Below are positions 1 through 33,997 of a stretch of 33,997 bases of DNA, piece by piece. Location: the NCBI GenBank assembly GCA_017412585.1, contig JAFPXK010000039.1, positions 1 through 33,997 of the forward strand, read 5' to 3'. The stretch is from Oscillospiraceae bacterium (GTDB lineage Bacteria > Bacillota > Clostridia > Oscillospirales > Oscillospiraceae). The notes beneath the pieces are model-generated. The model was given only the letters and a program-made list of their open reading frames with translations, made no database searches and was not told where the DNA came from. Every line of letters begins with the position of its first letter. Positions within the stretch are counted from its first letter, which is position 1. The position numbers and the translations under genes are program-made.

Positions 1-940
1 CGCAGCCGCCGCCAGGAGAGGGGCGCCCTGGGCGGGGGTAAAGGTGCGGTCGCTGTGGTAGGCCAGCCCCAGGGCCGCCCCCAGCAGCAGGGGGGTCAGG
101 GCGATGAGGAGGTTTTGCAGCCGCTCCCGGCTCTCCGCCAGGCAGGGCAGCAGCAGCGCCGCCACCAGAAAGGCGCATTTCGCCGTGTCCACCCCGGTAT
201 ACAGCGCCAGATAGGACATGAAAAACAGCCCCGGCAATCCCAGCCACCGTTTTTTGTCCCGCAAAAGGACGCAGCCGCACAGCAGCGTGGGCAGCGCCAC
301 GCAGATCAGGCCCGCCACGCAGTCCTGGTTGCCTGCGGTGGAGAGGAACTCGGTGCTCCAGTAGTCCATGTCCTGGGGATACAGCACCGTGGCGCCCAGG
401 GTCTGGATGGCGCCGGTAAACCCGGCCAGCAGGGCCATGATAGCCAGGCCGTACACGTAGCCGTCGGTGTAAGCCCCCCAGAAGGACAGCAGCCAGAACA
501 GGGCGGCGTACAGCAGCAGGGAGAACAGCCCCTCGTACCGGCTCTGGCCCAGCCAAAGGCCGCTGTAAGGGGAGGCGATGGCGGACACCAGGGCCCAGGC
601 GGCGTAGAGCAGCAAAAAGACCTGGGGCAGCGTCACGGCCTGCCGGGCCGCGCCCCGCCCGCCGAAGCGCCCCGCCGCCAGCAGCACCAGGCAAAGACCG
701 GCGTACAGGCAGGTGGTGACGGCAAAGAGGGTGAACCGGTTTTCGGTGAGGGTGACGTAGGTCTGCGGGCTCATCATCAGAGGGAAAAGCGTCAGGATAA
801 ACAGGGCAAAGCACTGGCTGGTCGCCTCCACGGCCCGGCCGCCCGGCGGCCACGCCAGGGGCGCACCGGTGCTGTTGTACCGCAGCAGAGAGGGGGGCGG
901 CGCTTTCTTTTTCACGGAGGCTCGTTTTTTCTTCTTCATA
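1..940 (-). CDS. O-antigen ligase/Wzy-like polytopic membrane protein, 5' part only
   Basis: The frame opens with ATG at 940 and runs off the window edge, so 313 residues are visible and the C-terminus is missing. The start is a basic tail (MKKKKRASVKKK) followed by alternating hydrophobic helices, for example near residues 42-56, 70-90, 105-122, 138-153, 161-181 and 208-224. A W/Y/G-rich loop (SPYSGLWLGQSRYEGLF, about residues 123-139) and a TAGNQD loop (about 201-206) before another helix resemble the O-antigen ligase/polymerase (Wzy_C, PF04932-type) layout. Members of that family polymerise or ligate surface glycans at the outer face of the membrane. It starts 43 nt after the nadE stop on the same strand and lacks a clear SD, so it may be read through from nadE. 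The family call rests on topology and loop style; the diagnostic periplasmic loop lies outside the window. Confidence 0.6.
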
Positions 941-983
941 GGCTACGTCCAAAGCCCTTTTTGGGGCAAAATCCGAAAATAGA

Positions 984-1766
984 TCACTTTTTCTCCGGGT
1001 TATAGAAATCCGTTTCGTCGGGGATGACCATGGGCAGGCCGTTCTGGTACACCGGCAGGGTCTGGAACTTGAAGCGGCTGGCGGCGTGCTTGCGGTCGAT
1101 CTTCTCCTTTACCGCCGGGTCAACGGCGCCGCGGCGGATATACTCGTTGACGGCGTGATAGGTGAAGCCCAGGTTGTCCTCGTCCGTCAGGCCGGTGAGG
1201 CCGTCGGAGGGGGGCTTGATGAGGAACTTCTCCGGCAGGCCCAGCACCCGGCCCAGGGCGATGACCTCCTCGGTGGTGTACATGCCCAGGGGGGAGAAGG
1301 CGCCGGCGCTGTCGCCGTAAACGGTGCAGTAGCCCACCCAGTCCTCGCTGAGGTTGGAGGTGTTGATGACGATGCCGCCGTCCAGGCTCTGGGCCACGGC
1401 GTACAGCGTGGCCATGCGGATGCGGCTGGGGAGATTCACCAGCGTCTGGCGGGAGGGGGTGAGCCCCGCCTTCTCCATCTCCGCCACCACGCCGGTGACG
1501 GCGTCGTGGATGTTGATGGTGGTGTGGGGGATTTGAAGAAATGTCACCAAATCCCGGGAATAGTCGATGTCCGGCTGCACGCCGTCGGGCATCAGCACGC
1601 CGTACACGTGGTCCCGGCCGTAGGCCGCCGCCGCCAGGGCCGCCGTCACGCTGGAGTCCTTGCCGCCGGAGATGCCGATGACCGCCGTCCTGCCGCCGCA
1701 GGCCGCCATCCGCTCTGCCATCCATTCCAGCAGCCCCGCAAGCTGCTTCTGGGGGTTAAAATCCAT
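984..1766 (-). CDS. nadE: NH3-dependent NAD+ synthetase
   Basis: NadE adenylates deamido-NAD and amidates it with ammonia, the last step of NAD synthesis in the cytosol. The P-loop motif SGGKDSS sits at residues 33-39, and the later segments LVNLPSRIRMATLYAVAQ and INTSNLSEDWVGYCTVYGDSAG fit the N-type ATP pyrophosphatase fold. At 260 residues it is the short, ammonia-using form without an N-terminal glutaminase domain. I place the start at the ATG at 1766 because AAGGAGG lies 8 nt upstream. A longer in-frame version beginning at 1826 would overlap the promoter -10 box. A sigma-A-type promoter (1798-1826) lies directly upstream. The downstream membrane protein gene follows after 43 nt and is probably cotranscribed. 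Confidence 0.93.
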   Translation of the reverse strand: MDFNPQKQLAGLLEWMAERMAACGGRTAVIGISGGKDSSVTAALAAAAYGRDHVYGVLMPDGVQPDIDYSRDLVTFLQIPHTTINIHDAVTGVVAEMEKAGLTPSRQTLVNLPSRIRMATLYAVAQSLDGGIVINTSNLSEDWVGYCTVYGDSAGAFSPLGMYTTEEVIALGRVLGLPEKFLIKPPSDGLTGLTDEDNLGFTYHAVNEYIRRGAVDPAVKEKIDRKHAASRFKFQTLPVYQNGLPMVIPDETDFYNPEKK

Positions 1767-1797
1767 GTTGCCCGCCTCCTTGGTGTTGTTGGGATTC

Positions 1798-1826
1798 ATT
1801 ATAATGGATTTTGGGGCAAAAGGCAA
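1798..1826 (-). promoter_or_regulatory. sigma-A-type promoter of nadE
   Basis: On the minus strand TTGCCT (1826-1821) and a perfect TATAAT (1803-1798) are separated by 17 bp, about 32 nt upstream of the chosen nadE start. Confidence 0.75.
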
Positions 1827-1863
1827 CGATAAACGGGGCTGGAGAACGGTATCGTCACCATTC

Positions 1864-1935
1864 GTAGGGGCGATTCACGAATCGCCCGAGACCAGAATAG
1901 CGACCGCCGCCAAGGGCGGGTGGATGGAAAACGGT
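1864..1935. repeat. Two-hairpin repeat (GTAGGGGC palindrome plus CCGCCAAGGCGGG hairpin)
   Basis: GTAG followed by the palindrome GGGCGATTCACGAATCGCCC, then about 20 nt, then a second small hairpin around CCGCCAAGGGCGGG and the tail TGGATGG. The same two-part layout recurs at 2194-2252, 11839-11903 (inverted), 17288-17351 (inverted) and several times after 33478. Confidence 0.8.
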
Positions 1936-1949
1936 ATTGACAACGGTGC

Positions 1950-2035
1950 GTAGGGGCGGGGCTTACCCCAAGGGCACTGGCTCCACCAACTGCTCATTCT
2001 TCGCAGGGTGTCGCTGGCGCTGCTCCGCCCGATGC
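1950..2035. repeat. GTAGGGGCGGGGC palindrome carrying a 55-nt module in its loop
   Basis: The arms GTAGGGGCGGGGCTT and CTGCTCCGCCC are those of the simple palindrome at 33656-33680. Here they are separated by a 55-nt segment (1965-2019) that also occurs inside the 227-bp repeats at 21843-21897 and 26861-26915. The segment appears to have been inserted into, or exchanged with, the palindrome loop. Confidence 0.7.
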
Positions 2036-2055
2036 CCCGGTGGTGAACGAAAAGA

Positions 2056-2165
2056 GGGCGGAGCAGAGCCCCGCCCCTACGGAAAACACCGAATCCACCC
2101 TCAACCAACGATACCTTTCATATCATCGTCGCCGCGCCAGCGGGCGCTTCATGAAGCGCCCCTAC
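2056..2165. repeat. Two more GTAGGGGC-family palindromes, inverted
   Basis: 2056-2080 is GGGCGGAGCAGAGCCCCGCCC ending in CTAC; 2142-2165 is GGGCGCTTCATGAAGCGCCC followed by CTAC. Both are the reverse orientation of the GTAGGGGC family. Confidence 0.75.
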
Positions 2166-2193
2166 GGAAATAACCGATACCTGCGGTTACATT

Positions 2194-2252
2194 GTAGGGG
2201 CGATTCACGAATCGCCCGCGAACAGGCGACGATTACCGCCAAGGGCGGGTGA
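2194..2252. repeat. Two-hairpin repeat, direct copy of 1864-1935 type
   Basis: Same GATTCACGAATC palindrome preceded by GTAG, followed 20 nt later by ACCGCCAAGGGCGGGTGAATG. Confidence 0.8.
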
Positions 2253-2279
2253 ATGCCGAAACAAAACAACAACCGCCCC

Positions 2280-2410
2280 GCCTTCCCCCACGGGGGGAAG
2301 GTGTCAGCGAAGCTGACGGATGAGGGGGCGTTTTTGCGGAAAGTTGCCGGTAGTCGCCCCCTCATCCGTCACGGCCTGCGGCCGTGCCACCTTCCCCCCA
2401 AGGGGAAGGC
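2280..2410. repeat. Short form of MITE-like element with about 55-bp inverted ends
   Basis: The left end runs GCCTTCCCC...GGGGGGAAGG, a small GTCAGCGAAGCTGAC hairpin, then GGATGAGGGGGCG. The right end is the inverse, with a CACGGCCTGCGGCCGTG hairpin in the middle. They enclose a short core (TTTTTGCGGAAAGTTGCCGG) shared with the elements at 5633-5771, 4194-4397 and 17019-17261. There is no coding capacity. An extra half unit (GCCTTCCCCCCAAGGGGAAGGC) lies at 2437-2458. Confidence 0.75.
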
Positions 2411-2519
2411 GGGGCGATAAGATAAAACTTTTCATAGCCTTCCCCCCAAGGGGAAGGCGGGGCGATATTGTGCCCCTCCGCAACCAACCATACCTTTCAT
2501 CAAACCCCCGCCGTTTTCC

Positions 2520-2543
2520 GGGCGCTTCATGAAGCGCCCCTAC
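2520..2543. repeat. GTAGGGGC-family palindrome, inverted
   Basis: GGGCGCTTCATGAAGCGCCC followed by CTAC. Upstream, at about 2579-2600, lies a CGCGCAGCGGACACC fragment that recurs near 5608, 11440 and 25700. Apart from repeats I see nothing else in 1831-2630. Confidence 0.75.
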
Positions 2544-2625
2544 AAAGAATCCATACCTATTTCACCGTTTCCAATCCCTCCGCGCAGCGGACACCTTTTC
2601 TCTTCCCTTTTCCCTCTTCACTTTT

Positions 2626-2658
2626 CACTGAAAAAAGCACCCCTTTCGGGGTGCTTTT
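2626..2658 (-). terminator. Rho-independent terminator of glyQS
   Basis: On the minus strand an 11-bp stem AAAAGCACCCC/GGGGTGCTTTT with a GAAA tetraloop is followed by a U tract. It starts 17 nt after the glyQS stop codon. Confidence 0.85.
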
Positions 2659-2674
2659 CCCGTTATAAAACCGA

Positions 2675-4099
2675 TCAGTACGCCAGCTTCTCCCGCAGGT
2701 ACTCCTTCAGCTGGCTGATGGGGATGCGCACCTGCTCCATGGTGTCACGCTCCCGGACGGTGACGCAGCCGGCGCCGGCCTTCTCCTCGTCGCCCACGGT
2801 GTCGAAGTCCACGGTGATGCAGTAGGGGGTGCCGATCTCGTCCTCACGGCGATACCGCTTGCCGATGGAGCCGGTCTCGTCGAAGTCCACCATGTAATCC
2901 TTGGCAAGGTCGGCGTACACCTCCCGGGCCTTGTCGCTGAGCTTCTTGCTCAGGGGCAGCACGGCGCACTTGAAGGGGGCCAGGGCGGGGTGGAGGTGCA
3001 GCACCACCCGGACGTCGTTCTTGGCCTCGTCCACCACTTCCTCGTCGTAGGCCTCCACCAGGAAGGCCAGCACCACACGGTCGGCGCCCAGGGAGGGCTC
3101 CACCACGTAGGGCACATAGCGCTCGTTGGTCTCGGGGTCGAAGTAGGTCATATCCACGCCGGAGGTCTCCATGTGGCGGGTCAGGTCGTAGTTGGTACGG
3201 TCGGCCACGCCCCACAGCTCGCCCCAGCCGAAGGGGAACATAAACTCAAAGTCGGTGGTGGCCTTGGAGTAGAAGCTCAGCTCCTCCGGGTCGTGGTCCC
3301 GCAGCCGCAGATCCTCGTCCCGCATGTTCAGCCCCAGCAGCCACTGGTGGCAGAACTCACGCCAGTAGGCAAACCACTCCAGGTCGGTGTCGGGCTTGCA
3401 GAAGAACTCCAGCTCCATCTGCTCAAACTCCCGGGTGCGGAAGGTGAAGTTGCCGGGGGTGATCTCGTTGCGGAAGCTCTTGCCGATCTGGCACACGCCG
3501 AAGGGCAGCTTGCGGCGGGTGGTGCGCTGGACGTTATTGAAGTTGACGAAGATGCCCTGGGCCGTCTCCGGGCGGAGATAGACGGTGTTCTTGGCGTCCT
3601 CGGTGACGCCCTGGAAGGTCTTGAACATCAGGTTGAACTGGCGGATATCGGTGAAATTATGCTTGCCGCAGGTGGGGCAGGGGATGGCCTTTTCACGGAT
3701 GAAATCCCCCATCTCCTGCTGGGAGAAGGCGTCGATGGGCTTGTCCAGGGTGACGCCGTTCTGGGCGCACCAGTCCTCGATCACCTTGTCGGCCCGGAAC
3801 CGCTCGTGGCACTCCTTGCAGTCCATCAGCGGGTCGCTGAAGCCGCCCAGATGGCCGCTGGCCACCCAGGTCTGGGGGTTCATGAGGATGGCGGAGTCCT
3901 GGCCCACGTTGTAGGGATTCTCCTGGACGAACTTCTTCCACCAGGCCTTTTTCACGTTGTTTTTCAGCTCCACGCCCAGGGGGCCGTAGTCCCAGGTGTT
4001 GGCCAGGCCGCCGTAAATCTCGCTGCCGGCGAAGATGAAGCCCCGGTTTTTGCACAGGGCCACGATCTTGTCCATGGTCTTTTCGGTGTTTTTCAGCAT
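2675..4099 (-). CDS. glyQS: Glycyl-tRNA synthetase, single-chain dimeric type
   Basis: A class II synthetase of 474 residues that charges tRNA-Gly in the cytosol. It is the eukaryote/archaeal-like homodimeric form used by many Firmicutes. Motif 1 begins in [18 protein letters not shown] (about 26-43). Two zinc-type cysteine pairs, CKEC (94-97) and CPTC (141-144), lie in the insertion. RPETAQGIF (about 176-184) and the motif 2 segment [10 protein letters not shown] (about 209-218) are intact, and the C-terminal anticodon-binding domain follows. AAGGAG lies 9 nt before the ATG. Control is probably through the T-box leader at 4505-4669, although about 400 bp of repeat DNA separates them. An AT-rich stretch (4121-4160) containing ATACAATAC might supply a second start site. 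Confidence 0.96.
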
Positions 4100-4193
4100 G
4101 TGTACGCTCTCCTTTTGATAATGTATTGTATTATTTTAATGAAATATTACGGGTGGTAATAGAAAGTGGGGGAAAATCGCCAAGGACGGGTGA

Positions 4194-4397
4194 GATGAGG
4201 GGGCGTCTACCGGAAACTTTCCGCGAAATCTCGTGCTCTCGTTGCGGCAAACCGATTTCCAGACCCTTCGGGCCGTGAAAATCGGGCCGCTGCCTTGCGG
4301 CGGGCACGCTTCATCCGCCACAGGCGGCGCTGTGCCCGCACGCCCCCTCATCCGCCCCAGTTTGCGAACTGGGGTACCTTCCCCCCAGGGGGAAGGC
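4194..4397. repeat. Long form of the MITE-like element
   Basis: It begins GATGAGGGGGCG, carries the core CTACCGGAAACTTTCCGCG and about 110 bp of extra sequence absent from the short forms, and ends CGCCCCCTCATCC...CCTTCCCCCC...GGAAGGC. The extra block is nearly identical, inverted, to that in 17019-17261. It sits between glyQS and its apparent T-box leader. Confidence 0.75.
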
Positions 4398-4423
4398 TGT
4401 GAAAAGTTTTATCTTATCGCCCT

Positions 4424-4479
4424 GCCTTCCCCTTGGGGGGAAGGTGGCACGGCCGCAGGCCGTGACGGATGAGGGGGCG
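4424..4479. repeat. Single end-unit of the MITE-like family
   Basis: GCCTTCCCC...GGGGAAGG, the hairpin CACGGCCGCAGGCCGTG, then GGATGAGGGGGCG, without a matching inverted partner on its right. A small CGCCAAGGGCGGGGG hairpin follows at 4485-4500. Confidence 0.75.
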
Positions 4480-4504
4480 ATGATCGCCAAGGGCGGGGGA
4501 ATGT

Positions 4505-4541
4505 AAAAAAACGCCCCGCGCCCCGAATGGGACGCAGGGCG
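4505..4541 (-). terminator. Terminator of the T-box leader
   Basis: On the minus strand a 13-bp stem CGCCCTGCGTCCC/GGGGCGCGGGGCG (two G-U pairs), loop ATTC, runs into seven U. It directly follows the T-box sequence, as expected for attenuation. Confidence 0.85.
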
Positions 4542-4669
4542 AATCGTACACGATCCGTGGTTCCACCTGCATTTAGCTGACGCCACACTCTTGCGCCTTA
4601 ACGCGGCTCCACGGCGGGCATTGCCTCCCGCGGCTCCGGGGCGCCACCCCCATCACAGCCTTTACACGG
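4505..4669 (-). ncRNA. T-box riboswitch leader, probably glycine-responsive for glyQS
   Basis: The minus strand carries GCAGGTGGAACCACGG (4570-4555), which matches the T-box antiterminator consensus (GGTGGNACCRCG) closely, followed 15 nt later by a strong terminator. Upstream, a GC-rich stretch with a GCGGG/CCCGC hairpin could form a compact Stem I. At about 160 nt it is short, as reported for glycine T-boxes that lack Stem II. T-boxes sense uncharged tRNA and allow read-through into synthetase genes. The next minus-strand gene is glyQS, so glycine is the inferred ligand. I could not assign the specifier triplet with certainty; several GGC triplets are present. Roughly 400 nt of repeats separate the leader from the gene. 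Confidence 0.7.
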
Positions 4670-4674
4670 TGAAC

Positions 4675-4703
4675 AGAATATCATCTTTTCCCGCCGCCGT
4701 CAA
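4675..4703 (-). promoter_or_regulatory. Promoter of the T-box leader
   Basis: Minus-strand TTGACG (4703-4698), 17-bp spacer, TATTCT (4680-4675). Transcription would begin near 4668, just before the T-box leader. Confidence 0.7.
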
Positions 4704-4713
4704 GGGTGATTTT

Positions 4714-5514
4714 TCAGCCGTTCCAGCTCACCGGCATGACCTCCCCCAGGCTGCCGCCCGCGTCCACCGTCAGGCGGTACAGGGGGGAGAGGGTTTCGCC
4801 GCCGTCCTGGGCGGCTTTGGTGACGCGGTGGGCGGTGAGGGTCCAGCTTTGGGTCAGTACGTCGTAGCGGCCGTAAACGGCCACGTCCTCGCCCCTGGCG
4901 TCATCGGGCCAGGCATCGGCGGCCAGGGTACGGGCCTCGTCCAGGCTCATGCAGTCCGCCCCCACCTCCGCCGTCAGCACGCATTCCAAAATGGTGTCCC
5001 GGTTTTCCGCCCAGAAGTCGGCGGGCAGGTAGGCGGTGGCTACGTAGTCGCCTGGCACGTTCTTGCGGATGATAGTGACCATGATGTGGTCGCCGCTGTC
5101 CTCGGTGGCCAGGGTGGCGATTTCACCGGTGGTCTGGGAGGCCACCTCCGAGAAGGTGACGCCGGTGCCGCACATGCCGAAGCCCTGAAGCCAGCATTGG
5201 AAGGAGATGGCGCAGTCGCCCGCCCGGTCTTCGGGGTAGAACGCCACCCCGGCGGCGGTGGGCGGCACGCTGTCGTCCTGGGGGGCTGCCTCCCAGGCCC
5301 AGCCCTGGGGCAGGGTCAGGTTGATGGACACGGCGTCGCCCCAGCGGTAGTCCACGGTGTCCCCGGCGGGGTAGGCGGGGTCGGCCTCCACGATTTCAAT
5401 GGGGGTGACGGTGTCGAAGGGGGCGGCGGTTTTGGTTTCGTTTGTGGTTTCATGGGCCCCGCCGCAGCCGGTGAGCAGCGCGGCGCACAGCACCAGGGGA
5501 AGCAAACGTTTCAT
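4714..5514 (-). CDS. Uncharacterised lipoprotein
   Basis: A 266-residue protein of unknown function. The N-terminus MKRLLPLVLCAALLTGCGG is a textbook lipoprotein signal peptide with lipobox LTGC, so the mature protein should be lipid-anchored on the outer face of the membrane. The start at 5514 is set by GGAGG 8 nt upstream; longer in-frame versions add a proline-rich stretch that would hide the signal peptide. After a short T-rich linker the mature part has alternating beta-like segments and two pairs of cysteines around CAISFQCWLQGFGMCG. I recognise no named domain. The gene ends about 10 nt before the T-box promoter -35 box and appears to be monocistronic. No strong terminator follows it. 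Confidence 0.75.
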   Translation of the reverse strand: MKRLLPLVLCAALLTGCGGAHETTNETKTAAPFDTVTPIEIVEADPAYPAGDTVDYRWGDAVSINLTLPQGWAWEAAPQDDSVPPTAAGVAFYPEDRAGDCAISFQCWLQGFGMCGTGVTFSEVASQTTGEIATLATEDSGDHIMVTIIRKNVPGDYVATAYLPADFWAENRDTILECVLTAEVGADCMSLDEARTLAADAWPDDARGEDVAVYGRYDVLTQSWTLTAHRVTKAAQDGGETLSPLYRLTVDAGGSLGEVMPVSWNG

Positions 5515-5632
5515 GGTCAGCACCTCCGAAATGGTTTTGGTATCCATTGGACGGCGAGGGAGGGGGAAAGGTTCCCGAGAGAAAGGAGAAGAGGGAGGAG
5601 AAACGGTGTCCACTGCGCGGACGGATAAAATA

Positions 5633-5771
5633 GCCTTCCCCTTGGGGGGAAGGTGGCACGGCCCAACGGGCCGTGACGGATGAGGGGGCGATTTTGCGGA
5701 AAGTTGCCGGTTGTCGCCCCCTCATTCCCCCCAGTGTGCGCACTGGGGTACCTTCCCCCCGAGGGGAAGGC
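5633..5771. repeat. Short form of the MITE-like element
   Basis: Inverted ends GCCTTCCCC...GGATGAGGGGGCG and CGCCCCCTCATTCC...GGGGAAGGC surround the core ATTTTGCGGAAAGTTGCCGG. The two inner hairpins differ in sequence (CACGGCCCAACGGGCCGTG on the left, CCCAGTGTGCGCACTGGG on the right), yet both remain self-complementary. The remainder of 5515-5864 holds only a CACTGCGCGGAC fragment and the rpsT terminator. Confidence 0.75.
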
Positions 5772-5820
5772 AGGGATGTTTACGTTCCCGTTTTCCATTC
5801 ACCCGCCCCTTTCCGCGCAA

Positions 5821-5852
5821 AAATAAAACGGACACCTTCTCAGGTGTCCGTT
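5821..5852 (-). terminator. Terminator of rpsT
   Basis: Minus-strand 10-bp stem ACGGACACCT/AGGTGTCCGT with a GAGA loop and a following U-rich tract, 12 nt after the rpsT stop. Confidence 0.88.
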
Positions 5853-5864
5853 GGTTTGGTTTCC

Positions 5865-6131
5865 TTATTCGCCAACCTTGTTGAGCTGCAGAGTCAGAGC
5901 GCTCTTCTTGTGGGCCGCGTTATTCTTGTGCAGCAGACCCTTGGCGGCGGCCTTATCGATCGCCTTCACTGCGACTTTATAAGTGCCCTCGGCCTTGGTG
6001 CGATCGCCGTCAACGGCAGCAGCCTCGAACTTCTTGATAGCAGTCTTCAGTGCGGACTTTTGGGCCTTGTTGCGCTCGTTGCGAACCTCTGCCACCAGAA
6101 CACGCTTCTTAGCAGACTTGATATTCGGCAA
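5865..6131 (-). CDS. rpsT: 30S ribosomal protein S20
   Basis: S20 binds 16S rRNA in the body of the small subunit. The protein begins with the family hallmark PNIKSAKKRV and continues through NERNKAQKSALKTAIKKF and GLLHKNNAAHKKSALTLQLN, all basic helical segments. I choose the TTG at 6131 as the start, giving 88 residues: GGGGAGG lies 8 nt upstream of it, whereas the more upstream in-frame GTG (6140) overlaps the SD and could not be used. A TTG start is notable because an inefficient start codon is part of S20 autoregulation in other bacteria. The promoter is at 6195-6223 and the terminator at 5821-5852, so this is a single-gene unit divergent from gpr. Confidence 0.95.
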   Translation of the reverse strand: MPNIKSAKKRVLVAEVRNERNKAQKSALKTAIKKFEAAAVDGDRTKAEGTYKVAVKAIDKAAAKGLLHKNNAAHKKSALTLQLNKVGE

Positions 6132-6194
6132 ACCAAACACCTCCCCGAACTGGATTTTGCACCGGGAATGAATTAAACTCCCATGCAGGATGAT

Positions 6195-6223
6195 ATTTTA
6201 GCATCGTTGCCCAAAAAATGCAA
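6195..6223 (-). promoter_or_regulatory. Promoter of rpsT
   Basis: Minus-strand TTGCAT (6223-6218), 17-bp spacer, TAAAAT (6200-6195), about 64 nt before the start codon. Confidence 0.7.
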
Positions 6224-6254
6224 GCACTTTTTACTGATTTCACCCTGTTTTTTC

Positions 6255-6283
6255 GCATATTTTTGCGTCCCTTTGCCAGACTA
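6255..6283 (+). promoter_or_regulatory. Possible forespore (sigma-F/G-type) promoter of gpr
   Basis: GCATA (6255-6259), 17-bp spacer, CAGACTA (6277-6283) is close to the sigma-G pattern (GNATA, CATACTA; one mismatch in the -10). It lies 50 nt upstream of gpr, which is under forespore sigma factors in Bacillus. The match is by eye and weak on its own. Confidence 0.35.
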
Positions 6284-6332
6284 TAACAGACACACAATAT
6301 TTAGTGCTTTTCATAAGGAGATGACCACAAAA

Positions 6333-7196
6333 ATGCAGCGTGGGCGCAGCGATCTGGCGTTGGAGGCGGCGGAAAATCTGGGGTTTGGCACGGCGAAATG
6401 GCGGGAGCTGTCCGGGGTGACGGCGGTGGAGAGCCGGCGGCAGGGCTACGCCGTCACCGCCATCACGGTGGCCTCGGCCCGTGCGTCGGCGGCGCTGGAC
6501 AAGCCTGTGGGCCGGTACGTCACCATCGACCTGCGGCCCTATTTCCGCCGGGAGGCCGGGTTCTTCCCCCGGGCGGCGGCGTGTGTGGCGGCGGAGCTGC
6601 GGGCCCTTTTGCCGGGTAACGTGGGCCGGCGGCCGGTGCTGGTGGCGGGACTGGGCAACGGCTCCATGGCGGCGGACGCCATGGGCCCCACGGCGGTGGG
6701 CAGCCTGCTGGTGACCCGGCACATGGTCCGCTCCGCCCCCCGGCAGTTCGGCACCTTTACGCCGGTGGCGGCCCTGTGCCCCGGGGTGCTGGGCCAGAGC
6801 GGCATGGAGACGCTGGAGACGGTGCGGGCGGTGGTGCGGGAGATCTGCCCCGGGGCGGTGGTGGTCATCGACGCCCTGGCGGCGGCGGGCCGGGACAGGC
6901 TGTGCGCCACGGTGCAGCTCAGCGACGTGGGGCTCGCCCCCGGCAGCGGCGTGGGCAACCACCGCCTGGCCCTGACGGAGGACACCCTGGGGGTGCCGGT
7001 GGCGGCGGTGGGGGTGCCCACGGTGATGGACGCGGCCCACCTCTGCCCCCAGGGGGAGGGGGAGGCGCCCCTGTTCCTCACCCCCCGGGACATCGACAGC
7101 CGGGTGCGGGAGCTGGGACGCATCGTGGGCTACGGCGTCACCCTGGCGCTGCAGCCCCAGCTCACCATCGAGGACATCACGGGGCTGCTGGGGTAA
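6333..7196 (+). CDS. gpr: Germination protease GPR (spore protease)
   Basis: GPR cleaves small acid-soluble spore proteins at germination; it is an aspartate protease (family A25) made in the forespore. Conserved blocks are SDLALE near the N-terminus, GLGNGSMAADAMGP (107-119, with the first catalytic Asp at 115), PGVLGQSGMET (150-160), VIDALAAAG (178-186, second Asp at 180), VQLSDVGLAPGSGVGN and VPVAAVGVPTVMDA. The AAGGAGATGA SD ends 8 nt before the ATG at 6333; an ATG at 6321 touches the SD and is less likely. The protein is 287 residues, shorter than the roughly 370 of Bacillus. Only about five residues precede the SDLALE block, so the inhibitory propeptide known from Bacillus is largely missing. 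It stands alone, divergent from rpsT. Confidence 0.92.
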   Translation: MQRGRSDLALEAAENLGFGTAKWRELSGVTAVESRRQGYAVTAITVASARASAALDKPVGRYVTIDLRPYFRREAGFFPRAAACVAAELRALLPGNVGRRPVLVAGLGNGSMAADAMGPTAVGSLLVTRHMVRSAPRQFGTFTPVAALCPGVLGQSGMETLETVRAVVREICPGAVVVIDALAAAGRDRLCATVQLSDVGLAPGSGVGNHRLALTEDTLGVPVAAVGVPTVMDAAHLCPQGEGEAPLFLTPRDIDSRVRELGRIVGYGVTLALQPQLTIEDITGLLG

Positions 7197-7324
7197 GGGG
7201 AAAAATAATGAATACGGAATCATGAATCATTGCGGTGACCGCCGCGCGGATTCATTTTAATCATGCCGCGGCGAAAACCATTTTCCCACCCGTCCGGCCT
7301 TGGGCGATGGCCGCCGGCGGGCAG

Positions 7325-8038
7325 CTATCTCAGGAACACCGGCGCGGAAGCAATCAGAAACTGCCCTGCGTAATAGGTGAGGTAGTTCAGCGCAAGGTGG
7401 ACAGGACGATTCCTGCCCGTGCCAAAGTAGGTGCCGCTGAGAATCAGATCGGAGATGGCGAAGGACACGCCGCCGATAAAGAGCAGGTTCAGGGGCGTTT
7501 CCTGCCAGCCGTAACAGAGCGCGAGGCTTCCGGCCAGTGCCACCATGGCGAAGAGAACCACACCGTAGGCAAGCACAATCGGCTTGAACTCTCCGTAGCG
7601 CAGCTTCATGGGCTTCTCCAGAAGGGCGTTTCCGACGCTGAGCACAACGGCGAGAAGGACCGGAAGGAGTACCGTCAGGGGCTTGCGGGGCGGGTAGTAA
7701 GCCAGCAGCATACCGACGATGTACAGAATATGCCCCACGCCGAATACGCAAAAGCCCGCATAGGTGAAAGGCGCATCCTTCTCCGGGAAAACGTATTTGA
7801 GGTCCAGCCAGATATCGCCCATCAGGCCGAACAGCAGGCCAAGCACCACGAAGGGGCAAAGGGGGCTCACATTTCCCCTTGACGCGGAGAGCCAGGTCCC
7901 ATACACGCCCACCGCCAGGAACAGCGCCGACACAAGGGACTTGAGCAGCACCGCCTTTACCGAGCAGACCTTGATTTTTTCGCGGATATACGCAAACAGC
8001 AGCACCGCGCCGCAGGCAAGCAACAGGGGATACAGCAT
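7325..8038 (-). CDS. YhhN/TMEM86-like membrane protein
   Basis: A 237-residue, very hydrophobic protein with about seven or eight transmembrane helices. The segment GLMGDIWLDLKY...FTYAGFCVFGVGHILYIVGML (about residues 71-110) carries the GD and GH signatures of the YhhN family, whose vertebrate relative TMEM86B is a lysoplasmalogenase. A second acidic patch, ISDLILSG, lies near residue 200. Bacterial members may act on ether lipids, and plasmalogens do occur in anaerobic Clostridia, but substrate and function here are inference. AAGGAGG lies 7 nt before the ATG. Flanking genes are unrelated, so it is probably transcribed alone. Confidence 0.7.
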   Translation of the reverse strand: MLYPLLLACGAVLLFAYIREKIKVCSVKAVLLKSLVSALFLAVGVYGTWLSASRGNVSPLCPFVVLGLLFGLMGDIWLDLKYVFPEKDAPFTYAGFCVFGVGHILYIVGMLLAYYPPRKPLTVLLPVLLAVVLSVGNALLEKPMKLRYGEFKPIVLAYGVVLFAMVALAGSLALCYGWQETPLNLLFIGGVSFAISDLILSGTYFGTGRNRPVHLALNYLTYYAGQFLIASAPVFLR

Positions 8039-8094
8039 AATAGCGCCTCCTTATCCGTTATTCTCCACGGCCGTTTGTCTTGCTTCTCACTATA

Positions 8095-8122
8095 TAAAAA
8101 GAGACGGACTTTCGTCCGTCTC
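8095..8122 (-). terminator. Terminator after the PduL-type gene
   Basis: Minus-strand 9-bp stem GAGACGGAC/GTCCGTCTC, GAAA loop, then UUUUUAUA; 8 nt after the stop codon. Confidence 0.88.
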
Positions 8123-8129
8123 TCATGAT

Positions 8130-8705
8130 TCAGTCAGCGATGATGACGCCCTCGTGGACGTCGCCGCCGGCGGCGTTGGCCTCGTCGGTGTCGATATGGA
8201 CAGCCAGGCCCATATTGTCGCCCACACGGACCACCACGTCGTCAAAGATCAGCTTGCGGTCGTCGGTGCCCAGGGCCAGCTTGACGATCTGGCCGCCGGT
8301 GAGGCCCCACTCCTTGGCGATGGGGGTGGGAATGTGGGCGTGACGCTTGGCGATGATGACACCCTCCTGGATCTCGATCTCGCCCTTGGGCCCGATGATC
8401 TTGCAGCCGGCGCTGCCGGCCAGGTCGCCGCTCTCACGGACGGGGGCGGTGATGCCCAGGGTGCGGGCGTCGCTGAGGCTCAGCTCCACCTGGCAGGCGC
8501 TGCGGCAGGGGCCCAGGATGGACATATTCTCGATGGAGCGCTTGGGGCCCACCACGGTGACGCGCTCGTTGCTGGCGAACTGACCGGGCTGGGTCAGGGC
8601 CTTGCGGAAGGTCAGCTCGGCGCCCTTGCCGAACAGGATCTCCAGAGCCTCCTCGGTGACGTGGACGTGACGGGCGGATGTTTCAACCAGGATCTTTCTT
8701 TCCAT
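8130..8705 (-). CDS. pduL: PduL-type phosphate acyltransferase (phosphotransacetylase)
   Basis: PduL enzymes interconvert acyl-CoA and acyl phosphate (acetyl or propionyl) using zinc. The 191-residue protein has the paired PduL repeats: SARHVHV at 10-16 and AKRHAHI at 119-125 supply metal-binding histidines, and GPCRSACQVELSLSDARTLG and IIGPKGEIEIQEGVIIAKRH are typical family blocks. There is no N-terminal encapsulation helix and no shell-protein gene nearby, so it is more likely a cytosolic housekeeping phosphotransacetylase for acetate formation than a microcompartment enzyme. No acetate kinase gene is adjacent. TAGGAGG precedes the ATG, and a terminator follows directly. Confidence 0.88.
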   Translation of the reverse strand: MERKILVETSARHVHVTEEALEILFGKGAELTFRKALTQPGQFASNERVTVVGPKRSIENMSILGPCRSACQVELSLSDARTLGITAPVRESGDLAGSAGCKIIGPKGEIEIQEGVIIAKRHAHIPTPIAKEWGLTGGQIVKLALGTDDRKLIFDDVVVRVGDNMGLAVHIDTDEANAAGGDVHEGVIIAD

Positions 8706-8744
8706 TTTCGTTTTCCTCCTAATAATGTTGTTTTCCTTCTGAAT

Positions 8745-10127
8745 TTATATGGTTTCGCCGGCATTGCCGTCGGAAATCCCGGAAATAAGGGTGCGGTAGA
8801 CGTGGATGTAGAAGATCACCGTCACCGCCAGGGAGCTGACTTCCGCGATGGGGTAGCTCCACCACACCAGGTCGCTGTTGCCCACCGTGGCGCCGTAACG
8901 GGCCAGCAGGTAGGCGGCGGGAATGAGCACCACCAGCTGGCGGACGATGGAGGTAATCATAGAATAGATGGACTTGCCCAGGGCCTGCATGGCGCTGCCC
9001 AGGGCGATGCACGCCCCGGCGAAGGAGAAGCTGAGGGACACGATGCGCAGGCAGGGCACGCCCACCGCCATCAGCTCCGGCCCTGCGGCGAAAATCTGCA
9101 GCAGCAGCTGGGGCGCCGCCAGGAAGACGGCCATGCCCAGGAGCATAATGGCGGAGGCGTAGGTGACGCTGCGGCGGATGGTCTCCGTGACCCGGCGGCG
9201 GTTTTGGGCGCCGTAGTTGTAGGCCACGATGGGCACCACGCCGTTATTCAGCCCGAACACCGGCATGAACACAAAGCTGTTGATTTTGAAAAAGATGCCG
9301 TAGGCAGTGGCGGCGGTCTCGTGGGCGGCGTGGTAGGTGATGAGAATCTTGTTCATCAGGAAGGTCATCAGCGAGCCGATGGCCATCATAATCACGCTGG
9401 GCAGGCCGATGGCGTAGATGCCGCCGATGATGCGCCAGTTGGGCCGGAAGCCCCGGAACCGCAGGCGGATGTCGTGATTTTTCGTGAGATTGAAGTAAAT
9501 CGCCAGCACCATGCCGCAGCACTGGCCGATGACGGTGGCGATGGCGGCGCCCCGGACGCCCAGGCCCAGGGTGAAGATAAAAATGGGGTCCAAAATGATG
9601 TTGATGATGGCCCCCAGGCCCTGGGTGTACATGGAGTACACCGTCCGGCCGGTGCCCTGCAGGAGGCGCTCGAACATCACCTGGCCAAACAGGAAGACGC
9701 TGAGGCCGCCGATGACCTGCAGATACTCGTTGCCCATTTGGGCGATGTGCTGCACGCCGGTCTGGTAGGCGAACAGGGCGGGGCCGAAGCCCAGGCCCAG
9801 CACCGCCGACAGCGCCGCCCCCACCAGGGCCAGAAACACGCCGTTCACCGCCACGTCGTCGGCCCGGCGCTGCTCCATGGCCCCCAGGGCCCGGCCCATC
9901 ATGGCGTTGACGCCCACGGCGGTGCCGGTGGCAAGGCCGATCATCAGCTGCTGGGCGGGGAAGGCCAGGGATACCGCCGTCAGCGCGTCCTGGCTGATGC
10001 GGGAGACGAACATGCTGTCCACAATGTTGTACAGCGCCTGCACCAGCATACTGGCGATGATGGGCAGGGACATATTCCAGATGAGTTTACCGATGGGCAT
10101 AACGCCCAGTTTATTTTCCGTTGCCAT
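8745..10127 (-). CDS. MATE family multidrug/cation antiporter
   Basis: A 460-residue inner-membrane transporter with about twelve helices in two homologous halves. The start MGKLIWNMSLPIIASMLVQALYNIVDSMFVSRI-like region and the later GLPSVIMMAIGSLMTFLMNKIL block correspond to the first helices of each half of MATE (DinF/NorM-like) exporters, which expel cationic drugs in exchange for Na+ or H+. Substrate cannot be told from sequence. AGAGGG lies 5 nt before the ATG. A TATACT -10-like box lies upstream (minus strand, 10164-10159) with a poor -35. It ends 39 nt before the PduL-type gene, so read-through into that gene is possible. Confidence 0.92.
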   Translation of the reverse strand: MATENKLGVMPIGKLIWNMSLPIIASMLVQALYNIVDSMFVSRISQDALTAVSLAFPAQQLMIGLATGTAVGVNAMMGRALGAMEQRRADDVAVNGVFLALVGAALSAVLGLGFGPALFAYQTGVQHIAQMGNEYLQVIGGLSVFLFGQVMFERLLQGTGRTVYSMYTQGLGAIINIILDPIFIFTLGLGVRGAAIATVIGQCCGMVLAIYFNLTKNHDIRLRFRGFRPNWRIIGGIYAIGLPSVIMMAIGSLMTFLMNKILITYHAAHETAATAYGIFFKINSFVFMPVFGLNNGVVPIVAYNYGAQNRRRVTETIRRSVTYASAIMLLGMAVFLAAPQLLLQIFAAGPELMAVGVPCLRIVSLSFSFAGACIALGSAMQALGKSIYSMITSIVRQLVVLIPAAYLLARYGATVGNSDLVWWSYPIAEVSSLAVTVIFYIHVYRTLISGISDGNAGETI

Positions 10128-10226
10128 AATTCCCTCTATGTATCGTTTGCAGCTTAATAGTATAACATGGGCGGCGGAAAAAGAAAACCCCCGGAATGGT
10201 ACTTTTTTGGCAAAGTGGTGAAAAAT

Positions 10227-11375
10227 TCACACGGTTTGGAAGAAATCACGAATCTCCGCCTCGGTGGCGGCCACGCTGCCCTGGGCAAAACCGTCCCTGC
10301 CGCCGCCCCGGCCGTGGAGAGCGGCGTTTAGGGCCTTCACCAGAGGGGAAAGGTCATGGCCCGGGTGGATGAGGGCGTAGCGGTAGGCAACCTCCGCCCC
10401 GGCGAACACCGCGGCCCGTCCGCCGCAGACCTGGGATACAGCGTCGCACAGCCGCTGCACGCCGTCGCCCTGGAGGGCCTCCGTCACCAGCAGCACGTCG
10501 CCCCGGCCCCGGCAAGCCTCCGCCCTGGCGGCGAAGGAGGCCTCCTCCAGGGCCGTGACCCGCTGCCGCAGGGCGGACAGCTCGGTTTGCAGCTTGGCCA
10601 CCGCCGCCGCCGTGGCCTGGGGCTTGACGCTGAGGGCCTGGCCCACCGCCCTGTTTTGATCCCAATTCATGGCCAGGTAGTCCATGGCCCGCTTGCCGCA
10701 CAGCAGCTCCAGGCGCACGCCCTCCCGGAACTTCTGGCAGGACAGGAATTTCACCAGCCCCACCTGGCCGCTGCGCACCACGTGGGTGCCGCAGCAGGCG
10801 CACATATCGGCGCCGGGGAAGGACGTGATGCGCACGGCCCCGGTGAGGGCTTTTTTGCTGCGGTAGGGCAGGGCGGCCAATTCCTCCGCCGTGGGCCACA
10901 GGACCTCAAAGGGGTGGTCTTCCCAGATGTATTGATTGGCCTTTTTCTCGATTTCCAACACCCCCTCCCAGGGGATGTCGGCGTTGTAGTCGATGATGAC
11001 GGTGTCCTCCCCCAGGTGGAAGCCCACGTTGTCGCAGCCGTAGGCGGCGCACAGCAGGCCGCTGACGATGTGTTCGCCGGAGTGCTGCTGCATGTGGTCG
11101 AAGCGGCGGGCCCAGTCGATGGCGCCATGGACGGTTTCGCCCACGGGCAGGGGGCCGTCGCAGGTGTGGGTGATGACGCCGTCCTTTTCGTGGACGTCAG
11201 TGACGCTGACGGCGCCCAGGGTGCCCCGGTCGCAGGGCTGGCCGCCGCCCTCGGGGTAAAAGGTAGTGCGGTCCAGCACCACGGCCCAGCCGTTTTTGGC
11301 GGCGGCGCAGGAGAGGACCGTGGCGTCAAATTCGCGCAGGGTCACGTCGTCGTAATAGAGCTTAATGGTGTCCAT
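10227..11375 (-). CDS. AlaX-type alanyl-tRNA editing protein with DHHA1 domain
   Basis: AlaX proteins are free-standing relatives of the AlaRS editing domain that hydrolyse mischarged Ser- or Gly-tRNA-Ala in trans. The protein (382 aa) has an N-terminal beta domain with FYPEGGGQPCDRG (39-51), the zinc ligands HSGEH (98-102) and CACCGTH (192-198, Cys194 and His198), a coiled-coil-like stretch near 255-285, and a C-terminal DHHA1 domain with HGRGGGRDGFAQGS. The DHHA1 part makes it the long AlaX-L type. A strong AAAGGAGG lies 7 nt before the ATG. It is unlinked to alaS here; a tRNA-Ala gene occurs at 33230 but too far away to be operonic. Confidence 0.88.
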   Translation of the reverse strand: MDTIKLYYDDVTLREFDATVLSCAAAKNGWAVVLDRTTFYPEGGGQPCDRGTLGAVSVTDVHEKDGVITHTCDGPLPVGETVHGAIDWARRFDHMQQHSGEHIVSGLLCAAYGCDNVGFHLGEDTVIIDYNADIPWEGVLEIEKKANQYIWEDHPFEVLWPTAEELAALPYRSKKALTGAVRITSFPGADMCACCGTHVVRSGQVGLVKFLSCQKFREGVRLELLCGKRAMDYLAMNWDQNRAVGQALSVKPQATAAAVAKLQTELSALRQRVTALEEASFAARAEACRGRGDVLLVTEALQGDGVQRLCDAVSQVCGGRAAVFAGAEVAYRYALIHPGHDLSPLVKALNAALHGRGGGRDGFAQGSVAATEAEIRDFFQTV

Positions 11376-11396
11376 GATGGCCTCCTTTGGGGGGAT

Positions 11397-11525
11397 AATA
11401 ATGAATACGGAAGACTGAGGGATGAAAAATCAATCATTATGGTGTCCGCTGCGCGGAGGGGATTTTAATATGTTTGGCGCAAAGGGAACGGGTGTTCTCC
11501 GTAGGGGCGCTTCATGAAGCGCCCG
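11397..11525. repeat. Dispersed fragment (AATGAATACGGAA ... GTGTCCGCTGCGCGGA) and GTAGGGGC palindrome
   Basis: 11397-11462 shares AATAATGAATACGGAA with 7204 and a GTGTCCGCTGCGCGGA tail with 2579 (inverted), 5608 and 25700. 11501-11525 is GTAG plus the palindrome GGGCGCTTCATGAAGCGCCC. Confidence 0.65.
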
Positions 11526-11587
11526 CTTGCCCGGCGGGGGGGTTGATGAAAGGTGTCGTTAGCTGCGGAAAGGCACGCTATTGCCCC

Positions 11588-11728
11588 GCCTTCCCCTCGG
11601 GGGGAAGGTACCCCAGTGCGCACACTGGGGGGGATGAGGGGGCGATTTTGCAGCAACTTACGGTAGGCGGGCGGGTTTCGCCCCCTCATCCGTCAGCTTC
11701 GCTGACACCTTCCCCCCAGGGGGAAGGC
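11588..11728. repeat. Short form of the MITE-like element
   Basis: Ends GCCTTCCCCTC...GGATGAGGGGGCG and CGCCCCCTCATCC...GGGGGAAGGC, inner hairpins CCCAGTGCGCACACTGGG (left) and GTCAGCTTCGCTGAC (right), and a divergent core ATTTTGCAGCAACTTACGG. Confidence 0.75.
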
Positions 11729-11790
11729 GGGGCGATTTTTGTTACCTTTTACCACTCATCCGGTGTTTGGTGATGGGCGATACCGCGTCC

Positions 11791-11903
11791 GGGCCGCCGG
11801 GGGCGTCGGCCCCTACGGTGGGGGGACGATACTGTTTTCCATCCACCCGGCCTTGGCGGTGGCCGTTACCGTATCGCGGGCGATTCGTGAATCGCCCCTA
11901 CGG
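11791..11903. repeat. GGGCCGCC...GTCGGCCC palindrome and inverted two-hairpin repeat
   Basis: 11791-11816 has a GGGCCGCCGGGGGCGTCGGC arm and ends in CCCCTAC; 11839-11903 is CCATCC, a CCGGCCTTGGCGG hairpin, then a GATTCGTGAATC palindrome ending CCCCTAC. Apart from these repeats nothing is visible between 11376 and 11960. Confidence 0.75.
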
Positions 11904-11956
11904 AGGGCTATCGATACCGCCCATCATTCACCCGGCCTTTTGCGCTCCCCCGCGCA

Positions 11957-11991
11957 TACCAAAAAACGGGCGGCGCGGGCCGCCCGTTTTT
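11957..11991 (-). terminator. Terminator of ybjQ-like gene
   Basis: Minus-strand 13-bp stem AAAAACGGGCGGC/GCCGCCCGTTTTT followed by T, 11 nt after the stop. It would also end read-through from aspS. Confidence 0.85.
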
Positions 11992-12002
11992 CTGTTGGGA
12001 TG

Positions 12003-12368
12003 TTACCGCAGGCGCAGGGCGGTGCCGTAGGCCAGCACCTCGGAGGCGCCCTCCATGACCTCGCTGGTGGCGTAGCGGATGCCCACCACCGCGTCGGCGC
12101 CCAGGGCCTCCGCCTGCTCCGCCATACGGCGGGTGGCCACAGCCCGGGCCCGGGCCAGCATGTCGGCGTAGTCGGTGATTTCGCCGCCGGCCATGTGCTG
12201 CAGCGAGGCGATAAAGTCCTTGCCGAAATGGACGGCCTGCACCGTGGAGCCGGACACCACCCCCAGGGCTTCCACCGGCGCTGCGCCGGGGATACACTCG
12301 ATGGTATAGAGCTTCACAGGCCCGTCATAGTCGATGCGAACGGGGTTGACGCGATTGCTTTCGTTCAT
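12003..12368 (-). CDS. YbjQ/UPF0145 family protein
   Basis: A 121-residue cytosolic protein of the YbjQ (PF01906) family, which forms ring-shaped oligomers and whose function is unsettled despite an old heavy-metal-binding label. The family signature is GADAVVGIRYATSEVMEGASEVLAYGTALRLR at the C-terminus, and the GSTVQAVHFGKDFIASLQHMAGGEITDYADML segment is the usual central helix. AAGGAGG lies 8 nt upstream of the ATG. It starts 36 nt after the aspS stop on the same strand and is followed by a terminator, so it is probably the last gene of a hisS-aspS-ybjQ unit. Confidence 0.8.
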   Translation of the reverse strand: MNESNRVNPVRIDYDGPVKLYTIECIPGAAPVEALGVVSGSTVQAVHFGKDFIASLQHMAGGEITDYADMLARARAVATRRMAEQAEALGADAVVGIRYATSEVMEGASEVLAYGTALRLR

Positions 12369-12404
12369 GGTGTCGTCCTCCTTTTCAACAGGTAAATGGT
12401 TTAT

Positions 12405-14177
12405 TTATTCCTCCTCCTTGGCTGTCACCAGGATATGCAGCTCGTCCAGCTGCTTCTGGGTCACCTCGGAGGGGGCGCCCATCATCACGTCCTGGGCGTT
12501 CTTGTTCATGGGGAACGGGATGATCTCGCGGATGGAGCTCTCGCCCGCCAGCAGCATCACCATCCGGTCCACGCCCGGGGCGATGCCGGCGTGGGGAGGC
12601 GCGCCGTAGCAGAAGGCGTTGTACATGGCGGGGAACTTCTTCTTCACGTCCTCCTCGCCCAGCCGCACCAGCTCGAAGGCCTTGATCATAATCTCCGGGT
12701 CGTGGTTACGGACGGCGCCGGAGCTGAGCTCCACGCCGTTGCACACCAGGTCGTACTGGTTGGCATAGATGTCCAGGGGGTCCATCTCCCCCCGCTCGGC
12801 CTTCAGCAGCACCTCCATGCCGCCGTTGGGCATGGAGAAGGGATTGTGGCAGAACTCCAGCTCGCCGGACTCGTCGCCGATCTCGTACATGGGGAAGTCC
12901 ACGATCCAGCAGAACTCGTAGCGCTCTTTATCCATGTGGCCCTCGCAGGCGGCACCAAAGGTCTTGATCTGCACGCCCACGCTCTTGGTGGCGTACTCGC
13001 CGGCGGACACCACCACCAGCGTGCCGGGCCGGAGATCCAGCACCTTTTTCAGCTCGTCCTCCACCGGGGCGGCGAACTTGGCGATGCCGCCGGCCAGGGC
13101 GCCGTTCTCGTCCACCTTGAACCAGTAGCCCTTGCTGCCGGACTGGACCTCGCAGTCGGTGAGCAGCTTTTCCACCTGCTTGCGGGTGAGGGTGCAGTCG
13201 GTGACGTCCACCATCTTCACGGTCTGGCCCCGGAAGGCGTCAAACTCGCTGTTTTCAAACAGGGCGGTCACGTCCTTGCAGGTCAGGTCGATGCGCAGGT
13301 CGGGCTTGTCGGAGCCGTAGGTGGCCAGGGCGGTGTTGTAGGGGATGCGGCGGAAGGGGGGCTGGGAGGCCACGTTATACTTGCCGTACTTGGCAAAGAT
13401 GGGGGGCAGCACGTCCTCCAGCACGGCGAACACGTCGTCCTGGGTGGCGAAGGCCATCTCCATATCCAGCTGATAGAACTCGCCGGGGCTGCGGTCACCA
13501 CGGGCGTCCTCATCCCGGAAGCAGGGGGCGATCTGGAAATAGCGGTCGAAGCCGGAGGTCATCAGCAGCTGCTTGAACTGCTGGGGAGCCTGGGGCAGGG
13601 CATAGAACTTGCCGGGGTGCTTCCGGGCGGGCACCAGATAGTCACGGGCGCCCTCGGGAGAGGAGGCGGTGAGGATGGGGGTGGTGATCTCCAGGAAGTC
13701 GTGGGCCATCATGGCCTGGCGCAGGGCGGCGATCACCTGGCAGCGCAGGACGATGTTGCTCTTCACGGCGGGGTTCCGCAGGTCCAGATAGCGGTATTTC
13801 AGCCGCTGGGTCTCGTCGGCCTCACGGCTGCGGTTGATCTCAAAGGGCAGGCTGTTGTAGCGGCAGCGGCCCAGCACCTCGATCTTCTCCGGCACCACCT
13901 CGATGTCGCCGGTGGCCTGCTTGGGGTTCTTGCTGGCCCGCTCCCGGACCACGCCCTCCACGGAGATGGTGGACTCCTTGTTCAGGTCCGGGACAATGGC
14001 CATCATGGCCTCGTCCTCCACCACGATCTGGGTGGTGCCGTAGAAGTCACGGAGCACCACGAAGGCGAAGTTGCTGCCCACGGTGCGGACGTTCTCCATC
14101 CAGCCTACCAGCTTCACCTGGCGGCCCGCGTCGGAAAGCCGCAGCTCGTTGCAGTTATGTGTACGCATTTGCATCAT
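12405..14177 (-). CDS. aspS: Aspartyl-tRNA synthetase
   Basis: A class II synthetase, 590 residues. Visible parts are an N-terminal OB fold for anticodon binding (VKLVGWMENVRTVGSNFAFVVLRD, about 21-44), motif 2 with FRDEDARGDRSP (220-231), the bacterial GAD insertion domain in the middle, and motif 3 with GVDRMVMLLAGESSIREIIPFP near the C-terminus. Whether it is discriminating or also makes Asp-tRNA-Asn cannot be settled here, and no gatCAB genes are in the window. GAGGAG lies 9 nt before the first of two adjacent ATG codons at 14177. It follows hisS by 70 AT-rich nucleotides that contain the same AATAATACAATACAT string found upstream of glyQS. Confidence 0.96.
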   Translation of the reverse strand: MMQMRTHNCNELRLSDAGRQVKLVGWMENVRTVGSNFAFVVLRDFYGTTQIVVEDEAMMAIVPDLNKESTISVEGVVRERASKNPKQATGDIEVVPEKIEVLGRCRYNSLPFEINRSREADETQRLKYRYLDLRNPAVKSNIVLRCQVIAALRQAMMAHDFLEITTPILTASSPEGARDYLVPARKHPGKFYALPQAPQQFKQLLMTSGFDRYFQIAPCFRDEDARGDRSPGEFYQLDMEMAFATQDDVFAVLEDVLPPIFAKYGKYNVASQPPFRRIPYNTALATYGSDKPDLRIDLTCKDVTALFENSEFDAFRGQTVKMVDVTDCTLTRKQVEKLLTDCEVQSGSKGYWFKVDENGALAGGIAKFAAPVEDELKKVLDLRPGTLVVVSAGEYATKSVGVQIKTFGAACEGHMDKERYEFCWIVDFPMYEIGDESGELEFCHNPFSMPNGGMEVLLKAERGEMDPLDIYANQYDLVCNGVELSSGAVRNHDPEIMIKAFELVRLGEEDVKKKFPAMYNAFCYGAPPHAGIAPGVDRMVMLLAGESSIREIIPFPMNKNAQDVMMGAPSEVTQKQLDELHILVTAKEEE

Positions 14178-14247
14178 ATTCTCTCGCTCCTCACCATTCA
14201 GAATGATTATGTATTGTATTATTTATAATAATTATTACAATTCGTAA

Positions 14248-15606
14248 TTAGTTTTCCCGGATTACGGTGCCCATTTCCCGCTGCCGCAGACCCTCACGGA
14301 TGCGATCAAGGGTGTCGGCAAAGGGCAGGCTGGTCTGCTCTCCGGAGGTCATGTCCTTGCAGGTGACCAGGTTTTTGGCAATCTCGTCCTCCCCCAGGAA
14401 CACCACGTAGGGGATGGCCAGCCTGTCGGCGTAGGCCATTTTGGCCTTGAACTTCTTGGCCTCAGTGTAGAGCTGGGTGCGGACGCCGGCATCCCGCAGG
14501 GCGGTGGCCAGGGCCACGGCGGGGGAGAGGTCGTCGGTCATGGGCAGCACCAGCACGTCCGCCGGGGCGGTGGGGAGCTGGTCGTTCAGCATGCCCTGCT
14601 CGCCCAGCACGTAGAAAAGGCGGGTGAGGCCGATGGAGATGCCCACGCCGGGGAGCTGGCGGTCGGTGTAATACTCGGCCAGGTTGTCGTACCGGCCGCC
14701 GGAGCAGACGGAGCCGATCTCCGGGTGGTCCAGCAGGGTGGTCTCGTAGACGGTGCCGGTGTAGTAGTCCAGGCCCCGGGCGATGGTGAGGTCCACGGCG
14801 AAGTTGGCCTCCGGCACACCGAAGGCCCCCAGGTGCCGCACCACGGTTTCCAGCTCGGCAAGGCCCTGGTCAAAGGTGTCGTTGCGCCCGGCGTAGCTGC
14901 GGAGGGCGGCGAGGACGGCGGCGTTGTCGCCGGTGATGGCGATGAAGCGGAGAATTTCCGCCGCCTGGCTCTCCGTCAGGCCGCAGTCGTCACGAAGGCA
15001 GGCGGCCACCTTTTCCGGGCCGATCTTGTCCAGCTTGTCCACGGTGCGCATGATGTCGCCGGACTTGTGGGTGAGGCCCAGCATGGCGTAGAAGCCGTTG
15101 AGGATTTTCCGGTTGTTCACCCGGATCTGGAAGCGGCGCAGCCCCAGGGCGGTGAAGGTGCGGTAGATGATGGCGGGGATCTCCGCCTCGTTGACGATGT
15201 CCAGCTTGCCGTCGCCGATGACGTCGATATCGGCCTGGTAGAACTCCCGGAACCGGCCCCGCTGGGCCCGCTCGCCGCGATAGACCTTGCCGATCTGGTA
15301 GCGGCGGAAGGGGAAGGCCAGGTCGTTGTAGTGGAGGGCCACGTATTTCGCCAGGGGCACCGTCAGGTCAAAGCGCAGGCTCAGGTCGGCGTCGCCCTTG
15401 GTGAAGCGGTAAATCTGCTTCTCGGTGTCGCCGCCGCCCTTGGCCAGCAGCACCTCGCTGGCCTCGATGAGGGGTGTGTCCAGGGGCGTGAAGCCGTAGA
15501 GGGCGTAGGTGCGGCGGAGCACGTCCATCATCCGCTCCATCTGCTGCTGAGGCGCCGGCAGCAGCTCCATAAAGCCGGACAGGGTCCGGGGTTTCAGCTT
15601 TTCCAT
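14248..15606 (-). CDS. hisS: Histidyl-tRNA synthetase
   Basis: A class II synthetase of 452 residues that charges tRNA-His. Motif 2 with the histidine-specific RGERAQRGRFREFYQAD (110-126) and the HisA motif ARGLDYYTG (276-284) distinguish it from the HisZ regulatory paralogue; the C-terminal anticodon-binding domain (VLVLPMTDDLSPAVALATALRDAGV onward) is complete. AAGGAG lies about 11 nt before the ATG. The hisS-aspS order is common in Firmicutes. MgsA-like gene 15644-16060 ends 37 nt upstream on the same strand, so transcription may continue from there. No T-box was seen before it. Confidence 0.96.
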   Translation of the reverse strand: MEKLKPRTLSGFMELLPAPQQQMERMMDVLRRTYALYGFTPLDTPLIEASEVLLAKGGGDTEKQIYRFTKGDADLSLRFDLTVPLAKYVALHYNDLAFPFRRYQIGKVYRGERAQRGRFREFYQADIDVIGDGKLDIVNEAEIPAIIYRTFTALGLRRFQIRVNNRKILNGFYAMLGLTHKSGDIMRTVDKLDKIGPEKVAACLRDDCGLTESQAAEILRFIAITGDNAAVLAALRSYAGRNDTFDQGLAELETVVRHLGAFGVPEANFAVDLTIARGLDYYTGTVYETTLLDHPEIGSVCSGGRYDNLAEYYTDRQLPGVGISIGLTRLFYVLGEQGMLNDQLPTAPADVLVLPMTDDLSPAVALATALRDAGVRTQLYTEAKKFKAKMAYADRLAIPYVVFLGEDEIAKNLVTCKDMTSGEQTSLPFADTLDRIREGLRQREMGTVIREN

Positions 15607-15643
15607 GGGGAAAGGTCTCCTTTTATTCCGAAAATGGGGGAAG

Positions 15644-16060
15644 TTACGCGGTAAAGGGCTTATTCTTGGGGTTTACGATGTCGCGCCATGCCAGGTCGCC
15701 CCGGGCCAGGCCCAGCACCAGCATTTCGGCGGTGGCGGAGTTGCTGGCAAAGGGGACTTTGTTTTTATCGCACTGGCGCATGATCTCGGTGATGTCCTCG
15801 TGAGGCACGCGGTCCGCGGGGTCCACAAAACAAATCACCATGTCAATCTCGTTGTAGGCCACACGGGCGGCGATCTGTTGCCCGCCGCCATGCTCAAAGC
15901 TCATGAAGCGGTGTACGGTCAGGCCGGTGGTCTCAGACACCAGCTGGCCCGTGATGGCGGTGGCGCAGAGGGTGTGCTGGGCCAGCACGCCGCAGTACGC
16001 GGTGCAGAACTGCACCATCAGGTCCTTCTTGTTGTCGTGCGCCAGGATTGCGATGTTCAT
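15644..16060 (-). CDS. mgsA: Methylglyoxal synthase-like protein with altered active-site motif
   Basis: Methylglyoxal synthase converts dihydroxyacetone phosphate to methylglyoxal and phosphate, a bypass of lower glycolysis. The 138-residue protein has the family start MNIAILAHDNKKDLMVQFC, the FVDPADRVPHEDI segment (78-90) and the SNSATAEMLV substrate-phosphate region. However, the normally invariant GGDQQ motif reads GGGQQ (58-62), so the aspartate equivalent to E. coli Asp71, the proposed catalytic base, is glycine. Activity is therefore uncertain; it could be inactive or have shifted function within the MGS-like domain fold. The start at 16060 is set by AAAGGAGG 7 nt upstream. Its promoter (16127-16155) overlaps the 3' end of minD. 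Confidence 0.85.
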   Translation of the reverse strand: MNIAILAHDNKKDLMVQFCTAYCGVLAQHTLCATAITGQLVSETTGLTVHRFMSFEHGGGQQIAARVAYNEIDMVICFVDPADRVPHEDITEIMRQCDKNKVPFASNSATAEMLVLGLARGDLAWRDIVNPKNKPFTA

Positions 16061-16126
16061 GCGGTACCTCCTTTGGATCATATAGCACATCGTTCGGTTA
16101 CGGACGGTGGAATGGACTATTTTAAT

Positions 16127-16155
16127 ATAGTATGGGCTGAAAATCAGATTTTCAA
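16127..16155 (-). promoter_or_regulatory. Promoter of the mgsA-like gene
   Basis: Minus-strand TTGAAA (16155-16150, inside the last codons of minD), 17-bp spacer, TACTAT (16132-16127). Confidence 0.65.
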
Positions 16156-16881
16156 TAAGGGTACCCGGCGGCCCACAATGCGCTTGGCAATGTTTTCATA
16201 GGCCCGCTGGGCGAAATAATTGCACTCCCGCAGGGGGATGCCCCGGTTGAGGGCGTAGGGGATGTCCTCATCCTCGGGCACCACGCCGATGAGGGGCACG
16301 CCGGCGGCGTCAATGGCGTCGTCGATGGTGGTGCGCATGGCCTTGAGGAGCTTTTTGTCCACCCGGTTCACCACCAGGTGGATCTTGCCGGTGGGGAAGC
16401 GGCGGAGGGTCATCACGGTGCGCTGGGCGTCCCGCAGGGCCGGGGCCTCCGGCGTGGTGACCACCACCACCCGGTCGGCGATGGCGGTGGCCAGGATGAA
16501 GCCCTGGCCCAGGCCGGCGGGGGCGTCCACCAGGCAGTAGTCGTATTCCTCCCGAATCTGGCGGCCCAGGTCCTGCATCTGCTGCTGGGTGATGGGCAGC
16601 TCGCCCCGGGTAAGGGGAGCGGAGAGAAGGGCCAGATTGGGGTATTTCTCCGGCACCGCCACCGCCTCTTGCAGCGTGCAGCGGCCCTCAATGACGTCGG
16701 TGAAGTCCATCAGCGCTCTGTCGCTGAGGCCCAGGGCCAGGTCCAGGTTGCGCAGGGTGATGTCGCAGTCCAGGCACAGGGTGCGGTAGCCCATCACCGC
16801 CAGGGCCAGGCCCACGTTGGCGGAGAAGGAGGTCTTGCCGGTGCCTCCCTTGCCGGAGACGACGGCGATAATGTGGCTCAT
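16144..16881 (-). CDS. minD: Septum site-determining protein MinD
   Basis: MinD is a membrane-cycling ATPase that positions the division septum with MinC. The 245-residue protein has the deviant Walker A KGGTGKTS (11-18), the switch-like CDITLRNLDLALGL, VDAPAGLGQG, and the MinD-typical VPEDEDIPYALNRGIPL. The C-terminal IAKRIVGRRVPLLKI could serve as a short amphipathic membrane-targeting helix. The start ATG at 16881 has GGAGG 8 nt upstream; the GTG nine bases earlier overlaps the SD. MinC and MinE genes are not adjacent, and it is apart from the mreCD genes with which it often clusters in Firmicutes. An alternative is another ParA/MinD-family ATPase, but the RNLDLALGL block favours MinD. Confidence 0.85.
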   Translation of the reverse strand: MSHIIAVVSGKGGTGKTSFSANVGLALAVMGYRTLCLDCDITLRNLDLALGLSDRALMDFTDVIEGRCTLQEAVAVPEKYPNLALLSAPLTRGELPITQQQMQDLGRQIREEYDYCLVDAPAGLGQGFILATAIADRVVVVTTPEAPALRDAQRTVMTLRRFPTGKIHLVVNRVDKKLLKAMRTTIDDAIDAAGVPLIGVVPEDEDIPYALNRGIPLRECNYFAQRAYENIAKRIVGRRVPLLKI

Positions 16882-16969
16882 AGGAAGCACCTCCGGGGAG
16901 AAAAGTGAATATGGAATAATGCATCATTAAGGCGCCCGCTGGGCGGAGGGATTGGAATACGCTGTCCCT

Positions 16970-16991
16970 GCCTTCCCCCCAGGGGGAAGGC
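16970..16991. repeat. Half-unit of MITE-like end
   Basis: GCCTTCCCCCC/GGGGGAAGGC palindrome, same as at 2437 and in 4380-4397. It is preceded at 16905-16950 by a fragment resembling 11397-11462 (GTGAATATGGAATAATGCATCATTAAG and a GCCCGCTGGGCGGAGGG tail). Confidence 0.6.
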
Positions 16992-17018
16992 TGCGTAGAG
17001 TTTTATCTATTCGTCCCC

Positions 17019-17261
17019 GCCTTCCCCTTGGGGGGAAGGTGGCCCCGCAGGGCCGGATGAGGGGGCGTGCGGGCACAGCGCCGCCTGTGGCGGATGAAGC
17101 GTGCCCGCCGCAAGGCAGCGGCCCGATTTTCACGACCCGAAGGGTCTGGAAATCGGTTTGCCGCAACGAGAGCACGAGATTTTGCGAAAAGCTGCCGGTA
17201 GACGCCCCCTCATCCGTCACGGCCCGTTGGGCCGTGCCACCTTCCCCCCGTGGGGGAAGGC
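17019..17261. repeat. Long form of the MITE-like element
   Basis: Inverted ends GCCTTCCCC...GGATGAGGGGGCG and CGCCCCCTCATCC...GGGGGAAGGC flank about 130 bp. The internal block, including GGTTTGCCGCAACGAGAGCACG, is nearly identical in inverse orientation to 4206-4340. There is no plausible gene inside. Confidence 0.75.
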
Positions 17262-17287
17262 TGGGGCGGTTAATTGTTACCGTTCAC

Positions 17288-17351
17288 CATTCACCCGCCA
17301 TTGGCGGTGGTCGCCGCGAGGTTTCGGGCCGCCGGGGGCGTCGGCCCCTAC
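17288..17351. repeat. Inverted two-hairpin repeat with GCCGCC/GTCGGC-type palindrome
   Basis: CCATTCACC, a CCGCCATTGGCGG hairpin, spacer, then GGGCCGCCGGGGGCGTCGGC ending CCCCTAC. Between 16882 and 17375 I see only repeats. Confidence 0.75.
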
Positions 17352-17375
17352 GGTGTAATTACAACGGAAGGCCAT

Positions 17376-18074
17376 TTATTTCAGCGGCTGTTTCTTGATT
17401 TTGGCAAAGGCCCGGGGGAACTGGGGCGGGGTGGGCCGAACCTTGTCGATGACCACCAGGCGGTGTGTCACGTCGGTGCCGGGGATGGTGTAATCCACGC
17501 AGGAGCGCACCTTGCCGCCAAGCTGGCCCACGGCGCCCCGGGCGGCGGCGATCTCTTCGTCGCTGCCCACGGACTTCATGGCCACCATCACGCCGCCCAC
17601 CTTCACCAGGGGCAGCATCAGCTCGCACAGCACGTTCAGCTGTGCCACCGCCCGGCTGACGGCCACGTCGTAGCTCTCCCGGTGGTCCCCGGCGAATTCC
17701 TCCGCCCGGGCGTGGACGGAGTCCACCCGGGAAAGTCCCATGTCGCGGCACACCGAGGCCAGCCAGTCCACCCGCTTGCCCAGGCTGTCCAGTAGCGTCA
17801 GGTCAAAGTCGGGATCAAGGATGCGCAGCACCATGCCGGGCAGGCCCGCCCCGGTGCCCACGTCCACCACCCGCTTGCCCGCCAGGGGGACGTGCCGGGC
17901 CACGGCGGCGCTGTCCAGCAGGTGGAGATGGGCCACGTCGGCGGGGTCGGTGATGGCCGTCAGGTTCATCACCTCATTTTGCCGCAGCAGCCGCCCGGCG
18001 TAGTCCGCCAGGGCCGGGGCCGCCGTCTCCGGCAGCCCCATGGCGGCCAAGCCTTGCCTCAGCAGGGCTTCCAT
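17376..18074 (-). CDS. rsmG: 16S rRNA (guanine527-N7)-methyltransferase RsmG (GidB)
   Basis: RsmG methylates G527 in the decoding region of 16S rRNA using SAM; its loss gives low-level streptomycin resistance in several bacteria. The 232-residue protein has the family's NEVMNLTAITDP (33-44), LLDS (52-55), the SAM-binding VVDVGTGAGLPGMVLRI (69-85), and RAVAQLNVLCEL. It sits next to parAB as in many Firmicutes origin regions, but mnmG is not adjacent in the window. Its ATG overlaps the mscL stop as TAATG, so translation is probably coupled. No terminator is seen between its end and the repeats. Confidence 0.95.
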   Translation of the reverse strand: MEALLRQGLAAMGLPETAAPALADYAGRLLRQNEVMNLTAITDPADVAHLHLLDSAAVARHVPLAGKRVVDVGTGAGLPGMVLRILDPDFDLTLLDSLGKRVDWLASVCRDMGLSRVDSVHARAEEFAGDHRESYDVAVSRAVAQLNVLCELMLPLVKVGGVMVAMKSVGSDEEIAAARGAVGQLGGKVRSCVDYTIPGTDVTHRLVVIDKVRPTPPQFPRAFAKIKKQPLK

Positions 18075-18496
18075 TACTTCTGCTCTTTCAGCAGGTCGCG
18101 GATCTCAGTGAGCAGCTCCTCGGTGGTGGGGCCGGCGGGGGCCTCGGGCTCAGCGGGCTTCTCCTCTTCCTTCTTCTTCTTCAGCTTGTTCATGGCCTTA
18201 ATGAGGCTGAAAATCACGAAGGCGATGATGATGAAGTCCAGCACCACGGTGATGAGGTTGCCGAAGTTCACCGCCACCTCGGCGGTCTCGGTGGCCTCGT
18301 CGGCGGCCTTCAGCACCCATTTCCACTGGCTGAAATCAATGCCGCCGGTGAGCATGGACACAAAGGGCATGATGATGTCGTTCACCAGAGAGGTGGTGAT
18401 TTTGCCGAAGGCGCCGCCGATGACCACGCCTACCGCCATGTCCAGCACGTTGCCGCGCATGGCGAAATCCTTAAATTCCTGGAAAAACTTTTTCAT
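18074..18496 (-). CDS. mscL: Large-conductance mechanosensitive channel
   Basis: MscL forms a homopentameric pore that opens under membrane tension to release solutes during osmotic downshock. At 140 residues it has the family start [26 protein letters not shown] (8-33), TM1 to about residue 45, a periplasmic loop, TM2 around [28 protein letters not shown] (78-105), and a charged C-terminal bundle ([15 protein letters not shown]...[13 protein letters not shown]). AAGGAG lies 8-9 nt before the ATG. The AT-rich 57-nt gap after serS contains TATAAT and ATACAATAC strings and may hold a promoter. Confidence 0.96.
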
Positions 18497-18553
18497 TTTC
18501 TTTCTCTCCTTAAAACGTATTGTATAATTAACTGTAAATTATACCATAAGTAA

Positions 18554-19879
18554 TCAGTCGTGCAGGGGGACCAGCACTTCCTTGCCGCCCATGTAGGGCT
18601 GCAGCACCTTGGGGATCTTCACGGAGCCGTCGGCCTGGAGGTTGTTCTCCAGCAGGGCGATGAGCATCCGGGGCGGGGCCACGCAGGTGTTGTTCAGCGT
18701 GTGGCACAGCTGCATTTTGCCGCTCTCGTCCTTGTAGCGGATATGGAGGCGGCGGGCCTGGGCGTCGCCCAGGTTGGAGCAGGAGCAGACCTCAAAATAC
18801 TTCTGCTGCCGGGGGGACCAGGCCTCGATGTCGCAGCTGCGGCACTTCAGATCCGCCAGGTCGCCGGAGCAGCACTCCAACTGCCGCACGGGGATGTCCA
18901 GGGAGCGGAACAGCTCCACGCTGAACTGCCACAGCCGGTCATACCACGCCTTGGACTCCTCGGGCCGGCAGACCACGATCATCTCCTGCTTTTCAAACTG
19001 ATGGATGCGGTAGATGCCCCGCTCCTCGATGCCGTGGGCGCCCTTTTCCTTGCGGAAGCAGGGGGAATAGGAGGTGAGGGTCTGGGGCAGCTTTTCGGCG
19101 GGGAGAATCTGGTCGATGAACCGGCCAATCATGGAGTGCTCGCTGGTGCCGATGAGGTACAGGTCCTCGCCCTCGATCTTGTACATCATGCCGTCCATGT
19201 CCGTCTGGCTCATGACGCCCTCCACCACGTTGCCGTGGATCATGAAGGGGGGGATGCAGTAGGTGAAGCCCTTGTCGATCATGAAATCCCGGCCGTAGGC
19301 CAGCACCGCCTCGTGCATCCGGGCGATGTCGCCCAGCAGATAATAGAACCCGTTGCCGGACACCCGGCCGGCGGCGTCCATGTCGATGCCGTCAAAGCGC
19401 TCCATGATGGCGGTGTGATAGGGAATCTCGAAATCGGGCACCGCGGGCTCACCGAAGCGCTGCACCTCCACGTTGGCGCTGTCGTCGGGGCCGATGGGCA
19501 CCGCGTCGTCGATCATCTGGGGGATGACCAGCATGATCTTGTTCAGCTGCTCCGCGGCGGCCTCGGCCCGTGCATCCAGGGCGGCCATGCGGTCGGCGTC
19601 GGCTTTGACGGCGTCGTTGTTGGCGTCGATCTGGGCCTGGATTTCCGAGCGCTGCGCCTCGTCGGCGCACTTCTTCAGCTGGCCGAACAGGGGGCCGTTG
19701 GCCTTGGAGAGCCGGTTGCGCTCGGCCTTGAGCTGCTCGGCCTCCTGCTGGCAGGCGCGCTTCTCGGCATCCAGGGCGATGGCCTCGTCCACCAGGGGCA
19801 GCTTGGCGTTTTGGAATTTTTTGCGGATGTTCTCCTTGACGGCGTCCGGGTTCTCCCGGACAAACTTGATATCCAGCAT
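18554..19879 (-). CDS. serS: Seryl-tRNA synthetase
   Basis: A class II synthetase of 441 residues. The N-terminal long antiparallel coiled coil that grips the tRNA-Ser long arm is visible at about residues 25-110 (rich in E, K, A, Q). Motif 2 is CFRKEKGAHGIEERGIYRIHQFEKQEM, and motif 3 is LNNTCVAPPRMLIALLENNLQADGSVKIPKVLQPYMGG. AGAGGAA lies about 8 nt before the ATG. It follows parB by 52 nt on the same strand and is probably transcribed from the parA promoter. serS is also found near the replication origin in B. subtilis. Confidence 0.96.
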   Translation of the reverse strand: MLDIKFVRENPDAVKENIRKKFQNAKLPLVDEAIALDAEKRACQQEAEQLKAERNRLSKANGPLFGQLKKCADEAQRSEIQAQIDANNDAVKADADRMAALDARAEAAAEQLNKIMLVIPQMIDDAVPIGPDDSANVEVQRFGEPAVPDFEIPYHTAIMERFDGIDMDAAGRVSGNGFYYLLGDIARMHEAVLAYGRDFMIDKGFTYCIPPFMIHGNVVEGVMSQTDMDGMMYKIEGEDLYLIGTSEHSMIGRFIDQILPAEKLPQTLTSYSPCFRKEKGAHGIEERGIYRIHQFEKQEMIVVCRPEESKAWYDRLWQFSVELFRSLDIPVRQLECCSGDLADLKCRSCDIEAWSPRQQKYFEVCSCSNLGDAQARRLHIRYKDESGKMQLCHTLNNTCVAPPRMLIALLENNLQADGSVKIPKVLQPYMGGKEVLVPLHD

Positions 19880-19931
19880 AGTTTACGTTCCTCTTTCTGC
19901 ACACGCCGCGATGGCGGCGGATTTTATGGTG

Positions 19932-20804
19932 TCAGCCCCGGCCCTTCATGGAGCGCAGGGCGTCGATGAGATCGTTCAGATCGTCCACGCCGTAGTATTC
20001 CAGCTCGATGCGGCCCTTTTTCTTGCCGTTGACGATGTGAACCGGCCGGCCCAGGGTGGTGGTGAGATCCCGCTCCGCCTCCTGGGTGTAGTTGACGGTG
20101 AGGTCGTCCTTGACGGGGGCGGCCTTCTTCTCCTGGGTCAGCTTCTTGCATAAAAGCTCCGTCTGGCGCACGGACAGGTCGCCCTTCACCACCGTGGCGG
20201 CGGCGCCGTCCTGGAGCTTGGCAGGGAGGGAGAGCAGCGTCCGGGCGTGACCGGCGGAGAGGGCACCCTCCTCCACCAGCTTGCGCACGCTGTCGCTGAG
20301 GCCCAGCAGGCGCACGGCGTTGGCCACGGCGCTGCGGCTCTTGCCCACCGCCTGGGCGGCCTCCTCCTGGGTCATGCCGTACTGGTCCATCAGCACCTTG
20401 TAGCCCTCGGCCTCCTCCATGGGGTTCAAGTCCTCCCGCTGGAGGTTTTCAATCATGGCAAGCTCCATGGCCTTGCGGTCGTCGGCCTCGATGACTACGG
20501 CGGGCACCTGGGTCAGGCCCGCCATCCGGGCGGCCCGCCACCGGCGCTCGCCGGCGATGATCTGATAGTATCCGCTGGAGAGCTTCCGCACCGTCAGGGG
20601 CTGAATGATGCCGTGGCGGCGGATGCTGTCCGCCAGGTCGGCCAGGGCCTCCGGGTCAAACTGCTTCCGGGGCTGGCTGGAATAGCTCTCCACCTGGGAG
20701 ATGGGAAGCTGCAGGCTGGAGCGGGGCGTGGAGGTATCGTCCAGAAAATCGTCGCCCAGCAGCGCGCCCAGGCCCTTGCCCAGGCCCTTCATCTGATTTG
20801 CCAT
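19932..20804 (-). CDS. parB: Chromosome partitioning protein ParB (Spo0J)
   Basis: ParB is a CTP-dependent DNA clamp that loads at parS near the origin and recruits SMC and ParA. The 290-residue protein has an N-terminal KGLGKGLGALLG ParA-stimulating arginine/lysine-type tail, the CTP-binding boxes with GERRWRAA (85-92) and ENLQREDLNPMEEA (119-132), a helix-turn-helix around MTQEEAAQAVGKSRSAVANAVRLLGL (144-169), and a C-terminal dimerisation domain that ends with a basic tail. It lies 22 nt downstream of parA. The cognate sites are the two parS palindromes at 21700-21754. Confidence 0.95.
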   Translation of the reverse strand: MANQMKGLGKGLGALLGDDFLDDTSTPRSSLQLPISQVESYSSQPRKQFDPEALADLADSIRRHGIIQPLTVRKLSSGYYQIIAGERRWRAARMAGLTQVPAVVIEADDRKAMELAMIENLQREDLNPMEEAEGYKVLMDQYGMTQEEAAQAVGKSRSAVANAVRLLGLSDSVRKLVEEGALSAGHARTLLSLPAKLQDGAAATVVKGDLSVRQTELLCKKLTQEKKAAPVKDDLTVNYTQEAERDLTTTLGRPVHIVNGKKKGRIELEYYGVDDLNDLIDALRSMKGRG

Positions 20805-20826
20805 GTGCTAAACCTTCCTTTCGTCC

Positions 20827-21582
20827 TCACGGGTTTTTGCTTAAAAATTCCTCGGCCAATGCCTGGTAGGCGTTGGCGCCCCGGCACAGCCTGTCGTAGG
20901 CCATAATGGGCTTGCCGTGGCTGGGGGCCTCGCTGAGGCGCACGTTCCGGGGGATGACGGTGTGATACACCTTGCCGGGGAAGAACCGCTTCACCTCCTG
21001 GGCCACCTGCAGGCTCAGGTTGGTGCGGCCGTCGAACATGGTCAGCAGCACGCCCTCGATGGCCAGCTCCGGGTTCATGCTGCGGCGGACGATGCGCACT
21101 GTGTTCATCAGGTCGGAAAGGCCCTCCAGGGCGAAATACTCCCCCTGCATGGGCACCAGCAGCGAGTTGGCGGCGCAAAGGGCGTTGAGCGTCAGCAGCT
21201 CCAGGGAGGGGGGGCAGTCGATGAAAATGAAATCATACCGCTCCTGCAGGGGAGCCAGGGCCTGCTTGAGGCGGAACTGGCGGTCCTCCATGTCAATCAT
21301 CTCAATGCCGGCGCCGGCCAGGGCCTTGCTGCTGGGCAGCACGTCGCCGTAAGGCGTTGCCACCACCAGCTTTTCCGCCGCCACGCCGTTGATGATGGCG
21401 TCGTACACTCCGGCGGAGCCGGTCTTGTCCACGCCCATGCCGGAGGTGGCGTTGGCCTGGGGGTCGAAGTCGCACAGCAGCACCCGCTTCCCGGCGGCCT
21501 TTACGGCGGCGGCCAGGTTGACACAGGTGGTGGTCTTGCCCACGCCGCCCTTTTGATTGACGATTGCGATTGTTTTAGCCAC
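20827..21582 (-). CDS. parA: Chromosome partitioning ATPase ParA (Soj)
   Basis: A 251-residue deviant-Walker ATPase that, with ParB-parS, segregates chromosome origins and in Bacillus also tunes DnaA. Motifs are KGGVGKTT (11-18), CDFDPQANATSGMGV (38-52) and IFIDCPPSLELLTLNAL. The start is GTG at 21582, with GGAGG 8 nt upstream. The promoter at 21625-21653 is strong, and the two parS sites lie 47 bp further upstream, so ParB spreading could repress it. The gene heads a probable parA-parB-serS(-mscL-rsmG) run. Confidence 0.95.
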   Translation of the reverse strand: MAKTIAIVNQKGGVGKTTTCVNLAAAVKAAGKRVLLCDFDPQANATSGMGVDKTGSAGVYDAIINGVAAEKLVVATPYGDVLPSSKALAGAGIEMIDMEDRQFRLKQALAPLQERYDFIFIDCPPSLELLTLNALCAANSLLVPMQGEYFALEGLSDLMNTVRIVRRSMNPELAIEGVLLTMFDGRTNLSLQVAQEVKRFFPGKVYHTVIPRNVRLSEAPSHGKPIMAYDRLCRGANAYQALAEEFLSKNP

Positions 21583-21624
21583 GGTACGAACCTCCGATAT
21601 TGACCCTTAATCTGTAACTGATTC

Positions 21625-21653
21625 AGTATACCGCGAAATGGGCCGCGTTTCAA
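21625..21653 (-). promoter_or_regulatory. Promoter of parA
   Basis: Minus-strand TTGAAA (21653-21648), 17-bp spacer, TATACT (21630-21625), about 43 nt before the GTG start. Confidence 0.75.
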
Positions 21654-21699
21654 TACAAAATTATGATTTGCGCAAAAATTCGCGGACAATTTTACGGCG

Positions 21700-21715
21700 T
21701 GTTTCACGTGAAACA
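21700..21715. promoter_or_regulatory. parS site 1
   Basis: TGTTTCACGTGAAACA is a perfect 16-bp palindrome and matches the conserved bacterial parS consensus (TGTTNCACGTGAAACA). It is the ParB loading site, upstream of parAB. Confidence 0.95.
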
Positions 21716-21738
21716 GCGCCGGGCAAAAAAATCCCCCA

Positions 21739-21754
21739 TGTTTCACGTGAAACA
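21739..21754. promoter_or_regulatory. parS site 2
   Basis: A second identical TGTTTCACGTGAAACA, 39 bp from the first centre to centre. The pair sits between the parA promoter and the 227-bp repeat. Confidence 0.95.
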
Positions 21755-21780
21755 CGGGGGAGAGGGGAGGCGGCAAAAAA

Positions 21781-22007
21781 AGCATCGCAGATTTCGCGCC
21801 CGCAGGCGCGAACAATTCAGATCAAATTTTCTGACGACATGCACCCCAGGGGTACTGGCTCCACCAACCGCTCATTCTTCGCGGGGTGTCGCTGGCGCGC
21901 GTCAGAAATTTTACTTCTCAGACCACGCAGTGTGCGAGCGCAGCGAGTGCGCGGAGTGGGCTGCAAACCTATTGGCAGGAAAACGGCGCAGCCGTTTTTC
22001 GCCAGCT
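21781..22007. repeat. 227-bp structured repeat, copy 1
   Basis: Begins AGCATCGCAGATTTCGCGCC and ends GCCGTTTTTCGCCAGCT, overlapping the last bases of the mrdA stop codon. Copy 2 is at 26797-27025 in the same orientation, also at a gene end. It contains a CGCGCC/GGCGCG hairpin, a large outer stem (CTGACG with CGTCAG), the 55-nt module (21843-21897), a GCGAGCGCAGCGAGTGCGC hairpin and an AAAACGGC-GCA-GCCGTTTTT hairpin that on the minus strand is a terminator-like structure for mrdA. Any reading frames in it look incidental. Confidence 0.8.
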
Positions 22008-24009
22008 ACTTAAGAAGCACGTTGTCGCCGTGGGCCCCGGCGCTCTGGTCGCCGAAGTAGGCGTTGATGACCTCCACCGCCGTGGAGGCCAGAGCCGCGC
22101 CGGCGCCGCCCTTTTCGATGACGATGGCCACGGCGATCTCCGGGTTTTCGTAGGGGGCGTAGGCCACGAACACGCCGTTGGCGATGTCGGTGCCCACCTG
22201 GGCCGAGCCGGTCTTGGCCCCGGCGCTGACCACGCAATTTTTGAACGAGCCGTACAGCGAGCCGGTGGTCAGGTTGTGCATGCCGGTGGTGACGGCCTGG
22301 AGGGTGGCAGGGGAGATGTCCACCACGTTCTCCGGCTCCTTGTCGTAGACGTAAAGGAGGCGGGAGTTGTCAAAGCTCCTGACGCTCTTGAGCAGGTGGG
22401 CGCTGTAATGCTCCCCGCCGCCCACCAGCGTGGCGATGTAGTTGGAAAGCTGGAGGGGGGTGAACAGATTGTAGCTCTGGCCGATGGCGGCGGTGATGGT
22501 CTGGCCATCCGTCCAGTCCAGGCCGTTGCGCTCGGCGTATTCCGGGGAGGCCAGGGCGCCGCTGCTGTCGCCGATCTCAATGCCGGTGGAGCGGCCCAGG
22601 CCGAAGGCGGTGGCGTAGTCGTCAATGGTTTGGATGCCCGTGAGCCTGCCCACCTCGTAGAAGAAATAGTTGCAGGAGTTGGTGATGGCCTGGGTCACGT
22701 TCTGGCTGCCGTGGGTATAGCCGTAGGCCAAGGCCCAGCAGGCGGGCTGGGGCCACTGGTAATAGGTGTACCGGCCCCGGTCCACCACCGTGGAGGAGGG
22801 GGTGATGACGCCGCTCTCCAGCGCCGCCACGGCGGTACACATCTTAAAGGTGGAGCCGGGGGCGTAGATGCCGTTCAGCGCACGGTTAAACATGGGCAGC
22901 CGATCGTCTGCCAGCAGCTGGGAATAGGTCTCGTTGAAGGCGGAGAGGTCGAAGGTGGGGTAGGAGGCCAGGGCCAGCACCTCTCCGGTGCCCACGTGGG
23001 TGACGGCGATGGCGCCGCCCCGCTGGAAGGAGTCCTTGTCCATCATGCCCTGAATGGTGGCGGCCAGGGCCTCTTCGCAGGCAGCCTGCAGGTCGATGTC
23101 GATGGTGAGGGCCACGGTGCCGCCGGGCTGGGGCTGCTTGGTGAACAGTTCTCCCGTCACGTGGCCCTGGCTGTCGGTGGTGATGAGCCGCTTGCCCTCC
23201 ACGCCGTGGAGATAGGACTCAAAGGCCTTTTCCACGCCGCTGGAGCCCACAAGGGCGTCCATGGAGTAGCCCAAATCCTTATATTCCGGCCAATCCTCGG
23301 CGTAGATCCGGGAGATGCGGCCCAGAATGTGGGCGGCGTAGGTGGTGTTGTACACCCGCTTGGAGGAGGTGCCGGTTTTCACGCCCTCCAGCCGGGCGTC
23401 TGCCACCTGGCTCAAAAGGGCCACGCTCACGTCCTCAGCAAAAACGTAGCTGCTGCGGGAATACAGCTCGTACCGCACCCCGGCGATGGCCCGGGCCTGG
23501 TCGTCGGTGTAGCTGTCGTCAATGGCAAAGAGCTGCCGCAGGGCCTTTAAGAGGGCGGCGCCGTCCAGGTTGTCCGCCAGCCTGGCCTTTTTGCAGAAGG
23601 CGGCGAAGCTGTCGCCCAGGGCGTCGGCGGTAAGGCGGTAGGGGGCCTGGGCGGTGAGGGGCAGAGAGTCGTTCCAGGGGGCGTCGTTGCGGCGGCACAG
23701 GTCCACCAGCCGCCAGATGGCCTCGTTGAGGTCGCTGTCCGCCTCAAAGCCCTGGCGGGAGAAGGTGAGGGTGTAGGCCAGGGCGTTGGACACCAGCACC
23801 TTGCCGTTGCGGTCGGTGATGAGCCCCCGGCTGGCCCCCACCGTCTCGGTGGTGGCGTTGGAGGAGATGGACCGGGCCCGGTACTCGCTGCCGTGGACGA
23901 TCTGTACCGAGTGCATCACGGCCACGTATAGAATCACCATGATCCCCAGCAAAACGGGGATCAGCAGCGTCCGCCGGTTGAGAAATTTTCGCTCAAAGGT
24001 ATCCTGCAT
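22006..24009 (-). CDS. mrdA: Penicillin-binding protein 2, elongasome transpeptidase
   Basis: A class B PBP of 667 residues that crosslinks peptidoglycan during elongation together with RodA and MreBCD. It has one N-terminal membrane anchor (about 13-35), a dimerisation/pedestal domain starting RGLITDRNGKVLVSN (61-75), and the transpeptidase triad STFK (386-389), SCN (445-447) and KTG (599-601). The GSSGVEKAFESYLHG block (255-269) is characteristic of elongation-type enzymes. GGGAG lies 7 nt before the ATG. It follows mreC-mreD, but a plus-strand RNA gene (24046-24153) lies in the 160-nt gap, so it may need its own promoter. The repeat at its 3' end offers a terminator hairpin. Confidence 0.92.
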   Translation of the reverse strand: MQDTFERKFLNRRTLLIPVLLGIMVILYVAVMHSVQIVHGSEYRARSISSNATTETVGASRGLITDRNGKVLVSNALAYTLTFSRQGFEADSDLNEAIWRLVDLCRRNDAPWNDSLPLTAQAPYRLTADALGDSFAAFCKKARLADNLDGAALLKALRQLFAIDDSYTDDQARAIAGVRYELYSRSSYVFAEDVSVALLSQVADARLEGVKTGTSSKRVYNTTYAAHILGRISRIYAEDWPEYKDLGYSMDALVGSSGVEKAFESYLHGVEGKRLITTDSQGHVTGELFTKQPQPGGTVALTIDIDLQAACEEALAATIQGMMDKDSFQRGGAIAVTHVGTGEVLALASYPTFDLSAFNETYSQLLADDRLPMFNRALNGIYAPGSTFKMCTAVAALESGVITPSSTVVDRGRYTYYQWPQPACWALAYGYTHGSQNVTQAITNSCNYFFYEVGRLTGIQTIDDYATAFGLGRSTGIEIGDSSGALASPEYAERNGLDWTDGQTITAAIGQSYNLFTPLQLSNYIATLVGGGEHYSAHLLKSVRSFDNSRLLYVYDKEPENVVDISPATLQAVTTGMHNLTTGSLYGSFKNCVVSAGAKTGSAQVGTDIANGVFVAYAPYENPEIAVAIVIEKGGAGAALASTAVEVINAYFGDQSAGAHGDNVLLK

Positions 24010-24045
24010 GAAGATTCTCCCAAAAGATACTATTGTAATAATGTA

Positions 24046-24074
24046 TTGACACCTGACGGGGCAAAAGATATAAT
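24046..24074 (+). promoter_or_regulatory. Consensus sigma-A promoter of the small RNA
   Basis: Perfect TTGACA (24046-24051), 17-bp spacer, perfect TATAAT (24069-24074). This is the best sigma-A match in the window, on the strand opposite to the surrounding genes. Confidence 0.88.
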
Positions 24075-24080
24075 GTCGTC

Positions 24081-24153
24081 ACAGCCGTCGGAGGAGAATG
24101 GATGTGGGATTTATGGTGCCCACTTTCAGACGAACCGGGACGGCTGTTTTTTT
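24081..24153 (+). ncRNA. Candidate small RNA, about 73 nt, between mreD and mrdA
   Basis: From about +7 of the promoter the transcript would begin ACAGCCGUC (24081-24089), which pairs perfectly with GACGGCUGU (24139-24147), followed at once by seven U. The terminator stem therefore joins the two ends of the RNA. Inside is a GUGGG/CCCAC hairpin (24104-24108 with 24119-24123) and an exposed GGAGGAG (24090-24096). An AUG at 24102 follows that SD-like string, but the 25-codon frame continues to 24179, beyond the terminator, so the main transcript could not be fully translated. No gene follows on the plus strand, which argues against a riboswitch. I cannot assign it to a known RNA family. Confidence 0.72.
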
Positions 24154-24168
24154 GTCCCAAATACAGAT

Positions 24169-24669
24169 TTATACCGTAGAAAGATAGCGATTCACCCACC
24201 GCAGCAGGAAGAACAGCGGCACCGTGCCCAGAATGGACAGCACCGTCTCCTGGGCCAGCAGCAGCAGCGCGCCGCGGGCCGAGCCGTAGAGCAGCAGCAG
24301 CACCGCGCCGTGGCCCAGGCCGTTGAGCACCAGGGCGATGCCCGCTCCCGCCAGGGCGCAGAGGAAGGGGGTGGAGATGACCCGCTGGGCCAGCAGGTTG
24401 GTGATGAGGGCCGAGAGGGCAAAGGTCAGCAGGTAGAAGCAGGGCATGATGTCCGGCATCACCAGGTCGCACACGAAGCCCAGAAAGGCGGCGAAGGCCA
24501 CCGCCGTACGCCGCTCCGGGAACACCGCGATCACCGCCGCCGTCACCGGCAGGATAAAGGGGTGAACGCCCCACACCCGCAGCCGGGACAGCACCAGCGT
24601 CTGCACGGCGGCGGCCGCCAGGGCGCACAGGCTGTACAGCACCCACGTCAGCAGTTTTTTCCGTCCCAT
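24169..24669 (-). CDS. mreD: Rod shape-determining protein MreD
   Basis: MreD is a small polytopic membrane protein of the elongasome that links MreC to lipid-II machinery. The 166-residue product has about five or six helices. The GVHPFILPVTAAVIAVFPERRTAVAFAAFLGFVCDLV stretch is typical of the family. ATG at 24669 is 4 nt after the mreC stop, with GGAG 7 nt upstream lying within the end of mreC; a longer TTG start at 24690 would overlap mreC and is less likely. Identification relies on position after mreC plus topology, because MreD is poorly conserved. Confidence 0.85.
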   Translation of the reverse strand: MGRKKLLTWVLYSLCALAAAAVQTLVLSRLRVWGVHPFILPVTAAVIAVFPERRTAVAFAAFLGFVCDLVMPDIMPCFYLLTFALSALITNLLAQRVISTPFLCALAGAGIALVLNGLGHGAVLLLLYGSARGALLLLAQETVLSILGTVPLFFLLRWVNRYLSTV

Positions 24670-24673
24670 AGCG

Positions 24674-25513
24674 TCACTCCACGATGGCAAAGTCGGTGAT
24701 GACGAATACCTCCGTCAGCGCCGCCATGTCGGTTTTTGGCGTCAGCACGCCGTAGCGGATGAGGCCGCTGTCGTCGGTGCGCACGTCCTCCACGGTGCCG
24801 ATGGGCAGCCCGGCGGGGTAGTAGCCCCCCAGGCCGGAGGTCACCGCCAGGTCGCCGTGGATAAGGCTCTCGTCGTCGGCCAGATAGGTGAGGGTAAGCT
24901 GGCCCCTGGCCATCAGCGAAAGCTGGCCCTGGGCCACTGCCGTCGATTGCACCCGGAACACGGTGGCGCCGATGGCGCTCTCCGGGTCCAGGATGGTGGT
25001 GACGGTGCTCCAGTTGGCGCCGGCGTCGGTGACCACGCCCACCAGATAGCCGTAGGGGTCCACCACGCAGTCGCCGATGGCGATGTCAAAGTTGGTGCCC
25101 TTGCCCAGGGTGAAGCTGCTCTCCCAGTTGGAGGCGGAGCGGCTGACGATCCAGGCCGACTCCAGGGCGAAGTCGCTGTGCCGCTGGCGCAGCTGCAAAA
25201 GGTGGCGCAGATTGGCGTTTTCCCGGCTGTCGGCCTGGCCCTGGCGCACCTGCTCCTGCAAATCCGCCACCTGTTGGCGCAGGTCCTCGTTCTCCTGCTG
25301 CAGCGTCTCGATGGACTGGAAATGGTCCGCCGCCGATTCCACCCAGCCGGACACCGTCTGTGCCGCCGAGCGGAAGGGGGAGGCGATGACCCCGGCGGCG
25401 TTGCGCACGAAGCTGGTCTCGTCGCCCCAGGCCGCCATAATCACCAGCACCACCGCCACAATGGCGATGGCCGAGAGCATCCATATACCGTTTTTGGTAA
25501 AAAATCGTTTCAT
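24674..25513 (-). CDS. mreC: Rod shape-determining protein MreC
   Basis: MreC is a single-pass extracytoplasmic scaffold that activates PBP2-RodA. The 279-residue protein has one membrane helix (about 11-29), a coiled coil (SIETLQQENEDLRQQVADLQEQVRQ, about 67-91), then the two beta-barrel MreC domain with GDCVVDPYGYLVGVVTDAGANWSTVTTILDPESAIGA and TSGLGGYYPAGLPIGTVEDV. It overlaps nothing and leads directly into mreD. The usual upstream partner mreB is absent: a repeat-bearing gap and then maf precede it. Confidence 0.93.
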   Translation of the reverse strand: MKRFFTKNGIWMLSAIAIVAVVLVIMAAWGDETSFVRNAAGVIASPFRSAAQTVSGWVESAADHFQSIETLQQENEDLRQQVADLQEQVRQGQADSRENANLRHLLQLRQRHSDFALESAWIVSRSASNWESSFTLGKGTNFDIAIGDCVVDPYGYLVGVVTDAGANWSTVTTILDPESAIGATVFRVQSTAVAQGQLSLMARGQLTLTYLADDESLIHGDLAVTSGLGGYYPAGLPIGTVEDVRTDDSGLIRYGVLTPKTDMAALTEVFVITDFAIVE

Positions 25514-25577
25514 AGCATAACCTGCTGAAAAATGAAATGGAAATATTTGTAAATAAAAAAGGAAGGCGCGAAAAATC

Positions 25578-25602
25578 GTAGGGGCGCTTCAAGAAGCGCC
25601 CG
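25578..25602. repeat. GTAGGGGC-family palindrome
   Basis: GTAG followed by GGGCGCTTCAAGAAGCGCCC. A partial relative (GTAGGGGCCGCCGACCCGCG) lies at about 25663, followed by a CGGCGGACACC fragment near 25700. Confidence 0.75.
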
Positions 25603-25721
25603 TTACCCGGTCGCGGGAATAAGAAAGGCACCGTTGGTTGCCAGCGGTTGCGATTTTCTCCGTAGGGGCCGCCGACCCGCGCATTTTCCATCCGCCCCGC
25701 GGCGGACACCTTAATTATTCA

Positions 25722-26291
25722 TTAAAGAATCTCCACCCCAAACGCCCCCAGCATGTCCGCCAGGGTGGCGATGGGCAGGCCCATGACGTTGAAGAAATCG
25801 CCGTGGATTTTCTCCACCAGCAGCCCGCCCAGGCCCTGGATGCCGTAGGCTCCCGCCTTGTCCATGGGCTCGCCGGTGGCGACGTAACGCCGCAGCCGCT
25901 CCTCCGACGCCGGGCGGAAATACACCTCCGTGGTGACGGCCCGGGTGTCCCGCCTGTCCCCCCGCCGCACGGTGACGCCGGTGCAGACGGTGTGGTGCCG
26001 CCCCTGGAGGGCGGTGAGCATCTCCAGAGCGTGGGCCTCCGAATGGGGCTTGCCCAGCTTCTGATTGTCCAGAAACACCATGGTGTCGGCGGTGATGACG
26101 ATGTCGTCCGCCGCCGCGTCTACGGCGTCGTTCTTCTCCCGGGAGATGTAGGCCACGATCTCCTCCGGCGTCAGCCCCTCGGGGTACCACTCCGCCACGT
26201 CGGCGGGGGCCACGACGAAATCCGTCAGCCCCATGCGGCGCAAAAGCTCCTGCCGCCGGGGGGAGCCGGAGGCCAAAATCAGCTTGCCCAT
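25722..26291 (-). CDS. maf: Maf nucleoside triphosphate pyrophosphatase (dTTP/UTP type)
   Basis: Maf proteins hydrolyse non-canonical or excess NTPs, and in Bacillus a Maf member influences septation. The 189-residue protein has the N-terminal SGSPRR (8-13), ITADTMVFLDNQKLGKP with the catalytic Asp (about 66-82), and DKAGAYGIQGLGGLLVEKIHGDFFNVMGLP near the C-terminus. GKP plus AYGIQG point to the dTTP/UTP subgroup (YhdE-like). Its ATG is 2 nt after the dut stop, so the pair is translated together as a nucleotide-sanitising unit. In many Firmicutes maf precedes mreBCD; here mreC follows after a repeat-bearing gap. Confidence 0.93.
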   Translation of the reverse strand: MGKLILASGSPRRQELLRRMGLTDFVVAPADVAEWYPEGLTPEEIVAYISREKNDAVDAAADDIVITADTMVFLDNQKLGKPHSEAHALEMLTALQGRHHTVCTGVTVRRGDRRDTRAVTTEVYFRPASEERLRRYVATGEPMDKAGAYGIQGLGGLLVEKIHGDFFNVMGLPIATLADMLGAFGVEIL

Positions 26292-26293
26292 GG

Positions 26294-26743
26294 TTATCTC
26301 CCGGTGGAGCCGAAGCCGCCCGCGCCCCGGTCCGTCTCGTCCAGGGTGTCCGTCACGGTAAGGCTGGGCCGCACCACCGGCGTCACCATCAGCTGGGCGA
26401 TGCGGTCGCCGGGGGCCACGGTGTAGTCAGCCGCCGAATGGTTCCGCAATCCCACGCCGATCTCGCCGCGATAGTCGCTGTCGATGACGCCCACGCCGTT
26501 GCTGAGGCTGATGCCGCTGCGGATGCCCATGCCGCTGCGGGAAAACAGCAGCGCCACGTAGTCCGCCGAGGGCAGGGCGATGGCGATGCCCGTGGGGATC
26601 ACCGCCTGCCCACCGGCGGGGATCACCACGGGTGCGTCGATGCAGGCGCAAAGGTCCATGGCCGCCGCGCCGTCCGTGGCAAACCGGGGCAGGGGGATTT
26701 CCTTTCCGATTTTCGGGGAAAGAGGCTTGATTTTCAGCTCCAT
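26294..26743 (-). CDS. dut: Deoxyuridine 5'-triphosphate nucleotidohydrolase (dUTPase)
   Basis: The trimeric dUTPase hydrolyses dUTP to dUMP and PPi, keeping uracil out of DNA and feeding dTMP synthesis. All five family motifs are visible in 149 residues: ATDGAAAMDLCA (22-33), SRSGMG (68-73), NGVGVIDSDYRGEI (82-95, with the catalytic Asp), PGDRIAQLMV (111-120) and RGAGGFGSTG (139-148). It is cotranscribed with maf. The 227-bp repeat copy 2 lies just upstream, so its promoter is probably in the short AT-rich stretch 26750-26796. Confidence 0.95.
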   Translation of the reverse strand: MELKIKPLSPKIGKEIPLPRFATDGAAAMDLCACIDAPVVIPAGGQAVIPTGIAIALPSADYVALLFSRSGMGIRSGISLSNGVGVIDSDYRGEIGVGLRNHSAADYTVAPGDRIAQLMVTPVVRPSLTVTDTLDETDRGAGGFGSTGR

Positions 26744-26796
26744 ACTGACTCCGTTCTGTAATATCTTTACGGTAAAATACTATTTGTAATGAAAAT

Positions 26797-27025
26797 AGCA
26801 TCGCAGATTTCGCGCCTCGCAAGGCGCGAACCATGCAAATCAAAATTTCCGGCGGCGTGTACCCCAGGGGCACTTGCTCTGGCAGCCGCTCGTTCCTCGC
26901 GGGCCATCGCTGGCGTACGTCGGAAATTTTACTTCTCAGGCCACGCAGTGTGCGAGCGAAGCGAGTGCGCGGAGTGGACTGCAAGCCCATTGGCAGGAAA
27001 ACGGCGCAGCCGTTTTTCGCCAGCT
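26797..27025. repeat. 227-bp structured repeat, copy 2
   Basis: It aligns end to end with 21781-22007, with the right-hand 115 bp nearly identical. It begins AGCATCGCAGATTTCGCGCC and ends in the AAAACGGC-GCA-GCCGTTTTT hairpin and CGCCAGCT, 1 nt before the U32-gene stop. The first hairpin is extended by a compensatory T-A pair (CGCGCCT/AGGCGCG), and the outer stem changes from CTGACG/CGTCAG to CCGGCG/CGTCGG while keeping pairing. Confidence 0.8.
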
Positions 27026-27026
27026 T

Positions 27027-29093
27027 TCACTCCACGCCCCGGTAGAAAAGGCCACGGGTGAAATGGTCCGGCGTCCAGTCGCCCTGTCCCCGGTAGCGGC
27101 GGGCGATGGCGGCACATTCCTCCGGCGTCTCGGTGGTGAACCGGAGGCGGGCGTAGGTGAGGCCGCAGCGGAGGTAGTCCTCCTTGTCCGCCAGGAACAG
27201 GGGGGCGCTGTTTTGTATCTCGTTGCGGCAGCCGTAGGCGCAGGTGACGGGGAACCTGGCCCCTGTGCGGTCGGTGAGGACGCCGCCTTTGCCGTGGGCG
27301 CAGCCCACCGTGTTACGCAGGGCGCAGTTTTCCGTAATCATCAGCGGCAGGCGGCCGTAGACAATGGCCTCGCAGGGCAGGTATTTGGCCACGTCCCGCA
27401 TCTGCTGGTGCCGCAGCTCATAGGAGAGGGTGGCGGCGTCCAGCCCTAAATCGCGCAGGAACAGCAGCGACCGGGAATTGAACACGTTCAGCCCGAAGTC
27501 CCCCAGCAGCCTGAGGCCCAGCCCCTCCGCAATGGTCAGGTGGCCCAGGTTGCCCACGGCCACGCCGTAAAGGCCCGTGGCCTTTTGCAGCAGGGCGCGG
27601 AGACGCGGCTCGTCCGCCGTGCGGTAAATCCGGGGCAGCACGGCGCAGAATTTCTGCCCCGGCCAGGCGGTCAAATCCATTGTATCCAGCCAGTCCACGG
27701 GAATATACACGATTTCCGGCGCCGCGGCCAGCAATTCTTCCGTCAGCTGGGCCTTGTCCGACAATGACACCGTCAGCTTGGGGGCGTCCGTCACGGCGGC
27801 AGGGCAGGGGGGAAGGGGGGCTTCCATGGCGGTGCGCCGGGGCGGCAGGGCCGTCATGGCCTCCGCCAGGGCGTTCAGCGCGTCCCGCCGCAGGCCGTTG
27901 ATGGCCCCGGCGGACAGCATGAGTCCCTCCTCCACCGACAGGTCAAAGCGCGCCGCCGTGAACACGGTGCCGCCGGTCTTGCCCAGCCGCTGGCGCAATT
28001 CCTCCGCCGTCAGGCTGCGGTTTCGCGCCGCCTCCGGCACCGGCCCCGTGACGGTGACGGTGTGTCCGCCCCCCTCCGCCGTCAGGGCGGCGGGGGCGTT
28101 GGCGGTGAGGTGGCAGGTGAAGGTCACGGGGGTGAGCCGATGCTCCCGGCTCTCGACCTCCCGCCGCACCTGGGCAAACCACGCCTCGGGCCACCGGGCC
28201 GTTTCGCTGCGGGTGCCCAGCATGTTCGGGCCCTTTTCGCCCCGGAAATAGCCGTCGGTGAAGCCGTCCCGGTTGAAGGCGTCAAATAATTGTTTTTCCT
28301 CCTCCGACGTGGGGCGGCGCTTTTCGTCCAGCAGCCGGCGATAAATGCCGGTGACGGCGGCCACGTATTCCGGCCGCTTCATCCGCCCCTCGATTTTGAG
28401 GCAGGCCACCCCCATGTCCTCCAATTCCCGGAGGTGATGGGACAGATTGGCGTCTTTCAGACTCAAAGGGTGATCGCCCCGGCAGGGGCCGTCCACGCCG
28501 TAGGGCAGGCGGCAGGGCTGGGCGCACCGGCCACGGTTGCCGCTGCGCTGGCCGATGAGGGCGCTCATGGCGCACTGGCCGGAGTAGCACATGCACAATG
28601 CCCCGTGGACAAAGGCCTCCACCTCGGCGCCGCAGCCCCGGCAGATTTCAGCGATTTCCTGGCCGGACAGCTCCCGGGCCAGCACCACCCGGTGGATGCC
28701 CAGAGAGGCCGCCACCCGGGCGCCGCCCAAGGTGTGGAGGCTCATCTGGGTGCTGGCGTGAAGGGTCACGTCCGGCGCCACCTCCCGGGCCAGGTGCCAC
28801 ACGCCCCAGTCCTGGATCAGCACTGCGTCCACGCCCATATCGCTGGCCTTCCGCAGGGCCTCCGCCGCCTGGGGCAGCTCCCGGTCGGTGACCAGGGTGT
28901 TGAGGGTAAGATACACCTTTACGCCCCGCAGGTGGCAGTAGGTCACGGCGTCTGCAAATTCCTCGTCGGTAAAGTTCCGGGCGCTCTGACGGGCGTTGAA
29001 GGCGCCAAAGCCCATGTACACCGCGTCCGCCCCGGACTGCACCGCCGCCTCCAGGGCCTCCCGGGACCCGGCGGGTGCCAAAAGCTCGGTCAT
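27027..29093 (-). CDS. Peptidase U32 family protein (RlhA-like) with DUF3656-type region
   Basis: U32 proteins were named peptidases, but several now have roles in RNA hydroxylation (RlhA for 23S rRNA C2501, TrhP for tRNA). The 688-residue protein has an N-terminal TIM-barrel part (ELLAPAGSREALEAAVQSGADAVYMG, 3-28) and the family signature EAFVHGALCMCYSGQCAMS (159-177), followed by NRGRCAQPCRLPY, supplying iron-sulphur-type cysteines. The long middle region fits DUF3656, and the C-terminal cysteines (ITENCALRNTVGCAHG, VTCAYGCRNEI) complete a second cluster-like set. RNA hydroxylation is inference. Its ATG overlaps the zapA stop (TAATG), so translation is coupled, an arrangement common in Clostridia. 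Confidence 0.9.
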   Translation of the reverse strand: MTELLAPAGSREALEAAVQSGADAVYMGFGAFNARQSARNFTDEEFADAVTYCHLRGVKVYLTLNTLVTDRELPQAAEALRKASDMGVDAVLIQDWGVWHLAREVAPDVTLHASTQMSLHTLGGARVAASLGIHRVVLARELSGQEIAEICRGCGAEVEAFVHGALCMCYSGQCAMSALIGQRSGNRGRCAQPCRLPYGVDGPCRGDHPLSLKDANLSHHLRELEDMGVACLKIEGRMKRPEYVAAVTGIYRRLLDEKRRPTSEEEKQLFDAFNRDGFTDGYFRGEKGPNMLGTRSETARWPEAWFAQVRREVESREHRLTPVTFTCHLTANAPAALTAEGGGHTVTVTGPVPEAARNRSLTAEELRQRLGKTGGTVFTAARFDLSVEEGLMLSAGAINGLRRDALNALAEAMTALPPRRTAMEAPLPPCPAAVTDAPKLTVSLSDKAQLTEELLAAAPEIVYIPVDWLDTMDLTAWPGQKFCAVLPRIYRTADEPRLRALLQKATGLYGVAVGNLGHLTIAEGLGLRLLGDFGLNVFNSRSLLFLRDLGLDAATLSYELRHQQMRDVAKYLPCEAIVYGRLPLMITENCALRNTVGCAHGKGGVLTDRTGARFPVTCAYGCRNEIQNSAPLFLADKEDYLRCGLTYARLRFTTETPEECAAIARRYRGQGDWTPDHFTRGLFYRGVE

Positions 29094-29416
29094 TACCGTC
29101 TCCCTTGCTGCTGCTGCAGCTTGAAAAGCTGGCGCTTCAAGTCGCTGACCTCGTTCTTGGCGGCGTTGGCCTCATCCAGGTAGGCCTTCAGCTGGCGGCG
29201 CAGGTTCTCGGTGCCGTCCTGGTTTTTCAGCAGCTCGTCGGCCATGTTCACCGCCGCCAGCACCGCCGCGTCGTAGCGGCTGACGTGGGCAGAGGCCATC
29301 AGCTCCGTCATCTTCTCGTTCACCATCGCCCCCACCTTTTCCATATAGCTGGGGGTCTCGTCGGCGACCAGCGTGTAGCTCTCGCCGCAAATCGTCATCG
29401 TTACGCGATTGGCCAT
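29093..29416 (-). CDS. zapA: Cell division protein ZapA
   Basis: ZapA is a small FtsZ-associated protein that promotes Z-ring bundling. The 107-residue protein has the N-terminal NRVTMTICGESYTLVADETPSYMEKVGAMVNEKM globular part and a C-terminal coiled coil (NMADELLKNQDGTENLRRQLKAYLDEANAAKNEVSDLKRQLFKLQQQQ). AGGAGG precedes the ATG. Upstream on the minus strand a TATAAT box lies at about 29470 but lacks a good -35. It is divergent from dnaD and coupled to the U32 gene. Confidence 0.9.
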   Translation of the reverse strand: MANRVTMTICGESYTLVADETPSYMEKVGAMVNEKMTELMASAHVSRYDAAVLAAVNMADELLKNQDGTENLRRQLKAYLDEANAAKNEVSDLKRQLFKLQQQQGRR

Positions 29417-29532
29417 GGTGTTGCCCTCCTGTTCCGTCTGATGGGTTTACAAACTTATACAGTATAATTATAGCACATTTTCGCCGGGAGGAAAGAATAA
29501 TTTGTGAATTTGTAAAAAAGACCCGGCACCAC

Positions 29533-29561
29533 TTTACGAAAAGGCGGATTTCGTGTAGAAT
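29533..29561 (+). promoter_or_regulatory. Promoter of dnaD-dnaC
   Basis: TTTACG (29533-29538), 17-bp spacer, TAGAAT (29556-29561), 32 nt before the start codon. Confidence 0.65.
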
Positions 29562-29593
29562 GAGGAAAACGATTACCGTGGGAGGTGAGTGCC

Positions 29594-30502
29594 GTGGCGG
29601 GATACATCCTGGGCGGAGAGGAAAAGAATCTGGTGCTGCGCTGCGCCGAGGTGGACGCCGTCATCGGCGGCAGGAACGGCGACGCGGCCCTGCTGTACCT
29701 GGCCTTGCAGCGCTCCTCCGGCGGGCAGGACGCCGCCGCCCTGGCGGCCTCCCTGGGCATGTCGGAGCTGCGGCTGCGCGCGGCGGAGTCGGCCCTGCGG
29801 GAGATGGGCCTGCTGGGCGGGGGCAAGCCCCTGGCCCCGGCCCGGGAGCGGACGGAGTTCACGCCCCAGGAGATGGCGGCGCTGCTGGGCCAGGAGGACT
29901 ACGCCATGCTCCGCTCCCAGGTGGAGCAGACGTTGGGCCGTCGCCTGGCCGCCGCCGACGACCAGATTCTGGCCGGGCTCTACCATGACCTGGGCTTCCC
30001 GGCAGACGTGCTGTACACCCTGGTGGTACACTGCACCGACCGCACCCGCCGCCGCTACGGCGAGGGCCGCCGCCCCACGTTGCGTCAGATCGAGAAAGAG
30101 GGCTACTACTGGGCCCAAAGGGGCCTTTTTGACCAGGAATCCGTGGCGGCCTACCTGCGGGATTACGACCGCAAGGTGGCGGGCACCGGGGCCTATATGC
30201 GGGTCCTCCAGCTGGGGGACCGCCCGGCGGTGGACAGCGAATTGAAGTACATTCTGGACTGGATGGACAAGGGCTTCCCGCCGGATACGGTGGCCCTGGC
30301 CTATGAAATCACCATCATGCGCAAGCAGAAGATGGACTGGCGGTACCTGAACGGCATCCTCCGCCGCTGGCACGAAAGCGGCTGGCACACCACCGCCCAG
30401 GTGGAGGCGGGGGAGCAGCGCCGGGCGTCCGCCGCCCCCCGGCAGACCAAGACCGGGGCCAGAGACAAGAGCTGGATGAAGAAATATGTGGGGAGGGAAT
30501 GA
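29594..30502 (+). CDS. DnaD domain replication protein
   Basis: DnaD-family proteins act in Firmicutes replication initiation and restart, remodelling DNA and recruiting the helicase loader. This 302-residue protein has an N-terminal winged-helix-like part and two DnaD (DnaB_2, PF07261) repeats: LYHDLGFPADVLYTLVVHC...GYYWAQRGLFD (about 135-190) and ILDWMDKGFPPDTVALAYEIT...YLNGILRRWHESGWHT (about 218-267), the latter carrying the YxxxILxxW signature. GTG at 29594 is the chosen start because GGAGG is 8 nt upstream; a GTG at 29585 overlaps the SD. It is 3 nt from the loader gene dnaC, a conserved Clostridia pairing. Confidence 0.88.
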   Translation: MAGYILGGEEKNLVLRCAEVDAVIGGRNGDAALLYLALQRSSGGQDAAALAASLGMSELRLRAAESALREMGLLGGGKPLAPARERTEFTPQEMAALLGQEDYAMLRSQVEQTLGRRLAAADDQILAGLYHDLGFPADVLYTLVVHCTDRTRRRYGEGRRPTLRQIEKEGYYWAQRGLFDQESVAAYLRDYDRKVAGTGAYMRVLQLGDRPAVDSELKYILDWMDKGFPPDTVALAYEITIMRKQKMDWRYLNGILRRWHESGWHTTAQVEAGEQRRASAAPRQTKTGARDKSWMKKYVGRE

Positions 30503-30505
30503 CCC

Positions 30506-31486
30506 ATGGCAGTAGACGGAAAGGTGCTGCGCATCGCCACGGAGCGCTTCGAGCGGGATAAGGCCGCCCGGGCCGCCAAGGCGGAGCGCCGCCGGCAGCA
30601 GATTTATCGTGACGTGCCCCGCATCCGGGAGATCGAGGAAGAATTGCGCGCCACCATGTCCCAGATTATCTCCGGGGCCCTGCAGCGGGGCACGGACCCT
30701 CTGCCCGCCATCCGGGTGATCCGGGATAAAAACCTGGCCCTACAGCAGGAGCGGCAGGCCCTTCTGCAGCGGTACGGCTATCCCTCCGACGCCCTGGACG
30801 ACGCCCCCGCCTGTCCCCTCTGCGGCGACAGCGGCTACGTCCGGGGCGGCATGTGCCGGTGCCTGAAAAAATACTATCACGATGCCCAGATCGGCCAGCT
30901 CTCCCGTATGCTGGACCTGGGCCACCAGAGCTTTGACACCTTCTCCTTCGACTGGTACAGCCCCCTGCCCGACCCGGAGCTGGGCATCTCCCCCCGGCGG
31001 CAGATGGAGGACAACTACGACCTGTGCCGGGACTTTGCCAACCAGTTCTCCCGCCGCAGCGGCAGCCTGCTGCTCACCGGCGAGCCGGGCCTGGGCAAGA
31101 CCTTCCTCTCCGCCTGCATCGCCCGGGTGGTCAGCGAGGGGGGCCACAGCGTGGTGTACGACACGGCGGGCCACGTTTTCTCCGTGATGGAGTCGGTGAA
31201 GTTCGGCAGGGAGGAGGAGGACGAAGCCCGGCGGTATGACGACTGCGACCTGCTGATCCTGGACGATCTGGGCACGGAGCTGACTACCGCCTTCGTCCAG
31301 AGCGCCCTGTACCAACTGGTGAATGGCCGCCTCATGGCGGGGAAGAGCACCGTCATCTCCACCAACCTGACCCTGGAGGAGCTGGGGGCCAAATACGGCC
31401 GCCAGGTCCAGTCCCGGCTGGAGGGGGAGTACCGCGTGCTGCCCTTCTTCGGCGAGGACATCAGGCTCCAAAAGGCGGCGCGGTAA
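30506..31486 (+). CDS. dnaC: DnaC/DnaI-type helicase loader ATPase
   Basis: An AAA+ ATPase, 326 residues, that loads the replicative helicase at origins or restart sites. The N-terminal part (to about 95) is a charged helicase-binding region. A zinc-finger-like CPLCG...CRC (cysteines 103, 106, 117, 119) matches DnaI proteins. The AAA+ part has Walker A GEPGLGKT (192-199), Walker B LLILDDLG (249-256) and a sensor 1 region STNLTLEEL. GGGAGG lies 9 nt before the ATG, only 3 nt after dnaD. It is followed by the small convergent RNA locus, with no terminator of its own evident on the plus strand. Confidence 0.9.
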   Translation: MAVDGKVLRIATERFERDKAARAAKAERRRQQIYRDVPRIREIEEELRATMSQIISGALQRGTDPLPAIRVIRDKNLALQQERQALLQRYGYPSDALDDAPACPLCGDSGYVRGGMCRCLKKYYHDAQIGQLSRMLDLGHQSFDTFSFDWYSPLPDPELGISPRRQMEDNYDLCRDFANQFSRRSGSLLLTGEPGLGKTFLSACIARVVSEGGHSVVYDTAGHVFSVMESVKFGREEEDEARRYDDCDLLILDDLGTELTTAFVQSALYQLVNGRLMAGKSTVISTNLTLEELGAKYGRQVQSRLEGEYRVLPFFGEDIRLQKAAR

Positions 31487-31511
31487 CCGCCCGGGGCACA
31501 GCGCGGAACGC

Positions 31512-31546
31512 AAAAAACCACACTTGACAATACTGCCAGGTGTGGT
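31512..31546 (-). terminator. Terminator of the minus-strand small-peptide RNA
   Basis: Minus-strand stem ACCACAC/GTGTGGT (31546-31540 with 31523-31517), 16-nt loop, then TTTTTTG. The plus-strand promoter of the antisense RNA lies inside the same sequence. Confidence 0.7.
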
Positions 31547-31551
31547 AAGAT
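31524..31551 (+). promoter_or_regulatory. Promoter of the antisense RNA
   Basis: Perfect TTGACA (31524-31529), 16-bp spacer, TAAGAT (31546-31551; AAGATA at 17 bp is the alternative). The start would be near 31558. Confidence 0.7.
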
Positions 31552-31557
31552 AATGGT

Positions 31558-31664
31558 GAAAGGGATACCGCGACAAGCGGTTGGCCCAAGCAAAATGGTT
31601 AGGTTTTAGGCAAGATGCCTACGAAAACCGTCACCGTGCCGGGTGGCGGTTTTCGCGTTTCTTT
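31558..31664 (+). ncRNA. Candidate antisense RNA, about 105 nt, opposite the small-peptide mRNA
   Basis: It runs from the TTGACA promoter to a 14-bp hairpin CGAAAACCGTCACC/GGTGGCGGTTTTCG (31622-31655) followed by a T-rich CGTTTCTTTA. Inside are ACCGC/GCGGT (31567-31581) and TAGGC/GCCTA (31607-31621), the latter extendable by GGTTTT/AAAACC, which competes with the terminator stem. It is fully complementary to the 3' UTR and the last codons of the minus-strand peptide gene. It has no reading frame with an SD, and no plus-strand gene follows, so a standalone antisense regulator fits better than a leader. Confidence 0.65.
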
Positions 31665-31711
31665 ACAATAATCGTTACCGTATAGGTGCCGATATGTAAG
31701 GTAATCCGCAC
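31631..31711 (-). CDS. 26-residue cationic peptide, candidate type I toxin
   Basis: GTG at 31711 to TGA at 31631 encodes MRITLHIGTYTVTIIV followed by a basic tail with KKRENRHPAR. GGGGGTGA lies upstream with 8 nt from GGGGG to GTG. That SD is the 3' arm of a 6-bp hairpin, ACCTCC-GAAA-GGGGGT (31734-31719), so translation should be blocked unless the hairpin opens. The 5' UTR also contains GCGGTTGGCC (31747-31738), complementary to GGCCAACCGC in the 3' UTR (31586-31577). The stop codon lies inside the hairpin that ends the antisense RNA. Short hydrophobic-plus-basic peptides under SD sequestration and convergent antisense control are hallmarks of type I toxin-antitoxin pairs. Toxicity is inference, and I recognise no family. 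A second GTG nine bases upstream is an alternative start. Confidence 0.6.
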   Translation of the reverse strand: MRITLHIGTYTVTIIVKKRENRHPAR

Positions 31712-31778
31712 GGGCCTCACCCCCTTTCGGAGGTTGTGGCCAACCGCCTGCCGTCAGCGCAGCATCCCTTTCCCGCCC

Positions 31779-31807
31779 ATTGTAGCAAAGGGCCCGATAA
31801 AAGTCAA
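31779..31807 (-). promoter_or_regulatory. Promoter of the small-peptide mRNA
   Basis: Minus-strand TTGACT (31807-31802), 17-bp spacer, TACAAT (31784-31779); the start would be near 31772, giving a 5' UTR of about 60 nt. It sits directly behind the azlD terminator, so the locus is insulated. Confidence 0.75.
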
Positions 31808-31811
31808 TTAT

Positions 31812-31843
31812 TGGCAAAAAAGACGCCCGCGAGGGCGTCTTTT
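31812..31843 (-). terminator. Terminator of azlC-azlD
   Basis: Minus-strand 11-bp stem AAAAGACGCCC/GGGCGTCTTTT, TCGC loop, with a run of T after the stem; 26 nt after the azlD stop. Confidence 0.85.
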
Positions 31844-31869
31844 CCATATTATAAATAGGGTATTGGCGC

Positions 31870-32181
31870 TCAAAACACCGCGTTCACCAGCACCAGGTAC
31901 ACCGCCGTGCCCGCCAGGATGCTCCACAGGCTGCTGCGCCGCCATAGCTGCACCGCCGCCACGGTGAGGCAGGCGATGAGCTCGGGCAGGCCGTAGGGGG
32001 CCGCCGTCAGCGTCACGTCCTTGAGACAGTACACCACCAGCATACCGATGATGGCCGGGGGCAGCACCCGGCCCAGATAGGCGACGTAGGGGGGCGTCCG
32101 CTTGCGGAACACCAGGAAGGGCAGAAACCGCAGCAGCGCCGACACCGCCGCCATCACGCCCACGATAATGGCTGATTTCAT
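31870..32181 (-). CDS. azlD: AzlD family branched-chain amino acid exporter subunit
   Basis: AzlD (BrnE) is the small partner of AzlC in a two-component exporter of branched-chain amino acids. The 103-residue protein has four hydrophobic helices and the family block RFLPFLVFRKRTPPYVAYLGRVLPPAIIGMLVVYCLKD. Its ATG overlaps the azlC TGA by four bases (ATGA), and AGGAGG lies 8 nt upstream, which fixes this start rather than the longer open frame within azlC. A terminator follows. Confidence 0.9.
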   Translation of the reverse strand: MKSAIIVGVMAAVSALLRFLPFLVFRKRTPPYVAYLGRVLPPAIIGMLVVYCLKDVTLTAAPYGLPELIACLTVAAVQLWRRSSLWSILAGTAVYLVLVNAVF

Positions 32182-32861
32182 GCCGCGGCCTCCTCTCTGC
32201 CCCGCAGAAGGGTCAGCACCACCGTGATCAGCACCATGGCGGGGATGAGGAAGTTCTCCGGCCCGAAGAGGACCAGGCACAGCAGGGTACAGCCCGCCCC
32301 GGTGAGGGCGGGGAGGTGGTCGCGGCTGGTGCGCCACTGCTCCGTAAACGCCGCCACGAACAGCGCCGTCATGGAGAACTCCACCCCCGCCGTGGAGGGC
32401 AGCACCGCCCCCAGCAGATTGCCCAGCACGCCGCCGATGATCCAGTAGCACTGGTCAAAGAGGGACACGAAAAAGCGGTACATCGTAGGGTCGGCCCCCT
32501 CCGGCACCTTGCCGTCGCACAGCAGGGAATAGGTCTCGTCCGTCAGGGCGAAAATCATGTAGGGCTTGGCCCGGCCCGCGTCCTTGTACACGCCGATCAT
32601 GGAGATGCTGTAAAAAAGGTGCCGGGCGTTGACCATAAAGGAGGTGAGGGCGGTGGTGATAATGGAGGCGCCGGAGGAGAGCAGCCCCACCCCCACGTAT
32701 TGCATGGAGCCGCCGTAAATGAGGGCGCTCATGGCCGCCGCCCAGCCCACGCCGTAGCCCGCGCCCCGCAGCAAAATGCCGAAGCCGATGCCCAGCACGA
32801 TGTATCCCGCCAGCACCGGCACGGAGGTGATAAACGCGGCGCGAATGGTCTGTTTCGTCAT
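32178..32861 (-). CDS. azlC: AzlC family branched-chain amino acid exporter subunit
   Basis: AzlC (BrnF) is the larger subunit of the AzlCD exporter; in Bacillus its overexpression gives azaleucine resistance. The 227-residue protein starts MTKQTIRAAFITSVPVLAGYIVLGIGFGILL and carries the signature GGSMQYVGVGLL and SFMVNARHLFYSIS, then LTDETYSLL and FDQCYWIIGGVLGNLLG. The ATG at 32861 has GAGG about 8 nt upstream; an upstream extension to 33017 would span the promoter and leader. The 5' UTR contains a stem GGTGCC/GGCACC enclosing CCCGG/CCGGG (32877-32916), close to the start codon, which may influence translation. Confidence 0.92.
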   Translation of the reverse strand: MTKQTIRAAFITSVPVLAGYIVLGIGFGILLRGAGYGVGWAAAMSALIYGGSMQYVGVGLLSSGASIITTALTSFMVNARHLFYSISMIGVYKDAGRAKPYMIFALTDETYSLLCDGKVPEGADPTMYRFFVSLFDQCYWIIGGVLGNLLGAVLPSTAGVEFSMTALFVAAFTEQWRTSRDHLPALTGAGCTLLCLVLFGPENFLIPAMVLITVVLTLLRGREEAAA

Positions 32862-32926
32862 AAAAAAAGCCTCAAAGGTGCCCCAATTTGCCCGGAAAAA
32901 TCGCCGGGTAGGCACCGCTAACGGCC

Positions 32927-32955
32927 ATATTACCACAGGATTCCCCAAAGCGCAA
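32927..32955 (-). promoter_or_regulatory. Promoter of azlCD
   Basis: Minus-strand TTGCGC (32955-32950), 17-bp spacer, TAATAT (32932-32927). Confidence 0.6.
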
Positions 32956-33011
32956 TGACGAAAAATGGGAAACGGGGACGCTGAAAAGGGAAACAGCGGC
33001 AGATTTTCCCC

Positions 33012-33039
33012 TTGCAATTCCCAAAAACTTGTGTATAAT
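33012..33039 (+). promoter_or_regulatory. Promoter of the tRNA-Ala locus
   Basis: TTGCAA (33012-33017), 16-bp spacer, TATAAT (33034-33039). A second TATAAT at 33068-33073 lacks a -35. Both lie before the truncated tRNA copy, about 190 and 160 bp from the intact tRNA. Confidence 0.65.
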
Positions 33040-33080
33040 AGAGTGGTCGAGGCGGAAAGAGCCTTGGTATAATCGAATAT

Positions 33081-33101
33081 GGGCTTGTAGCTCAGCTGGG
33101 A
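33081..33101 (+). pseudogene. Truncated 5' fragment of tRNA-Ala
   Basis: The first 21 nt match the intact tRNA at 33230 exactly (acceptor 5' strand and D arm up to the D loop), and the six preceding bases GAATAT are also the same. The match stops abruptly and a GC-rich 122-bp insert (33102-33223) follows, with CGCCCGC/GCGGGTG and CCGCCGC/GCGGCGG hairpins. No 3' half of a tRNA follows. Confidence 0.8.
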
Positions 33102-33229
33102 CGCCCGCCGCAGCGGGTGTGCAGCGAGCCAACCGCCGCAGCGCGGCGGCTCTTAGGCGAGTCGCAGAGCGTGTAACGCGAGGGTAGGCACAGCCGGGAG
33201 CAGCAAGCGGAAAGAAAACAACGGAATAT

Positions 33230-33305
33230 GGGCTTGTAGCTCAGCTGGGAGAGCGTTCGGTTCGCATCCGAGAGGTCGAGGGTTCGAATCCCTTCAGGTC
33301 CACCA
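33230..33305 (+). tRNA. tRNA-Ala (anticodon CGC)
   Basis: A 76-nt cloverleaf: acceptor GGGCTTG/CAGGTCC, D arm GCTC/GAGC, anticodon stem TTCGG/CCGAG with loop TTCGCAT (anticodon CGC, reads GCG), variable AGGTC, T arm GAGGG/CCCTT with loop TTCGAAT, and encoded ACCA. The acceptor has the G3-U70 wobble pair that identifies alanine tRNAs. A terminator follows 8 nt later. Confidence 0.95.
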
Positions 33306-33312
33306 AAACACA

Positions 33313-33339
33313 AAGGTCACCCAACGGGGTGGCCTTTTT
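33313..33339 (+). terminator. Terminator of tRNA-Ala
   Basis: 10-bp stem AAGGTCACCC/GGGTGGCCTT, loop AACG, then TTTTT. Confidence 0.88.
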
Positions 33340-33427
33340 GTTTTGCCCGTGGCCTGCTGCGCGGTGTGAAATGAAGGGCGTGGGAGCCACCATCGACCAA
33401 CCCGACCTGTATCAAATGTGGCAGGGC

Positions 33428-33543
33428 GGGCGCGACCTGAAGCGCCCCTACAAAAAATCGGCGCCTGTGTTTTTGCCGTAGGGGCGATTCACGAATCGCC
33501 CGCAATCGGGGGTGGCGAATACCGCCGAGGCCGTGATGAAGGA
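33428..33543. repeat. GTAGGGGC-family repeats
   Basis: 33428-33451 is a decayed inverted copy (GGGCGCGACCTGAAGCGCCC then CTAC). From 33478 comes GTAG plus GGGCGATTCACGAATCGCCC, then a decayed ACCGCCGAGGCCGTGATG second hairpin. Confidence 0.7.
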
Positions 33544-33562
33544 CAAACGGTAACGCGCTCAC

Positions 33563-33640
33563 CGTAGGGGCCGACGCCTCGGCGGCCCGCCGTGCCCAGG
33601 TAACGAATACCGCCGGGGCGGGTTGGACGGCAAAGGGCAA
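33563..33640. repeat. Two-hairpin repeat with CCGACGCC/GGCGG palindrome
   Basis: GTAGGGGCCGACGCCTCGGC with GGCCCGCC, then GAATACCGCCGGGGCGGGTTGGACGG-type second hairpin; the inverse-related copies are 11791-11816 and 17326-17351. Confidence 0.7.
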
Positions 33641-33655
33641 CGGTAAACTGTGTGT

Positions 33656-33729
33656 AGGGGCGGGGCTTTGCTCCGCCCGAGGCCGGGCGATTGACGAGAA
33701 AAGGGCGGAGCAGAGCCCCGCCCCTACGG
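33656..33729. repeat. Pair of inverted GGGGCGGGGC palindromes
   Basis: GTAGGGGCGGGGCTTTGCTCCGCCC and, 25 bp later, its inverse GGGCGGAGCAGAGCCCCGCCC with CTAC. This is the uninterrupted version of the palindrome that carries the 55-nt module at 1950-2035. Confidence 0.75.
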
Positions 33730-33790
33730 ACAACATCCTGCCCCTTGCCAAACCAACGATACCCTTTATCATCATTGCCAACCCGCAAGC

Positions 33791-33911
33791 GGGCGCTTCA
33801 TGAAGCGCCCCTACAAAGAAAACCGATGCCGTTATGATTACGCCGTAGGGCGGGACGACCCCGGCCCGCCGTGCCGGGGTGACGAATACCGCCAAGGCGG
33901 GATGGATGGCA
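33791..33911. repeat. Further GTAGGGGC-family palindrome and two-hairpin repeat
   Basis: 33791-33814 is GGGCGCTTCATGAAGCGCCC with CTAC. 33845-33911 begins GTAGGGCGGGACG, includes CCCGGCCCGCCG, and ends with the GAATACCGCCAAGGCGGG hairpin and TGGATGG. Confidence 0.7.
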
Positions 33912-33931
33912 ATACATATCAACCTACCGTC

Positions 33932-33997
33932 TAGCCTTCCCCTTGGGGGGAAGGTGGCGCGGCCTGTAAAGGCCGTGACGGATGAGGGGGCGATGAG
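33932..33997. repeat. Left end of a MITE-like element, cut by the window edge
   Basis: GCCTTCCCCTTGGGGGGAAGG, hairpin CGCGGCCTGTAAAGGCCGTG, then GGATGAGGGGGCG. From 33340 to the end I see only repeats and no gene. Confidence 0.7.

Follow-up and report, generated by a model that had tools for sequence, protein, structure and literature searches.

The window, by which we mean the whole 33,997-nucleotide stretch of Oscillospiraceae DNA that was analysed, carries a compact locus at positions 31,512-31,812. A promoter scan placed a minus-strand promoter, TTGACT-17-TACAAT, at 31,779-31,807 and a plus-strand promoter, TTGACA-16-TAAGAT, at 31,524-31,551, each scoring 10/12, and both are present as given in a preliminary description of this DNA. 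The scan found these two in 31,400-31,900, where 50 shuffles gave 0.3 on average. The first would drive a predicted toxin mRNA of about 260 nt (31,510-31,772, minus strand), delimited by promoter, fold and terminator. Within it lies, also as described before, a 26-codon frame (31,631-31,711, minus strand) with a GTG start and a TGA stop, VRITLHIGTYTVTIIVKKRENRHPAR, whose assignment as the predicted toxin uses purifying selection, orthologues and the beta-hairpin predicted for the family. The Shine-Dalgarno (SD) sequence is sequestered by a GAAA-capped hairpin (31,719-31,734, minus strand) that was present both in the sequence and in the predicted fold. The U-tract terminator proposed for this RNA (31,512-31,546, minus strand) formed in the fold of the 263-nt RNA but was not listed by the pattern scan. 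A palindromic terminator-like hairpin at 31,818-31,843 separates the locus from azlC/azlD and suggests that the two are on separate transcripts. Repeats of 60-204 nt, some direct and some inverted, are also scattered over the window, at 2194-2457, 4194-4490, 5674-5775, 11,482-11,901, 16,971-17,228, 21,804-22,007, 26,822-27,025 and 33,742-33,833.

Homologues were strong in the genus and family of the window when 199 whole genomes were examined by blastn. One exact 28-base pattern of the hairpin at the stop codon was found in at least 120 stretches of genome DNA, most of them titled as Oscillospiraceae. Among the matches listed, 80 titles include 31 Oscillospiraceae (12 further titles, from Oscillibacter, Dysosmobacter, Evtepia, Pseudoflavonifractor, Yanshouia and Gemmiger, we take to belong there by genus), 5 Ruminococcaceae, 2 Lachnospiraceae and 1 Verrucomicrobiae, and the remaining titles are mostly unplaced Clostridia. 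Sixteen viral contigs (IMG/VR, L168-L183) also match the pattern, and three unannotated phage records show a weaker similarity. Two candidates, L253 in coding sequence and L112 from Verrucomicrobiae with no frame, were set aside as doubtful or chance matches. Among the matches listed there are 164 unique copies. An SD, a start codon and a frame of 18 codons or more are all present in 133 of them and not in the other 31; full flanks were available for 128 of the 133, giving 127 distinct copies. A covariance model of the core matched 33 of 120 family genomes of at least 90% completeness (22 of 72 genera) and 4 of 299 genomes across the phylum, the window's own included. Two other hydrophobic peptides, at L042 and L043, appear as further payloads on a similar RNA.

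The 263-nt RNA gave a fold of -120.7 kcal/mol (z -7.9) that none of 200 shuffles equalled in stability. The complementary 10-mers reported earlier at 31,738-31,747 and 31,577-31,586 are exact but turned out to be the mere core of a larger structure, in which about 31 pairs are predicted between a 5' UTR arm (31,735-31,772) and a 3' UTR arm (31,558-31,588), both on the minus strand. A covariation analysis of 46 copies found 84 double-changed cells against 24.8 in shuffles; of the 12 hairpin pairs, 9 could not vary, having been fixed by the search pattern. In the consensus structure 94.2% of cells were paired, compared with 32-50% when it was slid. Across the 127 distinct copies, pairing between a copy's own arms averaged -37.0 kcal/mol, compared with -28.4 kcal/mol for its pairing with the arms of others, though the own 3' UTR was the best partner in just 28 copies and among the top 5% in 77; for the window's copy, eight foreign partners outpaired its own 3' UTR. 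In 118 of these 127 copies the predicted fold pairs at least five of the seven SD bases, a count made with no shuffle control.

On the antisense side, promoter and hairpin are conserved at the level of sequence and the RNA itself is predicted. This RNA, of about 105 nt (31,558-31,662, plus strand), would start at the plus-strand promoter and end in a terminator-like hairpin (31,622-31,655, plus strand) that lies over the last codons and the stop of the toxin frame and was recognised by a scan and by its strand stability. Of 124 intact copies, 121 have an antisense promoter that scores 10/12 or better and 82 have one of 12/12, while shuffles reached 10/12 in 3 of 124. The sense promoter was less regular: 83 of the 124 scored 10/12 or better, against 1 in shuffles. 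The 14 pairs claimed for the stop-codon hairpin hold in the plus-strand RNA (-24.5 kcal/mol) but in the mRNA the stem is broken by a C-A mismatch (-18.8 kcal/mol). Because this mismatch reads G-U in the antisense strand, the hairpin is stabler there, and it was so in all 127 copies. The model also found copies that lack the pattern. Once one non-family frame and two duplicates had been dropped, all 16 distinct family copies of this set showed the same bias, although in two of them the difference was a mere 0.1-0.2 kcal/mol. The U-tract that follows the antisense hairpin is weak, CGTTTCTTTA, and this counts against the reading of the locus as a toxin-antitoxin module. The preliminary description had asked whether the antisense RNA would match a known RNA family of some other kind, and Rfam gave no family at gathering score at the locus. 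A scan at loose threshold returned nine matches, all sub-threshold, and the best sub-threshold match (E 0.038) lay over the neighbouring azlD terminator. An excerpt of PMC8040213 reports 3161 structured RNAs predicted from human microbiomes, and the RNA of this locus could be an unnamed one among them.

The frame was examined by dN/dS over its hairpin-free N-terminal part in three length classes, 20 segments of other lengths being left out. Values were 0.078 (16 codons, n = 55), 0.202 (18 codons, n = 33) and 0.326 (17 codons, n = 13), compared with 0.72-3.5 in the other frames. By this measure a small coding frame of fewer than 60 codons, which is a criterion for type I toxin-antitoxin systems, is present. 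Decay of the frame or a lack of purifying selection in homologues had been named as evidence against a toxin; selection was found, but 31 of the 164 copies are without an intact frame. The copy at the orthologous site in genome G026 shows five synonymous changes, and Ile and Val are exchanged at two places. These results bear on the suggestion that the locus is a structured non-coding RNA in which the frame is a coincidence. While the very stable fold is what such an RNA would show, the bias of frame 0 divergence towards synonymous changes and the lack of an Rfam family at gathering score speak against it, and we regard it as the least probable of the explanations considered.

The antisense hairpin spans the last six codons and the stop of the frame. 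In all 133 intact copies the residues at -3 and -1 from the stop are linked as Ser..Lys (77), Ser..Gln (7) or Pro..Arg (49), because the two underlying bases are either a T combined with an A (84 copies) or a C combined with a G (49), at positions that the search pattern had allowed to vary; one exception was found among all 164 copies. At the orthologous site in genome G024, Pro to Ser and Arg to Lys have changed together. The KKRENRHPAR tail is shaped largely by the terminator hairpin of the antitoxin, and this makes a clean case of overlapping constraint in which the stem of an antisense RNA fixes residue pairs in a peptide. One copy, L045, encodes a beta-like peptide in which the strand-forming part is retained and the frame closes immediately ahead of the hairpin, which suggests that the tail can be dispensed with.

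AlphaFold2 was applied to a family member of 30 residues, L142, with 54 sequences, rather than to the window's own peptide, and predicted a beta-hairpin with strands at residues 2-9 and 12-19. The mean pLDDT was 91 for residues 1-20 and 62 for the tail, with a pTM of 0.32. Strand-like amphipathicity exceeded helix-like amphipathicity in 106 of 109 family peptides compared with 2 of 8 Hol_Tox-like neighbours, and the net charge of family peptides averages +5. Their hydropathy does not indicate a transmembrane helix, the best 15-residue stretch averaging 1.29 as against 2.60 in eight Hol_Tox-like peptides. The toxic part is likely to be the predicted beta-hairpin that precedes the KKRENRHPAR tail. 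Seven family peptides gave no match above cut-off in Pfam, where two weak ones scored 12.3 against 27 and 8.4 against 23 bits, and none in NCBIfam, and three scanned against PADLOC gave no match. A literature search by peptide strings and by topic returned no paper containing the strings and, among the matches listed, no title on the family.

Copies are often multiple. Genome G472 has 11 model matches of near full length and G239 also has 11, three being short pieces, and copies lie 240-404 nt apart in nine genomes chosen from the blastn and model matches. Such numbers, together with the long inverted arms, would suit a small mobile MITE-like repeat whose inverted-repeat ends fold and whose frame is incidental. 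Against such a repeat, frame 0 alone has a dN/dS far below 1, and two of the G472 copies (L251 and L259) were seen by eye to be similar beyond the arms and through both promoters. The site beside azlC is, moreover, common to four species. We therefore consider a MITE-like origin very improbable. An empty orthologous site beside azlC was sought and none was found, a close azlC (94-96% identity) occurring just in genomes G003, G024 and G026, all three of which have the locus beside it. That in G003 (L024, G003:C15 near 11,621) is a remnant which has lost the toxin promoter, the SD and the first half of the frame but kept the antisense side. The neighbouring azlC match of G003 has one stop codon inside. 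The window's own genome contains a second, toxin-less remnant (L249, G000:C74:3214-3263) with an antisense promoter of 12/12, which is possibly an orphan antitoxin.

A more general look at decay used 153 distinct pattern copies with 170-nt flanks. Both sides were kept in 123, an antisense promoter without a toxin frame in 23, a frame with no promoter seen at its usual position in 4 and neither in 3. The imbalance of 23 to 4 has a p of 0.0003, to be read with the points that relatives are not independent, that the rule may have missed some starts and that the pattern demands an intact hairpin. When the four promoter-less frames were viewed more widely, L148 showed a promoter of 12/12 at 139 nt past the stop and L121 one of 11/12 at 15 nt past the stop, while L087 and the internally truncated L080 had no antisense promoter within 300 nt; the class that keeps the frame alone is thus two rather than four. 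Loss of the toxin frame more often than of the antisense promoter also speaks against another explanation, in which the product is a micropeptide with a regulatory or signalling role and no toxicity, repressed by the antisense RNA, with the same RNA logic and a different output. Selection, covariation and the antisense promoter are in themselves no proof of toxicity and would also fit such a peptide. The order of loss, the multiple and often tandem copies and a layout matching that of Hol_Tox loci all point away from it, and we think it unlikely.

A search of 98 genomes of the order found Hol_Tox (PF16935) loci in 6, and in four of these the match exceeds the cut-off. Like the present family, they pair their 5' and 3' UTRs, in 10 of 10 loci and always below the mean of their own shuffles, and 8 of the 10 have an antisense promoter of at least 11/12 placed 78-89 nt beyond the stop. 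Their hairpin lies at or after the stop, and the RNA of this family has the same layout, with a convergent promoter some 80 nt beyond the stop. The peptides differ. That of Hol_Tox is a transmembrane helix ending before the hairpin, whereas this family has a predicted beta-hairpin and its frame enters the RNA hairpin, and none of seven family peptides scanned matched PF16935. One locus, L039 in genome G041, joins the two: it encodes a Hol_Tox peptide (25.7 bits against a cut-off of 23.3), and it is 91% identical to the window's 5' UTR over 42 nt (blastn, E 4.4e-9) and was found by the covariance model at 1.5e-4.

Among other type I systems, Fst/RNAII and BsrG/SR4 also place a small toxin under an antisense RNA, as is proposed here, and BsrG is a helical membrane toxin of a different sequence. 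Fst too is a helical membrane toxin unlike the present peptide in sequence, and the membrane type I toxins covered in an extract of PMC8309996 are transmembrane helices, which the present peptide with its lower hydrophobicity is not, a point against the proposed module. The txpA/RatA system of Bacillus subtilis, as given in part of PMC3531473, is similar in its convergent antisense RNA over the 3' end of a toxin mRNA of about 270 nt, compared with about 260 nt predicted here. Its antisense RNA is in about 15-fold excess and the duplex is degraded by RNase III (same extract); here the antisense promoter is the better conserved of the two. RatA is the longer RNA, probed past nt 169 with an overlap of about 120 nt according to the same text. 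TxpA belongs to a different toxin family, the peptide here having no Hol_Tox match. In CD2517.1-RCd8 and its kin, from the clostridium Clostridioides difficile, the toxin gene likewise converges on and overlaps an antisense gene, but their toxins have 50-53 residues and a predicted transmembrane domain (PMC6563280, in part).

Frame selection, covariation, conservation of the antisense promoter, decay that takes the toxin first and the Hol_Tox layout together support what the preliminary description had proposed, and we consider it probable that 31,512-31,812 is a type I toxin-antitoxin module whose toxin, a predicted beta-hairpin, would be silenced at the mRNA level by the antisense RNA. What the sequence shows is the selected frame, two promoter-like sites, UTR arms whose pairing covaries, a hairpin at the SD and another, terminator-like, in the last codons; we infer that the peptide is toxic and that the plus-strand RNA acts as its antitoxin. 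The module would be a new kind of toxin payload on a known toxin-antidote design. In the mechanism we propose, the full-length toxin mRNA would fold into a poorly translated form and the antisense RNA of about 105 nt, made from the better-conserved promoter, would pair with its 3' UTR and with the last part of the frame, the duplex perhaps being cut by RNase III by analogy with txpA/RatA. Were the antisense RNA exhausted by loss of the locus or by stress, the peptide would be made and may act as a cationic amphipathic beta-hairpin, with the membrane as a target guessed from charge and amphipathicity. This peptide seems to have been swapped in for a helical Hol_Tox toxin, or the reverse, on a common RNA chassis.

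We lean, with some reserve, towards a wider claim: that no earlier type I toxin family has the form of a cationic beta-hairpin in place of a membrane helix, that its RNA chassis is exchangeable and also serves helical Hol_Tox toxins, and that the antitoxin terminator is written into the C-terminal codons of the toxin with base pairing dictating residue pairs. If true, a new toxin fold would be added, payload exchange on one regulatory RNA would be demonstrated and more than 100 loci of gut Clostridia would be explained. Cultured carriers exist, among them Vescimonas fastidiosa MM35 and Evtepia gabavorous KLE1738, so direct testing is possible. Two copies (G019:C2) lie in the gap between nadE and a LysR gene, where no gene is annotated in NZ_AP023416.1 of Vescimonas fastidiosa MM35, and seven places in this record were matched by blastn.
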